Part shown: one piece after another, positions 1-64,000 of the stretch
How the letters are laid out: every line of letters starts with the position of its first letter
Numbering within the stretch: position 1 is the stretch's first letter
Assembly (NCBI RefSeq): GCF_025717535.1
Contig: NZ_JAJIRO010000004.1
Location: 186,001-250,000, forward strand
DNA: 64,000 nucleotides
Direction: 5' to 3'
Origin: Paucibacter sp. Y2R2-4
GTDB lineage: Bacteria; Pseudomonadota; Gammaproteobacteria; Burkholderiales; Burkholderiaceae_C
Notes under the pieces: generated by a model
What the model was told of the DNA's origin: nothing
Seen by the model: only the letters and a program-made list of their open reading frames with translations
Databases searched by the model: none
Position numbers and translations under genes: made by a program

Positions 1-540
1 GCTTTGCCGCGCAAAGTTGACTCGGCCCGCCGCCGTGCTCATGGTGCACGGGTCGGCTCTTCCGAGCCGACTCCCCTCGCTGCTCACTACGCAGGTCAGC
101 GGCAGCAAACTCACTTCGTTCGCTGTGCTCACTGCGTTCAAACAAGTGCTGCCAAGCTAGAAGTTGAAGCGCGCTGCGCGCGCCTGACCCGCTCCGCTGC
201 GCCCTCGGCCGTGCACAAATCGCCCGTCGGCGGGCCGAGCCAACTTCGGGAGGGGCGGTTGGCAGGAGGAGATGGGGCACGCCGTTCGCGATGCAAGCGC
301 ACTGCGGCCCGAGTCGTTGCCGGGCGATTTGTGAGGGGCAGAGCAGCGCAGCAACTTGGGGTGCGCGCGCAGCGCGCTTCAACATCTGACTTGGCGCCGC
401 ATGTCTGAACGAAACGAGCGCAGCGAGTGCAGTGAGTTCGGCGCCGGCCCCAAGTTGCGAGCAGCGCAAGGCAGTCGACCCGTCAGGGGCGACCCCCGAG
501 CCATGAGCCCGGCGACGGCTCGGGTTGCAGTGCCTCCCGC
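1..540. repeat. Large imperfect palindrome (gene-free region)
   Basis: This stretch holds no convincing gene. It is an imperfect inverted repeat with one common centre near base 273. Matching pairs on that axis are 163-183 with 363-383 (21 bases, perfect), 214-226 with 321-333 (13 bases, perfect), 108-115 with 431-438, and GCTCATGG at 37-44 with CCATGAGC at 501-508. Between these islands the arms still resemble each other, so each arm is about 250 bp and may continue to the left of the window. No transposase, terminal duplication or RNA signature was recognised. The short ORFs here have no recognisable protein features. It could be a MITE-like or other intergenic repeat element, or two converged copies of a shorter repeat. 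Confidence 0.6.
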
Positions 541-623
541 AACAGAACCAAGTTCCGCTCCGGGCGAACTGTTGCCATTCATGCTTGGCAATCGGCTGGT
601 CGCCCACGCCTGCTCTCAGCCAG

Positions 624-1208
624 TCAACCCAAAGCCAGCGCGATCAAGTCGCGCATCATCAAATTGATATTGCTGCGCACCGCGCCTTCATTGGCGAGTC
701 GCATGCGTTCATTCGGGTCCACCATGGCCGAACCGAACTCAGCCACATACTGGCTGCGCAAGCGCCGCTGGTAAAGCACGGTGCCGCTGCGCTTCTCGAT
801 GGCGACGTAGGCAATCGTCACCACCACTTTGATGTCCACACCAATCCAAGGTTGCTCCAACTCGACCAACTGCGCTTCGAGTTGATAGTTGCCAGCCCCC
901 GGACTCAGCGCCAGCATGCCGGTGGAACGCAAAGAGCTGTCCAAGGCTTCTTGCAGCGCTGCATTGCTGATCTTGGAGCCCCAGAACATGCCGGTCGGTT
1001 GGCCGCCAGTGACCGGCGACAAGACCACCTGCGACTTCAAACGCTCGGGCACCCAGCCGCGCATTTGCAGACTTTCAGCGGCGGTCAGGGCCAAGCTGGG
1101 CGGATCGGTGGGCGTGCCGCAAGCGGCCAACACCATGAGCAGCCCCACGCTGGCCAACAGTCGGAAGGTACGGGTCGGCAAACCTCGCACGCTGACACTG
1201 TTTTTCAT
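624..1208 (-). CDS. Putative outer-membrane lipoprotein, YajG-like
   Basis: The 194-residue product has a lipoprotein signal peptide ending in the lipobox LAAC at about residue 29. The remainder is a small alpha/beta domain in which conserved-looking stretches describe a paired-strand fold (SSLRSTGML, QLEAQLVELEQPW, GTVLYQRR). This arrangement resembles YajG-family lipoproteins of unknown role, but I base that only on pattern. The ATG at 1208 is preferred over upstream in-frame codons because it follows a GGAGAGG ribosome site and begins the signal peptide directly. It is the last gene of a minus-strand run with the amidase and yhdP. The gap to the amidase is 34 bases, so cotranscription is likely. 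Confidence 0.7.
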   Translation of the reverse strand: MKNSVSVRGLPTRTFRLLASVGLLMVLAACGTPTDPPSLALTAAESLQMRGWVPERLKSQVVLSPVTGGQPTGMFWGSKISNAALQEALDSSLRSTGMLALSPGAGNYQLEAQLVELEQPWIGVDIKVVVTIAYVAIEKRSGTVLYQRRLRSQYVAEFGSAMVDPNERMRLANEGAVRSNINLMMRDLIALALG

Positions 1209-1242
1209 CACGACACCTCTCCCCGCTGCGCCCGGCTCATGC

Positions 1243-2073
1243 TTAAAGCTTGCGGTGCTGCAGCGCCGGCAATTGACGACGCACATCCAGCAAACGCTGG
1301 GCATCGACCTCGGCCAATACCAGGCCCTCGCCCTCGGGCAAACAAGCCAGCACCTCACCCCAGGGATCCACGATCATGGAATGGCCCCAGGTTCGTCTGC
1401 CATTTTGATGCCGTCCGCCTTGGGCCGGTGCGATGACATAGGCCTGATTTTCGACCGCTCGTGCGCGCAGCAGCAGTTCCCAGTGCTTTTCGCCGGTGGT
1501 GTAGGTGAAGGCCGCCGGCACGCAAAACAGCTCGCAGGCCGCCTGCCCCGGCTGAAAGCTCATGGCCCGGTACAACTCCGGAAAGCGCAGGTCATAGCAA
1601 ATGCTCAGGCCCACTTTCAGCGCCCCGGCCTGCACAGTGACCGGCTCACTGCCGGCCTCCAGCACCCGGCCCTCGTCGTACTGCTCGCGGCCATTGTCAA
1701 AGCGGAACAAATGGATCTTGTCGTAGCGAGCCGCCAGTTGCCCATCAGGTGCGTAGACGCAGCAGGCATTGCGCACATGGCTGGCATCAGCCCCTCGCAG
1801 CGGCAAAGTGCCGCCCACCACCCACAGGCCCAGCTCGGCCGCGCTTTGAGAAAGCGCCGCCTGGATGGGCGCGCTGAGCGGTGAGGGCTTAGCCTCCAAG
1901 GGCTCCGCTACGGCCAGCTTGTCGGTATCCGCCGAGCCCATCAAGCAAAAGTACTCGGGCAGGGCCACCAGCTCGGCGCCTTGCGCTGCAGCCTCGTTCA
2001 TCCAGTGCCGTGCGCGTGCCAGGTTATGGGCGACATCGGGGCCGGAAACCATTTGGATGGCGGCAACTTTCAT
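1243..2073 (-). CDS. Nitrilase-superfamily amidohydrolase (Nit-type)
   Basis: The 276-residue protein is a carbon-nitrogen hydrolase. The Glu-Lys-Cys catalytic triad is visible: Glu in LPEYF near residue 41, Lys in RYDKIHLF near 112, and Cys in SICYDLRFPELYR near 148. The length and motifs fit the Nit1/YbeM branch, whose studied members hydrolyse deaminated glutathione as a metabolite-repair step; the exact substrate here is inferred. The ATG at 2073 follows AAAGGAG at the correct spacing. A TTG codon seven codons upstream is in frame but would overlap that ribosome site. The gene follows yhdP by 17 bases and is probably in the same transcript. Confidence 0.85.
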   Translation of the reverse strand: MKVAAIQMVSGPDVAHNLARARHWMNEAAAQGAELVALPEYFCLMGSADTDKLAVAEPLEAKPSPLSAPIQAALSQSAAELGLWVVGGTLPLRGADASHVRNACCVYAPDGQLAARYDKIHLFRFDNGREQYDEGRVLEAGSEPVTVQAGALKVGLSICYDLRFPELYRAMSFQPGQAACELFCVPAAFTYTTGEKHWELLLRARAVENQAYVIAPAQGGRHQNGRRTWGHSMIVDPWGEVLACLPEGEGLVLAEVDAQRLLDVRRQLPALQHRKL

Positions 2074-2090
2074 GCGGTCTCCTTTCAGTT

Positions 2091-5000
2091 TCAAGGCGCG
2101 CTGGCCGCTTTACCGGGCTCGTCGACGCGGTGTTCAACCTGCTCCACCCGCGGGTCCACCCAGCTGCCGGTGATGTGGAATTCACGCGTGTTGGCGGCAG
2201 CCAGCGGCCGGCTCAAAATCCATTGCGCCAAAAAAGTGCCCAGGCCGATGGCCGGGTTGATGGCCGCATAGGCCAGCGAAGCGCCACCGGTATTGATCTC
2301 AGGCACCACCAGCACACGCAGGTTTTGTGTCTCGGCCGCCAGGTCGGCGCTGCCGTCCAAGAGCACTGCGGCCTGCACGCCGCGGGTGCGCAAATTGCTG
2401 CTGCTGGCCACGCCGCGCGCAATCTTCACATCGCCGCTGATGCCATCGAAAGTGAAACCCTCGGAAAACACATCTCGGAAGTCAAACAAGAAGCGGCGCG
2501 GCAAGGACTGCAAGCTCAACACCCCCAGCAAACGCCCAACGCCCGGCTCCACATTGAGGAATTGACCCGACTCCAGCGCCACGCTGAGTTGACCGTTCAT
2601 GCTGGGGAAGTCAGGCGAGAGCGGCTCACCGATCCAAGCCAGCTCACCTTTGAGCTGGCCGCGACCACCGCGCAGGACCCGCCCTTGGCCCAGGCGCTCC
2701 AAGGTGTCGCCCGCGTCCAGCAGATCGAGCTTCCAATCCAAGACGGTGCGGCGCTGGGCACGGCCCGGCTCATTGAGCCATTGGCCGGTGGCGTTCAAAA
2801 CCGCATCGTTTGATTTCAGCTGCAGCTTGCTGAGGCGCCAGTCGCGAGCCACGCCGCTGGCCTGTGCCTCGACCTCCAAGCGCCCCATGCGTTTGCCGCG
2901 CAATTCAAAGTCGTCGACGATGATGTCCAGATCAGGCACCTGGCCGGCTTGATGGTCGAGTACGCGCCTGACCGCCTCGGCCTCTTGCTTGGGCAAGGAC
3001 AGTCGGCTGAGCCGCGCATAGATGCGGCTGCCTTGGCCCGCTTTGGCCGAGCGCACTTCAAAAAAACCGCCCATTTGCTCGGCATCAATCGTGCAACGCC
3101 AGGCATTGCCCACATGGCTGATGCCGGCCACCACACGCGTCAGCGGCCGCCCCATCACCTGCAAGCCATTGGCACGCAGCGCGATCTGGCTGGGCACATA
3201 GCCGGCTTCGGCGCTCTGGGCACCGGGCTCCTGGGCCGCAATGTCCAGCGAGCTCGAACCCAGCAAGCGCTGCAAACTCGATTGCCAGGCATCCAAATTG
3301 ACCTGATCCAGATTGGCCTGCAATTGCACGCCGCTGTCCGGCAAGCCGGGCAGATTGTCTTGAATGCTCAATGCCCCTTTGATCACCCGCGCCGGCTCCG
3401 CCGAAATGTCGCGCAGGTAATGGGCTTGCAGGGTATTGCCCAGCTCAACGCGCAACTCGTCGCGCCCGCCCTGCGGCAGGATCTGAACACGCAAAGGCAG
3501 GGCTACGGCGGCGTCTTTCTTCAAAGGAGCCGGCAAGTCAAGCCCGAGTCCGACCAGATTGCTGGTCAGCGAGGTTTCGGCCTGCCCGTTGAGCAAGCCC
3601 AGTTGCAAACGGTAGGCGGTCTGCCCCGTGGCCGCCTGCGCCAGTTTGGATGCCAAGCCCAGCTCCGGCATGCGCCGCAAAGCCTCGGCGCTGGCCACGC
3701 CTTGCGCGACAAAACGCAAGCTGCCGTCGGCCAAGCTCCCGCCCTCGATACTGGCCTCGCCCCCCAAAGCACGCACCTGCAAGCCCTGCAGCTTGACGCC
3801 GCGCCGATCGAACTCAATCACGCCGCGCGCATTGCTCATCAAAGGCAGATCGGGCCGCAGGCGCAAATCGCCGCCCTGCATTTGCACCGAGCCCTTGACC
3901 ACCGACTTGCTCAACTCATTCAAGGGCAGATTCAGGCTGAGCTTCAAATTGGCCGCAGCGCTGGCCGTCGCGGCAGCCAAGATATGGCCGCTGGCCTCAT
4001 TCACCGGGCTTTGGCGTACAAACTTCAAAAGATCAGCCGCGGGACCGCTGCCCACGCCTTCGATCTCCAGCTGATGGGCCAGCAACAAGTCTTTGATGCC
4101 GCCCTTGATGCCGCTGAGCTCATAGCCGAACACCTTGGCGCGGGCATTGCGAATCTGCATGCCGCCGCGCTCGAAAATCAGCTCGCCATTGATGCGCTCC
4201 AACAGCGGCCAATTCAGTGGCTGGCCCTCGGCGGCTGGAACATAGGCCATGTCCACATCACGCACTTGGGTGACCACGCGGAACTGCCCGTCGCGCTGTC
4301 CCTGGAAGGGGAACTTCGCCAACTCACCGCGCAGTTTGAGCGTCACGGCACGAGCCTCGCCGGCACGCAGTGCATCGCGCAAATAGTCCAAGGTATGGTC
4401 GCCCACGGCCAAGGGCAGGTAATGCTGAACCTTGACGGCATCGATGCGCTCAAACTTGCCGTTCAACTCCAGCCATCCAGGCGTCTCGAAAATACGCGTT
4501 TGTCCGGCCGCAGCAGCGCTGCGCCAAACACCGTCAAACTCGCCCCGAACATCCTGGTTCTGAACACGCAGATCGTTGATGCGGACCTCGACCTTGGGCA
4601 GTTGCTGGGCTTTACTCTCGATGCGCCAATTCAGCTTGGCGCTCAAGCTCTGCATCGGAGGCAAGGGCCGGCGGAACACGCCGGGCAACGACAACAAGCC
4701 GTCCTTCATCTTCAGGCTGGCCTGGCCGCCGCGCTCATTGGCATCGACTTGCAGGTCCAGGCCGCGCAATGCAGGGCGGGCGGGCTTGGCGTCGGCCAGG
4801 AGAACGACACCGGCCTCCTCCGGCTCCGCCGTCTCACCCAGTTGCAGCCCCTGCAAATCACCCTTGACCTTGTAGCTGCGCGGCTCGTCCAGCGGCCCAT
4901 CCCAGCGCGCATTCAGCTGACTCAAGACGCCGCGAGGCGCCATCTCGGACAACCAGGCACGCGCGCGTTCCCCCAGCGGCAAGCGTTGCGCCAACTGAGC

Positions 5001-6203
5001 CATCAAGGCCAAGTCGAGCCGCTCGGCGCTCACCTCGCCCCCCAAGGGCAGCAAGGTCTTGGTTTGATCCACGGCGCTGGCGCCGCCGTCCGCTGGCAGG
5101 GCCGAGGCTTTGGGCAGTTTGAGCGCAATTTGCCAGTCCGAGCGTGGCCAGACCACGCCGTCGCCGCTGACAAAACCCAGCTGCCGGGCGCGCAAGCTCC
5201 ATTGCTGCGCCTCCATCAGCATCTGCAAGCGGCCTTCGATGCGCGCCAGCGCCAAAGGCTCGGCATTCGGCGCCAGGCGCATCTTGACGGTGCCTAAGCC
5301 CATGTCCACCGTGACCATTTGCAGCCCGCCGTTCTTGACGTCGATCCAGGCACGCAGGGCGCCATCGCCCTCGCTCAGCTCAAAGGGCAGATCGATGTGA
5401 CGACGCAACTCGCGCAAATCGGTGCGCGGCAGGTCGGCGTAGAGCAGGCCGCTCCAGGTGTGCAATTCACTCGGCCGACTGAGCAAGGTTTGGGTGAATC
5501 GACCGCGCAGGCCGAAGCGCTGACCCCATTCGGGTGGCGGCGAAGCATCCAGGCGCAGCTCATGGCGACGCAGGCCATTTCGCAGCACCAAGTTCAATTC
5601 AGACAGATCCAGCGGCGCGCTGCCGCGGCGCTCATCAATCCAGCGCACCCGGCCGTTCAGGATCACAAACTCATGTTGCTGGAGCAGCCAGTCGGCCCAT
5701 TCTTCGGCCAGGTCGGCGGTTTCGGCATGCGGGCTGTCGTCCACGCTGAAGCCCGCCACATAGAACTTGCCGCGCAGATCGCGGCGGATTTCCATCTGCG
5801 GCGCATCGATCAGCAATTGCTCGAAGCGCAAATGCATGGACAGCAGCGAGCGCGCCGACAGCGCCGCCGCCACCCGCGGCAGGCGCAGGGCTTCGCGGCC
5901 TTGGGGGTCGAGCAAGCGCACATCGCGCATCTCCAGCGCCGGAATCCAGCCGCCCGAGGTCACCGTGATCTTGCCGATGCGCAGCTCAATGCCCAGGGTT
6001 TGCGAAGCCTTTCGCTCTAGCGAACCACGCCATTCATCGATGTGCGGCAGAATCGCCCAGTGCAAAACCAGCCAGGCAAGCAGGACCAAGCTCCAGGCCA
6101 GCAAGAGCAGTGCGAGCGCCCAGCGCGCCACACGCCAGCAGATGCGGGCGGGGCGTTTGAGCCAGATCAGGCCCGCAGTGCTAACGGAGGCAAGCACAGA
6201 CAT
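2091..6203 (-). CDS. yhdP: YhdP family AsmA-like envelope protein
   Basis: This 1370-residue protein has one N-terminal membrane anchor (about residues 24-50, ALALLLLAWSLVLLAWLVL) followed by a very long beta-rich periplasmic body and a C-terminal AsmA-like region (GEAKLKG-type and SLPRRFLFDFRDVFSEGF motifs). The length and the RRFLFDFRD signature match the TIGR02099/YhdP family. Members of this family are thought to bridge inner and outer membranes and move phospholipids to the outer membrane. It is divergent from glnE and begins a run with the amidase and lipoprotein genes. No good ribosome site precedes the ATG at 6203; a GTG two codons in is an alternative. Identity is secure at family level. 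Confidence 0.9.
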   Translation of the reverse strand: MSVLASVSTAGLIWLKRPARICWRVARWALALLLLAWSLVLLAWLVLHWAILPHIDEWRGSLERKASQTLGIELRIGKITVTSGGWIPALEMRDVRLLDPQGREALRLPRVAAALSARSLLSMHLRFEQLLIDAPQMEIRRDLRGKFYVAGFSVDDSPHAETADLAEEWADWLLQQHEFVILNGRVRWIDERRGSAPLDLSELNLVLRNGLRRHELRLDASPPPEWGQRFGLRGRFTQTLLSRPSELHTWSGLLYADLPRTDLRELRRHIDLPFELSEGDGALRAWIDVKNGGLQMVTVDMGLGTVKMRLAPNAEPLALARIEGRLQMLMEAQQWSLRARQLGFVSGDGVVWPRSDWQIALKLPKASALPADGGASAVDQTKTLLPLGGEVSAERLDLALMAQLAQRLPLGERARAWLSEMAPRGVLSQLNARWDGPLDEPRSYKVKGDLQGLQLGETAEPEEAGVVLLADAKPARPALRGLDLQVDANERGGQASLKMKDGLLSLPGVFRRPLPPMQSLSAKLNWRIESKAQQLPKVEVRINDLRVQNQDVRGEFDGVWRSAAAAGQTRIFETPGWLELNGKFERIDAVKVQHYLPLAVGDHTLDYLRDALRAGEARAVTLKLRGELAKFPFQGQRDGQFRVVTQVRDVDMAYVPAAEGQPLNWPLLERINGELIFERGGMQIRNARAKVFGYELSGIKGGIKDLLLAHQLEIEGVGSGPAADLLKFVRQSPVNEASGHILAAATASAAANLKLSLNLPLNELSKSVVKGSVQMQGGDLRLRPDLPLMSNARGVIEFDRRGVKLQGLQVRALGGEASIEGGSLADGSLRFVAQGVASAEALRRMPELGLASKLAQAATGQTAYRLQLGLLNGQAETSLTSNLVGLGLDLPAPLKKDAAVALPLRVQILPQGGRDELRVELGNTLQAHYLRDISAEPARVIKGALSIQDNLPGLPDSGVQLQANLDQVNLDAWQSSLQRLLGSSSLDIAAQEPGAQSAEAGYVPSQIALRANGLQVMGRPLTRVVAGISHVGNAWRCTIDAEQMGGFFEVRSAKAGQGSRIYARLSRLSLPKQEAEAVRRVLDHQAGQVPDLDIIVDDFELRGKRMGRLEVEAQASGVARDWRLSKLQLKSNDAVLNATGQWLNEPGRAQRRTVLDWKLDLLDAGDTLERLGQGRVLRGGRGQLKGELAWIGEPLSPDFPSMNGQLSVALESGQFLNVEPGVGRLLGVLSLQSLPRRFLFDFRDVFSEGFTFDGISGDVKIARGVASSSNLRTRGVQAAVLLDGSADLAAETQNLRVLVVPEINTGGASLAYAAINPAIGLGTFLAQWILSRPLAAANTREFHITGSWVDPRVEQVEHRVDEPGKAASAP

Positions 6204-6323
6204 TTAGAAGAAAGAAGCACTTGCCATGAAGCCAATGAGCAAAAAACCAGGAATGCCCCGGCGGCCAAATGACCGTCGCCCTGAGCTTTGGCAATCTAGC
6301 ACAGCGACCACTCACTTTTGCCG

Positions 6324-9089
6324 ATGAGTTCTCCCGAGATGACGACGCCTTCGCAAGTTTCTGGCCCCGCTGCCTTGGCCGAACACAGCCGCTTTGTTCA
6401 GCGCGTGCGGCGCCGCTATGCCGAGGCCTTGCATTTGCTGCCGCCCGGCCTGCCAGATCGGGCGCAAATCGAAGCCTTGGTGGGCCAGCTTCAGGCCCTG
6501 AGTCGCCCCTTGGCCAGCGCCCTGCGGGTGGCACGGCATTTGGTGCTGGAACGCTTGGCGGTGCTCGACATCGAGGCCGGCGCGGCCATGCACGACATCA
6601 CCGCCGCCATGACCCATCTGGCCGAGGTCAGCCTGTGTCTGGCGCTGAAAGAAGCCCGCGCCGAGCAAGACGCGCTGTCCGGCCAGGCCCGCAATGCGGC
6701 CGGCGGGGTGATCGAGTTCTGGGTGCTGGGCATGGGCAAGCTGGGTGCCCGCGAACTGAATGTGTCCTCCGACATCGACTTGATCTATGTCTATGACGAT
6801 GAGGGCATGACCGACGGCCCGGTGCCCATCTCTGCACATGAGTACTTCGCGCGCGTCGCCAAACGCTTGTATGCGCTGATCGGCGAGGTCACCGATGACG
6901 GCCAAGTGTTCCGGGTCGACCTGGCTTTGCGGCCGAATGGCAATTCCGGCCCAGCTGCCGTCAGCTTGGCCATGTTGGAAGAGTATTTCCTGGTGCAGGG
7001 CCGCGAATGGGAGCGTTTCGCCTGGCTGAAGAGCCGGGTCGTAGCGCCGATTGAAAGCGTTCAAAACGGCACGGCCTTGGGCCTGCGCTCGCTGGTCACG
7101 CCTTTTGTATACCGCAAATACCTGGACTACGGGGTGTTTGAGGGCCTGCGCCAACTGCACCGCAAGATTCGCGACGAAGCGCGGGCGCGCGCCATCGGCC
7201 GGCCCGAGCGGGCCAATGACGTCAAGCTCTCGCGCGGCGGCATTCGAGAAATCGAGTTCACCGTGCAGCTGCTGCAAGTGGTGCGCGGCGGCCAATTCCC
7301 CGAGATCCGCACCCGCTCCACCGTCAAGGCGCTGGCACGCCTGGCCGAGCGCGGCTTGATGAAGCCCGAAACCGCCGAGAAGCTGGCCGCTGGTTATGAA
7401 TTCCTGCGCCGGGTGGAGCACCGCATTCAATTCCTTGACGATCAGCAAACCCATTGCCTGCCTAGCAATGATGAAGACCTGCGCTGGATTGCCCGCAGCA
7501 TGGGCCTGGTCTGCCAGAAAGAAACCTGCGAATTGCTGGACCGGCTGTGCGAGGTGCGCGAGATCGTCGCCAATGAGTTCGACGCCTTGCTGCACGACGG
7601 CCAGGCCCCGGCCAAGGGCGGCAACAGCTGCCGCGGCTGCAATGGCCCAGCCCTACCGGTGGACGCCGAAGAATTCCTGGCCAAGTTGCAGCCCGAGTTG
7701 GCGATGGCGGTACGGCGCTGGGCCGAGCAGCCCCGGGTGCAAAACCTGCGCGAAGAATCGCGACTTCGCCTGGCCAAACTGGTGGGCCGCGCAGCGCTGG
7801 CGGTGCGCGACGAAGGTTGCAGCATCGAAGCCGCCGTACGCTTTGTCGACTGGATCGAACCGCTGCTGCGGCGCGAGAGTTATCTGGCCCTGTTGGTGGA
7901 GCGCCCGGCGGTGCAGGCGCGTTTGCTGCGTTTGCTGGGTCTGGCGCGCTGGCCCATGCGCTACCTGATGCTGCACCCGGGCGTGATCGACGAGCTCGCC
8001 GACAACCGCCTGCAGCACGAACGTTTCGATGGCGCCAGCTTCATCGCCGACCTGCAAGCCCGTCATGAGGCCTGGGAGCGCTCCGGCGAGGCCCATGAAG
8101 AAGCCCTGCTCGACACCTTGCGGCGCGCTCACCATGCCGAGGTCTTCCGCACCCTGGTGCGCGATATCGAGGGTCAAATCACGGTGGAGCAAGCGGCCGA
8201 TGAGTTGTCGGCCCTGGCCGATGCCATCCTGCAGTGCACGATTGACTGGACCTGGGCGCGGCTCAAGCAAGCGCATCGGCCCAGCCCGCGCTTTGCCGTC
8301 ATCGCCTACGGCAAGCTCGGCGGCAAGGAACTGGGCTATGGCGGCGACCTGGATGTGGTCTTTCTCTTCGACGACTCGGACGAAGCCGACAAAGACCTAG
8401 CGCCTGAAATCTACGGTGCTTTTGTGCGCAAGCTGATCACCTGGCTGACGGTGCGCACCGCCGCCGGCGAGCTGTTTGACATCGACACCGCGCTGCGCCC
8501 GAACGGCAATTCCGGCATGTTGGTGACCTCGCTGGCCTCGTTTGAAAACTACCAAACCGGCCGCGGCAGCAATACCGCCTGGACCTGGGAGCACCAGGCC
8601 ATCACCCGAGCGCGCTTTTGTGCCGGTGACGCCAGCTTGGCCGAGCGTTTTGAGGCGGTGCGCCGCCATGTGCTGACCGCGCCACGCGACCAAGCGGCCT
8701 TGCGCCAGGAGGTGCGGGCCATGCGCGACAAAGTACGGGCCGCCCATCCCATCCGGGCCGGGCGCTTTGACGTCAAGCACAGCCCGGGCGGCATGATGGA
8801 TGTGGAGTTCGCGCTGCAATGGCTGATCTTGGCGCATGCCGGCCAACATCCTGAACTGATCCCGAATACCGGCGCCATCGCCCTGCTGCAGCGCGCAGAA
8901 GAGGCCGGCCTGCTGCCCGAGCAAGTCGGCGTGAAGGCCGCCAATGCCTATCGCGAACTGCGCCGCGCCCAACACCGCGCCCGCTTGGACGAACAACCCA
9001 CCGCCGTTGACGAAGCCGACTTGGAGACCCTGGGCCTGGCCGCGCACCGTGCAGCCGTGCTGGCGCTGTGGCAGGCCGTATTCAGCTGA
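6324..9089 (+). CDS. glnE: Glutamine synthetase adenylyltransferase/deadenylase
   Basis: GlnE attaches AMP to and removes it from glutamine synthetase in response to PII signals. The 921-residue product has the expected two-part layout. An N-terminal nucleotidyltransferase domain carries GMGKLGARELN and DIDLIYVY near residues 137-157. A second domain carries AYGKLGGKELG and DLDVVFLF near residues 655-680. Each is followed by a helical GlnD/PII-uridylyltransferase-type region (LSRGGIREIEFTVQ and HSPGGMMDVEFALQ). The length is normal for the family. The start is uncertain: the ATG at 6324 is chosen, with another in-frame ATG at 6339 and no strong ribosome site at either. The next gene starts two bases after the stop. 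Confidence 0.95.
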   Translation: MSSPEMTTPSQVSGPAALAEHSRFVQRVRRRYAEALHLLPPGLPDRAQIEALVGQLQALSRPLASALRVARHLVLERLAVLDIEAGAAMHDITAAMTHLAEVSLCLALKEARAEQDALSGQARNAAGGVIEFWVLGMGKLGARELNVSSDIDLIYVYDDEGMTDGPVPISAHEYFARVAKRLYALIGEVTDDGQVFRVDLALRPNGNSGPAAVSLAMLEEYFLVQGREWERFAWLKSRVVAPIESVQNGTALGLRSLVTPFVYRKYLDYGVFEGLRQLHRKIRDEARARAIGRPERANDVKLSRGGIREIEFTVQLLQVVRGGQFPEIRTRSTVKALARLAERGLMKPETAEKLAAGYEFLRRVEHRIQFLDDQQTHCLPSNDEDLRWIARSMGLVCQKETCELLDRLCEVREIVANEFDALLHDGQAPAKGGNSCRGCNGPALPVDAEEFLAKLQPELAMAVRRWAEQPRVQNLREESRLRLAKLVGRAALAVRDEGCSIEAAVRFVDWIEPLLRRESYLALLVERPAVQARLLRLLGLARWPMRYLMLHPGVIDELADNRLQHERFDGASFIADLQARHEAWERSGEAHEEALLDTLRRAHHAEVFRTLVRDIEGQITVEQAADELSALADAILQCTIDWTWARLKQAHRPSPRFAVIAYGKLGGKELGYGGDLDVVFLFDDSDEADKDLAPEIYGAFVRKLITWLTVRTAAGELFDIDTALRPNGNSGMLVTSLASFENYQTGRGSNTAWTWEHQAITRARFCAGDASLAERFEAVRRHVLTAPRDQAALRQEVRAMRDKVRAAHPIRAGRFDVKHSPGGMMDVEFALQWLILAHAGQHPELIPNTGAIALLQRAEEAGLLPEQVGVKAANAYRELRRAQHRARLDEQPTAVDEADLETLGLAAHRAAVLALWQAVFS

Positions 9090-9091
9090 GC

Positions 9092-9721
9092 ATGCGGCCG
9101 AGCAAGCGCGGGCCGCAAGCGCGGGTCTGGTCGGCGCTCGGCGCGCTGATGTTTCTGGCTGCAGTCTTGGTCTGGGCGCTGCATCTGCCCACCCAGACCT
9201 GGGACTGGCAGCCGCAGCTGGTGACCAGCGAACCCTGGCGCGCTTGGACCGGCGCCCTGGTGCATTGGAGCCAGCAACACCTGCTGGCCAATCTGGCCGC
9301 ATGCGCGGTGGTCACCTTGTTTGGCTGGGGCGCTCGGGTGCCGCCACGTTGCGCCCTGGCATGGCTGCTGGCTTGGCCCTTGACCCAGCTGGCCTTGCTG
9401 AGTCAGCACGACTTGCCGCACTTCGGCGGTCTTTCGGGCATCTTGCATGCAGGTGTGACGGTCGTGCTGGTGGAGTTGCTGTGGCGCGGCGGCCGCGACC
9501 GCCTGATCGGCGCCTGCGTGACCTTGGGGCTCTTGATCAAGCTCTGGCAAGAGCAGCCCTTGGGCACGGCTCTGCGCCACCTGGCCGAGTGGGACATACC
9601 TGTCGTGCCTTTCTCGCACCTGAGCGGCGCGGTGGCGGGTGCGATCTGCGCCCTCATCCTGCTAGGGATCGCGCGTAGCCTAGAGGGGCACAAGGCCTTG
9701 TATAAAGCGAAGGGAGTTTGA
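9092..9721 (+). CDS. Rhombosortase-like intramembrane serine protease
   Basis: The 209-residue protein has about six hydrophobic segments and rhomboid-family landmarks: HWSQQHLLANLAA in an early helix, the catalytic-serine motif GLSGILHAG, and the catalytic histidine in SHLSGAVAGA. The small size and the GLSGxLH form point to the rhombosortase branch. Those enzymes cleave proteins ending in a GlyGly-CTERM anchor so that they can be released by type II secretion. No GlyGly-CTERM substrate is encoded in this window. The ATG at 9092 lies just after the glnE stop; a GTG at 9068 is in frame. The gene is likely cotranscribed with glnE, and its stop overlaps the next ORF. Confidence 0.75.
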   Translation: MRPSKRGPQARVWSALGALMFLAAVLVWALHLPTQTWDWQPQLVTSEPWRAWTGALVHWSQQHLLANLAACAVVTLFGWGARVPPRCALAWLLAWPLTQLALLSQHDLPHFGGLSGILHAGVTVVLVELLWRGGRDRLIGACVTLGLLIKLWQEQPLGTALRHLAEWDIPVVPFSHLSGAVAGAICALILLGIARSLEGHKALYKAKGV

Positions 9722-10773
9722 ACCATTGCTGGCCCAGGCTCTCCCCTTCTGCCTTACCTGCGGTTTCCCATCTCGTGTCTCGTTCCGCCTCTTTCAGTCC
9801 CGACTCTCCACCAGGCACCGCGCTCGCCTCCTCGCGGCGCGAGTGGCTGCGTGAATGGCTGATCGCCCCTTCACTGGCCACAGCAGCACGGGCGACCTCC
9901 TTGGCGGCTTGGGGTGGCCTGCTGGGCGCAGGTGCCGAGGTCCAAGCGGCGGCCAACCCAGGGCCAGGGAAATCAGTCGCGGCGCCCCGCGTGCTGGCCG
10001 CTGGCCCGGCCGATGTGATGGCGGACTACCAACGTTTTTTAGGTCGGCGAGACCCGCTGCAAATCCAAGATTTTGGTGGCTCACATGCCCGCCGCGATGT
10101 GGCCGAAGTGGTCTTGCTGCATCAGGCCTTGAACCTGGGAGGCTGGCAACAAGCGCTCGATTTCCGCGACATGCCCTCGGGCGAACGCCTGCTGCGCGAG
10201 ATTGGCAGCGGCAGTGTGATCTGCAGCGCCACCAGCTACTGGAAGGACGATATCGCCGGCGCCGAGGACCGGGTCAGCCTGAGCCTGCCCTTGGTCGCCA
10301 ATGGCGAATTCGAGGCAGGGCTCTACACCGTGGCGAGCAATCAGCGCGCCCTGGCGGCCAAGACCTTGGCCGATGTGCAGCAGCTGAGCGTGCTGTCCAA
10401 CCGCAACTGGGTGGTGGACTGGCGCACGCTGGACCGCCTGGGCGTCGCCGATCGCCAGCATGTCACCAACTGGGAGTTGATGCCCAAGATGGTGGCCGCC
10501 GGGCGGGCTGACTTCTTGTTGGCGCCCTTTCAAGCCACGGCTGATTTGTCCTTGGAAGTAGCCGGCGTGCGCTTGATTCCGATTCCTGGACTGAAGATCG
10601 GCATGCAAGGCACCCGACATTTTTTGATCTCTGCCAAGCATTCGCAGGGGCCAGAGTTGAAGTCGCGGCTGGACGCCGGCTTGCAGGCATTGAGCCAGCA
10701 CGGCCAAATCCGCCGGGCCTATGTGCAGTCGGGTTTTTTCAACGTCAAAGTGCAGCAATGGCGACGGCTCTGA
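9718..10773 (+). CDS. Periplasmic solute-binding-like protein
   Basis: The 351-residue product (from a TTG at 9718; a GTG at 9775 would give 332) carries SRREWL followed by a moderately hydrophobic segment ending near VQAAA, which resembles a twin-arginine export signal. The mature part looks like a periplasmic binding fold of the transporter substrate-binding type (ALNLGGW, SGERLLREIGSGSVICSA, then WKDDIAGAEDRVSLSLPLVANGEFEAGLYT). Proteins of this type are often orphan sensors rather than ABC components, and no permease is adjacent. The ligand is unknown. The next, truncated gene begins inside its last codons and resembles the first part of the same kind of protein. Confidence 0.6.
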   Translation: MNHCWPRLSPSALPAVSHLVSRSASFSPDSPPGTALASSRREWLREWLIAPSLATAARATSLAAWGGLLGAGAEVQAAANPGPGKSVAAPRVLAAGPADVMADYQRFLGRRDPLQIQDFGGSHARRDVAEVVLLHQALNLGGWQQALDFRDMPSGERLLREIGSGSVICSATSYWKDDIAGAEDRVSLSLPLVANGEFEAGLYTVASNQRALAAKTLADVQQLSVLSNRNWVVDWRTLDRLGVADRQHVTNWELMPKMVAAGRADFLLAPFQATADLSLEVAGVRLIPIPGLKIGMQGTRHFLISAKHSQGPELKSRLDAGLQALSQHGQIRRAYVQSGFFNVKVQQWRRL

Positions 10774-11138
10774 TGGCTTCGCGCAAAAGAGGGCCAGGCC
10801 GGCTGTTTGGAGCCCTGTTCGGATTATTTCTGTTCGCCAATGCCGCGTGCGCCGCGACCATCACCTTCCCTCAACCGGCAGATGGCGATCGCAGGCGCTA
10901 TGCCTTTGAGTTTGATCTGCTGCGCGCCACCTTGGCCGCCAGCCAAGACAGCAGGGCGACGCCCGAGGACTTGCGCTGGTCGGCGCAAACCATGACCCAG
11001 GGGAGCGCCCGCCTGGAGCTCGCGGCCGGCAAGCTCTCGGTGGTGCACAGCGTGGCCTCATCAGAGCTGGACCGTCAATTGACCCCGATCCCCTTCTCAC
11101 TCGACACCGAGGATCGCCTAGCCGAAAGGCGCAGCTGA
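10758..11138 (+). pseudogene. Truncated solute-binding-like protein with signal peptide
   Basis: The 126-residue ORF has a signal peptide (LFGALFGLFLFANAACA) and then the opening of a substrate-binding-type domain: ITFPQP, FEFDLLRATLAA, MTQGSARLELAAGKLSVVHSVASSELDRQLTPIPFSLD. Full-length relatives typically run to 250 residues or more, with the PIPxxLD strand followed by the second lobe. Here the frame ends soon after FSLD, and the following 160 bases show no continuation in any frame. I infer a 3'-truncated gene, although a short functional protein cannot be excluded. It overlaps the end of the upstream gene by 16 bases, suggesting a former tandem pair. Confidence 0.45.
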
Positions 11139-11140
11139 GT

Positions 11141-11200
11141 TCAAAGTTGAGCGCAAATAGTTCCAAACTCAGCGCAAACCGACGGTAAGCGCTTTTACCG
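11141..11200. promoter_or_regulatory. Short tandem repeat and AAGCGCTT-centred palindrome
   Basis: Two diverged copies of a roughly 22-base unit (TTCAAAGTTGAGCGCAAA and TTCCAAACTCAGCGCAAA) lie end to end at 11141-11179. They are followed by the inverted repeat CGGTAA-GCGCTT-TTACCG at 11183-11200. The palindrome has the form of a LacI-family operator, but no such regulator is present. The region sits between the truncated gene and the promoter of the GntR-ABC operon. Confidence 0.3.
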
Positions 11201-11237
11201 CTTCATCCCCCGATTTCTGCAGACTGTCGGCCGGAGA

Positions 11238-11286
11238 TTGGGAGACCCCGGTCGCTTTGTTATGGTGTGCTACATCAGCAACACAC
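11238..11286 (+). promoter_or_regulatory. Promoter and autoregulatory operator of the GntR-ABC operon
   Basis: A -35 box TTGGGA (11238-11243) and a -10 box TATGGT (11261-11266) are separated by 17 bases. Overlapping the -10 box and the expected start site is an imperfect inverted repeat, GTGTGCT-N5-AGCAACAC (11265-11284), placed where a YtrA-type GntR repressor would block its own operon. The GntR start codon is 22 bases further on. Confidence 0.55.
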
Positions 11287-11307
11287 AGGCCACAGGCCCA
11301 GGTTGAT

Positions 11308-11658
11308 ATGCACAACTGGAACGACACCGCACCGATCTATCAGCAACTGGCCGACCGCCTGGCCGTGCAGTTGCTCGATGGATCCCCACCCGAAGGCGAA
11401 GCGCTGCCCTCGGTTCGCAATCTGGCCAGCCAGTACCTGATCAACCCTTTGACGGTGACGCGTGCACTGCAAAGCCTGGTGGACATGGGCCTGGTGGAAA
11501 GCCGCCGCGGCCTGGGCATGTATGTGCTGCAGGGCGCCAAGACTCGCTTGCGCACCAGCGAACGCGAGGCCTTTTTGCAAAAAGAATGGCCGCTGCTGCG
11601 GGAAAAGCTGCGACGCCTCGGACTGAGCGCCAATGACTTGAACTGGGAGACGACATGA
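11308..11658 (+). CDS. GntR-family (YtrA-type) transcriptional regulator
   Basis: The 116-residue protein has an N-terminal winged helix of the GntR type (APIYQQLADRLAVQLLDG, LPSVRNLASQYLINPLTVTRALQSLVDMGLVESRRGLGMYV, residues 8-72) and only a short C-terminal helix. This is the YtrA architecture that lacks a large effector domain. YtrA regulators usually repress an adjacent ABC exporter induced by cell-envelope stress or antibiotics, and that arrangement is seen here: the stop overlaps the start of the ATPase gene. The ATG at 11308 is chosen because it begins the domain and lies just downstream of the operator; upstream in-frame codons lie within the promoter. Confidence 0.85.
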   Translation: MHNWNDTAPIYQQLADRLAVQLLDGSPPEGEALPSVRNLASQYLINPLTVTRALQSLVDMGLVESRRGLGMYVLQGAKTRLRTSEREAFLQKEWPLLREKLRRLGLSANDLNWETT

Positions 11659-12542
11659 GCCATTTGATCGAAGCACGCGATTTCAGCCTGCACTACGGCC
11701 TCACCAAGGCCGGCCGCAAAACCGCCGTGGACAACATCAGCTTCAACATCCCCAAGGGGCGGGTGATCGGCTTGCTGGGTCACAACGGCGCGGGCAAGAC
11801 CTCGCTGATGAAGGCCATGGTCGGCTTGATCGGCGGCACCGGTGAGTTGAAGGTGCTGGGCCTGGATCCACGCCAGCAGCGCAATGAGTTGCTGCAGTCG
11901 CTCAGCTACATCCCTGACGTCGCAGTGCTGCCACGCTGGGCAAGGGTCGATGAGTTGATCACGCTGATGAGCGGCCTGCAGCCGCGCTTCTCAGCCGATC
12001 GCGCCCGCACCCTGCTGCAACGCACCAGCGTCGGCCCGCGCGACAAGGTCAAAAGCCTGTCCAAAGGCATGGTGACGCAGCTGCATTTGGCGCTGATCGC
12101 CGCCATCGACACCAAGCTGATGATCCTGGACGAGCCCACCCTGGGCTTGGACGTAATGTCGCGCAAGAGCTTTTACGAGATGCTGATCGACGAATGGTGC
12201 GATGGCGAGCGCACGGTGGTGATCTCGACTCACCAGGTCGAAGAAATCGAAACCCTGCTCAGCGACGTGATGATGCTGGACGAAGGCCGCCTGGTGCTGA
12301 ACATCAGCTTGGAGGAGATGGACTCGCGCTTCATGGCCCTTTCGCATGACGCTGCAGCCGCCGATGCGGTCGCCGACGCCCATCCGCTCTTGCGCTACCG
12401 CCAGCAGGGCCGGCCGGCCGCGCTCTTTGACGGAGCGCCCCCCGAGCATGTGCAAGAACTGGGGCAGCGTTTCCGCCCCAGCCTGGTGGACCTGTTCATG
12501 GCCCTGACCCGCAAGCCCGAGCTGCAAAGCCGTCAAGCCTGA
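11655..12542 (+). CDS. ABC transporter ATP-binding protein
   Basis: The 295-residue ATPase has Walker A GHNGAGKT (42-49), signature LSKGM (135-139), Walker B LMILDEP (155-161) and the switch His in ISTHQ (193). The LSKGM form of the signature is usual in ABC-2-type exporters partnered with YtrA regulators. The C-terminal 80 residues are an accessory region of unknown role. The gene overlaps the GntR gene by four bases and is followed after 17 bases by the permease gene, forming a three-gene export operon. The exported substrate is unknown; envelope-active peptides are a family-based guess. Confidence 0.9.
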   Translation: MSHLIEARDFSLHYGLTKAGRKTAVDNISFNIPKGRVIGLLGHNGAGKTSLMKAMVGLIGGTGELKVLGLDPRQQRNELLQSLSYIPDVAVLPRWARVDELITLMSGLQPRFSADRARTLLQRTSVGPRDKVKSLSKGMVTQLHLALIAAIDTKLMILDEPTLGLDVMSRKSFYEMLIDEWCDGERTVVISTHQVEEIETLLSDVMMLDEGRLVLNISLEEMDSRFMALSHDAAAADAVADAHPLLRYRQQGRPAALFDGAPPEHVQELGQRFRPSLVDLFMALTRKPELQSRQA

Positions 12543-12559
12543 AGCCAAGGAGATACGAA

Positions 12560-13453
12560 ATGACTTCGACAAGATTCATGACTTTGCTGCAGCGCGAGTG
12601 GATGCAGCACCACAAGGGCTGGCTGATCGTGATGCTGGCAGCCCCCGTCCTGCTCTTGCTGGCCATGCCCTTCGGCAAGGTCGATCTGGACGGCGTCCAG
12701 TTGCCTTCCACCCTGCTGGCCGCAGCCGTGGTCGGCATGACCACCATCGGTGTTTGGGCCATCACTTGGCTGGTGACCTCGTTCCAGCTACCCGGCCTGG
12801 CGCGGAGAGACAACCAAGACCGATCGATTGAGTTTTGGCTCTCGCTGCCTGGCTCCCACACCGAGAGCATTGCCGCCACCTTGCTGATGCACACGGTTTT
12901 TGTCTCGGTGCTCGCCTTGGCCTTGGGCGCTGTGATGGGTGTGCTGATGGCCATGGCTGTCGTCGTCAAGCTTTCCGGCTTTGGGGCCTTGGCCGACGTG
13001 TCCTGGTGGCAGCTGGGCGTGGCCACCTTCTCCGGCCTGCTGCGCGTCAGCCTGGGTGCGGTGTTGTTCTCGCTTTGGTTGGCACCGGTCTACCTGATCA
13101 TGATGGCTGCCGCAGCTTGGCTGAAGCGCGCGGGTGTTCCCGTTGTCATCGCGGTGGTGGTGATTGCCGGCAATGTGCTGCAGAAGATCTACGAAAACCC
13201 GGTTGTGTGGACGCTGCTCGAGCGCCAGTTCGACGGCGCCTCTCGCGCCCTCTTCGACGCCAACCACACGCTGCGTGAGGGCGAGCCGGTCAAGGCTGAA
13301 GTGATGGAAATGTTCAACGGTTTCGCCGGCTGGGCTGCCCAAGACGCCTGGTCTGCGTTGATGACCCTGGCTTCGCCCCATTTCATCGGGGGTTTGGTGG
13401 TGGCAGCCGCCTGCTTCGGCCTGCTGATTCTGCACCGCCGCAGCGCTCACTGA
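12560..13453 (+). CDS. ABC-2-type transporter permease
   Basis: The 297-residue integral membrane protein has about six hydrophobic segments (for example LIVMLAAPVLLLLAM, TTIGVWAITWLVTSF, AATLLMHTVFVSVLALALGAVMG, and the C-terminal FIGGLVVAAACFGLLIL). It starts with the short cytoplasmic stretch TLLQREWMQHHKGW typical of ABC-2 permeases. It is the third gene of the GntR-ATPase-permease operon, starts 17 bases after the ATPase stop behind AAGGAG, and is followed by an intrinsic terminator. Two permease copies or a homodimer would complete the exporter. Confidence 0.85.
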   Translation: MTSTRFMTLLQREWMQHHKGWLIVMLAAPVLLLLAMPFGKVDLDGVQLPSTLLAAAVVGMTTIGVWAITWLVTSFQLPGLARRDNQDRSIEFWLSLPGSHTESIAATLLMHTVFVSVLALALGAVMGVLMAMAVVVKLSGFGALADVSWWQLGVATFSGLLRVSLGAVLFSLWLAPVYLIMMAAAAWLKRAGVPVVIAVVVIAGNVLQKIYENPVVWTLLERQFDGASRALFDANHTLREGEPVKAEVMEMFNGFAGWAAQDAWSALMTLASPHFIGGLVVAAACFGLLILHRRSAH

Positions 13454-13475
13454 GACTCGCGACATAGCTCAACAT

Positions 13476-13501
13476 CAAGCCCGCCGCTGGCGGGCTTGTT
13501 T
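13476..13501 (+). terminator. Intrinsic terminator after the ABC operon
   Basis: A perfect 10-base stem, CAAGCCCGCC (13476-13485) with GGCGGGCTTG (13489-13498) and loop GCT, is followed by a short T-rich tail. It lies between the ABC permease and the convergent LitR-type gene and may serve both strands. Confidence 0.75.
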
Positions 13502-13534
13502 CATGAGAAGAATCAAAACCGGGTCAATATCGAC

Positions 13535-14524
13535 TCAGCGCTTCTTCGCTTGAGCCCGCCAGCGCGCCACGGCAGCCGGCAAGTCGCGGAGGTCGCTCAT
13601 ACAGAACAGGCCCGGCTGCGGCCCGGGCCGGCGCTGTAACAAAGCACTACCGCCAGCCCACAGCTCGATGGCAGGAGGCAGCAGCGCACGTAACTCTGCG
13701 AGCCCACGGCGCACTGCTGTAGCCGACATCAAGCCACTGAAACTCAAGACCAGCACATCGCTGGCATGCGCCGCTGCGGCGCGCGGCAAAGACTCCAGGG
13801 GCGTCTGCACCCCCAGCGACAAGCACTGGCAGCCCTCCACCGCCAGCATCGCCTCCACCATCAACAAGCCCAGACCATGCGGTTCGCCGGGCAAAGTGCT
13901 GAGCAAGACGCGGGGGCGCTCATCGCCATCTTGAGCCGATTGCTGAAGCAGGCTCTGCACCGCCTGACGCAGGCATTGCTGAATGATCTCGGTGTAAATG
14001 TGTTCCTCGAACACCTCCAAGTCCCCGCGCATCCAAGCTTCACCGACGCGAGTGGTCAAAGGAGCCACCACTTGCAAGACGAAGCGACCCAGGCCTTGTC
14101 GCAGCAAGGCTTGGGCCAGCAAACGGCGCAGCTCATCCAGCTGATGCTCGCTCAACATCTGCAGGCAGGAGTCGACGGTCTCGGTCAGTGGCGAATCAGC
14201 GTCAGCCTCCACGCTGACTGAGGCACTGCGAGCCGGCTCTTGCAGCAACTGGCGCAAATCCTCTGCACTGGCAGGCACCACCCGACCGGGCCGATAGCCG
14301 GCATCGATCAGGCGCTTCAACAATCGCAAGCGCTGCACTTGCTCGGCTGGATACACCCGGTCACCCACGGCATCGCGCTGCGGCGTGGGGAAGCCATAAC
14401 GGCGCTCCCAGACGCGCAAGGTGTCCTTGCTCAAGCCAGTGTCGCGCTCGACGGCCGCAATGCCAGCCAAACCGCCAGCGGGCTCCGACTCGGGAGGCGG
14501 TTCAAGGGGTTTCGCGGCAGACAT
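13535..14524 (-). CDS. litR: MerR-type B12-dependent light-responsive regulator (LitR/CarH-like)
   Basis: The 329-residue repressor has an N-terminal MerR DNA-binding domain (GIAAVERDTGLSKDTLRVWERRYGFP, residues 21-46, then GDRVYPAEQVQRLRLLKRLIDAGYRPG). It has a helical bundle and a C-terminal cobalamin-binding Rossmann domain. Both hallmarks of adenosylcobalamin photoreceptors are present: W164-x9-E174-H175 in the helical bundle and E214-P-H216-x2-G in the B12 domain. In this family the B12-bound tetramer represses in the dark, and light breaks the Co-C bond and releases DNA. It is transcribed divergently from the glutathione peroxidase gene, with operator-like repeats in the shared 100-base gap, so autoregulation is likely. 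Light control here is inferred from the motifs. Confidence 0.85.
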   Translation of the reverse strand: MSAAKPLEPPPESEPAGGLAGIAAVERDTGLSKDTLRVWERRYGFPTPQRDAVGDRVYPAEQVQRLRLLKRLIDAGYRPGRVVPASAEDLRQLLQEPARSASVSVEADADSPLTETVDSCLQMLSEHQLDELRRLLAQALLRQGLGRFVLQVVAPLTTRVGEAWMRGDLEVFEEHIYTEIIQQCLRQAVQSLLQQSAQDGDERPRVLLSTLPGEPHGLGLLMVEAMLAVEGCQCLSLGVQTPLESLPRAAAAHASDVLVLSFSGLMSATAVRRGLAELRALLPPAIELWAGGSALLQRRPGPQPGLFCMSDLRDLPAAVARWRAQAKKR

Positions 14525-14543
14525 GCGGGCATTCCATCAGGAG

Positions 14544-14631
14544 TTTGTCCTAGACAAATTTGAGACAAATCTCAAAAACTGGACTAATATAGTTGCATGT
14601 CGACAATTTGACCAGGACAAACAGTGGACAA
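14544..14631. promoter_or_regulatory. Divergent litR/gpx promoter with LitR-type operators
   Basis: TTTGTC-CTA-GACAAA (14544-14558) is a perfect inverted repeat. It is followed by the perfect repeat TTTGAGA-N4-TCTCAAA (14559-14576). GACAAAT occurs at 14553 and 14564, exactly 11 bases apart. GGACAA occurs at 14615 and 14626, again 11 bases apart. Towards gpx, GAGACA (14562-14567) and TAATAT (14585-14590) with a 17-base spacer make a plausible promoter, and the repeats cover its -35 box. Helical-turn spacing of direct repeats over a -35 element is what CarH-type repressors use. The same TTTGTC-N3-GACAAA box recurs at 15340. Confidence 0.6.
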
Positions 14632-15214
14632 GAGCCAATATTTTGCCGCCCCGCTTCGCCGCCATCTGGCCACCGCACTGTTGCTGGCCAGCGCCGCAAC
14701 AGCCGCCCAGGCAGCGCCTGCAGCCTGCCCGGCTGTGTTGCAACGCGAGATGCCGCGGCTGCAAGATGAAAAACCGCAGTCCTTGTGCCAATACGCGGGC
14801 AAGGTGGTGTTGGTGGTCAACACGGCCAGCTTCTGCGGCTTCACCTCGCAGTACAAGGCGCTGGAGACCTTGTCGTCCCGCTATGCCGAGCGTGGCCTGG
14901 TGGTGCTGGGCTTCCCGTCCAATGACTTTGGCAGCCAAGAGCCCGGCAGCAACAAAGAAATCGCCGAGTTCTGCGAGAACACCTTCAATGTGAAGTTCCC
15001 AATGTTCTCGAAATCGGTGGTCAAGCCCGGCAAACCGGACACCAACCCGCTGTTTGCCGACTTGGCCAAAAGCACCGGCTCCAGCCCCAAGTGGAACTTC
15101 CACAAATACCTGATTTCGCGCGACGGCAAACAGGTGGAGAGCTTTGGTTCGATGACCGACCCGCTCAGCCGCAGCATCACCGACGAGGTGGAGCGACTGC
15201 TGGCCAAGCCCTGA
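14624..15214 (+). CDS. Periplasmic glutathione peroxidase family protein
   Basis: The 196-residue protein has a signal peptide (LATALLLASAATAAQA) and then a complete thiol-peroxidase domain of the GPx family: active-site Cys in NTASFCGFTSQY, Gln in FPSNDFGSQEPGSN, and Trp in SPKWNFHKYLI. A Cys-based enzyme of this type usually uses thioredoxin-like or other thiol donors and removes lipid or organic hydroperoxides. A periplasmic form beside a light-sensing regulator and lipid-modifying enzymes suggests protection of membrane lipids from photo-oxidation. The start is the GTG at 14624, preceded by AGGA at 14614-14617. It is probably transcribed from the operator-covered promoter ahead of it. Confidence 0.85.
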   Translation: MDKSQYFAAPLRRHLATALLLASAATAAQAAPAACPAVLQREMPRLQDEKPQSLCQYAGKVVLVVNTASFCGFTSQYKALETLSSRYAERGLVVLGFPSNDFGSQEPGSNKEIAEFCENTFNVKFPMFSKSVVKPGKPDTNPLFADLAKSTGSSPKWNFHKYLISRDGKQVESFGSMTDPLSRSITDEVERLLAKP

Positions 15215-15339
15215 ACACTGCGCCCCTAGCTCTGCGCCAATACGACCATGACTGCAGCAAACTTCACCGCACCGGCTGAGCTGTCGGGCTACCTGACGGC
15301 TGATACCGACGGCATCCCCAAATTAGGGGATCAAACGAA

Positions 15340-15380
15340 TTTGTCATTGACAAACTCCGTGCGTAAAGTTTGTAAACTTT
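15340..15380 (+). promoter_or_regulatory. LitR-box-like operator over a consensus promoter
   Basis: TTTGTC-ATT-GACAAA (15340-15354) has the same half-sites and spacing as the box at 14544. It contains a perfect -35 hexamer TTGACA (15347-15352), followed after 18 bases by TGTAAA (15371-15376) as a -10 candidate. The -10 region lies inside another perfect inverted repeat, AAAGTTT-GT-AAACTTT (15365-15380). The predicted start is near 15383, ahead of the RNA-like element and the lipid operon. Confidence 0.55.
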
Positions 15381-15382
15381 TG

Positions 15383-15576
15383 CAAACGCAAGCTGATCGC
15401 TTTGAAATTTTCGAAAAGTCGATAGCATTGGTTCACTTACAGCCGCAAAGTCTCCCCAGTGTTGGGGCTGAAATCCAGAAGCCGTTTTCCTCCTCCTCCC
15501 TCCCTCCCTCGTTGGCTTCGGGGCACTTTGCGGCTACTTTTATTCCCAAGGCCTCCGCCGCTGGCGGGGGCCTTTT
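15383..15576 (+). ncRNA. Candidate small regulatory RNA with CCUCC-rich loop
   Basis: No credible protein is encoded between gpx and the FAD oxidoreductase, but the transcript would be strongly structured. An 11-base perfect outer stem joins 15441-15451 with 15525-15535 (AGCCGCAAAGT/ACTTTGCGGCT). CCCC at 15454-15457 can pair with either 15464-15467 or 15520-15523. GAAGCC (15478-15483) pairs with GGCTTC (15514-15519) and displays a 30-base loop containing CCUCCUCCUCCC and further CCCUCC units. An intrinsic terminator ends it at 15576. Loops of repeated CCUCC are complementary to Shine-Dalgarno sequences and are the hallmark of alphaproteobacterial CcsR ('cuckoo') stress RNAs. The 5' end is inferred from the promoter position. 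It could instead be a long attenuating leader of the operon. Confidence 0.55.
15548..15576 (+). terminator. Intrinsic terminator between the RNA element and the lipid operon
   Basis: The stem AAGGCC-t-CCGCC (15548-15559) pairs with GGCGG-g-GGCCTT (15563-15574) around loop GCT and is followed by a T tail. It would end the small RNA and leave the operon dependent on read-through or on a second promoter in the next 140 bases. Confidence 0.8.
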
Positions 15577-15715
15577 CAATTCCACCGCCAAACAATTTGG
15601 CGCCGCCCCCCAGACAAAAACAGCTTTGCTGCGCGAAGCGCGCCAAGATACGGCGGCCGGCCATGCCGAAGCGCTCTTGCCCTTGCTTCAACAACTGGCG
15701 CAAGCCCGCCAGCCT

Positions 15716-17044
15716 GTGACGGGGGCGAAACGGCGGGTCGCCGTGGTGGGCTCGGGCATTGCGGGCTTGTCCGCCGCTTGGGCGCTGAGTTCGCAAGCCC
15801 ATGTCACCTTGTTCGAGGCCGGCGACTACTTCGGCGGACACACCCACACGGTGGACGTCGAATTGGAAGGTCGCCGCCACGGCGTGGACACCGGCTTTCT
15901 GGTCTTCAACGAACGCACCTACCCGCTGCTGATCCAGTTGTTCAAACAGCTCGATGTGCAGGTTGCGGCCAGCGATATGTCCTTCTCGGTGCAATTGCCC
16001 GATCAAGGCCTGGAATGGAGCGGCAGCAATCTGAACAGCGTGTTCGCCCAACGCAGCAATCTGCTGAGGCCGGCGTTCTGGGGCATGTTGAGCGATTTGC
16101 AGCGTTTCAACGCCTTGTGCACCGGCTTGGCTGAACGCGGAGCCGAGGCTGCTTTGGCCCAGCCCATTGGTGAGTTTCTCGACCAGCATCGCTTTGGCAA
16201 AGCCTTCCGCGATTGGTATTTGCTGCCGATGGTGGCGTGCATCTGGTCTTGCCCGACCCGACAGATGTTGGCCTTCCCGATCAGCACCTTGATCCGCTTT
16301 TGCCACAACCATGGTCTCTTGCAAGTGACGCAGAGACCGCAGTGGTTCACCGTGAGCGGCGGCGCCCGGCACTATGTGGACAAGCTCATCGCCGGCATCA
16401 GCGAAGTGCGCTTGAATACCCCGGTGCTGCGCGTCAGCCGTAGCAGCGAAGACTCGGTGCTGGTTTACTCAGAGCGCGGCGCTGAACGCTTTGATGAGGT
16501 CGTGATGGCCTGCCACAGCGACCAAAGCTTGGCCTTGCTGGACCAGCCTAGCCTCAACGAACGACAGATCCTGGGCGCGATTCCCTACCACCGCAATCGC
16601 GCGGTGCTGCACACCGACACCGCGCTGCTGCCGCGCCGCCAGCGCGCCTGGGCCGCCTGGAACTACGAGCATGGCGGCCAGCAAAGCGGCAGCGAACAAA
16701 AGGCCGTCTGCCTGCACTATTTGCTGAACCGTTTGCAGCCGCTGCCCTGGCAGCAGCAGGTGATTGTTTCCCTGAACCCGGTACGCGCGCCGGCGGACAG
16801 CCAGACACTGGCCGAGTTCGACTACGCCCACCCGGTGTTTGACAGCGGCGCGGTCGCCGCACAGGCGAGATTACCGCTGATTCAAGGCCAAAGCCATGTC
16901 TGGTACTGCGGCGCATGGACCCGATATGGTTTCCATGAAGACGGCTTGCTGTCTGGGCTGAACGTGGCCAAGCGCTTGCTGGAGCAATGGACCGATGCTG
17001 ACGCCCAAACCCCTAAGCCGAGCGGAGCCGCGGGCGCAGCATGA
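15716..17044 (+). CDS. FAD-dependent oxidoreductase, COG2907 type
   Basis: The 442-residue flavoprotein opens with the dinucleotide-binding motif RRVAVVGSGIAGLSAAW (about residues 6-22), followed by LFEAGDYFGGHTHTV and GVDTGFLVFNERTYP, and ends with the FAD-contact motif WYCGAWTRYGFHEDGLLSGLNVA. This is the amine-oxidase/desaturase-like COG2907 family found beside DUF1365 and cyclopropane-synthase genes in photo-oxidative-stress regulons. Rhodobacter relatives take part in making furan fatty acids, so a fatty-acyl desaturase role is possible. The GTG at 15716 is chosen. An open frame continues 156 codons upstream without a Met, through the terminator and RNA element, and is not believed. It overlaps the next gene by four bases (ATGA). 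Confidence 0.85.
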   Translation: MTGAKRRVAVVGSGIAGLSAAWALSSQAHVTLFEAGDYFGGHTHTVDVELEGRRHGVDTGFLVFNERTYPLLIQLFKQLDVQVAASDMSFSVQLPDQGLEWSGSNLNSVFAQRSNLLRPAFWGMLSDLQRFNALCTGLAERGAEAALAQPIGEFLDQHRFGKAFRDWYLLPMVACIWSCPTRQMLAFPISTLIRFCHNHGLLQVTQRPQWFTVSGGARHYVDKLIAGISEVRLNTPVLRVSRSSEDSVLVYSERGAERFDEVVMACHSDQSLALLDQPSLNERQILGAIPYHRNRAVLHTDTALLPRRQRAWAAWNYEHGGQQSGSEQKAVCLHYLLNRLQPLPWQQQVIVSLNPVRAPADSQTLAEFDYAHPVFDSGAVAAQARLPLIQGQSHVWYCGAWTRYGFHEDGLLSGLNVAKRLLEQWTDADAQTPKPSGAAGAA

Positions 17045-17856
17045 GTACGGTAAAGACTTGGCCCGCCCAAGCGCTGATCGGTCGCGGTCAGGTGCGCCAT
17101 CGCCGCTTGGCGCCAACGGCCCATGCCTTCGCCTACCGCAGCTACTTCTTGATGCTGCCCCTGCGCGCCTTGCGGCAAACGCCTTACGCCGCTCTGCATC
17201 GGCAAGGCTCAGGTCAGCAGAGCAAGGGCTGGCACTGGCTCAGCTTTCATGATGCCGACCATGGCGACGGTGGCCCTGATTGCCTGGCTTGGTTGGACGC
17301 CTTGCTGCTGCGCGAGGGCGTGGATGACGCGAAGGGCGAAGTTTGGCTGCATTGCTACCCCCGCGTCTTAGGCCACGCCTTCAAGCCGGTGAGCTTTTGG
17401 CACTGCGAGCGCGAAGACGGCTCGCTGGCAGCCATCGTGGTCGAGGTCAACAACACCTTTGGTGAGCGCCATTGCTATTTGCTGCAAGGCCCGGACTTAG
17501 CTTACGGCCGTGAATTGCAAGCTCGCAAGGTCTTTCATGTCTCGCCCTTTTGCCGGGTGGCGGGCCGCTACCGCTTTCGCTTCATGAACAGCAGCGGCCT
17601 GCATGGACAGCATGGCCCGCGCTGTGTGGCGCGGGTCGATCATGAGGACGAGCAGGGGCAGATGCTGCTGCAAACCAGCATCAGCGGCGATTTGCAGCCG
17701 CTCACCGAGGCCTCGGCCCGGCAAGCTTTTATGGCCATCCCCGCGCAAAGCCTGATGGTGGTGGCGCGCATCCACTGGCAGGCTTTACAGCTGTTCCTTA
17801 AACGCATTCCCTTCTTTGGCAAACCTGCCGCCCCCGAAACTCTTGTGACCCGCTGA
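17041..17856 (+). CDS. DUF1365 family protein
   Basis: The 271-residue protein matches DUF1365 in its characteristic stretches RGQVRHRRLAPTAHAFAYRSYFLML, LLLREGVDDAKGEVWLHCYPRVLGHAFKPVSFWHC, VVEVNNTFGERHCYLL, and KVFHVSPFCRVAGRYRFRF. The biochemical role is unknown. The family is almost always next to the COG2907 flavoprotein and a cyclopropane synthase, implying a step in modified membrane fatty-acid formation. It starts inside the last codon of the flavoprotein gene and ends 15 bases before the cyclopropane synthase, so coordinated translation is likely. Confidence 0.9.
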   Translation: MSTVKTWPAQALIGRGQVRHRRLAPTAHAFAYRSYFLMLPLRALRQTPYAALHRQGSGQQSKGWHWLSFHDADHGDGGPDCLAWLDALLLREGVDDAKGEVWLHCYPRVLGHAFKPVSFWHCEREDGSLAAIVVEVNNTFGERHCYLLQGPDLAYGRELQARKVFHVSPFCRVAGRYRFRFMNSSGLHGQHGPRCVARVDHEDEQGQMLLQTSISGDLQPLTEASARQAFMAIPAQSLMVVARIHWQALQLFLKRIPFFGKPAAPETLVTR

Positions 17857-17870
17857 GGGCCTTGCACGCT

Positions 17871-19103
17871 ATGAACACCCGCACGCTCACATCGCGCATC
17901 AATCTGCCCGACAACGCGCCATCCGCCGCCCGCACCGTCTTCAAGTTGCTCAGCCATTTGCGCCACGGCGGCCTGGATGTGCAACTGCCCGACGGCAGTT
18001 CCATGCAGTTCGGCGCCGAAACCGGCCAAGCCCCGTCGCAGCGAGCAGCCTTTCGAATCCGTGACTGGGCGGTCTGTGCTGCCACTTTGCGATCCGGCGA
18101 CATCGGCTTTGCCGAGAGCTATATGGCCGGGCATTGGAGCAGCCCCGATTTGCGCGCCTTGCTGGAGCTGTTCATCCGCAACCGCGAGACGCTGGACGAG
18201 GCGATTTTTGGCTCCTGGTGGGGCTCGGCCTTGCATCGTTTGCGCCATCTGTTCAACCGCAACAGCCGCTCCGGCAGCCGCAAGAACATCCACGCGCATT
18301 ACGACATCGGCAACGACTTCTACAAGCTCTGGCTGGACCCGAGCATGAACTACTCCAGCGCCTGGTTCGACGGCCAAAGCGGCACCCCCTTGACCGAAGC
18401 GCAAAACGCCAAAATGCACCGCGCGCTGCGGGAATGCGGCGTGAGCTCGGGCAGCCGCGTGCTGGAGCTGGGCTGTGGCTGGGGCGCGGTGGCCGAGAGC
18501 GCCACCCGCGATTTCGGCGCGCACCTCACCGGCGTCACCCTCTCGCAAGAGCAACTGAGCTGGGCGCAAGATCGGCTGCAAAGCGCCGGCTTGGCCGAGT
18601 GCGCCGACCTGCGCCTGCAGGACTACCGCGACATCCAGGACCCGGCCTTCGACGCCATCGTCTCGATCGAGATGTTCGAAGCGGTGGGCCGCGAGTACTG
18701 GGACGGCTACTTCAAGACGGTGCACGACAAGCTCAAGCCCGGAGGCCGAGCCTGCATCCAAACCATCACCATCCGCGACGATTTGTTCGATCGTTACAGC
18801 CGCTCCAGCGACTTCATTCAGCAATACATCTTCCCCGGCGGCATGCTGCCCAGCCCGAGCCAGTTCCGCGCCTATGCGAGCAAAGCCGGCCTGCGCATCT
18901 GCAATGAGCTGGCCTTTGGCCAAGACTATGCGCAGACGCTGCACCTCTGGCGCGAGGCCTTTTTGCGCCACGAGGCGCAGGTGCGCGAGCAGGGCTTTGA
19001 CACCCGCTTTGTGCGGCTCTGGGAGTTCTATCTCGCCTATTGCGAGGCCGCTTTCGCGACCGGCAATACCGATGTGATGCAGTTCACCCTGCAAAGAGAC
19101 TGA
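17871..19103 (+). CDS. cfa: Cyclopropane-fatty-acyl-phospholipid synthase
   Basis: The enzyme transfers a methylene group from S-adenosylmethionine to the double bond of membrane unsaturated fatty acids, or is a related methyltransferase. The 410-residue protein has the N-terminal lipid-binding half, then NIHAHYDIGNDFYKLWLDPSMNYSSAWF and the SAM-binding motif VLELGCGWG (near residue 198). The C-terminal part contains FPGGMLPSP and the conserved Cys in YCEAAF. All key motifs are intact and the length is normal. The ATG at 17871 follows GAGGG; a TTG three codons earlier is less likely. It is the third gene of the lipid operon. Confidence 0.92.
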   Translation: MNTRTLTSRINLPDNAPSAARTVFKLLSHLRHGGLDVQLPDGSSMQFGAETGQAPSQRAAFRIRDWAVCAATLRSGDIGFAESYMAGHWSSPDLRALLELFIRNRETLDEAIFGSWWGSALHRLRHLFNRNSRSGSRKNIHAHYDIGNDFYKLWLDPSMNYSSAWFDGQSGTPLTEAQNAKMHRALRECGVSSGSRVLELGCGWGAVAESATRDFGAHLTGVTLSQEQLSWAQDRLQSAGLAECADLRLQDYRDIQDPAFDAIVSIEMFEAVGREYWDGYFKTVHDKLKPGGRACIQTITIRDDLFDRYSRSSDFIQQYIFPGGMLPSPSQFRAYASKAGLRICNELAFGQDYAQTLHLWREAFLRHEAQVREQGFDTRFVRLWEFYLAYCEAAFATGNTDVMQFTLQRD

Positions 19104-19108
19104 GCACC

Positions 19109-19633
19109 ATGGCCAGCCGCCGCCAGGCGCTGCAATGGACTTGCGGCCTGCTGCCTGCCCTCCCTTGGCTCGCCCAGGCCGCGCCTGAGCTGGCTGAGTT
19201 GCGCCAGCAGTCCAAGGCGCAGATGCGTTTCTTTGGCCTGCTGATCTATGACATCCGGCTGTGGTCGCGCGAAGCGATCGATGCGCAGAACTGGGCTCGC
19301 AAAGAGTTGGCGCTTGAGTTGGAATATGCGCGCAGCTTGAGCGGCCGTGAAATCGCCAAACGTTCGCTGGTCGAGATGAAACGGCAAGGCGAGATCGCCC
19401 CGGAACAGGCGCAGCGCTGGCTGACGGAGATGGAAGCCGCCTTCCCCGATGTGCAGGCCGGTGACCGCATCAGCGGCCTGCATGAGCCCGGCGAAGGCAT
19501 ACGCTTCTTCGTCAACGGACGCCTGCAAAGACGCATCAGCGACCCGCTGTTCGCGCGGCTGTTTCTCGGCATCTGGCTGGCCCCGCAGAGCTCAGAACCC
19601 GGTTTGCGCAAGCAGTTGTTGGGCTCGCAATGA
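19109..19633 (+). CDS. Chalcone isomerase-fold periplasmic protein
   Basis: The 174-residue product has a signal peptide (LQWTCGLLPALPWLAQA) and a chalcone-isomerase-like domain: RFFGLLIYDIRLW, ALELEYARSLSGREIAKRSLVEMKRQG, then GDRISGLHEPGEGIRFFVNGRLQRRISDPLFARLFLGIWLAP. Bacterial members of this fold lack flavonoid substrates, and fatty-acid-binding relatives are known, which would suit a lipid-modifying operon. That role is inferred. It begins five bases after the cfa stop and its own stop overlaps the MFS start. Confidence 0.8.
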   Translation: MASRRQALQWTCGLLPALPWLAQAAPELAELRQQSKAQMRFFGLLIYDIRLWSREAIDAQNWARKELALELEYARSLSGREIAKRSLVEMKRQGEIAPEQAQRWLTEMEAAFPDVQAGDRISGLHEPGEGIRFFVNGRLQRRISDPLFARLFLGIWLAPQSSEPGLRKQLLGSQ

Positions 19634-20910
19634 AGGGCCCTGAATCCTGGGCCATGCCGGGCAATGCAGCCTCGGCTCGCTACGGCGCCCTGGGTTTTGC
19701 ACTCGCCTTTGTGGCCCTGCCGCTCTACATCAGCCTGCCCGCCCATTACGCCCAAGAGTTCGGCATGCCGCTGGCGCAGCTCGGCGCCCTGCTCTTGGGT
19801 GCGCGGCTCTTTGACGCCTTGCTCGACCCCTGGATTGGCCGGCTCTGCGACCGCTGGCTGAACCAGCACCCTGCGCGGGTCTTGCCGCTGATGCGTGCGG
19901 CCGCGCTGCTGCTGGCGGGCGGCTTCGCTGCCGTGTTCTTTCCGCCTTGGCGCACGCCCAACAGCCTGCTGCTCTGGTGTGTGGCGGCTTTGCTGCTGAC
20001 TTACTTTGGCTACAGCCTGCTCAGCGTCATGCACCAGACTTGGGGCGCACGCTTTGGCGGCAGCGCCGTGCAGCAAAGCCGCGTGGTGGCCTGGCGCGAA
20101 GGCTTCGCCTTGGTGGGGGTGATCACCGCCAGCCTGTTGCCCGGCTGGATTGGTTTGGCAGGGACCGCACTCACACTCGCCTTGGCCCTTGGCTTGGGTT
20201 TGCTCTTGCTGGGCCTTGCCCCTCGCGCGCCAGCTGTGGCCATGCCTATTGCAAGCAAGGCACCGGCTGTTTCGGTCTGGCGGCGTCAAGATTTTCGGCG
20301 CCTGATGGCGGTCTTTTTGTGCAATGGCATTGCCACGGCGATCCCCGCCAGTCTCTTGCTGTTTTTTGTGCGGGATCGCCTGCAGACCCCGCAATGGGAA
20401 GGCGCTTATTTAGCGTCTTACTTCTGCGCAGCCGCCCTGTCTTTGCCCCTGTGGCTGCGCATGGTGAAGCGCTGGGGCCATGCGCGCAGCTGGCTGGCGG
20501 CCATGGTACTGGCGGTAGCTAGCTTTGTCTGGGCCGCCATGTTGGGCGAGGGGGACAGCCTGGCCTTCACCGCCGTCTGTATCGCCAGCGGCCTGGCCAT
20601 GGGCGCCGACCTGGCCATACCCAGCGCCTTGCTGGCTCGCTTGGTGCATGGCGCCGGGCTGGGCGGTCAGGCCGAAGGCGCCTTCTTCGGTTGGTGGAAT
20701 GCCGCCAACAAACTCAATTTGGCCCTGGCCGCGGGGCTCAGCCTGCCCATGCTGCAAGCCTTGGGGTATGCGCCTGGGCTGCGCGACGTCAATGCCCTGC
20801 AGGCCCTGACCGTGGCCTACTGTTTATTGCCCTGCCTGCTCAAACTGCTGGCCGCAGGCCTGCTCTACCAATTCTGGATACGCACCGCACTCAACAAGGA
20901 GTTGCCATGA
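19630..20910 (+). CDS. MFS transporter (GPH/MelB-like)
   Basis: The 426-residue membrane protein has about 12 hydrophobic segments. The first half contains GARLFDALLDPWIGRLCDRW, the loop motif of the glycoside-pentoside-hexuronide/MFS_2 family. Members of this group in cyclopropane-synthase operons have no known substrate; lipid or lysolipid movement is a reasonable guess because MFS_2 includes lysophospholipid carriers. It overlaps the preceding and following genes by four bases each, placing it firmly in the operon. Confidence 0.85.
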   Translation: MKGPESWAMPGNAASARYGALGFALAFVALPLYISLPAHYAQEFGMPLAQLGALLLGARLFDALLDPWIGRLCDRWLNQHPARVLPLMRAAALLLAGGFAAVFFPPWRTPNSLLLWCVAALLLTYFGYSLLSVMHQTWGARFGGSAVQQSRVVAWREGFALVGVITASLLPGWIGLAGTALTLALALGLGLLLLGLAPRAPAVAMPIASKAPAVSVWRRQDFRRLMAVFLCNGIATAIPASLLLFFVRDRLQTPQWEGAYLASYFCAAALSLPLWLRMVKRWGHARSWLAAMVLAVASFVWAAMLGEGDSLAFTAVCIASGLAMGADLAIPSALLARLVHGAGLGGQAEGAFFGWWNAANKLNLALAAGLSLPMLQALGYAPGLRDVNALQALTVAYCLLPCLLKLLAAGLLYQFWIRTALNKELP

Positions 20911-21467
20911 GATTGCCTTCCCTCACCCGCCCTGGGTTCCTCCGCCCTTGGCTGAGCCTCAGCTTGGCAGCACTCTTGCTGAGCGGCTGTGCCATGGCCC
21001 CAACGCCGGCGCAGTACGCACAAGAGAGCCCCAAGCTCGAGCTGCGCCAGTACCTGAACGGGCCCTTGCTGGCGCATGGCATCTTCACCGATCGCAACGG
21101 CCATGTGAAACGCCGCTTTGTGGTCAAGCTGATGGGGCGCTGGACGGGCGACACCGGCATCCTCGAAGAAGACTTCGAGTACAGCGACGGCAGCCGCGAG
21201 CGCCGCGTCTGGACCATCCAGGAACTCGGCGGTGGGCGCTACAGCGGTCGCGCCGATGATGTGGTCGGGCTGGCCCGCGGCGAAGCGGCCGGCAATGCGC
21301 TGCGCTGGAGTTATACCCTGAAGCTGCCGGTGGACGGCAAGGTCTATGAGGTGGATTTTGATGACTGGATGTACCTGATCGACGACAAGGTGATGCTGAA
21401 CAAAGCGGTGATGAGCAAGTTCGGTTTCGAGTTGGGCCAGGTCACTTTGTCCTTCCAAAAACTCTGA
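20907..21467 (+). CDS. DUF3833 lipoprotein
   Basis: The 186-residue protein has a lipoprotein signal (SLAALLLSGC, Cys near residue 29) and a beta-rich domain matching DUF3833 in FTDRNGHVKRRFVVKLMGRW, LEEDFEYSDGSRERRVW and EVDFDDWMYLIDDKVMLNKAVMSKFGFELGQVTLSF. The fold is thought to be lipocalin-like. This family travels with COG2907/DUF1365/cfa genes, and an outer-membrane lipid-handling role is inferred. The ATG at 20907 follows AAGGAG and overlaps the MFS stop. The longer upstream frame lies inside the MFS gene and is rejected. Confidence 0.88.
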   Translation: MRLPSLTRPGFLRPWLSLSLAALLLSGCAMAPTPAQYAQESPKLELRQYLNGPLLAHGIFTDRNGHVKRRFVVKLMGRWTGDTGILEEDFEYSDGSRERRVWTIQELGGGRYSGRADDVVGLARGEAAGNALRWSYTLKLPVDGKVYEVDFDDWMYLIDDKVMLNKAVMSKFGFELGQVTLSFQKL

Positions 21468-21472
21468 CCCTC

Positions 21473-22261
21473 ATGGCTTTGAACCCCAAACTTCGGGACT
21501 GGCAGGGACGCACCGTCTGGTTGGTAGGCGCGTCCAGCGGCATTGGTCAGGCTCTGGCCCATCAACTGCACTGGGCGGGCGCGCGCGTCATCGTGTCGGC
21601 CCGGCAGGCGGATCTGCTGCAAACCTTTGTTGATGAACATGCGGGCAGCACGGCCAAGCCCCTCGATGTGATGGACGCCATCGCCTTGCAGCAGGCCTGC
21701 AAAGCGATTGTGCGCAGCCATGGGTCCATTTCTCTGGTGCTTTATTGCGTGGGCTATTACAAGGCCATGAGCGCGCAGCAGTTCTCGCTCGCCGAAGCGC
21801 GCCGGCATATGGACGTCAACTATGTGGGCGCCCTGAACCTCTTGGACGCGGTGCTGCCGCAACTGCTGCTGCAAGCGCACCAAGGCTTGGAGACGCACCT
21901 CAGCTTGGTGTCCAGCGTGGCCGGCTATCGCGGCTTGCCCAAGTCTTTGGGCTATGGCCCCTCCAAAGCGGCGCTGAGCCATTTGGCCGAGGCCTTGTAC
22001 CTGGATCTGTCGGACGCCGGCATTGGCGTGTCGCTGATTCACCCCGGCTTTGTGGCCACGCCCTTGACTGCCCAAAACGATTTCAAGATGCCCGCCTTGA
22101 TCAGCCCCGAACAGGCCGCGCAAGCCATTCTCAAAGGTTGGCGAGCGGGCGACTTTGAAATTCACTTTCCGAAGCGATTCACGCTGATCATGAAGGCCTT
22201 GCGCCTGCTCAGCGATCGCGCCTATTTCAGTTTGATCAAACGAGTCACCCGCGCATCATGA
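21473..22261 (+). CDS. Short-chain dehydrogenase/reductase
   Basis: The 262-residue protein is a classical SDR: cofactor motif VGASSGIGQALA (residues 16-27), VLYCVGYYKAM in the NxG position, catalytic Ser in LVSSVAGY, and Tyr-x3-Lys in YGPSK. The N-terminal pattern without an acidic residue after the second strand (VSARQADL) suits NADP(H). The substrate is unknown; operon context suggests a lipid-derived carbonyl or alcohol. It starts six bases after the DUF3833 stop and overlaps the next gene by four bases. Confidence 0.88.
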   Translation: MALNPKLRDWQGRTVWLVGASSGIGQALAHQLHWAGARVIVSARQADLLQTFVDEHAGSTAKPLDVMDAIALQQACKAIVRSHGSISLVLYCVGYYKAMSAQQFSLAEARRHMDVNYVGALNLLDAVLPQLLLQAHQGLETHLSLVSSVAGYRGLPKSLGYGPSKAALSHLAEALYLDLSDAGIGVSLIHPGFVATPLTAQNDFKMPALISPEQAAQAILKGWRAGDFEIHFPKRFTLIMKALRLLSDRAYFSLIKRVTRAS

Positions 22262-22692
22262 GTAACTCGACCGACCCGCGTGTCATGGCGGTGATTGCCT
22301 TCTTTGAGCAGCTCAAGCCCGCAGACTTGAGCCGCATGGAGGCGCATTACACCGAACAGGCTTTTTTCAAAGATCCCTTCAACGAGGTCAAAGGCGTGGC
22401 CGGGGTGAAGGCCATCTTTGCCCATATGTTCGAGTCGCTGGATAGTCCTCGCTTCACCGTGCTGGATGCCCTGGTTCAACAGAACCAGTGTTTCTTGAGC
22501 TGGGACTTCCATTTCAAGCTGAAGGGCCAAAGCCTGCCGCGCCGCATCCATGGCAGCAGCCATCTGCGCTTTGCACCAGATGGCCGAGTCGCCTACCACC
22601 GCGACTACTGGGACGCCGCCGAGGAGTTCTACGAGAAGCTGCCTCTGCTCGGGCCCTTGCTTCGCTTGATCAAGCGGCGCTTGAAGGTCTGA
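22258..22692 (+). CDS. NTF2-like/SnoaL-type small protein
   Basis: The 144-residue protein has the cone-shaped NTF2-like pattern: an N-terminal helix (VMAVIAFFEQLKPADLSRMEAHYTEQAFFKDPFNEVKG), then strands containing FLSWDFHFKLKG and LRFAPDGRVAYHRDYWDAAEEFYEKLP. This fold is used by isomerases, dehydratases and ligand-binding proteins. A member of this type commonly closes COG2907/cfa/SDR operons. No catalytic residue can be assigned. It overlaps the SDR stop by four bases and is the last plus-strand gene before the convergent corA. Confidence 0.8.
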   Translation: MSNSTDPRVMAVIAFFEQLKPADLSRMEAHYTEQAFFKDPFNEVKGVAGVKAIFAHMFESLDSPRFTVLDALVQQNQCFLSWDFHFKLKGQSLPRRIHGSSHLRFAPDGRVAYHRDYWDAAEEFYEKLPLLGPLLRLIKRRLKV

Positions 22693-22717
22693 GTCCTAGC
22701 GCCTCAGCTCAGCTTAC

Positions 22718-23692
22718 TCAGCGCAACCAGCCCTTGCGGCGGAAGTAGATGAAAGGCGCCGCCACCGAGGCCAGCATCAGACCGAGCGCAAAGGGATAGC
22801 CCCAGGCGTATTCCAGCTCGGGCATGTACTTGAAGTTCATGCCGTAGATGCTGGCAATCAGCGTCGGTGGCAGCAAGGCCACGCTGGCCACCGAGAAGAT
22901 CTTGATGATTTTGTTCTGATTGATGTTGATGAAACCGACCGTGGCATCCATCAAGAAGTTGATCTTGTCGAACAAGAAGGCGGTGTGCGAGTCGAGCGAA
23001 TCGATGTCGCGCAGAATCTGCCGCGACTCCTCGAATTGCTCGGCGTTGAGCATGCGGCTGCGCATCATGAAACTGAGCGCACGGCGGGTGTCCATCACAT
23101 TGCGGCGAATGCGGCCGTTCAAGTCTTCCTCGCGCGCGATGGCCGACAGCACCTCGCCGGCCTCGGCGTCATTGACGTCCTTCTTCAAGACTCGGGCACT
23201 GACCTTCTCGAGCTTGTCGTAAATGCCTTCCAGGATGTCGGCCGAATACTCGGCATCGGCGTCGTACAGCTTGAGCAGCACATCTTTGGCGTCTTCAATC
23301 AGGGCCGGAATTCGGCGGGCGCGCAGGCGCAGCAGGCGAAACACCGGCAAATCGCCGTTGTGGATGGAGAACAGCACATTGTTGTAAAGGATGAAGGCCA
23401 CTCGCACATTGCGGGTGATCTCATTGCCGTCGATCAAGAAGTCCGAACGGATGTGCAGTTCGCCGTTGTCCTCTTCGTAGAAGCGCGCCGACTCTTCCAA
23501 GTCTTCGTCCACGATGTCTTCGGGAATGGTCAGGCCAAAGCGGTCCTGAATCCAGCCTTTTTCTTCGGCGCTGGGCTGGTCCAGATCCACCCAAATCGGA
23601 CGTGATTGCGCCAAGTCTTCGGCGGTTTCAATTTCTTCCTGAAACAGGCCGCCCTTCAAGCGCCCGTTGTCCAAGGTAAACACATTCAGCAT
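22718..23692 (-). CDS. corA: CorA family magnesium/cobalt transporter
   Basis: The 324-residue inner-membrane channel has a long cytoplasmic alpha/beta domain and two C-terminal transmembrane helices. The GMN selectivity motif (SIYGMNF, near residue 284) follows the first helix (ASVALLPPTLIASIYG), and the protein ends with the positively charged RRKGWLR tail. The length and order are typical. The ATG at 23692 follows GGAG. It is convergent with the lipid operon, has no obvious partner genes, and its leader can form alternative hairpins. CorA imports Mg2+ and can also carry Co2+ or Ni2+. Confidence 0.93.
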   Translation of the reverse strand: MLNVFTLDNGRLKGGLFQEEIETAEDLAQSRPIWVDLDQPSAEEKGWIQDRFGLTIPEDIVDEDLEESARFYEEDNGELHIRSDFLIDGNEITRNVRVAFILYNNVLFSIHNGDLPVFRLLRLRARRIPALIEDAKDVLLKLYDADAEYSADILEGIYDKLEKVSARVLKKDVNDAEAGEVLSAIAREEDLNGRIRRNVMDTRRALSFMMRSRMLNAEQFEESRQILRDIDSLDSHTAFLFDKINFLMDATVGFININQNKIIKIFSVASVALLPPTLIASIYGMNFKYMPELEYAWGYPFALGLMLASVAAPFIYFRRKGWLR

Positions 23693-23727
23693 GCAGATCT
23701 CCAGCGCCGCAGCGCCGACTAGAGTCT

Positions 23728-23784
23728 GGACGGTACTTTGCCGTCCGGAAGGTGGGTGTGTTGGGGACCCGTCTCACTCCGGAC
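23728..23784 (-). promoter_or_regulatory. corA leader with mutually exclusive hairpins
   Basis: On the corA strand, GTCCGGA (23784-23778) can pair with TCCGGAC (23749-23743), while GGACGG (23746-23741) can pair with CCGTCC (23733-23728). The two stems share bases 23743-23746 and cannot form together. They lie 36-90 bases before the start codon, where a leader controlling translation or termination would sit. No known Mg2+ riboswitch pattern was recognised. Confidence 0.35.
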
Positions 23785-24138
23785 AATCGGCAAGGCAGCG
23801 GCTCAAAGCTGGCTGCAAAGACCATTGGCATGGGAATGGACGGTCACCGCGGGTGATCGCTGTCCAAGAAGGACTCCAGAGCTGGGAAGCTTTCATTATC
23901 ACCTCGCTGCAAGCCACTTCCGAGAATGCAGTTCGCGCGCCTTGCGCACAGACAAATCGACAAACGGACTATTGCCACACTTGAAGCTGTAAAGCACTTG
24001 TCACAAACAAACTTCGGGGGCAAACTGGAACGACCGATTCACTACTCAAGCCCCATTCCGAGACCCAGAAATCAGCCTACTTCGTTCTTTGACCCAGAGT
24101 TTTCCGTTTTCTCGATTCCTCTTGTGAAAGGAGGCTTT
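23785..24138. other. Gene-free divergent spacer before hpf
   Basis: About 350 bases between the corA leader and hpf hold no ORF with credible protein features. Two GACAAA copies at 23951 and 23959 recall the half-site of the LitR-type boxes but do not form the palindrome. The end of the spacer holds a strong Shine-Dalgarno sequence, AAAGGAGG (24127-24134), for hpf. A promoter is presumably present but I cannot place it with confidence. Confidence 0.4.
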
Positions 24139-24480
24139 ATGAACCTGACAATCAGTGGCCACCATTTGGAAGTAACGCCGTCTCTGCGTGAGTATGTGCT
24201 CACAAAGCTGGACCGGGTGACCCGCCATTTTGATCAAGTCGTTGACATCAACGTCTTGCTTACCGTGGAAAAGCAAAAGGAAAAGGAACGTCGCCAGAAA
24301 GCCGAAGTCACGCTGCACGTGAAGGGACGCGACATCTTCGTTGAACAGTCGAGCGAAGATCTCTACGCCGCCATTGATCAGTTGATGGACAAATTGGACC
24401 GCCAAGTCTGCCGCCACAAAGATCGTCTGCAAGATCATCACCACACCGCTGCCAAGCGCCTGGAGATCCCTGCACCCTGA
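24139..24480 (+). CDS. hpf: Ribosome hibernation-promoting factor
   Basis: The 113-residue protein is a short HPF/YfiA-type factor that binds the 30S decoding region and helps form inactive 100S ribosomes in stationary phase. It shows [32 protein letters not shown], the basic helix [19 protein letters not shown], and [25 protein letters not shown]. The ATG at 24139 sits seven bases after a near-perfect Shine-Dalgarno sequence. In many proteobacteria it lies between rpoN and ptsN; here ptsN follows after about 300 bases and a terminator, and rpoN is not upstream. Confidence 0.92.
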
Positions 24481-24527
24481 GGCCCAGACCGAGCGATGGT
24501 ATTGAATCGACCATCGCAAAACCAAGC

Positions 24528-24551
24528 AAGGCGACCTCAGGTCGCCTTTTT
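24528..24551 (+). terminator. Intrinsic terminator after hpf
   Basis: The stem AAGGCGACC (24528-24536) pairs with GGTCGCCTT (24540-24548) around loop TCA, and a run of five T follows. It separates hpf from ptsN transcription. Confidence 0.85.
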
Positions 24552-24706
24552 GTTGCCCATGCTTTCGAGCAGGCTGCCTCGCCCAGGCCTCAGCAGAGCA
24601 AATCTTCCGGGCGAATTGCAACAAAATGTGTTGCTGCATCGCAGCAAACCCGGCACTTGTACACTGGCCGCTCAAGGCCCAGACACGCACAATGGCCGCA
24701 AGTTTC

Positions 24707-24712
24707 TATAAT
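24707..24712 (+). promoter_or_regulatory. Putative -10 box for ptsN
   Basis: A perfect TATAAT lies about 65 bases before the ptsN start, downstream of the hpf terminator. The sequence 17 bases upstream (CACGCA) is a poor -35 box, so the promoter may need an activator or may not be real. The rest of 24554-24777 shows no gene. Confidence 0.35.
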
Positions 24713-24777
24713 TCTTCACCCCGACATCGAGCAAGCGTTCCGCCGAGGGCTACAGCCCAACACTGCGCTTCGACACC

Positions 24778-25248
24778 ATGAACCGTCTCGCCGCCATCCT
24801 TCCTGCCAGCAATGTGCTGGTCCATGTGGACGCATCCAGCAAAAAGCGTGTTTTCGAACAGGCGGGTTTGCTGTTCGAGAACAATCATGCGATTGCTCGC
24901 GCCTTGGTTGCCGACAATCTGTTTGCTCGAGAACGTCTGGGCTCGACCGGCTTGGGGCATGGGGTGGCGATTCCGCATGGCCGCATCAAGGGCTTGAAGA
25001 ACCCCTTGGCCGCGGTGCTGCGGGTTCAGCAGTCGATCGGTTTCGACGCGCCCGACGACGAGCCCGTCAGCCTCTTGATCTTCTTGCTGGTGCCCGAAGC
25101 GGCCACCCAGCGGCATCTGGAGATCCTCTCCGAAATCGCCGAAATGCTGTCGGACCGCGAATTGCGCGAGCGCCTGAAGACCGAGACCGAAGCCAGCGCC
25201 GTGCACCGCCTGATCTCCGACTGGGAACCGCTCAAGTCGGTCGCCTGA
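24778..25248 (+). CDS. ptsN: Nitrogen PTS enzyme IIA (PtsN)
   Basis: The 156-residue protein is the EIIA domain of the nitrogen-related phosphotransferase system. The phosphorylated histidine is H67 in GVAIPHGRI. The surrounding GSTGLGHG and the hydrophobic stretch [12 protein letters not shown] are diagnostic. PtsN receives phosphate from NPr and regulates potassium transport and other targets rather than sugar uptake. hprK follows after 28 bases, the usual betaproteobacterial pairing, suggesting that HPr/NPr phosphorylation state is controlled by the next gene product. Confidence 0.93.
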
Positions 25249-25276
25249 ACCTTCCCCTGAATCGAACGCCCACACA

Positions 25277-26239
25277 GTGAAGCCCACCTCCATCAGCGCC
25301 GACCGACTCTTTGAAGAGCACAGGGAGGCGCTGCGATGGGAGTGGATCGCCGGCCATGCGCACCCCGAGCGCCGCTTTGATGAAGCGGCGGTGCGCGACG
25401 CCCAGTCTGCCGCCGACTTGGTAGGCTACCTGAACTACATCCACCCCTACCGGGTTCAAATCGTCGGCCGCCGCGAAGTGGCCTATTTAAGCCAGGCCTC
25501 GGGCGAGGTGCTGGATCGGCGCATTGCGCGCATCGTCACGCTGGAGCCGCCGGTCATCATCGTGGCCGACAACCAGCCGCCACCCGACCGCTTGGTGGCC
25601 ATGTGCGACCGTGCCGAGATTCCGCTGTTCGAAACCGCCGACTCCGCCGGCCATGTGATCGACGTGGTGCGCGCCTATCTGGCCCACCTTTTCGCCAACC
25701 GCACCACCCGCCACGGTGTCTTCATGGACATCCTGGGGCTGGGCGTGCTGCTGACAGGCGAATCCGGTCTAGGAAAAAGCGAACTCGGGCTGGAGCTGAT
25801 TTCTCGCGGTCACGGCTTGGTAGCCGACGATGCGGTCGACCTGTTCCGCATCTCGCAGACTGCCATCGAGGGCCGCTGCCCCGAACTCTTGCTGAATCTG
25901 CTGGAAGTGCGCGGCATCGGCTTGCTCGACATCAAGGCCATCTTTGGCGAGACGGCCGTACGCCGCAAGATGCGCTTGAAGCTGATCGTTCACCTGGTGC
26001 GCAAAGAAACGCTGGAGCGCGATTTCGAACGCCTGCCCTACGAGCCTTTGTATGAAGACGTGCTGGGCATGCCGGTGCGCAAAGTCATCATCGCGGTGGA
26101 TGCCGGTCGCAACTTGGCCGTCTTGGTTGAGGCCGCCGTGCGTAACACGGTGCTGCAACTGCGCGGCATCGACACCTACCGCGAGTTCGTGGAACGCCAT
26201 CAACGCGCCATCGAAATGGGCCAGCACGATCAGGACTGA
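25277..26239 (+). CDS. hprK: HPr kinase/phosphorylase
   Basis: HprK phosphorylates and dephosphorylates a serine on HPr-like proteins. The 320-residue product has the N-terminal domain, the Walker A-type P loop GESGLGKS (161-168), [14 protein letters not shown], and the C-terminal signature [15 protein letters not shown]. The length fits proteobacterial HprK. The start is the GTG at 25277, which directly begins the conserved N-terminus. It lies behind ptsN. The rapZ gene usually found next is absent; fur follows on the opposite strand. Confidence 0.93.
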
Positions 26240-26269
26240 GCTTGCCCCAGTCTTCTTAGGCTTAGGCGC

Positions 26270-26698
26270 TCAGCTGCCCCGATGCGGGCAGTCTTTCTTG
26301 ATGCAGGCGGCGTACAGGGCCAAAGAATGCTCCTGCAACTCAAAGCCCCGTTCAGCAGCAATGCGGTGCTGGCGCTCTTCAATCTCGGGATCAAAGAACT
26401 CTTCCACCCGGCCGCAGGTCAAACAGACCAGGTGATCGTGATGGTGCCCCTGGTTCAGCTCGAACACCGACTTGCCGGATTCGAAATGATTGCGTGACAG
26501 CAAGCCCGCTTGCTCGAACTGGGTCAGCACCCGGTAGACCGTGGCCAAGCCAATGTCGGCATCCTCGACCAGCAGGGCTTTGTAGACGTCTTCGGCGGTC
26601 ATGTGGCGCTGATTCGTCTTCTGGAACACCTCCAGAATCTTGATGCGCGGCAGGGTCGCTTTGAGCCCGCTGTTTTTGATCTCTTCGGTCCGGTTCAT
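26270..26698 (-). CDS. fur: Ferric uptake regulator
   Basis: The 142-residue repressor uses Fe2+ as corepressor to control iron uptake genes. It shows the winged helix (LKATLPRIKILEVFQ, AEDVYKALL, IGLATVYRVLTQFEQAGL), the metal site GHHHDHLVCLTCG, and the C-terminal cysteine/histidine cluster CIKKDCPH. All expected ligands are present and the length is standard. The gene is divergent from bamE across a 104-base gap, the common fur/bamE arrangement of betaproteobacteria. Confidence 0.95.
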   Translation of the reverse strand: MNRTEEIKNSGLKATLPRIKILEVFQKTNQRHMTAEDVYKALLVEDADIGLATVYRVLTQFEQAGLLSRNHFESGKSVFELNQGHHHDHLVCLTCGRVEEFFDPEIEERQHRIAAERGFELQEHSLALYAACIKKDCPHRGS

Positions 26699-26802
26699 GG
26701 CTTGATAGGGCCGGCGCGGCCCCCCATGGGCCTGCCGCTAGAATGGGGCGATCATAGCCAGCAACGGCTCGCTCAGCAGCCCAAGCCCCTAAAGAAGCAT
26801 TC

Positions 26803-27360
26803 ATGCGTCCGAATATGTGTACCGCCTCCCCCGCTCGCTTGAGCCTGCTTGCGCTGACTGCCGCCACCCTGGCCTTGCTGAGCGCCTGCGCCGGCTCGGT
26901 TTCGGGCGACAAAGTGCTGGGCCTCGTCCGGCCCTACCGCGTCGACATCGTGCAAGGCAATGTCCTGACCAAGGAGCTGACGGCACGCGTCAAGCCCGGC
27001 ATGAGCCGAGCCCAGGTGCGCGATCTGCTCGGCTCGCCGCTGCTGACCGACATCTTTCACGACAACCGTTGGGACTATGTCTTCACCATCCGCCGCCAAG
27101 GCGCCGCGCCGCAGCAGCGCCAGGTGGTGGCTTGGTTCGACGGTGACGTGCTCAAGTCGCTGGATCTGCCGGCCGATCTGCCGTCTGAAAACGAATTCGT
27201 CAGCGCCATCAACACCCGCGAGTTGCGCGGCGATGCACCCAAGTTGGCCTTGAGCGAAGACGAACGCAAAGCCCTGCCGGTGCCAGCCAAGCCTGCGGTG
27301 CCAGCCGCCGAAGCCATGGGCGCGCAGCGGAGCTACCCGCCGCTGGAGCCCAAGCAATGA
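26803..27360 (+). CDS. bamE: Outer-membrane assembly lipoprotein BamE
   Basis: The 185-residue lipoprotein is a component of the BAM complex that inserts beta-barrel proteins. Its signal ends in LLSAC (Cys29). The SmpA/OmlA domain follows with [45 protein letters not shown] and [14 protein letters not shown] Pro/Ala-rich C-terminal tail of about 45 residues is longer than in enterobacterial BamE but common in betaproteobacteria. A TAGAAT at 26739-26744 is a possible -10 element. It overlaps dapB by four bases. Confidence 0.93.
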
Positions 27361-28174
27361 GCGGCGCCGCGGCCACCACCCGCATCGTCATCGCCGGCAG
27401 TTCCGGCCGCATGGGCCGCATGCTGATCGAAGCGGTCGTCAACTCGACAGACTGCGTGCTGCATGGCGCCTTAGATCGCGACGGCAGCCCCACACTCGGT
27501 CAAGACGCCAGCGCCTTTTTGGGCCACAACAGCGGCGTGTTGATCAGCGCCGATTTGCAGCAGACGCTGCGCGGCGCTGATGTGCTGATCGACTTCACCC
27601 GCCCCGAAGGCACGCTGACGCATTTGGCGGTGTGCCGTGAACTGGGCGTCAAGGTCGTCATCGGCACCACGGGATTCAGCCCCGAGCAAAAGGCCGAGAT
27701 CGGCGAACACGCCCGGCATATCGGCATCATGATGGCGCCGAATATGAGCGTCGGCGTCAACGTCGTTTTGCGCCTGCTGGACATGGCCGCCCGTTCGCTG
27801 AACGAAGGCTTTGACATCGAAATCATCGAAGCCCACCACCGCCACAAGGTCGATGCCCCGAGCGGCACCGCCCTGGCGCTGGGTGAAGCGGTGGCCAATG
27901 CCCTGGGCCGTGATTTGAAGACTTGCGCGGTCTACGGCCGCGAAGGTGTCACCGGCGAGCGTGACCCATCCACCATTGGCTTTGCAACGGTGCGCGGCGG
28001 CGACATCATCGGCGACCACACGGTGCTCTTCGCAGGCACCGGCGAGCGCATCGAAATCAGCCACAAGGCCAGCAGCCGCAGCACTTTTGCGCTGGGCAGC
28101 TTGCGCGCCGCGCGCTTCTTGGCAGCCCAGTCCGCCGGCCTGTATGACATGAACGATGTCTTGGGCTTGAATGC

Positions 28175-28178
<4 letters not shown>
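27357..28178 (+). CDS. dapB: 4-hydroxy-tetrahydrodipicolinate reductase
   Basis: DapB reduces hydroxy-tetrahydrodipicolinate in the lysine and diaminopimelate pathway. The 273-residue enzyme has the nucleotide-binding motif [14 protein letters not shown] (about 10-23), [18 protein letters not shown], and the substrate-binding signature [15 protein letters not shown]. It starts within the bamE stop and overlaps exbB by four bases. Cell-wall precursor synthesis and envelope assembly genes are therefore cotranscribed. Confidence 0.95.
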
Positions 28179-28828
<650 letters not shown>

Positions 28829-28830
28829 TC

Positions 28831-29256
28831 ATGGCCTTCGGTCGCCTGGAACGCAGCGAACGCCCCAAACCAATGGGCGAGATCAATATGACGCCGCTGA
28901 TCGACGTCATGCTGGTGTTGCTGGTGATCTTCATGATTGCCGCACCGCTGATGAGTTCCTCGCTGCGCCTGGATCTGCCCAAGAGCGAGGCTGCCACGCC
29001 CTCGGATGCGCCCAAGTTCATCCAAGTCTCGCTGGCCGCCGATGGCACGCTGATGCTCGGAGAAGAAAATCTAGGCACGGCGCAGTTCCAGCAGCGCATC
29101 TCGGCGCTCGGCCGCGCCAACCCCGATCTGGAGTTGCAACTGCGCGCCGACAAGTCCGTGCCCTATGGGCAGGTGGCCGAGCTGATCGGCTGGATGCAGG
29201 CTGCGGGCCTGAACCGCATCGCCTTTGTCGCGGACGCCCCCACAAAGGGCGAGTGA
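28831..29256 (+). CDS. exbD: ExbD/TolR biopolymer transport protein
   Basis: The 141-residue protein has a single N-terminal transmembrane helix (about 22-44) containing the conserved proton-pathway aspartate D25 in NMTPLIDVMLVLLVIFMI, followed by a periplasmic domain (LRADKSVPYGQVAELIGWMQAAGLNRIAFV). It pairs with the upstream ExbB-like channel. In related genomes leuS follows closely; here two accessory genes are inserted between. Confidence 0.9.
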   Translation: MAFGRLERSERPKPMGEINMTPLIDVMLVLLVIFMIAAPLMSSSLRLDLPKSEAATPSDAPKFIQVSLAADGTLMLGEENLGTAQFQQRISALGRANPDLELQLRADKSVPYGQVAELIGWMQAAGLNRIAFVADAPTKGE

Positions 29257-29310
29257 CGCTTTACAGCGCTGCATCGATCATGGCTTTACAAGCCATTCCA
29301 CGCCTAAAGC

Positions 29311-30189
29311 ATGATTCTTGCCTCACCCTCTCCAACCCTCACACCCCCACCACGGCGCGCCGCGCCATTCGCAAGACTGGCTCTGCTCTTCTTGCTTGTC
29401 TGGCTCAGCGGCTGCAGCAGTTTCATCCTGGGTGAGGCCGAAGGCACCGGCGCCCACCGACTAAGCGCACAGCTGCAGCGCTTGCAATCCGACCCCAGCC
29501 CGCTGTCCGAAACCCGCTACATCTTCATCGGCGCAGCGCTCAATGACCGGCAAAACGTCTTTGATGCGGACATCCGCTTGCTGGACCAACAGTTCGCCGC
29601 CGCCTACGGCAAAGCCTACCGCTCCGTTTTGCTGTCCAACCGACGGATCACCGAAGGGCCGCGCGACTTGCCTTTAGCCAGCATCGATCAAATGGACGAA
29701 GTGTTCGAGTTTTGGGCCGAGCACAAGCGCGCCAATGATCGCTTCATCGTCTTGCTGAGCAGTCATGGTGCGCCAGGCATTCTGGAGGTGTCGCAGCAGC
29801 CGCTTTATCGCAATGCACGCTGGCTGAGCTCGAAAAAGCTCGAAAGCTGGATGGGTGCCCTGGAGCCCAATCGCAGCTGGTTGATGATTTCCGCCTGCTT
29901 CTCAGGCTCGCACCTGGACCGACTGCATCAAGACCACCTCCTGGTCATGACCGCCTCCAGCGCAAAAACCCCGTCCTTCGGCTGCGCGAACAGCCAGACC
30001 AACACTTGGTTTGTGAGTGAGCTGTCCCAGGCCTTAAAAGCCCCGCAGAGTTTTGGTGCGCTCTGGGACAGCACCTATGCCAACATCGCCAAGCGCGAGA
30101 AGCAAATGAAGCTGCCCGGCTCCATGCCCCAGCTGCGAATCGGTTCCGAACACAAAGAAGGCCTGAATGAAGACTGGTCTCGTTTCTAA
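29311..30189 (+). CDS. C13 (legumain-type) peptidase-like lipoprotein
   Basis: The 292-residue protein has a lipoprotein signal ending LSGC (Cys35). Its domain looks like the C13/caspase-like cysteine peptidase fold. A catalytic-type dyad is in place: H152 in IVLLSSHGAPG and C196 in WLMISACFSGS. LDQQFAAAYGKAYRSVLLSN and DQMDEVFEFWA also fit. C13 enzymes cut after Asn or Asp or act in protein anchoring; bacterial lipoprotein members are largely uncharacterised, so specificity is unknown. It overlaps the thioredoxin-like gene by 23 bases, implying tight coupling. The pair is inserted between exbD and leuS. Confidence 0.75.
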   Translation: MILASPSPTLTPPPRRAAPFARLALLFLLVWLSGCSSFILGEAEGTGAHRLSAQLQRLQSDPSPLSETRYIFIGAALNDRQNVFDADIRLLDQQFAAAYGKAYRSVLLSNRRITEGPRDLPLASIDQMDEVFEFWAEHKRANDRFIVLLSSHGAPGILEVSQQPLYRNARWLSSKKLESWMGALEPNRSWLMISACFSGSHLDRLHQDHLLVMTASSAKTPSFGCANSQTNTWFVSELSQALKAPQSFGALWDSTYANIAKREKQMKLPGSMPQLRIGSEHKEGLNEDWSRF

Positions 30190-30679
30190 ATTCGGCGCTC
30201 GGGCCGGCGGAGGTCCTCGGTTGCTACTCGCCCTCCTTGCGCTCCGAGCGCCACTCCTCGGCCTAAGCCTGCCTTTGCTGATGGCGCCGGCCTGGGCGGC
30301 CACGCCAGAGGCGCCCAGCTCGGTGAGCCTGGTTTATTGGAGTGCGGGCGACTGCGGCCCCTGTCGAGCCTGGTCTCAAAGCGAGCGAAAGCAAGAGTTC
30401 CTGAGCGAAGCCAAAGCCTCGGGAGTCACGCTCGTCGAAGTGCAAAGGCCTCGCTTGGCCGACCCCTTGAGTCGCTACACATGGCCCAAAGAGCAAGAGG
30501 GCCTAATGCAAAGCTATCTGGCGCATCAATACGCGCCAGCGCAACTGACCCCGGCCTTCGACTTTGTCTGCCGCGGCGAACTGCTGCTGCGCATCGACGG
30601 CCTGCACGAATGGGACTCGTTTTGGAAGAGCAGCTTGCGCCGCAGCGTCAAGCAATGCAAGGCGCAGTCGCCCGGCTGA
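30167..30679 (+). CDS. Exported thioredoxin-fold protein
   Basis: The 170-residue product has a signal peptide (LLGLSLPLLMAPAWA) and a small thioredoxin-like domain with redox motif CGPC in SAGDCGPCRAW and a cis-Pro-like LTPAFDFV, followed by a third Cys (FVCRGE) and a C-terminal Cys. A role in periplasmic disulfide chemistry is likely. The gene begins 23 bases inside the C13-peptidase-like gene; reducing a catalytic cysteine of that partner is a reasonable hypothesis but unproven. It ends 61 bases before leuS. Confidence 0.7.
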   Translation: MKTGLVSKFGARAGGGPRLLLALLALRAPLLGLSLPLLMAPAWAATPEAPSSVSLVYWSAGDCGPCRAWSQSERKQEFLSEAKASGVTLVEVQRPRLADPLSRYTWPKEQEGLMQSYLAHQYAPAQLTPAFDFVCRGELLLRIDGLHEWDSFWKSSLRRSVKQCKAQSPG

Positions 30680-30740
30680 TTCCGTTCACGCAAGCAGGTA
30701 CGGCCAGGGGCGACCAAGCGCAGCGCCTACAATTTGACGC

Positions 30741-33389
30741 ATGAACGACAAGTACGCCCCCAACGAGATCGAAGCCGCTGCGCGCCAGTATTGGAATTCC
30801 CGCGACGCCTACCGCGTCACCGAGGACCAAGCCCGCCCCAAGTTCTACGCCTGCTCCATGCTGCCCTACCCCAGCGGCAAGCTGCACATGGGCCATGTGC
30901 GCAACTACACGATCAACGACATGCTGACGCGTCAGCTGCGCATGAAGGGCTACAACGTCTTGATGCCCATGGGCTGGGACGCTTTCGGCCTGCCGGCCGA
31001 GAACGCCGCGATGAAGAACAAGGTGCCGCCGGCCAAGTGGACCTACGACAACATCGCCTATATGAAGTCGCAGATGCAGGCCATGGGCCTGGCGATCGAC
31101 TGGTCGCGCGAGATCGCCACTTGCACGCCTGAATACTACAAATGGAACCAATGGCTGTTCCTGAAGATGCTGGAAGCCGGCATCGCCGAGCGCCGCACCC
31201 AAGTCGTCAACTGGGACCCGGTCGACCAGACGGTGCTGGCCAATGAACAGGTCGTCGATGGCAAGGGCTGGCGCTCCGGCGCCGTGGTGGAAAAGCGCGA
31301 GATCCCCGGTTACTACCTGAACATCACCAAGTACGCCGATGAGCTGCTGGCCGCCGTGGCCGACCCCAGCAATCCGCAATACCTGAGCGGCTGGCCCGAG
31401 CGCGTACGCCTGATGCAGGAAAACTGGATCGGCAAGAGCGAAGGTGTGCGTTTTGCCTTCCCGCATGAGATCAAGGGCGCTGACGGCGCGCTGATCCAAG
31501 ACGGCAAGCTCTACGTCTTCACCACCCGCGCCGACACCATCATGGGCGTGACCTTCTGCGCCGTGGCGCCGGAGCACCCGCTGGCGACCCATGCCGCAGC
31601 AAGCTCACCCGAACTGGCCGCATTCATCGAAGAATGCAAGCGCGGCGGCACCACCGAAGCCGAGTTGGCCACGCAAGAGAAGAAGGGCCAGCGCACCGGC
31701 CTCTTCGTCACCCATCCGCTGACCGGCGCGCAGGTCGAGGTCTGGGTCGGCAACTATGTGCTGATGAGCTATGGCGACGGCGCCGTGATGGGCGTGCCCG
31801 CGCACGATGAGCGTGACTTCGCCTTTGCCAAGAAGTACGGCATCGCAATCCAACAAGTCGTCGCGGTGGAAGGCGAGAGCTTCAGCCTGGAGGCCTGGGC
31901 CGAGTGGTACGGCGACAAACAAAAAGCCGTCTGCGTCAACTCCGGTGAACTCGATGGCTTGAGCCACAAGGCCGCCGCCTCCAAGGTGGCCGACTTGGTC
32001 GGCGCCAAGGGTCTGGGCGAAAAGAAAACCACCTGGCGCCTGCGCGACTGGGGCATCAGCCGCCAGCGTTACTGGGGCACGCCCATCCCCATCATCAACT
32101 GCGATGACTGCGGCTCGGTGCCGGTGCCCGAGAAAGACCTGCCGGTGGTATTGCCCGAAGAGTGCATCCCCGACGGCAGCGGCAACCCGCTGAAAAAGCA
32201 CGCCGGTTTCTTGAACGTGGCCTGCCCCAAGTGCGGTAAGCCGGCGCAGCGCGAAACCGACACCATGGACACCTTTGTCGATTCGTCCTGGTATTTCATG
32301 CGTTACTGCGATGCGCAGAACAAAGACGCCATGGTCGGCGATGGCACCGCCTACTGGATGCGCCAAGGCGCGGCCATGGACCAGTACATCGGCGGCATCG
32401 AGCACGCCATCCTGCACCTGCTTTACGCCCGCTTCTGGACCAAGGTGATGCGCGACCTGGGTCTGGTCAAGGTGGACGAACCCTTCACCAAGCTGCTGAC
32501 CCAGGGCATGGTGCTGAACCACATCTACTCGCGCCGTGGCGAGAAGGGCGGCATCGAATACTTCTGGCCGCATGAGGTGGAAGACGTGGCCGACGCCAAC
32601 GGCAAGGTCACGCACGCCACGCTGAAGAGCGATGGCTCACGCGTCGAGTACGAGGGCGTGGGCACCATGTCCAAGTCCAAGAACAATGGCGTGGACCCGC
32701 AAGAGCTGATCAACCAGTACGGCGCCGACACCGCCCGTCTGTTCGTCATGTTCGCCTCGCCACCGGAACAAACGCTGGAATGGAACGACTCCGGCGTCGA
32801 AGGCGCGCACCGCTTCTTGAAACGCGTCTGGGCCTTTGGCGTCAAGCATGAAGCCGCGATCAAGAGCGCCGGCCAAGACTTCGCCGCCCTCAGCGGCGAA
32901 GGCAAGGCGCTGCGCCGCGAGGTGCATCTGGTGCTCAAGCAAGTCAGCTACGACTACGAGCGCATGCAGTACAACACCGTGGTGTCGGGCGGCATGAAGC
33001 TGCTCAATGCGCTGGAAGGCTTCAAGGCTGCCGGCCAGGACGCCGCCATTCGCGAAGGCTTCTCGGTGCTGCTGCGCGTGCTTTACCCAGCCTGCCCGCA
33101 CATCGCTCACCAGCTCTGGCAAGACCTCGGCTTTGCCGCCGAGCTGGGCGATCTGCTCGACAGCGCCTGGCCCAGCGTGGACGAAGCGGCCCTGGTGCAA
33201 GACGAGATTGAACTGATGCTGCAGGTCAACGGCAAGCTGCGTGGTTCGCTCAAGGTGCCGGCCGCTGCCGACAAGGCCGCCATCGAAGCCGCCGCACTGG
33301 CCAACGAAGACTTCCTCAAGTTTGCCGAAGGCAAGCCGGCCAAGAAGGTCATCGTGGTGCCGGGTCGTCTGGTCAACGTGGTGGTCTAA
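30741..33389 (+). CDS. leuS: Leucyl-tRNA synthetase
   Basis: LeuRS charges tRNA-Leu and edits mischarged products. The 882-residue class I enzyme has the HIGH-type motif [11 protein letters not shown] (42-52), the CP1 editing domain ([21 protein letters not shown]), a zinc-like [18 protein letters not shown] element, and the KMSKS-type motif TMSKSKNNG near residue 640. It is full length, starts with ATG at 30741, and is followed after six bases by lptE and then holA. Confidence 0.97.
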
Positions 33390-33395
33390 GGTCGG

Positions 33396-33902
33396 ATGAG
33401 CATGCTGCGGCGTCGCCTGCTTGTATCGGCAGCACTGGTTGGCTTGTCCAGCCTGGGCGGCTGTGGCTTTGAGCTGCGCAAAGAGCCCGAGTTCTTGTTC
33501 CAGCGCATCGCCCTGAGCGGCTTTGCGCCGGGCTCGCCTTTTGCGACCGAGCTGCGCCGCCAACTGGCGCGCTCGCCGGTCAAGGTCGTGGAAGACGCCA
33601 ACAAGGCCGATGTGGTCTTGGTCGCACTGCAAGATGTGCGCGACAAAGTCGTGGTCAGCTCCACCGTGGCGGGTCAGGTGCGTGAATGGCAGTTGCGCCT
33701 CAGCGTGGACTACCTGCTGCGCACGCCCAATGACGAATTGCTGCTGCCGCGCACCGAGCTGCGCCTGGTGCGCGAAATGAACTACACCGAAGAACGCGCG
33801 CTGGGCAAAGAGCAGGAAGAGCAGCAACTGCACCGCGCCATGCAGTCCGACGGTGTGGCCCAGGTGATGCGCCGCCTCGCCGCGGTTCGACTGCCGAGCT
33901 GA
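33396..33902 (+). CDS. lptE: LPS-assembly lipoprotein LptE
   Basis: The 168-residue lipoprotein (signal ending LGGC, Cys23) plugs the LptD barrel during lipopolysaccharide export to the outer leaflet. FELRKEPEFLFQRIALSGF, SPFATELRRQLARS, and the C-terminal EEQQLHRAMQSDGVAQVMRRLAAV fit the family. It sits between leuS and holA, the conserved betaproteobacterial order. Its partner gene lptD is in this window at 53744-56239. Confidence 0.9.
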   Translation: MSMLRRRLLVSAALVGLSSLGGCGFELRKEPEFLFQRIALSGFAPGSPFATELRRQLARSPVKVVEDANKADVVLVALQDVRDKVVVSSTVAGQVREWQLRLSVDYLLRTPNDELLLPRTELRLVREMNYTEERALGKEQEEQQLHRAMQSDGVAQVMRRLAAVRLPS

Positions 33903-33907
33903 GCCTC

Positions 33908-34978
33908 ATGCAGCTCCGCGCCGACGCCCTCCCCCAGCAGCTTGCCAAAGCGCTGCGGCCGATCTACACCATTTACGGTGACGAGCCGCTGCTGGCGCAA
34001 GAAGCGGCCGACGCGATTCGCGCCGCCGCTCGAGCGCAAGGTTATGGCGAGCGCAAGGTCTTCACCGTGGCCGGGGCTTACTTCGACTGGGGGCCGGTGC
34101 TGGGCGCTGCACAGGCCTTGAGCCTGTTCGCCGAGCGGCAGTTCATTGAGATTCGCATTCCCAGCGGCAAGCCCGGCAAGGAAGGCTCCGAGGCCTTGCA
34201 GCGTTACTGCGCCGCCCTGCCCGAGGACGTGGTGACCCTGGTCACCCTGCCCAAGCTGGACAAAACCCAGACCAATAGCGCCTGGTTCAGCGCGCTGGAC
34301 GGCGCTGGTGTGACCGTGCGCGTCGACCCGGTGGACCGCCGGGCGCTGCCGCAATGGATCGCCCAGCGCCTGGTCGCACAAGGTCAAAGGGTGCCCGAAG
34401 GCGAGGTCGGTCAGCGCACCTTGGCTTTCTTTGCCGACCGGGTCGAGGGCAATCTGCTGGCCGCGCACCAAGAGCTGCAAAAGCTGGCGTTGTTGCACCC
34501 CAAAGGCGAGCTGAGTTTTGAGCAGATCGAATCTGCGGTCTTGAACGTCGCCCGCTACGACGTCTTCAAGCTCAGCGAGGCGGTGCTGGCTGGCCATGTT
34601 CCGCGTCTGCTACGCATGCTGGAAGGCTTGGAAGCCGAGGGCGAGGCGGCCGTGCTGGTGCACTGGAGTCTGGCCGAGGACATTCGCGCGCTGAAGCGGG
34701 TGCGTGATGCAGTCGACGCCGGCAAGCCCTTGCCGATGGCGCTGCGCGAATCGCGGGTTTGGGGCGCCAAGGAACGTTTGTTCGAACGCATCGTCCCTGG
34801 CCTGCGCGCCGCTGATCTGACCCGTTTGGTCGAGGCCGCGCAGGTTTGCGATGGACTGGTCAAAGGCTTGCGCCACCCCGATTGGCCTTTGGACGCCTGG
34901 GCCGCCCTGCGGCGCCTGGCCTTGATGCTGGCGGAAACTGTGGTCGCGCGCGGTCCACGATTGGTCCTGCAAGCCTAA
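33908..34978 (+). CDS. holA: DNA polymerase III delta subunit
   Basis: HolA is the clamp-loader subunit that opens the beta sliding clamp. The 356-residue protein begins MQLRADALPQQLAKALRPIYTIYGDEPLLAQEAADAIR and has FTVAGAYFDW, EIRIPSGKPGKEG and VEGNLLAAHQELQKLALL, all typical. It starts five bases after lptE and ends before a strong hairpin. The length is normal. Confidence 0.93.
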   Translation: MQLRADALPQQLAKALRPIYTIYGDEPLLAQEAADAIRAAARAQGYGERKVFTVAGAYFDWGPVLGAAQALSLFAERQFIEIRIPSGKPGKEGSEALQRYCAALPEDVVTLVTLPKLDKTQTNSAWFSALDGAGVTVRVDPVDRRALPQWIAQRLVAQGQRVPEGEVGQRTLAFFADRVEGNLLAAHQELQKLALLHPKGELSFEQIESAVLNVARYDVFKLSEAVLAGHVPRLLRMLEGLEAEGEAAVLVHWSLAEDIRALKRVRDAVDAGKPLPMALRESRVWGAKERLFERIVPGLRAADLTRLVEAAQVCDGLVKGLRHPDWPLDAWAALRRLALMLAETVVARGPRLVLQA

Positions 34979-34990
34979 GCGATAGCTCGC

Positions 34991-35014
34991 GGCCTTGAAT
35001 GCAAATTCAAGGCC
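34991..35014. terminator. Hairpin between convergent holA and histidine kinase
   Basis: A perfect 10-base stem, GGCCTTGAAT (34991-35000) with ATTCAAGGCC (35005-35014), closes on a GCAA tetraloop. There is no clear T run on either side, so it may be a bidirectional terminator or an RNA end-stabilising hairpin. Confidence 0.55.
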
Positions 35015-35017
35015 CTG

Positions 35018-37822
<2,805 letters not shown>

Positions 37823-37990
37823 CGGCGGCAACCTCGTCAACTCAGCAAAGTGACCCTTACAAGCGCCACACTTCGGCTGGCGATAGACAGGCTCTGAGAA
37901 TACCCCGGCCGCCTCCCGCCTGCTTGGCAGCAAAGCAAAGCCGCGCGACAAAATCAAGCAAAGCTGCGCGAAACGCCACGCTCGGGGGGC

Positions 37991-38932
37991 TCAATAGCCT
38001 TGCTGCCGCTGCACCAAATGGGCCAAAGGCTGGCCCGCGCGCAGCGCCAGCACATTGGCGCGCACCACCGCTGCGGCGCTACGCGCGTCGGTTTGCGCGG
38101 CGCAATGCGGCAAGACCGTCACTCGCGGGTGGCGCCAAAACGGATTCGAGCTTGGCAGCGGCTCTTGGCGAAACACATCCAGCACCGCCCGGCTGAGTTG
38201 GCCGCTGTCCAGCGCCGCCAGCAAATCCTCTTCGACCACGTGGGCGCCGCGCGCCAGATTGACCAGGCTAGCGCCTCGCTTCATCGCGGCAAAGCGCGCA
38301 GCATTGAAGAAGTCGCGCGTTTGCTCGGTCAGGGGCAGCAGATTGATGACGCTGTCGGCCGCATCCAGGCCTTGCACCAAACCCGCCTCGCCATGCAGGG
38401 TTTGCACATCAATCAGGTCTGCCGGCCGGCGGCTCCAGCCGCTGACCGCATAACCTTGCGTCGCCAAGCCCTGCGCCACCCGGCCACCCAATTCACCAAG
38501 GCCCAACACCAAGACGCGCCATTCGCCAGCGCGCAGTTGCTGCGGCTGGCGCCAAAGCCCTTGATGTTGCTGCGTCTGCACCTCAAAAAAGCCGCGATGC
38601 AAGGCCAAGACCGCCCACAGTGCCGTGTGCACCATGGCCTCGTTCATGGCGGGGTCCACCATGCGGGCCAGCGGCACCTCAGGCGGCAGGGTCGGGTCTT
38701 GCATGAGCCGATCGACACCGGCCCAAAGCGACTGGATCAAGCGCAGATTCGGCAGCCCCTGCAGAACGCCGGCCTCGGGATTGGCGACGATGGCCAGTTC
38801 CACCTGCGCCGCCTCAGAGGCGTCTGAGGGCGGCGCCAGCCACCATTGTTCGCCCGGCAGGGCTTCTTGCAGCAGGCGCAGCCACTGCTGCTGCTCGGCC
38901 GCCGGCCAGCAGCCGCTCAGCAAAATACTCAT
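37991..38932 (-). CDS. ghrA: Glyoxylate/hydroxypyruvate reductase A
   Basis: The 313-residue D-2-hydroxyacid dehydrogenase reduces glyoxylate and hydroxypyruvate with NADPH. It has the Rossmann motif VLVLGLGELGGRVAQGL (near 139-155), WSRR after the second strand (NADP preference), and the Arg-Glu-His catalytic set in NLARGAHVV, FRQEPLP and LPHCAAQT. The LWAGVDRLM and DPAMNEAMVHTALW stretches are typical of the GhrA branch. It is followed in the same direction by pncC upstream on the strand, with a 20-base gap. Confidence 0.88.
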   Translation of the reverse strand: MSILLSGCWPAAEQQQWLRLLQEALPGEQWWLAPPSDASEAAQVELAIVANPEAGVLQGLPNLRLIQSLWAGVDRLMQDPTLPPEVPLARMVDPAMNEAMVHTALWAVLALHRGFFEVQTQQHQGLWRQPQQLRAGEWRVLVLGLGELGGRVAQGLATQGYAVSGWSRRPADLIDVQTLHGEAGLVQGLDAADSVINLLPLTEQTRDFFNAARFAAMKRGASLVNLARGAHVVEEDLLAALDSGQLSRAVLDVFRQEPLPSSNPFWRHPRVTVLPHCAAQTDARSAAAVVRANVLALRAGQPLAHLVQRQQGY

Positions 38933-38952
38933 CGCGCTTTACTCATCGCGCT

Positions 38953-39459
38953 TTACAAGTCCTTGTCTTCCAAGGCGTCGCACAAGGCCATCAGGCCGGC
39001 ACGCAAGGTGGCGATGCGCACCGCATGCCGGTCGCCGCTGAAGTGCTCTTGCCAGACCTTGGTGACCTTGCTGCCATGCACCAAAGTCAGCCAGACCGTG
39101 CCGACCGGCTTGTCTTCCGAGCCGCCTGTCGGGCCGGCAATGCCCGTCACGGCCAAGGCCCAATCGATGGGCGCATGGGCCAACAAACCGCGCGCCATAT
39201 GCAGGGCCACCTCGCCGCTGACCGAACCGTGCAAGCCGATCAAGGCAGCCGGCACGCCCAGCAACTCGGTCTTGGATTCATTGCTGTAGCTGACCACGCC
39301 GCGCTCAAACCATTGGCTGGAGCCCGACAAGCTGGTGCAGGCCGCCGCAATCAAGCCGCCGGTGCAGGACTCGGCCGTGCCGACCTTTTCGCGCCGCTGC
39401 ATCAGGGCCACGCCAATGCGGTCGATCAACTCTTGCTCTTCAGGAAACAACATGCTCAT
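38953..39459 (-). CDS. pncC: Nicotinamide-nucleotide amidohydrolase (CinA C-domain)
   Basis: The 168-residue protein is the stand-alone PncC/CinA C-terminal domain that deamidates NMN and recycles NAD. Signature stretches are KVGTAESCTGGLIAAACTSLSGSSQWFERGVVSYSNESK and ALAVTGIAGPTGGSEDKPVGTVWL. The start at 39459 overlaps the pgpA stop by one base; a second ATG two codons in is possible. The gene order thiL-pgpA-pncC is typical of betaproteobacteria. Confidence 0.92.
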   Translation of the reverse strand: MSMLFPEEQELIDRIGVALMQRREKVGTAESCTGGLIAAACTSLSGSSQWFERGVVSYSNESKTELLGVPAALIGLHGSVSGEVALHMARGLLAHAPIDWALAVTGIAGPTGGSEDKPVGTVWLTLVHGSKVTKVWQEHFSGDRHAVRIATLRAGLMALCDALEDKDL

Positions 39460-40010
39460 CACCCCCACAAGAAGCGCCACAGCGCGATCACCACAAGCGT
39501 ACATCCTGCCGCGACGAAATCATCGAACAAAATGCCCCAGCCCTGCGCCCAGCCGACCGGCTTGCCTCGCTCGCCCTTGAAGAGCTGATCGGCCCAGCCC
39601 ACCGGCCCCGGCTTGGCGGCATCAAAGTAGCGGAACAGGGCAAACGCGATCAACTGGCCCCAAAAACCAGTGGGCGTCACCAGCCAGAGGATCAACCAAA
39701 AGGCCAAGACCTCATCCCAAACCACCGCGCCGGGGTCAGGTGTTGCCAGGTGACGGGCCGTCATCGTGCACGCCCACCAACCGATAAGCGTGCCGCCGGC
39801 CAAGAGCCAGGCCCAGCTGCGATCACTCATCCAGGGATTGATCACCAGAAAAGCCAGCCAAGCCCACAAGGTGCCCACTGTGCCCGGCGCCTTGGGCGAC
39901 AGACCGCTGCCAAAGCCCAGCGCAATCCAATGCGCCGGGTGCGGAAACATAAAGCGCGCCGTAGCGCGGCGTGGCACTAGGGGCCCGGCGGCGGACGAGG
40001 TGTCGCTCAT
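39459..40010 (-). CDS. pgpA: Phosphatidylglycerophosphatase A
   Basis: The 183-residue inner-membrane enzyme dephosphorylates phosphatidylglycerol phosphate to phosphatidylglycerol. It has three to four hydrophobic segments and the family motifs GFGSGLSPKAPGTVGTLWA, VWDEVLAFW and FRYFDAAKPGPVGWADQ. The ATG at 40010 lies 10 bases after the thiL stop. An earlier in-frame codon at 40037 would overlap thiL. Confidence 0.93.
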   Translation of the reverse strand: MSDTSSAAGPLVPRRATARFMFPHPAHWIALGFGSGLSPKAPGTVGTLWAWLAFLVINPWMSDRSWAWLLAGGTLIGWWACTMTARHLATPDPGAVVWDEVLAFWLILWLVTPTGFWGQLIAFALFRYFDAAKPGPVGWADQLFKGERGKPVGWAQGWGILFDDFVAAGCTLVVIALWRFLWG

Positions 40011-40020
40011 GAGTTCGCAA

Positions 40021-40992
40021 TCATTTGAAATGGTCAAAGCTGCTGAACTGAGTCAGCAGCGGCTGGTCGGCGCCATCCACCAATCGCAGCCCCGGCTTGG
40101 CCTCGATGCGCCCAATGCGTTGCACCGGCGTGCCACTGGCCGCAGCTGCCGCCGCTACCGCGGCGCGGCCGGCTTCATCACTGGGCGCGCTGAACACCAA
40201 CTCATAATCATCGCCCCCGGCCAAGCCGCATTCGTGTTGCAGGGCCAGGTCTTGCGCCGCCAGCACCGCGCTGCGCGGCAAGGCATCCGCATTGAGGCAA
40301 GCGCCCACGCCCGAGGCCTTCAAGATATGGCCCAGATCGCCCAACAAGCCGTCCGACACATCGATGGCGCTGCGGGCTAGGCCACGCAATGCCAGGCCCA
40401 ACTCCACGCGCGGCTGCGGGCATTCCATGGCCCGGCGCACGGTTTCGAAATCAGCGCCTGCCAATTGGGCGGTGCCGCGGAACACCTCCAGCGCCAGCCG
40501 CGCATCGCCCAAGGTGGTTCCCGATACATAGATGTCGTCGCCCACCTTGGCGCCGCTGCGCAGCAAAGCCTGACCCCGTGGCACCTCGCCCATCACGGTG
40601 ATGCAAATGTTCAAGGGGCCTTGGGTGGTGTCACCGCCGACCAGAGCGATGCCATGGCGCTGCGCCAAATCAAACAAGCCCTGCGCGAAGCCGGCCAGAA
40701 AAACCTCATCGGCACGAGGCAAGCTCAGCGCCAAAGTGAAGGCTCGCGGCGTCGCTCCGCAAGCCGCCAAATCACTCAGGTTGACGGCCAAGGCCTTGTG
40801 GCCCAAGCGCTGCGGCGCCACCGTGGAGAGGAAGTGCCGCCCCTCCACCAGCATGTCGCTGGACACCAGCCATTGCATACCCGGCGTGGGGTTGATGACG
40901 GCGCAGTCATCGCCGATGCCAACCGGCACCACGTCTGCCGACGGTCGGCTTTGGCTCTTGAAAAATCGTTGGATCAGATCGAATTCACCCAT
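40021..40992 (-). CDS. thiL: Thiamine-monophosphate kinase
   Basis: ThiL makes thiamine diphosphate, the active cofactor, from thiamine monophosphate and ATP. The 323-residue protein has GEFDLIQRFF at the start, VGIGDDCAVINP, SDMLVEGRHF, ALAVNLSDLAACGA, GGDTTQGP and IDVSDGLLGDLGHIL, all standard ATP- and Mg-binding elements. It heads the thiL-pgpA-pncC run on the minus strand. Confidence 0.95.
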   Translation of the reverse strand: MGEFDLIQRFFKSQSRPSADVVPVGIGDDCAVINPTPGMQWLVSSDMLVEGRHFLSTVAPQRLGHKALAVNLSDLAACGATPRAFTLALSLPRADEVFLAGFAQGLFDLAQRHGIALVGGDTTQGPLNICITVMGEVPRGQALLRSGAKVGDDIYVSGTTLGDARLALEVFRGTAQLAGADFETVRRAMECPQPRVELGLALRGLARSAIDVSDGLLGDLGHILKASGVGACLNADALPRSAVLAAQDLALQHECGLAGGDDYELVFSAPSDEAGRAAVAAAAAASGTPVQRIGRIEAKPGLRLVDGADQPLLTQFSSFDHFK

Positions 40993-41045
40993 GGGGCGAT
41001 TGTGTCAGGCAGGCCGGGCCGAAGATGCCATGCCCACGCTTTCTC

Positions 41046-41948
41046 TCAAGCCTCGGTCGGCAGTTGTGCCAAGGCCCATTTGCAAAACTCACGCACCGCC
41101 GGCAAGTCGGCCGTGTCTTCGCGAGACACCAGCCACGCAGACTTGTCAGACAACTGCTCGCTTTGCGCCAAGACTTGCAGGCGTCCCTCCGCCACCAGGC
41201 CGTTCACCAGTGAAGACCTGACCCAGGCCACACCACAGCCCAGAATCGCGGCATGAACCAAGAGCATCGCATCATTGAACTCGAAGCCATCGGCCAAGGC
41301 CAACTTGCCCGCTGAGCCACTCGAACCCTTGCTCACAGGGGCTAGTCGTTGCGGCCAGGGCTCATGGGTATGGCGCAGCAGCTGCGTCGTCGGCCAATCT
41401 ACGGGCTGATCTCCATACCGCGCCACCCAATCGGGCGCGGCCACCGCCACCATACGGTCAAACCAAAGACGTTGGCAATGCAGGCCCAGGCGCGAAAAGT
41501 GGCCAAAGCGAATCGCCACCATGGGCTGCAGTGGCGGCAGGCTCACCATCTCATAGCCGGTTTCCAGCGACAAAGTGATCTGAGGGCAGTCGCGAGCAAA
41601 CGCCGGCAATCTCGGCATCAGCCAGGTGCTAGCGATGGAGGACAGCAACAAGACCTTGAGCCGGAGCTGCTCGACGGGCAAGGCCTCCAATTCGAGGGCC
41701 AGATGCATGGCCTGCAAGGGCTCAGTCAAGCGCTGACGCAAACGATGCCCCGCCTCTGACAAAACAACCTTGGGGCCGACTCGCTCGAACAAGGTTTGCG
41801 CGCACCAGTGCTCGACCGCTTGGACATTACGGCTGATGGCGCTGTGGGTGAGATGGCGCTCAGCGGCGGCTTTGGTGAAGCTGCCCAAGCGCGCTGCGGC
41901 CTCAAAGCACTGAAGCGCGGCCAAAGAAGGCAAGTTTGTTTTTGCCAT
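41046..41948 (-). CDS. LysR-family transcriptional regulator (GcvA-like)
   Basis: The 300-residue regulator has an N-terminal helix-turn-helix (LPSLAALQCFEAAARLGSFTKAAAERHLTHSAISRNVQAVEHW, residues 5-48) and a LysR effector domain. The opening LPSLxALxxFEAAARxxSFTxAAxEL is the GcvA/AmpR-like form. The gene is divergent from an EamA-type exporter. The 160-base gap contains two palindromic sites, so control of that exporter, and of itself, is probable. The ATG at 41948 begins the domain; a start at 42008 would run into the operator region. Confidence 0.85.
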   Translation of the reverse strand: MAKTNLPSLAALQCFEAAARLGSFTKAAAERHLTHSAISRNVQAVEHWCAQTLFERVGPKVVLSEAGHRLRQRLTEPLQAMHLALELEALPVEQLRLKVLLLSSIASTWLMPRLPAFARDCPQITLSLETGYEMVSLPPLQPMVAIRFGHFSRLGLHCQRLWFDRMVAVAAPDWVARYGDQPVDWPTTQLLRHTHEPWPQRLAPVSKGSSGSAGKLALADGFEFNDAMLLVHAAILGCGVAWVRSSLVNGLVAEGRLQVLAQSEQLSDKSAWLVSREDTADLPAVREFCKWALAQLPTEA

Positions 41949-41988
41949 AGGAAGGGCCTGGTCATGCGGCGAATATTGCCGACAACTC

Positions 41989-42024
41989 ATTGTGCAGGAG
42001 TCGCACAATCATCGTGCACGATGA
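41989..42024. promoter_or_regulatory. LysR-type palindromic sites between lysR and eamA
   Basis: ATTGTGC-N7-GCACAAT (41989-42009) is a perfect inverted repeat containing the T-N11-A core expected for LysR proteins. It is followed immediately by a perfect 16-base palindrome, TCATCGTGCACGATGA (42009-42024). The pair lies about 40 bases upstream of the regulator start and 85 bases upstream of the exporter start. Confidence 0.65.
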
Positions 42025-42107
42025 GCGCTTTTCTCTTCTTTTTGCACAGTAAAAAATCTGACCTGAAAGCCGCTCCTCCCAGCCACACGCACATCCACTC
42101 TGCCGCC

Positions 42108-42989
42108 ATGAAGACCCTAGACTTTGTCCTCGCTATCGCTGTTGCTGCCTTGTGGGGCCTCAATTTCTCCTTCATCAAACTCGGTGTTGCGCATGTCGAC
42201 CCGCTGGTGCTGGCGGGCCTTCGATTCACTCTCACCGCCTTGCCTCTGGTCTTGCTCTTGCGCCGGCCAGCCATCGCCTGGCGCTGGCTGGCCGGGTATG
42301 GCCTGGCTTTTGGCGTCGGTACTTGGGGACTGGTCACCCTGAGTTTGCGCAGCGGCCTAGCGCCGGGCCTGGCCGCTTGGTTGCTGCAGTCCAGCGCCTT
42401 CATCACGCCGCTGCTGGGCATGCTGTACCTGGGGGATACCTGGTCACGTCCCCAGCGCATGGGCGCAGGGGTGGCATTTCTGGGTTTTACCCTGGTGATC
42501 TTGGCGACCGGCGGCAAGGCCAGCGCGGCGGGTATTGCCTTGGTGCTGGGCGCCGCTGTCGCGCTGAGCGTGGCCAACTTGCTCATCAAGCGTTCGGGGG
42601 TGAAGCCCACCGAAGTCTTGGCCTTCTTGGCATGGTCCAGCTTGTTTGCGCCGCTGCCTTTGTTTGGCTTGGCGTATGCCAGCTCGGGCGCCGCCGTCTT
42701 TGCATCGCTGCCCGAGCAAATGGGCGGCATCGCGCTCGGCTCCTTGGCCTTCCAGGTCTACCCCACCACCTTGTTTGGCTACTGGGTATGGAACTCTCTA
42801 TTGGCTCGCTACAGCGCCGCCGAAGTCGCGCCGGTGGCCTTGCTAGTCCCCATTTTTGCCCTGCTGTTTGCCTGGCTCATCTTCGGCGCCAGCACGACGA
42901 ATGAGCAAGCAGCCGGCATAGGGCTGATTCTGATCGGGCTGCTGATCAGCAACTTTGCCGCAAGGTTTAGAACTGCCCTTCAGCGCTGA
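42108..42989 (+). CDS. EamA/DMT family transporter
   Basis: The 293-residue membrane protein has ten hydrophobic segments in two EamA repeats. The first begins LAIAVAALWGLNFSFIKLGVAHVDPLVLAGLRF. The second repeat ends with the typical LARYSAAEVAPVALLVPIFALLFAWLIFG...AAGIGLILIGLLISN. Members export amino acids or other small metabolites. The divergent GcvA-like LysR regulator suggests an amino-acid or related inducer, but the substrate is not known. The ATG at 42108 is preferred; an in-frame N-terminal extension lies in the operator region. Confidence 0.88.
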   Translation: MKTLDFVLAIAVAALWGLNFSFIKLGVAHVDPLVLAGLRFTLTALPLVLLLRRPAIAWRWLAGYGLAFGVGTWGLVTLSLRSGLAPGLAAWLLQSSAFITPLLGMLYLGDTWSRPQRMGAGVAFLGFTLVILATGGKASAAGIALVLGAAVALSVANLLIKRSGVKPTEVLAFLAWSSLFAPLPLFGLAYASSGAAVFASLPEQMGGIALGSLAFQVYPTTLFGYWVWNSLLARYSAAEVAPVALLVPIFALLFAWLIFGASTTNEQAAGIGLILIGLLISNFAARFRTALQR

Positions 42990-42991
42990 AT

Positions 42992-43576
42992 TCAGGAGGA
43001 AGTAGTCGGTGCTGCAGGATCAAGCTGCAGCACATATTCCTCATCATCCATCGCCTCACCCCGGATCACATCATTGGCCGGCAGGATGCGGCTGAGCTTG
43101 AAGCCCACTTTTTGCAGCACCCGGCCAGAGGCCAAATTGCCGACAGTGACCGTGGCGACAAAGCGCTGCACACCCCGCGCGCTCAATTCCGCGACGGCCG
43201 CCGCGGCGCCTTCGCTGGCATAACCTTGGCCCCAATGCGGGCTGAAGAAATAAAAGCCCAGATTGACAGCCTCCAAGCTGGCACTGATCTCGGCGTCAAC
43301 GCGGCCGAGGTATTGCCCATCAGACTTGCGGCGCACCGCCCAGATCGGCCAGGCAAAGGCACCGTCGGGCGACATACGGCTCGCTTCAATGCGGCGCCAC
43401 CGTTCACGCAGCGCATCCAGACTGTCGGGTTTCGGCATGGAAATCCATTGGTACAGGGCCTCGTCTTGCTGCAGCGGAGCAATGAAAAACTCGGCATGGC
43501 CGGCGCACAAAGACTCCAACAAGAGTCGCGGGCTCTCGATGGGGGCCGACAGTTGGTGGGCAAGGTCTGATCGCAT
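42992..43576 (-). CDS. GNAT-family N-acetyltransferase (RimJ/RimL-like)
   Basis: The 194-residue protein shows the RimJ/RimL-type acetyltransferase pattern: IESPRLLLESL at the start, FAWPIWAVRRKSDGQYLGRVDAEI, LGFYFFSPHWGQGYASEGAAAAV (acetyl-CoA loop), and NLASGRVLQKVGFKLSRIL. Such enzymes acetylate ribosomal or other protein N-termini, antibiotics or small amines; the acceptor is unknown. The stop lies three bases from the EamA stop on the other strand. The ATG at 43576 was chosen because it begins the domain. Confidence 0.8.
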   Translation of the reverse strand: MRSDLAHQLSAPIESPRLLLESLCAGHAEFFIAPLQQDEALYQWISMPKPDSLDALRERWRRIEASRMSPDGAFAWPIWAVRRKSDGQYLGRVDAEISASLEAVNLGFYFFSPHWGQGYASEGAAAAVAELSARGVQRFVATVTVGNLASGRVLQKVGFKLSRILPANDVIRGEAMDDEEYVLQLDPAAPTTSS

Positions 43577-43694
43577 GCTCGGACTGTAGAGGCAAGCCGC
43601 GCGCTCACCGCAGAACCGAGTTTGGGCGACACTCGGCATTTCTTGCGCCTTTGGGCCGCCTACTTGCCGTCTTCGCTATTTCTTTGTCACCCTC

Positions 43695-44996
43695 TTGAAT
43701 CCATTGATCGCCGCCCATCCCACCCGCCTGGTGACCCTGCCCAACGGCCTGCGCACCGTCACCATTCCCATGCCCTGGCGCCAAACGGTGAGCCTGAGCG
43801 TGTTCATCCGCACCGGCAGCCTGCATGAGAGCGCGCGGCTGAGTGGCATCAGCCACGTGGTCGAACACATGGCCTTCAAGGGCACGGCCACACGCGATTG
43901 CCAGCGCATCAACCTCGATGCCGAGGCCTTGGGCGCCGAGGTCAACGCCCATACCGACAAGGACCACACGGCATTTCATATCGAGGGCTTGCCAGGCGAC
44001 TTGCCGGCATTTGTGGAATGGCTGGCCGATATCGTCTTGAACAGCAGCTTCCCGGCCGAGGAGCTGGAACGCGAGCGGCGCGTGATCGAGCAAGAGTTCA
44101 GCGAGTTTGAGGACGACCCGACCAGCGTGGCCTTTCAGTTGCTGGATCGCGCCAGCTACGGCCAACACCATGCGGCCGGCCGCCCCATCATCGGCAGCCG
44201 CGCCAACATCCTGCGCTTCAGCCGCGAGGACCTGCTGGCCTATGCGAAAGCCCAGTACACGGCTTGCAATGTGGTGGTGACGGCAGCAGGCCCGGTCGAT
44301 GCCGAAGCCTTCTCGCGCCTGGTGGACCGCGCCTTTGGCGCCATGCCCAGCGGCAGGCCCAACACCTTGAGCGCGCCGGTCTGGCAGGGCGGCCTGAAGA
44401 CGCGGCGCCTGGCCGGCACGGGCCAATGCCAGGTCTTGCTTGGCTTCGAAGCTCCCAGCCTGGGCAAATCCAATAGCACCCGACATCTGCCCCATGTGCT
44501 GGCCGCCTCCCTGCTGGGCGAAGGCATGAGCTCGCCGCTCTTGGACGAAATTCGCGAGCGCCGCGGTCTGGCCTATCACGTGGCCGCCTCGGCCGACATC
44601 CAGCCGCTGTATGGTCAATTTCTGATTGAAGGGGCCACGGCACCCGCCCAGGCCGAGGAATTTTTGCAGGCAGTGCATCAACTCTTGCAGCGCCACGCCG
44701 AAGGGCCACTGAACCAGGTGGCGCTGGCGCGAGCGCGCAAGCAATTGCAGATGCGCGGACTGCGCGCCCTTGAGCAGCCCGCGCGACGTATGGAAGCGGC
44801 GGCACAAGAGCTGTTTACCTTCGGTCACTTGCGCGACCCCATGGAAGCAATGGCGCAGCTGCAGGCGGTGAAACCCAAGCAAGTGCAGGCGGTGTTTGAA
44901 CAGTTGCAAGAGCACCAGCGGCTCCGCCCGGCTATTGCATTAGCGGGCACGGTGCCGCAGCGTGCGCGTGCCTGCGCACAAGCACTGTTCTCTTGA
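43695..44996 (+). CDS. M16 family zinc peptidase
   Basis: The 433-residue protein is a processing-peptidase-like M16 metallopeptidase. The inverted zinc motif HVVEH (HxxEH) is in GISHVVEHMAFKGT near residues 54-58, and the third ligand lies in ERERRVIEQEFSEFEDDP near 135. YASxG-type features and LLGEGMSSPLLDEIRERRGLAYHVAA fit. Length and sequence match the single-chain bacterial MPP-like group. The start is a TTG at 43695, the first possible codon; a second TTG is three codons on. It is divergent from the acetyltransferase gene and convergent with the response regulator. Confidence 0.88.
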   Translation: MNPLIAAHPTRLVTLPNGLRTVTIPMPWRQTVSLSVFIRTGSLHESARLSGISHVVEHMAFKGTATRDCQRINLDAEALGAEVNAHTDKDHTAFHIEGLPGDLPAFVEWLADIVLNSSFPAEELERERRVIEQEFSEFEDDPTSVAFQLLDRASYGQHHAAGRPIIGSRANILRFSREDLLAYAKAQYTACNVVVTAAGPVDAEAFSRLVDRAFGAMPSGRPNTLSAPVWQGGLKTRRLAGTGQCQVLLGFEAPSLGKSNSTRHLPHVLAASLLGEGMSSPLLDEIRERRGLAYHVAASADIQPLYGQFLIEGATAPAQAEEFLQAVHQLLQRHAEGPLNQVALARARKQLQMRGLRALEQPARRMEAAAQELFTFGHLRDPMEAMAQLQAVKPKQVQAVFEQLQEHQRLRPAIALAGTVPQRARACAQALFS

Positions 44997-45008
44997 ACTA
45001 AGCGCGCC

Positions 45009-45656
45009 TCAGTCCTCGCGCAAGAGGTTGCTCAACTCCACCGCCGACTTGACGTTCATTTTTTCGAAGACGCGGGCCCGGTGCACCTCGACGGTCCGAA
45101 CGCTGATGTTCAGCTGATCGGCGATCAGCTTGTTGGGCAGCGCTTGCACCACCAGGGTCATGACCTCGCGTTCGCGCTCGGTCAGTTCGGCCAAACGCTT
45201 GCTCATTTGTCTATGCTGCTCGCGCTCCGTGATGGCGCGTTCGCTGATGGCCAGCGCTTGTTCAATCCGGTCGACCAAGGTGTTGTCGGAAAAAGGCTTC
45301 TCGACAAAATCAAAGGCGCCGCGCTTGACGGCAGCCACAGCTGTGGGCACATCGCCATGGCCGGTCAGAAAGATCACCGGCAGAGCCGCCTGCTCCCCGC
45401 ACAAGCCGCGCTCAATCAGCCGCTCAAACAGGGCCAGACCGCTCATGCCTGGCATGCGCACATCCAGCAAGAGGCAAGACGGCGCATTGGGCCAGTCTTT
45501 GCCGCCCTCGGGGCGTGCATCCAGCATGGCCTCGAAGGCTTCGGCACTGGCAAAGCCTTCCGACAACAAACGGCGCGAACGCAAGAGCCAGCCCAGGGCA
45601 TCGCGCACCACGTCTTCGTCGTCGACCAAATAGACCATCGGCAGTTTTCGGCTCAT
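45009..45656 (-). CDS. dctR: FixJ/DctR-type response regulator
   Basis: The 215-residue regulator has a receiver domain with phospho-acceptor D65 in LLLDVRMPG, conserved Thr in FLTGHGD and Lys in FVEKPF. A LuxR-type helix-turn-helix follows (LTEREREVMTLVVQALPNKLIADQLNISVRTVEVHRARVFEKM). It is translated from a start overlapping the stop of the partner kinase by four bases. The FixJ-like form with a PAS-containing membrane kinase, beside malic enzyme, matches DctSR systems that control C4-dicarboxylate uptake. The gene name is by similarity of architecture and context only. Confidence 0.75.
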   Translation of the reverse strand: MSRKLPMVYLVDDEDVVRDALGWLLRSRRLLSEGFASAEAFEAMLDARPEGGKDWPNAPSCLLLDVRMPGMSGLALFERLIERGLCGEQAALPVIFLTGHGDVPTAVAAVKRGAFDFVEKPFSDNTLVDRIEQALAISERAITEREQHRQMSKRLAELTEREREVMTLVVQALPNKLIADQLNISVRTVEVHRARVFEKMNVKSAVELSNLLRED

Positions 45657-47707
45657 TCGGGCTTGTCTCCGTCGGAATCAATCATTGCGTTGGCGGCGGG
45701 CAGGGTGAAGCGGAACTCGGTGCCAGTGACTTTGCCCCCCGGCCCCTCTAGATTTTGAAAGTCCAAGGCACCGCCATGTTGCTCCACCACGGTGCGGCAC
45801 AAGCTCAGGCCCAAGCCCATGCCCTCAGACCGGGTGGTGAAGAAGGGTGTGTAGAGCTGCTTGGCCACTTCGGGCGGGATGCCGGGGCCGCGGTCAATGA
45901 CGGCCAGGCAGATCCAGCGTTGATCCAGGCTGGGGCGGGCTTGCAAGCGCAGCACCCGCTCAGCTTGAGGGGCATGCCCCTCCATCGCCTGGATGCCATT
46001 GCGCGTCAGGTTCAGCAGCACTTGCTCGACCATGGTGCGATCACAGCGAACCCGCGGCGCGGGGTCAGGCATTTCAAGCTCGATTCGCGCGCCACTCTTG
46101 CGGGCCTGCAAGCGGACCAAGGGCAGCACCGCGTCAAAGAGATCATCCACCCCAATGGCCTCGCGCGCCTGGTCTCGGCGGCGCACAAAGTCGTGCACGC
46201 TCTTGATGACGCGGCCAGCGCGCTCGGCTTGCTCGGCGATGCGGGTGACGGCCTGACGGACCATATCGGGTGTGAGCGGGTCATCGGCTTCCAGCTTGAG
46301 CAGGTTCAAGGAAGCCGTGGCGTAGCTGGCGATGGCCGCCAGCGGTTGATTCAATTCATGGCTGAGCAAGGAGGCCATTTCACCCACGGTGGCCAAACGG
46401 GCCGTTGCCTGTAAGCGGTCTTGCTGCTGGCGAGCCAATTCTTCCATGCGACGCTGGTCGCTGACGTCGAGCACTGCACTCATCCAGCCAGTTTGCCCGC
46501 CTTGCGCATTCAGCAGGGGCGCTTCAAAAATCATCACCGGGAAGCGCTCACCGCTTTTGCGCATGAACACCGTCTCAAAGCCCTGGCGCGGGTCTTGCCC
46601 GGCCTCCCAGCGGGCGCTGCGGTCGGCGTGGCGGCGCCGGTACTCATCGACGAACTCGGCCGGCCAATAGGGCGGCGTGACCTGCCCCAGCAACTCAGCG
46701 GGCTGGAAGCCGACCATATGACAAAAGGCCGGATTCACATAGGTGACGATGCCGTTCAGGTCACGCGCGCGAAGGCCGGTGATCAGCGAGTTTTCCATCG
46801 CATGTCGAAAGGCCAAGGACTCGGCCAAGGCGCGCTCGGCATAAGCACGCCGGCGACCGTCTCGGGCCAACAGCAAGACCACGGCAAACAACAGCAATGA
46901 CAGACCCAGCACCAGAGCCGTGGCTACATTGGGAATCAAGCGCGGTCGGCCGGCGGCACTGTCCACCTTCATTTGCAACGTCAGGCCGGGCAGGTCCACC
47001 AAGCGCTCGGCCAGATAGTGACCAGCGCCGCGATTCAGGCCGGTGCGCGCCAAACGAGTGCCGTCGCCCTCCACAAAACTCAGCTCATGGCCTCGGGCCT
47101 GATCTTGCGTGACCGCGTCTTCCAGCAAGTAGCGGAGGCTGACGGTGGCCACGATATAGGCAGAGGCCAGACCGGCGCGCAGTTGCGGCAGGCACAAATC
47201 GACCACTTCCAGGCCCTCACCGCCGGCCAAGGGAATGAAATAGCTGCGCGAATAGAGTTGCGTGCCTTGGCGCAAAGCGGCTTCGCAAGCCAGCTCGGTT
47301 TCGATTTCCATATGTTCACGCGCGATCTGCGCAAACAGCGGCGTGACATAGGGCGAGTCCACCGACTGAATCACCTCGCGGTGGGCGTCTCGGTACTCGA
47401 TGCGCAGCAGGGCGCGGGTGCGGCGCAGCAACTCGCTGGCATCCGCTGCCCAGCGCGGGGCTTGCGGGCTTTCCCACAGCAAACCTTGCAAGCCTTGCAG
47501 GTCGCGCCCGGCGATCTGCTTGACGCGAGCGGCCACCTCGGCCGCCACGTCATCGACCTTTTCTTGCGCCCGCGCGGTCTCATAGCTCAGCGTCAGCGCC
47601 ACCAGCAGCGACTGCGCCACCAGCAGCAAGGCCACCAAGGCCCCCCATAGCAAGGCCCGTCGCCAACTCCAGGCGCGCGGCAAAGCAGTGGAATTGTGTT
47701 CAGGCAT
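45653..47707 (-). CDS. dctS: Membrane histidine kinase, DctS-like
   Basis: The 684-residue kinase has a transmembrane helix near the N-terminus (LWGALVALLLVAQSLLVALTL) and a periplasmic sensor region of about 210 residues. A second helix follows (LIPNVATALVLGLSLLLFAVVLLLA), then a PAS domain (FRHAMENSLITGLRARDLNGIVTYVNPAFCHMVGF), the phospho-His box SLLSHELNQPLAAI, N box NLTRNGIQAM, and G boxes DRGPGIP and GMGLGLSLC. This order is that of DctS-type C4-dicarboxylate sensors. The ATG at 47707 is used; a GTG at 47743 would add 12 residues. It lies upstream of the response regulator and divergent from maeB. Confidence 0.78.
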   Translation of the reverse strand: MPEHNSTALPRAWSWRRALLWGALVALLLVAQSLLVALTLSYETARAQEKVDDVAAEVAARVKQIAGRDLQGLQGLLWESPQAPRWAADASELLRRTRALLRIEYRDAHREVIQSVDSPYVTPLFAQIAREHMEIETELACEAALRQGTQLYSRSYFIPLAGGEGLEVVDLCLPQLRAGLASAYIVATVSLRYLLEDAVTQDQARGHELSFVEGDGTRLARTGLNRGAGHYLAERLVDLPGLTLQMKVDSAAGRPRLIPNVATALVLGLSLLLFAVVLLLARDGRRRAYAERALAESLAFRHAMENSLITGLRARDLNGIVTYVNPAFCHMVGFQPAELLGQVTPPYWPAEFVDEYRRRHADRSARWEAGQDPRQGFETVFMRKSGERFPVMIFEAPLLNAQGGQTGWMSAVLDVSDQRRMEELARQQQDRLQATARLATVGEMASLLSHELNQPLAAIASYATASLNLLKLEADDPLTPDMVRQAVTRIAEQAERAGRVIKSVHDFVRRRDQAREAIGVDDLFDAVLPLVRLQARKSGARIELEMPDPAPRVRCDRTMVEQVLLNLTRNGIQAMEGHAPQAERVLRLQARPSLDQRWICLAVIDRGPGIPPEVAKQLYTPFFTTRSEGMGLGLSLCRTVVEQHGGALDFQNLEGPGGKVTGTEFRFTLPAANAMIDSDGDKPE

Positions 47708-47947
47708 CAAGGTGGGCAGGCAGGTGGTCGCTACAGGAATCACGGGGTTTTACAGCTCGCAGTATCCTTTGACTGAGCGAGAAGCAAGATGCGCAATTCC
47801 GCGTATCGCCAATTGGCCAAGACACCCGACACTTGCGCTCTGCGCAGCCGGGCCCAAGCCCCAAGCTGCGGCTTTTACAATCGCTGGCCGCATTGGGCTT
47901 GCACCGTCGCCCAATGGCTCCACTGGCTTGCCGAGAGAAACAGCACC

Positions 47948-50242
47948 ATGCCCACCTCAGAACAAAAGAACGACCAGTTTCGCCAAGCGGCACTTGAGTA
48001 TCACGAGTTCCCGACGCCCGGCAAGATTGCCATCGCCGCCACCAAGCAGTTGGTCAATCAACGGGACTTGGCACTGGCCTATTCCCCTGGCGTGGCTGCG
48101 GCCTGTGAAGAAATCGTGGCCGATCCGGCCAATGCCTTTCGCTACACCTCGCGCGGCAATTTGGTCGCCGTGGTGACCAACGGCACTGCGGTGCTGGGCC
48201 TCGGTGACATCGGCCCGCTGGCTTCCAAGCCGGTGATGGAAGGCAAGGGCGTGCTGTTCAAGAAGTTCGCCGGTATCGACGTGTTCGACCTTGAAATCGC
48301 CGAGCGCGATCTGGACAAGCTGGTCGACATCATTGCCGCGCTGGAGCCCACCTTCGGCGGCATCAACCTGGAGGATATCAAGGCGCCGGACTGCTTCTAC
48401 GTCGAGCGCAAGCTGCGCGAGCGGATGAAGATCCCTGTCTTCCACGATGACCAACATGGCACGGCCATCGTCGTCGGTGCGGCCTTCTTGAATGGTTTGA
48501 AGGTGCTGGGCAAGGACATCAAACAGGTCAAGCTGGTGACCTCGGGCGCGGGCGCTGCGGCGCTGGCCTGCTTGGGCCTCTTGGTCAAGCTCGGCTTGCC
48601 CAGGGAAAACATCTGGGTGACCGACTTGGCCGGCGTGGTTTACGAGGGACGGGTCGAACTGATGGACCCGGACAAGGCCGGCTTTGCGCAAAAGACCGAG
48701 CAGCGCAGCCTCAGCCAGGTGATCGAAGGGGCCGATGTGTTCCTGGGCCTGTCGGCCGGCGGCGTGATGAAACCGGAGATGGTGGCCAAGATGGCGTCGC
48801 GCCCGATGATTTTTGCGCTGGCCAACCCGACGCCGGAAATCCTGCCCGAGCAGGTCAAGGCGGTACGCGATGACGCGGTGATGGCCACCGGTCGCACCGA
48901 TTACCCGAACCAGGTCAACAACGTCCTGTGCTTCCCTTACATCTTCCGTGGCGCCCTGGATTGCGGCGCGACGACCATCAATGACGAGATGGAAATCGCC
49001 GCCGTGCGCGCGATTGCCGAGTTGGCCCAGGCAGAGCAAAGCGAGGTGGTGGCGGCGGCCTATGCGGGTGCCAACCTGAGCTTCGGCCCCGAGTACCTGA
49101 TTCCCAAGCCCTTTGACCCGCGCCTGATGATGAAGATCGCGCCGGCCGTGGCCGAGGCGGCGATGGCCTCCGGTGTGGCCAGCCGCCCGATCAAAGACAT
49201 GGAGGCCTATCGCGAAAAGCTGCAGAGCTTCGTCTACGCCTCGGGCACAACGATGAAGCCCATCTTCAACGTCGCCAAGCGCGCCACGGCCAAGCGTGTG
49301 GCCTATGCCGAGGGTGAAGAAGAGCGGGTGCTGCGCGCCGTGCAGGTGGTGGTGGACGAAGGCCTGGCTCGACCGACGTTGATCGGACGTCCCAGCGTCA
49401 TCGCTGAACGTTGCGAGCGCTTTGGCCTGCGCTTGAAAGAAGGCAAGGACTACGACATCGTCAATGTCGAGAACGACCACCGCTACCGCAACTATTGGCA
49501 GAGCTATCACCAGATGACCGAGCGCAAGGGTGTCACCCAGCAGCTCGCCAAGATCGAGATGCGCCGGCGCCTGACTTTGATCGGCTGCATGATGCTGCAC
49601 AAGGGCGAGGTCGACGGCATGCTCTGCGGCACTTGGAGCAATACTGCGATGCATCTGCAGTACGTGGACCAAGTGATCGGCAAGCGTCCCGGCGTCAAGA
49701 ACTACGCCTGTATGAACGGTCTGATCCTGCCGGGACGCCAGGTCTTCTTGGTGGACACCCATGTCAACTACGACCCGACCGCCGAGCAACTGGCCGAAAT
49801 CACAGTGATGGCCGCAGAAGAGTTGATGCGCTTCGGCATTCGCCCCAAGGCCGCCCTGCTCTCGCACAGCAATTTCGGCTCCAGCAATCAGCCTTCGGCC
49901 ATCAAGATGCGCGAAGCGCTGGGCTTGATCCAAGCAGCCGCCCCCTGGCTGGAAGTGGATGGGGAAATGCACGGCGACACCGCTCTGGATGCCGCCTACC
50001 GCAAGGAATTGATGCCCAACAGCACGCTCAGCGGCGAGGCCAATCTGCTGGTGCTGCCGAATATCGACGCCGCCAACATCTCCTACAACCTGCTGAAGAC
50101 CTCAGCGGGTGGCGGCATCGCCATCGGGCCAGTCTTGCTGGGTGCAGCCAAGCCAGTGCACGTACTGACCCCATCGGCAACCGTGCGGCGCATCGTCAAT
50201 ATGACCGCTTTGACGGTCGCCGACGCCAACGCTGCACGCTGA
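47948..50242 (+). CDS. maeB: NADP-dependent malic enzyme with phosphotransacetylase-like domain
   Basis: The 764-residue enzyme decarboxylates malate to pyruvate. The N-terminal 430 residues are the malic enzyme proper: [43 protein letters not shown], and the nucleotide motif [13 protein letters not shown]. The C-terminal part, from about residue 440, is the phosphotransacetylase-like extension that acts in allosteric control ([44 protein letters not shown]). The ATG at 47948 begins the domain; the frame is open for 53 codons upstream without protein-like features. It is divergent from the DctS-like kinase, suggesting linked C4-dicarboxylate use. Confidence 0.95.
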
Positions 50243-50279
50243 ATCTCAGAGAATTTTCTGCACTGAAGCCCGAGCCATT

Positions 50280-50337
50280 GCGCACCAATGCGGTGCGCAG
50301 TGGCGGACGCTGAGAGAGTTTTTACAAAAGTTTGTAA
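50280..50337 (+). promoter_or_regulatory. Hairpin and TTACAAA palindrome upstream of the RNase gene
   Basis: A perfect 7-base stem, GCGCACC-AATGC-GGTGCGC (50280-50298), lies 38 bases after maeB without a T run. It is followed by the inverted repeat TTACAAA-AG-TTTGTAA (50322-50337). The latter shares the 11 bases AAAGTTTGTAA with the palindrome at 15365. These may form the end of the maeB transcript and an operator for the barnase-like gene. The remaining 165 bases up to the RNase start show no gene. Confidence 0.4.
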
Positions 50338-50503
50338 GGGCTTACCGGACTCAATTCCGTCACAAAAACTACACAGTCTCAACACCTATTGGGAATGTGT
50401 GCACACACAAACAATTACCAGAAACCCGTTCCAGCTGGGGCTAAGCGCTTGAGGTTTTCAAGCGTTTTCGTTACCATTGCGCTTTCAGGAACAGGGTAAT
50501 CCC

Positions 50504-50929
50504 GTGTCTTTGCTCTTCCGACCACCGCTGTGGTCCACTTGGTGCAAGTCAGTTATCACCAGCGTTTTGGTGGTGGCAGCAAGCGCTCAGGTGCAGGCCA
50601 AAGAATCGGTAGCCGCACCGGATCAGTTGTCAGCGACAACCGAAACGGTTGCCTTGTCGAAGCTGCCCCGCGAAGCCCAAACAACGCATCGCCTGATCCT
50701 TGCCGGAGGTCCATTTCCGTACGACAAGGACGGCATCGTTTTTGGCAATCGCGAGCGTTTGCTCCCCGCCAAGAAACGTGGCTACTACCGCGAGTACACC
50801 GTCCCCACGCCAGGCGCCCGCAATCGCGGTGCTAGACGATGGGTGTGCGGCGGCAAACCCCCTACAAATCCTGATGTTTGCTATTACACCAGCGATCATT
50901 ATTCAAGCTTCAAACGTCTTGAGCAGTGA
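50504..50929 (+). CDS. Secreted barnase-type ribonuclease
   Basis: The 141-residue product has a signal peptide (SVITSVLVVAASAQVQA) and then a microbial RNase of the barnase/N1 family: HRLILAGGPFPYDKDGIVFGNRERLLP, the catalytic Glu in YYREYTV, Arg in RGARRWV, and His in YYTSDHYSSFKRL. Two cysteines (VCGG and DVCYY) could form a disulfide in the periplasm or medium. Such enzymes cleave RNA, preferably after G. The inhibitor gene follows after 47 bases. The start is the GTG at 50504, preceded by AGGAACAGGG; a TTG nine codons earlier is possible. Confidence 0.85.
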   Translation: MSLLFRPPLWSTWCKSVITSVLVVAASAQVQAKESVAAPDQLSATTETVALSKLPREAQTTHRLILAGGPFPYDKDGIVFGNRERLLPAKKRGYYREYTVPTPGARNRGARRWVCGGKPPTNPDVCYYTSDHYSSFKRLEQ

Positions 50930-50976
50930 ATCGACGGTGATGAAAAGTTCTGTGACTATATAGGAGGATCGCGACC

Positions 50977-51372
50977 ATGCTTTTGCAGACCGTCCGTCCC
51001 AATATCGTGCAGGCCATACGGGCCTACCGCGTAGAGGACTTGATGCATGCCGCACAGGATGCCGGCCAGCATTTCTTGTATGCCAATTTGACCGAGGCAC
51101 AGTCCAAGCAGGACGTGCTGGAAGCGATTGCACAGGCATTTCTCTTCCCGGCCCACTTTGGCAAGAATCTGGACGCTCTCCATGATTGCATGACCGATCT
51201 GGTCCACAAGTCTGGCGCACAGCCTGGTTTCGTCGTCGTGCTTGAGCAGTTGCCTGACAACGTCAAGTTTGACCGTGAGGCGCGCGAGCAACTGCTTGAC
51301 GTCTTCCGTGAAGCGGCCGATTACTGGGCCGACCGGAAGGTTCAGTTCAGGTGCTTCTATTCTTTTCAGTAG
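50977..51372 (+). CDS. Barstar-family RNase inhibitor
   Basis: The 131-residue cytoplasmic protein matches barstar: ANLTEAQSKQDVLEAIAQAFLFPAHFGKNLDALHDCMTDL contains the enzyme-binding helix and the FPxxFGxNxDAL motif, followed by VVVLEQLPDNVKFD and VFREAADYWADR. It should bind and block the barnase-type enzyme encoded just upstream, protecting the cell before secretion. A strong AGGAGG precedes the ATG, consistent with high expression of the antidote. The frame ends at 51372, after which another ORF begins in overlap. Confidence 0.9.
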   Translation: MLLQTVRPNIVQAIRAYRVEDLMHAAQDAGQHFLYANLTEAQSKQDVLEAIAQAFLFPAHFGKNLDALHDCMTDLVHKSGAQPGFVVVLEQLPDNVKFDREAREQLLDVFREAADYWADRKVQFRCFYSFQ

Positions 51373-51542
51373 CCCGCTCTCAAGACAATGCGTCCTGGGA
51401 GCGGGCTACCGAAGAAGCCGCCGCCGTTGCAGCCAAGCCTGCAGCCAAGAACTCCAAAGCTGCCGCCAACGCCAACTTCGGCATGAATATGCCGATGATG
51501 AGCAGCGCATTCGATACCGCCATGTGGCTCAGCGCCGCCTAA
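51351..51542 (+). CDS. Possible small Ala-rich protein overlapping barstar
   Basis: A 63-codon frame starts with GTG at 51351, overlaps the end of barstar by 22 bases and ends 24 bases before the operon terminator. From about residue 14 its codons strongly follow the local preference (GCC, AAG, AAC, GGC, TTC), and the product is Ala/Lys-rich then Met-rich (AAAKPAAKNSKAAANANFGMNMPMM). GGAAGG precedes the GTG by 10 bases. No family is recognised. It might be a third operon member, or a region reached by frameshifting from barstar. Confidence 0.35.
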   Translation: MLLFFSVARSQDNASWERATEEAAAVAAKPAAKNSKAAANANFGMNMPMMSSAFDTAMWLSAA

Positions 51543-51565
51543 GCATCTATCGCTTGCAAGCATGC

Positions 51566-51593
51566 AAAAAGGAGCCCTCGGGCTCCTTTTTTT
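51566..51593. terminator. Intrinsic terminator after the RNase/inhibitor operon
   Basis: The 12-base perfect stem AAAAAGGAGCCC (51566-51577) pairs with GGGCTCCTTTTT (51580-51591) around a TC loop and is followed by more T. The A run on the left makes it effective for the convergent rsmA transcript too. Confidence 0.9.
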
Positions 51594-51644
51594 CGTCTGT
51601 ACCGAGAGAAGTTCGCGCGAACTCCTCTCCAAACTAGACAGTAC

Positions 51645-52409
51645 TTAGCCCTGCAAGGCCTGAGCCAAAGCGACAAACTCCGCCACCGGCACTTCCTCGG
51701 CGCGGCGCTGCAGATCGAACTGTCCGCTGAAGCCTCGCGCCGAGAGCCACACACCCAGACTGTGGCGCAGCAATTTGCGGCGCTGCGAAAAAGCCGCCGC
51801 CACCATCTCGCCAAACAACTTGGCGTCCAGTTGCGGCGGTTGGGCATAGGGCTGCATACGAACAATGGCCGAGTCCACCCGCGGCGGCGGGTCGAAAGCG
51901 CTGGGCGGCACATCCAAGACCGACTCAATGGCATAGCGCCATTGCAGCATCACAGTCAGTCGGCCGTAGTCCTTGCAAGCGGGTGAAGCGGCCATCCGGT
52001 CCACCACTTCTTTTTGCAACATGAAGTGCTGATCGACCACATGATCTACAAAGCCCAGCAAATGGAAAAGAATCGGCGTAGAGATGTTGTAGGGCAGATT
52101 GCCGACGACGCGCAGCTTTTGGCCCTTGGCCGCAGCCAACGCCGCAAAGTCAACCTTCAAGACATCGGACTCGACCACTTCCAGCCCACTTTGGTGACGC
52201 AGCTTGGCCGCCAAGTCGCGGTCCAACTCAATGACGGTGAAGGGCTGAATGCGCTTGAGCATGGGCAGCGTCATCGCGCCCAAGCCGGGTCCAATCTCCA
52301 CCACAGCCTCACCGGCACGGGGGTCGATCGCGTCAACAATCGACTCGATGATGTGGACGTCGGTCAGGAAATGCTGGCCGAAACGCTTGCGTGCAATATG
52401 TTGTGCCAC
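51645..52409 (-). CDS. rsmA: 16S rRNA dimethyladenosine transferase
   Basis: RsmA (KsgA) dimethylates two adjacent adenines near the 3' end of 16S rRNA, a late step of 30S maturation. The 254-residue protein begins [16 protein letters not shown] and has SAM motif [21 protein letters not shown], and the catalytic NLPYNIS. Start at the GTG 52409 is chosen because it follows GAGGGCGG and directly precedes the conserved N-terminus. An upstream frame overlaps surA. It lies 10 bases after surA in a lptD-surA-rsmA operon. Confidence 0.95.
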
Positions 52410-52419
52410 GCAGCCGCCC

Positions 52420-53751
52420 TCAGTCCAACCACTCGCGCACTTCGACATAGGCCCGCGCGCGCAGGTCCTTGACCCACTCTTGATAGGCCTCGTCGTACTT
52501 GCCTTCACGCAAAGCGGCACGCGCTTGTTCACGCAACTGCTTCATCTCAATCTCGACCGAGCGGCGCTCCTGCACCTGAATCAGATGCAAACCAAAGCGC
52601 GAGGGCACCGGGTCTGAAATACCCCCAACGGGCAGCGCATTCATGGCTTGCTCAAACTCAGGCACGAAGGCGCCGGGCGACATCCAGCCCAAATCGCCGC
52701 CTTCGGGGGCGCTACCGTCTTCGGAGTTCTCGCGTGCGACCGCCTCAAAGCTGGTGCGGCCCGACTCAATCGCCCGCTTGAACTCAGCCAAGCGCCGGGT
52801 GGCCACTTCCGGCGTCAGTTGCGCCGAGGGGCGCAGCAACACATGGCGGGCATGGGTTTGCATCACCGTGGTCATGGAACCCGAACCTTCGCGGTCCACC
52901 ACCTTGAGCACATGGAAGCCCGCGCCTGAGCGCAGGAGTTTGGCACTCACCTGGCCCTTGCTCAGCCCCTTAACGGCCTCCACAAACAGATCGGGCAGAC
53001 GATCGGCCGGCCGCATGCCGAATTCACCGCCGCGCTCCTTGCTGGCGTCCTCAGACATTTCTTTGGCCAACTTGGCGAAGTCTTCGCCCGCCAAGGCACG
53101 CTGCAGCGCCTGCTCGGCCTTGGCCTGACGCTCGGCCAAGACGGTCTCGCTGGCCCCCTCAGAAACCTTGATCAGAATCTGCGCCAGATTCATTTGCCCT
53201 GAGCCCTGCAGCTTTTCGCGGCGCTGCTCCAGATACTTGTCGATTTCGCCATCGGTGATGCGGATGCGGCCCTGCACTTCGCGCTCGCGCACACGTTCAG
53301 ACATCATCTGATCGCGCAGGCTTTCGCGGAAGGTCCGGTAGTCGGTGCCGTCTTGCTTGAGGCGCTCCAGCAACTGAGCCATGGTCAGCTTGTTTTGTGC
53401 CGCCACATTGGCCACCACCCGGTCCAGCTCGGGCTCGTCCACCTTGCCGCCCGCTTCGCGCGCATAAGTGACCTGCACCCGATCCTCAATCAGCGCCTCC
53501 AGCGCCTGCTTGTGCAGCGCGGCAGAGTCGGGCATGGTCTCACCGCGCCGGCGCGCCTCTTCCAGCAAGCGGGCCGTGCGTTGCACCACCTCGCTGGCCG
53601 CCACCACATCTTGGTTGACCACCGCGGCGATGTAATCGCCCGGCTTCAGGTCGAAGGCTCGCTGCTGAGCCCAAGCCGGCTGGCTGGCCTGCAGGCCAAG
53701 CAGGATGAAAGAGCCAAGCAGAGTCAGAGATCGAATCGACATATCAGTCAT
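52420..53751 (-). CDS. surA: Periplasmic chaperone/prolyl isomerase SurA
   Basis: SurA escorts outer-membrane barrel proteins, including LptD, to the BAM complex. The 443-residue protein has a signal peptide ([21 protein letters not shown]), an N-terminal chaperone domain ([25 protein letters not shown]), and two parvulin domains (near 170-270, [21 protein letters not shown]; and 285-385, [26 protein letters not shown]). A C-terminal helix follows. The ATG at 53751 overlaps the lptD stop; another ATG three codons later is possible. It lies in an operon with lptD and rsmA. Confidence 0.93.
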
Positions 53752-56239
53752 AGGGAGCTTCAAGGCTTGCCGAGCGATCAGAGCTCAGGCGTCGGTAACC
53801 GGGGATATTGTCCCTCAAGACATTGAGCGCGTTGGTACCCAGTTGGGACAGGCCCACCAGCTCCATTTGCAGCATCAATCGCGTGCTCGTTTCGGCACGG
53901 CCGGCCGACAGCCGCTCCACCCCGAAACGCAAGACCCAGCAGCCCGAGTCATATTCAAACCCAAGCACCGAATCAGTCAATTTTCTGTCCACCAAGCTGT
54001 ACTGCAAGCGCCCGGCGCTATACCAAGCGCCGCTGCAGCTACCGCCATCGCGCTTGACCGAACTTTGCCCATACAAAGGCCATTGCCAGGCCAATTCCAG
54101 CTGCTCGCTCTGCCCTTCCAAGCCACTGACACCCGATTGCACCGCCTGCCCGCGAGCCAGGCGATAGGCCGTGCTGATGGTACGGAAGGGGCCTGGCGAG
54201 TAGCGAGCGCGCATGATGGTTCGAACCGAACGATTCTCGTCGGGGTTGAACTGGACGGTCCCATCCAGCCACCACTTCGAATCCAAATGCACGGCACCCA
54301 GCAGCAAGAGGTCCGAGAAGCGCTGCGTCAGCGGCTTCTCGCCACCGGTGATGATTTGATCGCGGAACAAATAGCGCTGCACCAGGCCGAGACGCAAGAC
54401 CTCATCCCCTTGCGCAGGGTTGACCCAACGGCTGACAGCGCCGGCGGTCAACTGATGACCGTCCGAGACCCGGTCAATGCCCGAGAACTGATTGGCCGTG
54501 TAGATGGAGTCGAAGTTGAAGTCCTTGGGCGCCGAGTCAAACTTGGGGAAGTTCTCCTGCGCGCGATAAGGGGTGTTCACATAGAGTACCCGCGGCTCCA
54601 GCGTCTGCAACAGCGAGCGCCCCAACCAAGAGGTGTTGCGCTCGAAGATCCAGCCATGGTCCAAGCTGAAGGTCGGCACGGTGCGCCCCATGGTCGTGCG
54701 GCCATCTGCTTGAACTTGATCCAGTTTGTAATACGCGGCGTTGATTGCGACCCGCGGAATCAACCACCAAGCGGCACCGCCCAAGGGCGCACTGACATGC
54801 GCCAACATATGGGCACGCTGGCCGGTCGGTGACTGCGTCGTCAGCAGGCTTTGCAAACGCGCGTTGCTGGGCAGGTCAAAGCGGTTGTATTCAAGTTCAA
54901 CCGAGCCTTCCAGGCGAGCCTTGCGGCCCCAAGGTCGGAAGCCTTCAAACACGGCGTCATCGGCAGCCGTGGTCAAGCGCAAGCCGATTTGCGGCGATCG
55001 TTGATAAGGCGACTGAATCGGCGAATCCAGCTCCTGCAAGACTTGCCAACGCTGCACCCGCGCATAGGTCAGCGCATCACCCCAGGTCGATTGACGCAAG
55101 CGGCTGAACTGCAAATCGGTCGCCAGCAAGCGCTCGGTCTGGCTTTGCATGCGGTCGGGCAGGTCTTTCCAATAGTCGTCATCCGAGACTCGCTCGGCGC
55201 GCAATTTGTAAAACCAGTTTTGCCCAAGCGAGCCCTTTTGATCAAGGTTGAGCGCCCAACGGGCATCGCCGGTGATGCGGTCATGCGGCAACCAGGCCAG
55301 GTTCAACTTGCCGGCATGCTCGGGCTCCAGATAGCGGAATTCGCTGTCAAGTCCGGCACCGCGGCGCGACAAGAGGTAAGGCGTCAGCGTGGCATCGCGC
55401 TGTGGCGCGATATTCCAGTAATAGGGCATGCCAAATTCGACGCCGCTGCGATTACCGAAGCCCATATTCGGCGCCAGCCAGCCCGATTTACGCTCACCCC
55501 CAAGTGGGAAGGACAAGACCGGCACGGGCAAAATCGGCACGCCATAGAAGTGCAGCATGGCCCCGGTTGCCACACCCTCATTCGCCTCAAAGTTCATGTC
55601 CAGGTGGCGGGCCGTCACTTCCCAAGCCAGCGGTGTACCGTCCTCGTTGGCGGGACAGCTGCTGTAGGTGCCGTCTTGCGCTTGAATGCTGGAGGGTCCG
55701 TCAAAGCTGACCTTGGCCGCATGCCCGCCCCCACCAGTGAGCGAGAAAAAATAGCTCGGGTTGAGGAATTCGCCTTCAAAGCGTTTGAGATAGAGCTGCA
55801 ACTCCGGCCCGCGGAATAAATTACCCGCCCGGCTGACCTCAACATCGCCACGCGCCGTGGCCAAGTCTTCCACCTGCTCATAACGCAAGCTCTTGGCGCG
55901 CACCAGCAAGTCTCCGTAGCGCAACTCGGCCTCGCCCTCGGCCTGCATCGCTTCATCCAATTGCGAATTCAGGCGTTTGGCGCTCAAAACCAAGGCCGGC
56001 TTGGCCTCACCCTGGCCGGAACCACCGAGAGTCTTGGCCGGCTTCAGGCGCAGTGAGCTCGAAGCGGCCAAGACCGGTGACTCCGCTGGCTGGGCCAGGC
56101 TCAGACTCGGCGCGCAAAGACACAGCGCACTCAACCAGGGCCAAGCCCGCTGGCGCTTGCTTGGGGCGCAGGCAGCAGGAGCCGATCGAAACAATCCAGC
56201 AATGGCGTTGAGGGCAAACTTTGACAAAGGGCGCGGCAC
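53744..56239 (-). CDS. lptD: LPS-assembly protein LptD
   Basis: LptD is the outer-membrane barrel that places lipopolysaccharide in the outer leaflet, with LptE as plug. The 831-residue protein has a signal region (WPWLSALCLCAPSLSLA), an N-terminal OstA/jellyroll domain (LRYGDLLVRAKSLRYEQVEDLATARGDVEVSR), and a long barrel (YYWNIAPQRDATLTPYLLSRRG). Cysteines in TYSSCPANE, GGSCSGAW and DSGCWVLRF are candidates for its structural disulfides. The start is the GTG at 56239 with a weak ribosome site. It overlaps surA by eight bases and is divergent from amgK, as in other proteobacteria. Confidence 0.93.
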   Translation of the reverse strand: MPRPLSKFALNAIAGLFRSAPAACAPSKRQRAWPWLSALCLCAPSLSLAQPAESPVLAASSSLRLKPAKTLGGSGQGEAKPALVLSAKRLNSQLDEAMQAEGEAELRYGDLLVRAKSLRYEQVEDLATARGDVEVSRAGNLFRGPELQLYLKRFEGEFLNPSYFFSLTGGGGHAAKVSFDGPSSIQAQDGTYSSCPANEDGTPLAWEVTARHLDMNFEANEGVATGAMLHFYGVPILPVPVLSFPLGGERKSGWLAPNMGFGNRSGVEFGMPYYWNIAPQRDATLTPYLLSRRGAGLDSEFRYLEPEHAGKLNLAWLPHDRITGDARWALNLDQKGSLGQNWFYKLRAERVSDDDYWKDLPDRMQSQTERLLATDLQFSRLRQSTWGDALTYARVQRWQVLQELDSPIQSPYQRSPQIGLRLTTAADDAVFEGFRPWGRKARLEGSVELEYNRFDLPSNARLQSLLTTQSPTGQRAHMLAHVSAPLGGAAWWLIPRVAINAAYYKLDQVQADGRTTMGRTVPTFSLDHGWIFERNTSWLGRSLLQTLEPRVLYVNTPYRAQENFPKFDSAPKDFNFDSIYTANQFSGIDRVSDGHQLTAGAVSRWVNPAQGDEVLRLGLVQRYLFRDQIITGGEKPLTQRFSDLLLLGAVHLDSKWWLDGTVQFNPDENRSVRTIMRARYSPGPFRTISTAYRLARGQAVQSGVSGLEGQSEQLELAWQWPLYGQSSVKRDGGSCSGAWYSAGRLQYSLVDRKLTDSVLGFEYDSGCWVLRFGVERLSAGRAETSTRLMLQMELVGLSQLGTNALNVLRDNIPGYRRLSSDRSASLEAPYD

Positions 56240-56260
56240 TGCGTCTGCGAGCAGCTAAAA

Positions 56261-56324
56261 ATGGGCGGATTGCGGAAGGCGCAGCCGGGCTGCGCATCCG
56301 CGCATCGAGCGGATCGCCGCCCAT
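56261..56324. repeat. Nested palindrome between lptD and amgK
   Basis: ATGGGCGG (56261-56268) pairs with CCGCCCAT (56317-56324). Inside, TGCGGA faces TCCGCGCA. The core GCGCAGC (56279-56285) pairs with GCTGCGC (56289-56295) around CGG. The whole could form a cruciform or a REP-like hairpin. It occupies most of the gap that must hold both divergent promoters. Confidence 0.5.
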
Positions 56325-56407
56325 GGGCTTGCGGTTTGTAAAATCCATTATCCATGAGGCCGCTTGTCCAAGCAGCGGGCTCGACACCGACCCGAGAAGC
56401 GCCCTGC

Positions 56408-57457
56408 ATGAATTCCATCCCCTGGCCCGACGAGCAACGCAAGCAAGGCTTTGATTCCTGGCTGCAAAGCCTGCAAAGCAGCCATGCGCTGCGCCTTGAA
56501 ACGCTGGCCATTGCCAGCGCCGATGCCAGCGCCCGGCGCTACCTGCGCATCCAAGCCGATGCAGGCCACAGCTTCATCATCATGGATGCGCCGCCCGCAG
56601 CCGGCAGCTGCGCGCCCTTCATCGAGATCGCCGCGCAGATGCTTGAAGCCGGCCTTCATGCGCCGCGAGTCCATGCCGCCGACGAAGCGCAAGGCTTTTT
56701 GCTTCTGGAAGACCTGGGCGATCTGACCTATCTGAAAGCCCTGAAAGCCGCCTCCCCAGCCGAGGCCGACCGGTTGATGCGCGCCGCCACCCAGTCCTTG
56801 CTGCAATGGCAGCTGAAGATGGACGCAGGCCGCCTGCCGGCCTATGACGAAGCCTTCATCCGGCGCGAGTTGCAGATTTTTGTTGATTGGTGTGTGCAGC
56901 GTGAGTACGGCCGCAGCTGGAGCGAAACGCAAGAGAAATGGTGGGCGCACGCTTGCGATGTGCTGGTCAAAAACATGCTCGAGCAGCCCCGTATCGCCAT
57001 GCACCGCGACTACATGCCGCGCAATCTGATGGTTTGCGACCCGGCCAGCGGCAGCCCCGGCATTTTGGACTTCCAAGACGCGGTTGCCGGACCGATCAGC
57101 TACGACTTGGTCTCGCTGATGCGCGACACCTTCATTTCCTGGGAAGAAGAACAGGAGCTGGACTGGGCGATTCGCTACTGGGAGCAGGCCCGCAAAGCCG
57201 GCCTGCCCATCAACGAAGACTTCGGCCAGTTTTGGCAGCAGTTGGAGTGGACCGGCCTGCAGCGCCACTTGAAGATCTTGGGCATCTTCTGCCGCCTCAA
57301 GCACCGCGACGGCAAACCCGCCTATGCGGAAGACCTGCCGCGCTTTTTCGCCTATGCCATCAAGGTCAGCACCCGCTATGTGCAGCTCTCTCCGCTGACC
57401 CATTTGCTGCAAGACCTGCAGGGCTCGATGGTGGAGACCTCTTTCACCCTGCGCTAG
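56408..57457 (+). CDS. amgK: Cell-wall sugar kinase AmgK (aminoglycoside phosphotransferase fold)
   Basis: The 349-residue kinase has the APH fold: LLLEDLGDLTYL, the Brenner catalytic loop HRDYMPRNLMV near residue 200, and the metal-binding DFQDA. The position divergent from lptD and the sequence type match AmgK, which phosphorylates N-acetylmuramic acid and N-acetylglucosamine at the anomeric carbon for peptidoglycan recycling. The nucleotidyltransferase partner MurU, usually the next gene, is absent; a terminator and a convergent dipeptidase follow. The ATG at 56408 starts the protein; an 18-codon extension is less likely. Confidence 0.82.
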   Translation: MNSIPWPDEQRKQGFDSWLQSLQSSHALRLETLAIASADASARRYLRIQADAGHSFIIMDAPPAAGSCAPFIEIAAQMLEAGLHAPRVHAADEAQGFLLLEDLGDLTYLKALKAASPAEADRLMRAATQSLLQWQLKMDAGRLPAYDEAFIRRELQIFVDWCVQREYGRSWSETQEKWWAHACDVLVKNMLEQPRIAMHRDYMPRNLMVCDPASGSPGILDFQDAVAGPISYDLVSLMRDTFISWEEEQELDWAIRYWEQARKAGLPINEDFGQFWQQLEWTGLQRHLKILGIFCRLKHRDGKPAYAEDLPRFFAYAIKVSTRYVQLSPLTHLLQDLQGSMVETSFTLR

Positions 57458-57464
57458 GCAAAAA

Positions 57465-57490
57465 AAGGGCGGCACTTGGCCGCCCCTTAT
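57465..57490. terminator. Terminator between amgK and the M20 dipeptidase
   Basis: AAGGGCGGC (57465-57473) pairs with GCCGCCCCTT (57479-57488) with one bulged C, preceded by an A run and followed by TATT. It is suited to end both convergent transcripts. Confidence 0.75.
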
Positions 57491-57505
57491 TGAGCTAGAA
57501 AGTGC

Positions 57506-58981
57506 TCAGGGGTGCGCTGCCATCACCTGCGCCACGGCGGCGGTCAGGCGTTTGCCATAGGGCACATGCAGGAACTCGTTCGGGCCATGGGCATTGCTCT
57601 TGGGGCCCAAGACGCCGCAGACCATCATCTGCGCGGCCGGGAAGCCTTTTTGCAGCATGCTCATCAGCGGGATCGTGCCGCCCTGGCCGATATAGCCCAC
57701 CGGTGCGCCGAAATGGGTTTCGCTGGCTTGATTCAAGGCCTGGCTCAACCAGGGCGACAAGTCGGGCGTGTTCCAGCCGGTGGCGCCATAAGCCCCGGCG
57801 CGGCCATCGGGCACAAAAGTGACCTTGGCGTTGTAGGGCGCGTTGTCTTCCAACAAGGCCTTCAGACGCAGCGCGGCTTCATTACCATCCACCAAGGGCG
57901 GCAGGCGCAAAGACAGCTTGAAGGCCGTGAAGGGGCGCAAAACATTGCCGGCATTGTTCATGGCCGGGAAGCCGTCCACACCGGTGACCGACAAGGTCGG
58001 CCGCCAAGTGCGATTCAAGAGCACCTCCACGGGCTCGGCCGTCATCGGCAAGACCGGGCCGCCGTCGGCGCCGCAGGCCCAGGGCAGGCGCTTGTAGACC
58101 TCGTCCTTCAGAATGACCGCCGTCGCTTGGGCTTGCTCAATACGATTGCCAGGAATCTCGCAGTGGAAGCTCTCGGGCAAGAGCCGGCCGGTCTTGGAGT
58201 CTTCCAAACGGTCCAGCACCTGGCGCAGGATGCGGAAGCTCGAAGGCACCACGCCCGAGCCATCGCCAGAGTGGATGCCCTCGGTCAACACCTCCACCTT
58301 GAGAACACCGCTGACCATGCCGCGCAGTGATGTCGTTAGCCACAGCTGGTTGTAGTCGCCCGCACCCGAGTCCAGGCAAACCACCAGAGACACTTGGCCC
58401 AGGCGCTCCTTCAGCACGTCCAGATAAGCGGGCAGGTCGTAAGAACCCGACTCTTCACAGGTCTCGATGATGCCGACGCAGCGTGGCCGTGCGATGCCTT
58501 GTTTGTCCAGCGCCATGATGGCGGTCAGCGAGGCATAAACCGCATAGCCGTCGTCGGCGCCACCGCGGCCATAAAGCTTGCCGTCCTCAAACTTGGGCGT
58601 CCATGGGCCCAGATCATTGCGCCAGCCGCTGAACTCGGGCTGTTTGTCCAAATGACCATAGAGCACGATGGTGTCCGTGCTGTCGGTCTTGGTGGCAGGC
58701 ACTTCAAAGAAGATCACCGGGGTGCGGCCCGGCAAACGAATCACTTCCAGCTTCAGGCCAGCGACCTTTTTGCTCTCGACCCAGGCCGCCGCGTCGCGCA
58801 AAACCTTTTCAATATGACCGTTGGCGGCCCAGTCGGCATCGAACATCGGGCTCTTGGCCGGAATGGTGATGTACTGGGTCAGGGCTGGGACGATCTCATC
58901 GTCCCAAACTTGGGAGGCAAAGTCGGCGATGGCCGTGGCTTGAGCGGGCTGCAGTGGCAGCGAAGGGTCGCGAGCGTTCAT
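57506..58981 (-). CDS. M20 family dipeptidase
   Basis: The 491-residue zinc peptidase belongs to the M20 carnosinase/dipeptidase-like group. Metal and catalytic motifs are LYGHLDKQPE (H-x-D), GRGGADDGYAVYA (bridging Asp), and ETCEESGS (catalytic Glu pair). A GIHSGDGSGVVPSSFRI dimerisation/lid stretch and the C-terminal His in SNAHGPNE are present. It hydrolyses small peptides; specificity is not evident. The ATG at 58981 begins a plausible N-terminus after an unconvincing 27-codon extension. It is convergent with amgK and follows the lipase-like gene on the same strand. Confidence 0.9.
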   Translation of the reverse strand: MNARDPSLPLQPAQATAIADFASQVWDDEIVPALTQYITIPAKSPMFDADWAANGHIEKVLRDAAAWVESKKVAGLKLEVIRLPGRTPVIFFEVPATKTDSTDTIVLYGHLDKQPEFSGWRNDLGPWTPKFEDGKLYGRGGADDGYAVYASLTAIMALDKQGIARPRCVGIIETCEESGSYDLPAYLDVLKERLGQVSLVVCLDSGAGDYNQLWLTTSLRGMVSGVLKVEVLTEGIHSGDGSGVVPSSFRILRQVLDRLEDSKTGRLLPESFHCEIPGNRIEQAQATAVILKDEVYKRLPWACGADGGPVLPMTAEPVEVLLNRTWRPTLSVTGVDGFPAMNNAGNVLRPFTAFKLSLRLPPLVDGNEAALRLKALLEDNAPYNAKVTFVPDGRAGAYGATGWNTPDLSPWLSQALNQASETHFGAPVGYIGQGGTIPLMSMLQKGFPAAQMMVCGVLGPKSNAHGPNEFLHVPYGKRLTAAVAQVMAAHP

Positions 58982-59037
58982 GGTGGGCTTCCAGCTTGTG
59001 GCGGGGGAAGCCTTTAGTTTAGGCCAGCCTGCCGGCT

Positions 59038-59904
59038 TCAACCAAAGCGCGCGACCATCCAATGCTGCAGCCGGGCAAAGACCTGTTCCTTTTCGGGTTC
59101 ATTGAAGATTTCATGGAACAGCCCCTCGAAGCAATGGCTTTGCACCAAGCTCGCCGGGGCCTGGGCGGCAAACTCGGCGCTGCCGGCGGGGGCCACGCAG
59201 CGGTCAGCGCCGGCCCAGATCAAGAGAGTTGGCACCACCCAATCCGCCGCATGCTGACGCACCAACTCACCACCATCCACAATGGCCTTGGCCAGGGTCG
59301 GCGTGATGCGGTCATGCACCAGCGGGTCGGCCATATAGGCGCGCACCACCGCAGAGTCGCGGGAAATCCAGTTGGGCTTGAGCCCATTGCCCACCGCCAG
59401 ATGCGGCAGCAGCGCCACGCCCAGCGCCAATTGCAGGCGTTTGAAGCCCGACATGCCAGGATCCAGCGCCGGCGAAGACAGCACCAAGGCATCCACGGGC
59501 CGGAACCAACAAGGCAACTGGCCGCCGCTGCTGGCCGCCAAGCCACCCGCAACAAAGCGTGCCGCGACCAAGCCGCCCATGCTGTGACCCAAGAGCAGCA
59601 AAGGGCCTTTACCCAAGACCGCATCGGCGCGCAACTCATCGATGACCAGGGCCAGGTCTTTCAGCAGACGCTCATCGTCCTTGACATCACCCCGCGCACC
59701 GCCGGAAGCGCCATGGCCGCGCTGATCATGGCCCACCACATGCCAGCCCCAGCTATTCAGACGAGCGGCCACGGCCTCATAACGCCCCATATGCTCGCCC
59801 AGGCCATGGACGATCAGCACCGTGCCGCGCGCCGGGTCCAGACCGGGCTTGCTCCATTGGCGCCAGTGCAAAGGCACGCCATCATCACATCTCAAGGTAC
59901 GCAT
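59038..59904 (-). CDS. Alpha/beta hydrolase, monoacylglycerol lipase-like
   Basis: The 288-residue hydrolase has the oxyanion region VLIVHGLGEHMGRYEAVAARLNSWGWHVVGHDQRGHGAS, the nucleophile elbow GHSMGG, Asp in LLIWAGADRCVAP, and His in GLFHEIFNEPEKE. This is the serine aminopeptidase S33/PldB-like lysophospholipase group. It probably removes acyl chains from monoglycerides or lysophospholipids in the cytoplasm. The ATG at 59904 starts the domain. The dipeptidase gene lies 56 bases downstream on the same strand; the crotonase gene is divergent. Confidence 0.85.
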   Translation of the reverse strand: MRTLRCDDGVPLHWRQWSKPGLDPARGTVLIVHGLGEHMGRYEAVAARLNSWGWHVVGHDQRGHGASGGARGDVKDDERLLKDLALVIDELRADAVLGKGPLLLLGHSMGGLVAARFVAGGLAASSGGQLPCWFRPVDALVLSSPALDPGMSGFKRLQLALGVALLPHLAVGNGLKPNWISRDSAVVRAYMADPLVHDRITPTLAKAIVDGGELVRQHAADWVVPTLLIWAGADRCVAPAGSAEFAAQAPASLVQSHCFEGLFHEIFNEPEKEQVFARLQHWMVARFG

Positions 59905-60056
59905 CAGCCCAGTGTAGGCAAGCCCAGCCTCTCGCCGGCCCAGGGCTTGCCCGGTCGGTAGAAGTACGCAAGCCCGCTGTCGCGCAGCGGATAGTCCCGC
60001 AGTTCGAGAAACGCTAGGCTGCTCGGCTCTGGCCAATTTTTTTGAGAAACACCCCG

Positions 60057-60887
60057 ATGAACGACTTTTTCAGCTTGAACACCGACGCCCAAGGCCTCGC
60101 CCACCTGGTCTTGAATCGCCCGGAGCGCATGAACACCATGGCGCCGGCTTTTTTCCCGGCCCTGCGGGACGCAGTACTCGGTCTGCATCAAAGCGGCGAA
60201 GCCCGGGTGCTGGTGATTTCTTCCACCGGCAAGCACTTCAGCGCCGGCATGGCTTTGGAGACTTTTGCCGGCCAGGGCGCTTTGCTGGACACCAGTAGCG
60301 CCCGCGCTCGCCTGAGTTTTCAAGAGTCGCTGCGCCAGCTGATGGCTTGCTTCAGCGTCATCGATGAGGCGCGCTTCCCGGTGATCTGCGCGGTGCAAGG
60401 CGGCTGCATCGGCGGCGCCCTGGACCTGGCTGCCGCCTGCGATATCCGTTATGCCTCGGCCGAGGCTTTCTTCAGCGTGCAAGAAATCAATATCGGCATG
60501 ACGGCAGATCTGGGCGTGCTGCAGCGTCTGCAGCAAATCATGCCGGCCGGCCTGGCGCGCGAGCTGGCCTACACCGGCGAGCGGCTGCCGGCCGAGCGCG
60601 CCCTCAGCTGCGGCTTGGTTAATGCGGTGCTGCCGGATGCTGAGGCACTTTTAGCTCATGCCCTGGGCGTGGCGCGGCAGATTGCAGCCAAGTCACCCGT
60701 GGCCATCGCCGGCAGCAAGCTGGCCCTGAACCATGCGCGCGACCATGGCGTAGCAGCTTCATTGCAGCAAATGAGTCTTTTGCAAAGCGCCATTTTTGAC
60801 ACCGCCGAAATGGGGCGCGCCATCATGGCCTGGCAAAGCAAGACCGCAGCGGACTACGCCCCGCTTGCGGAAATTGCACGGCTTTAA
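60057..60887 (+). CDS. Crotonase, dienoyl-CoA isomerase-like
   Basis: The 276-residue enoyl-CoA hydratase/isomerase family protein has the oxyanion-hole segments SSTGKHFSAGMAL and VQGGCIGGALDLAAACDIRYAS. The stretch EINIGMTADLGVLQRL places an Asp where delta(3,5)-delta(2,4)-dienoyl-CoA isomerases have their catalytic Asp, and an acidic residue lies in FFSVQEIN. I therefore favour a dienoyl-CoA isomerase over a simple hydratase. No other beta-oxidation gene is adjacent. The ATG at 60057 starts the protein. It is divergent from the lipase-like gene, whose products could feed fatty-acid degradation. Confidence 0.78.
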   Translation: MNDFFSLNTDAQGLAHLVLNRPERMNTMAPAFFPALRDAVLGLHQSGEARVLVISSTGKHFSAGMALETFAGQGALLDTSSARARLSFQESLRQLMACFSVIDEARFPVICAVQGGCIGGALDLAAACDIRYASAEAFFSVQEINIGMTADLGVLQRLQQIMPAGLARELAYTGERLPAERALSCGLVNAVLPDAEALLAHALGVARQIAAKSPVAIAGSKLALNHARDHGVAASLQQMSLLQSAIFDTAEMGRAIMAWQSKTAADYAPLAEIARL

Positions 60888-60897
60888 GACTTGGTTT

Positions 60898-60915
60898 AAG
60901 CGGCTTGGTCCGCTT
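60898..60915 (+). terminator. Weak hairpin after the crotonase gene
   Basis: AAGCGG-CTTGGT-CCGCTT forms a short perfect stem 11 bases after the stop, followed by a brief T stretch. It may be a weak terminator. The remaining 80 bases before the lipoprotein gene include a TACACT that could be a -10 box. Confidence 0.45.
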
Positions 60916-60995
60916 TCGCAACAGCCTCGCTACAGCGTCAGCTCAGCGCCATACAGCCGCCCTACACTGCTGACTTTTGGCACTCCATCGCGCTG

Positions 60996-62324
60996 ATGAA
61001 ATCGCTGCTTTCCCTGTTGCTGTGTCTGCTGCTGGCGGCTTGTGCGGCGCCGAAGTACACCGTCGATGATGGGCGCAAGGTCGACGAAACCTTGTTGGCC
61101 AATATCCGCCACTATGGCGCGGGTGAGCAGAGTCTGCGCCCTGCCATCGTGCGCAGCGCCGGCCTGAAAGACCCTGAATGCGACCGGCAGTGGGAGTTGC
61201 CCTTCGCCGTGGCCACCAGCTATGGCTGGGCCGAGAACGACCGCGTCGCCTGGGTGCGCGGTCTGCAGGTGGACGAGCGCTTGACCGTGGTCGCTGCCGC
61301 CCCGAATTCGCCCTTGAACTTAGGTGAAAAATTACAAGCTGTCGCGGGCCAAAAAGAAGAAGACAGCGAAAAGATGCTCGCCAAGCTGGCCGAGCGGCGC
61401 GACGAAGGCAAGCCTTTTTTCGTCACCCTCAGCAATGGTGCGCAACGCGCGGTCACCCCTTTTGAAGTCTGCCGCGGCTACACCCGCCTGGCGCCCCCCA
61501 ACACGCCCGAGATGCAGGACTACCACTGGCTGCTGAGTCTGCACTCGCTGGAGTACAGCCAGATCCAGCCGAGCGAGGACGAGGCGCTGTGGGCGGTGCT
61601 CTGGAGCCAAGGCTTGTCCGAAGAAGGCGGCGCCCGCATGAAGACCTACCACTACGGCAGCAAGATCGTCGGCACGCTCTACAACCTGGTTACCCTGGCC
61701 ACCGGTCTGCGCGGCGCCGCGCTGGCGGCCGAGGCCGCGATCACCGCGGCCAAACAGGCCGCACAAACCGTCGCCTCTGAAATCATCAAGCAGCAGCTGA
61801 TTGAGCAAGGCAAGGCGCTGGCGGCGCAAAAGATGCGCGAGGGTTTGATCGATGCCGCGCGCGAGCTGACCAAGCAGCAGGTGATGAACGGCCTGCAGGC
61901 CGCTGCCGTGAACCGCAGTTCTTTGTCCGGCGTGGCCCGCATTGGCGCCACCGTGTTTGACCGCGCCGACCAATGGGCGTTTGAGCGCATTGAAAAACTC
62001 GGCGGCAACCCGCTGGCGGGCTTCAGCCTGCACCAAAAGATGTTGGAGCGCAGCCTCTCGGGCAATGCTTTTGCCTTGGACATGGAGCGGCTGGAGTCGC
62101 TCAGCAAACTGGCTCAAACCCGCGGCATCGACGAGCAAGTACAAGCCATTTTGCGCGGCTTCAAGGCCAGCGATCTGGCCCTGGAAATTGGCGCCATGCC
62201 GCTTGCCTCGGCCCCCGACGCCTTCTCTTTTGAGAGCCCGACCGACCCCGGCAGCGGCCGCTTTGCACGCGGCCTGATCGACGCCATGCTCGACATCCCC
62301 ACCGAATCCGGCAGCAAAAAATAA
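60996..62324 (+). CDS. Lipoprotein of unknown function
   Basis: The 442-residue protein has a lipoprotein signal ending LLAAC (Cys16). Residues 60-160 look like a PDZ-like beta domain (DRVAWVRGLQVDERLTVVAAAPNSPLNLGEKLQAVAG, PFFVTLSNGAQRAVTPFEVCRGY). Around 215-300 there is a hydrophobic to amphipathic segment (KIVGTLYNLVTLATGLRGAALAAEAAITAAKQAAQTVASEIIKQQL), possibly membrane-active or coiled. The rest is helical. I do not recognise the family; PDZ parts of M48-linked lipoproteins look similar, but no protease motif is present. Its stop overlaps the start of the MORN-repeat gene (TAATG), so the two are probably made together. Confidence 0.7.
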   Translation: MKSLLSLLLCLLLAACAAPKYTVDDGRKVDETLLANIRHYGAGEQSLRPAIVRSAGLKDPECDRQWELPFAVATSYGWAENDRVAWVRGLQVDERLTVVAAAPNSPLNLGEKLQAVAGQKEEDSEKMLAKLAERRDEGKPFFVTLSNGAQRAVTPFEVCRGYTRLAPPNTPEMQDYHWLLSLHSLEYSQIQPSEDEALWAVLWSQGLSEEGGARMKTYHYGSKIVGTLYNLVTLATGLRGAALAAEAAITAAKQAAQTVASEIIKQQLIEQGKALAAQKMREGLIDAARELTKQQVMNGLQAAAVNRSSLSGVARIGATVFDRADQWAFERIEKLGGNPLAGFSLHQKMLERSLSGNAFALDMERLESLSKLAQTRGIDEQVQAILRGFKASDLALEIGAMPLASAPDAFSFESPTDPGSGRFARGLIDAMLDIPTESGSKK

Positions 62325-64000
62325 TGCAAACTAGGCTCCGTACTTTGACCATGCCCCGGAAGTTATGGATCGCCCTACTGGCCTGCAGCCCCTTGCTCGG
62401 CCTGACCCAAACACTCCCGCCCCAGCCGCCCGCTCAGCCCCCCACTCAGCCAGCCGCCGCAGCGCCCCCGGCCACACCCGCCGAAACGCCTCTGGCCGAC
62501 ATGCCGATGGCCGGCACCGCGGCGGCCTCTTCCGCGTCAGCACCCGAGGGCGGCGAAGCGGCAGCCCCACCCCCCAGCTGCACCACGCTGACGCAGCGCG
62601 CCATGTCCACCGACCTGCGCGCCACCACGGCATTAGCGCAGAACAAGCCCATCGACGAGCTGGCCAAGTTGTTCGACCGAGCCATTGCCCAGTGGACCTT
62701 GGCCTTGGACGCTTGCGAAGGCCGCGCCCGCGACCGGGCGCAGAAAAACCTCACCGATGTTGAGAAGCAGCGCAGCTTGATCGCCGAGCGTCAAGCAGCA
62801 GGCTCTCAATGCGAGGTCTCACACCGTGACGCTGCAGCCCTGCAAGACTTGGCCAAGCAAGCCTTTGGTGAGCGTCGCTGGCCGGACGCAGCCTCGCTCT
62901 ACGGCAAGGCCGAAACCATGTGGGATCTGGCCGCCGAACACTGCACCGGCAGCCAGCAGCAGATTGCTGCCAAGCGCCGCGAGCAGGCCGAAATCGATGC
63001 TTACAACGCCGAGTTCTGCGCGCCGATGTTCGACCGCTCGCGTGAGTTCACCCAAAAGTTTCGCAGCGCCTCCTCCGGCCTGAGCGTGACCGAGCGCCAA
63101 CAGCAATCGCAGATTGCCGAAACCCTGTGGCGCAAGACCAGCACCCTGTGCAAGGGCGCCGCTTTGGAATTGGCCGGAAACAATGCCCAGGCGCTGGCGC
63201 GAGAGCGCGGCACGCCCTGGGTGGCCACGGCCGCGCCGGAGACATCCGCTGCCAGCCCCGCAAACACTTCAGCATCCGCGAGGCCAGGCAGTGGCCCAGC
63301 AGCGGTTTCTGCCGCGGCCGTGGGTGCGACGGCTCTAGCCATGGTCAGTGGCCGCAGCGCGGCTGCAGGCACGACCGCAAGTTCGGCGGCAGCCAATGTC
63401 GCAGCAACTGCGGGCGCGGCCAGCACGGCGGCTTCGGCCAAGCCTGCGGCCAACCCGACGGCGGCACCCGTTTCCGCCCCCAATTTAGCCCCCGCCCCGG
63501 CACCCCTGGCTGCGAGCGGCACGCCCAACCCGAGTGCCACCGAAAGCCGAGCCCAGGGTGCCGTTCAAGAGCTCGACGTTCGCACGGGAGACACCCGCTA
63601 CAAAGGGCAATTTGTACGTGAAGAAGGCCAAGTGGTCACGGGCACGGGCCGGGTCGAATGGGCCAATGGAGACGTCTACATCGGCGCCTTGGTGCGCAGC
63701 GCGCGTCAGGGCAAAGGCGAGTTCATCTGGGCCAATGGCCAGCGTTACGAAGGCGACTGGGTGCAGAACAAAGCCACTGGCATGGGCAAGCTGCAGTTCA
63801 CCAATGGCAATCGCTACGAGGGCAGCCTGGTCGACGGCACGCCGGAAGGCGAAGGCCAGCTGCACTTCGCCAGCGGTGATGTCTACAAAGGCCAGATCCG
63901 CCAAGGCATTCCCCACGGCAAGGGCAGCTATCGCTGGCAGAACGGCCAGCACTTCGAAGGCGACTGGGTGCAGGACAAACCGCATGGCAAGGGCATATTG
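62324..64000 (+). CDS. Exported MORN-repeat protein (partial, runs off window)
   Basis: An open frame of 559 codons runs from the ATG at 62324 to the window end without a stop. An alternative ATG is at 62351. The N-terminus MPRKLWIALLACSPLLGL is a short export signal, possibly with LLAC as a lipobox. Next come a Pro/Ala-rich stretch, a helical Cys-containing domain (about residues 85-300), an Ala-rich low-complexity linker (about 310-415), and at least five MORN repeats from about 63599 onward (RYEGDWVQNKATGMGKLQF, VYKGQIRQGIPHGKGSYRW). MORN repeats bind lipids or proteins in other systems. The function here is unknown. Translational coupling to the upstream lipoprotein suggests an envelope complex. 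Confidence 0.82.
   Translation, partial: MQTRLRTLTMPRKLWIALLACSPLLGLTQTLPPQPPAQPPTQPAAAAPPATPAETPLADMPMAGTAAASSASAPEGGEAAAPPPSCTTLTQRAMSTDLRATTALAQNKPIDELAKLFDRAIAQWTLALDACEGRARDRAQKNLTDVEKQRSLIAERQAAGSQCEVSHRDAAALQDLAKQAFGERRWPDAASLYGKAETMWDLAAEHCTGSQQQIAAKRREQAEIDAYNAEFCAPMFDRSREFTQKFRSASSGLSVTERQQQSQIAETLWRKTSTLCKGAALELAGNNAQALARERGTPWVATAAPETSAASPANTSASARPGSGPAAVSAAAVGATALAMVSGRSAAAGTTASSAAANVAATAGAASTAASAKPAANPTAAPVSAPNLAPAPAPLAASGTPNPSATESRAQGAVQELDVRTGDTRYKGQFVREEGQVVTGTGRVEWANGDVYIGALVRSARQGKGEFIWANGQRYEGDWVQNKATGMGKLQFTNGNRYEGSLVDGTPEGEGQLHFASGDVYKGQIRQGIPHGKGSYRWQNGQHFEGDWVQDKPHGKGIL

Follow-up and report, generated by a model that had tools for sequence, protein, structure and literature searches.

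The 64,000-nucleotide stretch of Paucibacter sp. Y2R2-4 DNA analysed here (the window) holds a structured RNA element in the midst of a defined gene series. A litR/carH-like regulator gene on the reverse strand (13535-14524) is followed, all on the forward strand, by a glutathione peroxidase gene (gpx, 14624-15214), the RNA, a ufaD-like FAD oxidoreductase frame (15248-17044), a gene for a DUF1365 protein (17041-17856) and a CMAS-type methyltransferase gene (17862-19103). The regulator combines MerR and B12-binding domains (Pfam PF13411 and PF02607); its score with the NCBIfam CarH model is 124 bits, below the 400-bit equivalog cut-off. The peroxidase carries PF00255; the DUF1365 protein (PF07103) is ufaO-like, UfaO itself being a DUF1365 protein; the methyltransferase (PF02353) is ufaM/CFA-synthase-like. 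The conserved domain of the oxidoreductase begins near 15730, and its frame is open straight through the RNA, which for that reason is not plainly intergenic. Beyond the methyltransferase gene come chalcone-isomerase-like, MFS, DUF3833, short-chain dehydrogenase and SnoaL genes on the forward strand, then corA on the reverse strand, then hpf.

The gene kinds downstream of the RNA are those of ufaM, ufaD and ufaO in Rhodobacter sphaeroides (the RSP1091-1087 operon plus ufaM), homology being judged from domains rather than from an alignment to the Rhodobacter proteins. According to passages of PMC7380195, R. sphaeroides makes a furan fatty acid with three proteins together: the desaturase UfaD, which has an NAD/FAD-binding domain, the DUF1365 protein UfaO and the methylase UfaM; these passages mention no leader RNA for the ufa operon. 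Passages of PMC9758184 report a light-inducible ufaM in Pseudomonas, along with LitR-type regulators.

The element itself lies on the forward strand at 15437-15577; from its fold, its covariation and the covariance models, a mature sRNA of about 140 nt is predicted, with ends near these positions. Its outer stem, P1, pairs 15441-15451 with 15525-15535 over 11 bp. Inside it stand P2, a small hairpin (15453-15468; by consensus, 15453-15458 with 15463-15468) that supplies the third stem of a three-way junction with P1 and P3, and P3, a longer hairpin (15474-15523, with 15474-15483 pairing with 15514-15523). Part of P3 is the inner GAAGCC/GGCTTC stem (15478-15483 with 15514-15519); the P3 pair 15477-15520 is A-G in the window copy. 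P3 displays a 30-base loop of CUCC repeats (15484-15513), anti-Shine-Dalgarno-like and unpaired in the fold. The outer stem, the inner stem and the CUCC-rich loop are all as the initial annotation had read them. Below P1, a U-rich linker (ACUUUUAUUCCC, 15536-15547), in which TTT at 15539-15541 is invariant in 36 sequences, may be an Hfq site, and a terminator hairpin follows (15548-15577; stem 15548-15559 with 15563-15574). This had been called a strong terminator; the stem is indeed present and strong, but the U tract is only TTTTC and a terminator scan of the window did not include the hairpin among its calls. Folding of the 141-nt element (15439-15579) gives -59.7 kcal/mol, where shuffles average -44.9 (z -3.68); none of 200 shuffles was as stable.

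Two alignments of relatives bear on this structure. The first began with 38 loci found by BLAST and kept 36, L033 and L039 being dropped for poor fit; the second, of 70 sequences, took L039 back, and a stricter E-value kept three weak opposite-strand matches out of it. In the 36 relatives the 39-pair, four-helix structure pairs in 93.7% of cells, with changes on both sides in 24 of the 39 pairs; in the 70 sequences, whose sources were hand-picked for diversity, the figures are 92.0% and 37 of 39, counts that lean towards the structure since the set was fitted to the covariance model. All four helices contribute: pairs changed on both sides rise from 7 to 10 of 11 in P1, from 5 to 6 of 6 in P2, from 4 to 9 of 10 in P3 and from 8 to 12 of 12 in the terminator stem. 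P2 is the weakest, with 80.8% and 78.1% of cells paired in the smaller and larger set. Cells with double changes number 155 in the smaller alignment, versus 45.1 in shuffles, and 647 in the larger, versus 181.5; sliding the partners by 1-3 columns in the 70 sequences brings pairing down to 39-46%. RNAalifold, run on the 70-sequence alignment, predicts nearly the same structure, and 34 of its 36 predicted pairs covary. The columns of the CUCC-rich loop are nearly invariant across the 70 sequences. Loci L073-L190 were retrieved by the exact loop string, so that their loop identity is circular; those from BLAST or the covariance model were selected without it. The comparison with shuffles and the covariation confirm an RNA structure well beyond chance, and the covarying stems and conserved CCUCC loop that the initial annotation had named as support are both there.

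Another way to understand the conservation is to locate it in a protein: the region would then be coding, as an N-terminal extension of the ufaD-like product. The openness of the frame from 15248 is shared within the clade. A ufaD motif lies close behind in 19 of 25 clade loci, and in 15 of the 19, some of them near copies, the open frame reaches 236 nt or more ahead of the loop; in 10 genus loci with ufaD behind, the 183 nt leading up to the RNA contain no stop in the ufaD frame, versus 1-6 in each of the other two frames. In one locus (L008) ufaD is in a different frame. Several observations go against a coding explanation, however: codon positions vary about equally in eight pairs, with no third-position bias (window frame, 15248-15715 region); family-wide, the ufaD frame of 73 loci contains 83 stops versus 189 in the other two, and is not specially open; genus loci without ufaD behind (L006, L007, L010 and L013) have 1-3 stops in the frame and still keep the RNA; and 37 of 39 pairs covary. 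We consider coding very unlikely as the sole explanation. Probably the RNA is the older feature, and the open frame is a leader or extension, specific to the clade, that came to overlie it. Nor does the DNA itself offer a credible account. The loop consists of pyrimidines throughout and its complement shows repeats of GGG, and a quadruplex or triplex of that G-rich strand might affect transcription; but the flanking helices covary as RNA, with the loop exactly between them, and there is hardly any chance that a DNA-level element is what has been conserved.

Against Rfam 15 at gathering thresholds, neither the window nor 12 relative loci gave any match. A permissive scan of 341 bases returned ar14 (RF02344) at 26.3 bits, the rest being at chance level. 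The initial annotation had compared the loop with those of the cuckoo, or CcsR, RNAs, and as far as the loop goes the comparison is apt: it is an exposed 30-nt anti-Shine-Dalgarno-type CUCC loop, unpaired and nearly invariant. The ar14/NfeR1 and cuckoo/CcsR RNAs likewise combine an unpaired CCUCC-type anti-Shine-Dalgarno loop with variable, covarying stems, and the CcsR RNAs respond to oxidative stress, as passages of PMC8625941 and PMC10746234 have it; the NfeR1/ar14 hairpins carry ultraconserved CCUCCUCCC anti-Shine-Dalgarno loops (PMC10746234, in part). Is the window's RNA then a divergent member of this alphaproteobacterial group? The RF02344 match runs over its whole length and includes a similar CCUCCUCC loop. 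The score falls well short of the 58.8-bit gathering score, though; the motif sits in one long loop in a three-way junction (P3 only), whereas ar14/cuckoo RNAs present CCUCCUCCC in three hairpins (passages of PMC10746234); and CcsR-like RNAs adjoin a DUF1127 gene (the CIN1 locus), whereas the immediate neighbours here, small ORFs lying outside the comparison, are gpx and the ufaD-like gene. The RNA also has its own covariance model, and in 229 class genomes this model found members in the host family and nowhere else; in the samples searched it is limited to one betaproteobacterial family, and cuckoo/CcsR RNAs are alphaproteobacterial. Membership is highly improbable and is treated here as refuted.

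S17 of Bordetella and bdhR1 of Burkholderia are betaproteobacterial sRNAs. As described in parts of PMC11722255, they resemble the window RNA in a C/U-rich stretch that is conserved and could pair with ribosome-binding sites. Identity with them was rejected: their model, RF02278, gives no match at the element even at E 5, and its two copies above cut-off in the window's genome lie elsewhere (L230 and L231; G000:C2:638901-638963 and C4:65690-65752). No description of the RNA was found among open-licence papers, the part of the literature that the searches covered, and no passage with promoter terms was found in PMC6852236. We call it a new RNA family, one that by analogy would work like the anti-Shine-Dalgarno cuckoo RNAs without being a member of them.

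The family is common among close relatives. BLAST with the element finds it in 14 of 18 genus genomes and 80 of 399 family genomes; a covariance model built from 36 sequences finds the RNA in 266 of the 399 host-family genomes, representing 103 of 141 genera. Two matches occur in G161 and in G299, and one in every other positive family genome. Wider samples gave matches in 8 of 300 order genomes (both covariance models) and 3 of 229 class genomes, all in the window's own family and none outside it, in searches whose stricter filters drop weak matches and may miss distant relatives. The exact loop string occurs in at least 118 stretches of named genomes. Hosts among the matches listed include Roseateles/Paucibacter/Pelomonas/Mitsuaria, Rubrivivax, Azohydromonas, Polaromonas, Hydrogenophaga and Aquabacterium, among others; Rubrivivax gelatinosus is a named, cultured carrier. 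NCBI taxonomy places Roseateles (the target of the name Paucibacter) in Sphaerotilaceae and Polaromonas in Comamonadaceae. Two metagenome-assembled genomes are odd cases: one titled Methylotenera has a Roseateles-like locus and may be mis-binned (L101), and one from Myxococcales has the loop string and lacks the locus genes (L095).

What accompanies the RNA was tallied at 137 loci (117 of them exact-loop-string loci, near copies included, the Myxococcales locus left out). The neighbour downstream is a ufaD-like gene in 73, corA in 40 and some other gene in 12, with the last 12 out of reach; on the upstream side gpx is next at 49 loci, litR at 39 and some other gene at 32, and 17 are out of reach. 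The tally supports the original placement of the RNA beside lipid-protection genes and ties it to litR and gpx. In the 40 corA-linked loci, corA is convergent and the ufaD-like gene absent, and the RNA and its loop are retained. The RNA belongs to the litR/gpx/ufaD-ufaO-ufaM-like locus, yet is kept in many genomes without ufaD there.

This distribution weighs on a purely local explanation, in which the RNA is a cis-acting attenuator of the ufa-like operon: junction and terminator would gate the passage of polymerase into ufaD, perhaps under the governance of a protein or ligand bound to the CUCC loop, and there would be no trans role. The ufaD-like gene is after all the commonest next gene, and the terminator stem covaries even as its U tract stays short. 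Such an attenuator would have no ufaD to control in the corA-linked loci, however, and the persistence of RNA and loop there argues for a trans role. We regard attenuation as a rather unlikely account.

Control of the RNA appears to differ between the window and most of its relatives. In the window, a palindrome (TTTGTCATTGACAAA, 15340-15354), a candidate LitR operator, overlaps the -35-like hexamer of a sigma70-like TTGTCA-N17-TAAAGT pair (15341-15369, forward strand; 9 of 12 match). To that extent the LitR-box-like promoter proposed earlier survives; its -10, on the other hand, shows no conservation among the other genus rows, and the pair was rejected as sole promoter on that ground. A GTAAA-N5-GCAAA box follows (15372-15386, forward strand), a candidate regulator site with a similar box in several genus rows, and then a candidate proximal promoter, TTTGAA-N16-TAGCAT, read by eye (15401-15428, forward strand). 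A TA-rich -10-like hexamer lies 12-13 nt before the RNA in all nine non-redundant genus rows, in the window as TAGCAT at 15423-15428. This by-eye comparison of genus rows leaves out L015-L017, L019 and L043-L072, and so do the upstream-region counts given below (repeats; L015 is a weak second match), which omit L095 as well. Family-wide, the CpxR-like form of the box, GTAAA-N5-G(C/T)AAA, occurs in only 3 of 115 upstream regions (0.08 expected); some other genera have a TTTAC-rich stretch before GGAAC, placed much like the box in the window.

Three places in the window's genome match the palindrome (TTTGTCNNNGACAAA) exactly: one in the litR/gpx promoter (14544), the one at 15340-15354, and one inside an unrelated 695-aa reading frame, which was taken as chance. 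The litR/gpx promoter holds two such palindromes (14544-14621), that at 14544 exact and that at 14607 with one mismatch, and of 22 loci viewed, many have the palindrome or a near form in their litR/gpx or litR promoter. A palindrome pair of the TTTGTCCTAGACAAA plus TTTGACTAGGACAAA type frames a -10-like sequence, CTAATATAG, between litR and gpx in many relatives. The pair is a good candidate for a betaproteobacterial LitR operator. The palindrome (TTTGTCNNNGACAAA) is unlike the class II LitR site given for Pseudomonas PmlR2 in passages of PMC9758184, TGTACA-N12-TGTACA. Near the RNA, by comparison, the palindrome is rare: among 179 upstream regions, 2 have an exact site (the window's own and that of L195; 0 expected), 4 a site with one mismatch (0.3 expected) and 12 a site with two (1.5 expected). 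Most of those in relatives precede the RNA by more than 230 nt, and several stand beside litR.

What most relatives have instead is GGAAC(T/C)-N15-19-TC(A/C/T), which we take to be the shape of an RpoE-type ECF promoter. It is present in 73 of 115 non-redundant upstream regions, versus 3.1 expected from first-order Markov shuffles, and plain GGAACTT in 52 of 115, versus 1.8 expected; the RpoE-type motif was not found in the window's own upstream region. Rubrivivax gelatinosus is among the hosts with the GGAACTT version. The RpoE-dependent sRNAs of enterobacteria, MicA and RybB, offer a parallel to the GGAACTT-type -35 and TC-type -10 of most relatives; the RNA differs from them in structure and loop, its window copy does without the motif, and its RpoE control is predicted. 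In a few members of the Roseateles group (L032, L036, L088, L124, L126 and L140) the conserved pattern before the RNA is of the GGGTTTNNACC type and the G(T/A)GTACAGT- or GGTAAAGT type, not GGAACTT; it is perhaps another promoter type. LitR control is plausible in the window's species and its close kin; the rarity of the palindrome near the RNA in relatives means that it is not the general wiring. The B12- and light-type wiring of the initial annotation is thus retained in part, through the palindrome common to the litR/gpx promoter, and gives way to the RpoE-type motif in most relatives.

The CUCC-repeat loop resembles the anti-Shine-Dalgarno end of 16S rRNA. In the perspective that we develop, to which we give an even chance, the RNA is an sRNA derived from a leader: it would mask Shine-Dalgarno sites in trans, and leaky termination would supply the lipid operon. 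The structured RNA would be made at the head of the stress locus, with transcription beginning a short way before it. Most relatives would use an RpoE-type ECF promoter for this, and the window's genus would use promoters of sigma70-like form that LitR may repress; the usual end would be the terminator hairpin. The three-way junction would keep the CUCC loop open as a mimic of the ribosomal RNA end; the loop would pair in trans with Shine-Dalgarno sequences, so that under stress a group of mRNAs is translated less. With so short a U tract, the terminator would let some polymerases through into the lipid-protection operon, and one signal would yield both the RNA and the enzymes. Trans action on ribosome-binding sites is suggested by the loop, its exposure and conservation, and the corA-linked loci; leaky termination by the short U tract and its position. 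These features suggest that the RNA adjusts how much protein is made when the cell is under light or oxidative stress.

In support of the leader-derived sRNA are the covariation with its controls, the nearly invariant unpaired loop and the single match in nearly every positive genome; the frequency of the RpoE-type motif in relatives and the palindrome shared with the litR/gpx promoter; and the CCUCCUCCC loops of NfeR1/ar14 (passages of PMC10746234). Against it stand the null complement scans, the terminator, with its weak U tract and its absence from the terminator scan, the lack of an RpoE-type motif in the window, the rarity of the palindrome near the RNA in relatives, and the ufaD frame running through the RNA in the window's clade. 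In the complement scans of the window's own genome, nine-base complements of the loop before ATG were not enriched (3 versus 1, and 5 versus 6, in reversed controls). This speaks against long perfect targets and is compatible with short seeds.

The same null result lends something to a different reading of the loop, in which it acts as a sponge that takes up a ribosomal factor or a protein binding C/U-rich RNA, with no pairing to Shine-Dalgarno sites. A nearly invariant loop would suit a protein partner, as would the lack of enriched long complements; but complement scans would miss short seeds, the anti-Shine-Dalgarno sequence is itself CCUCC, and pairing with mRNAs is what is predicted for known RNAs whose loops are of this type (PMC10746234, in part). 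A protein-binding role strikes us as unlikely.

A further possibility, and a doubtful one, makes the RNA a switch with two products, in which the translation state of the leader selects between the lipid operon and the terminated RNA. Ribosomes on the ufaD-like leader frame, which in the window's clade crosses both the RNA and its terminator, would unfold the junction and suppress termination, and the lipid-protection operon would be expressed; failed translation, or a start at the internal promoter, would give the terminated RNA, whose CUCC loop would block ribosome binding elsewhere. If such a switch exists, translation state would choose between protective enzymes and damped protein synthesis under photo-oxidative stress.

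The finding adds an RNA family that lies outside Rfam 15, by its thresholds, and is detected by a covariance model in two thirds of the sampled family genomes, with an anti-Shine-Dalgarno loop tied to a locus of the litR/gpx/furan-fatty-acid type. Cultured carriers such as R. gelatinosus make it directly testable. If the leader-derived sRNA functions as proposed, alpha- and betaproteobacteria would meet the same kind of stress with one device, an RNA that mimics the mRNA-binding end of the ribosome, built on RNA architectures and promoters that differ between the two.
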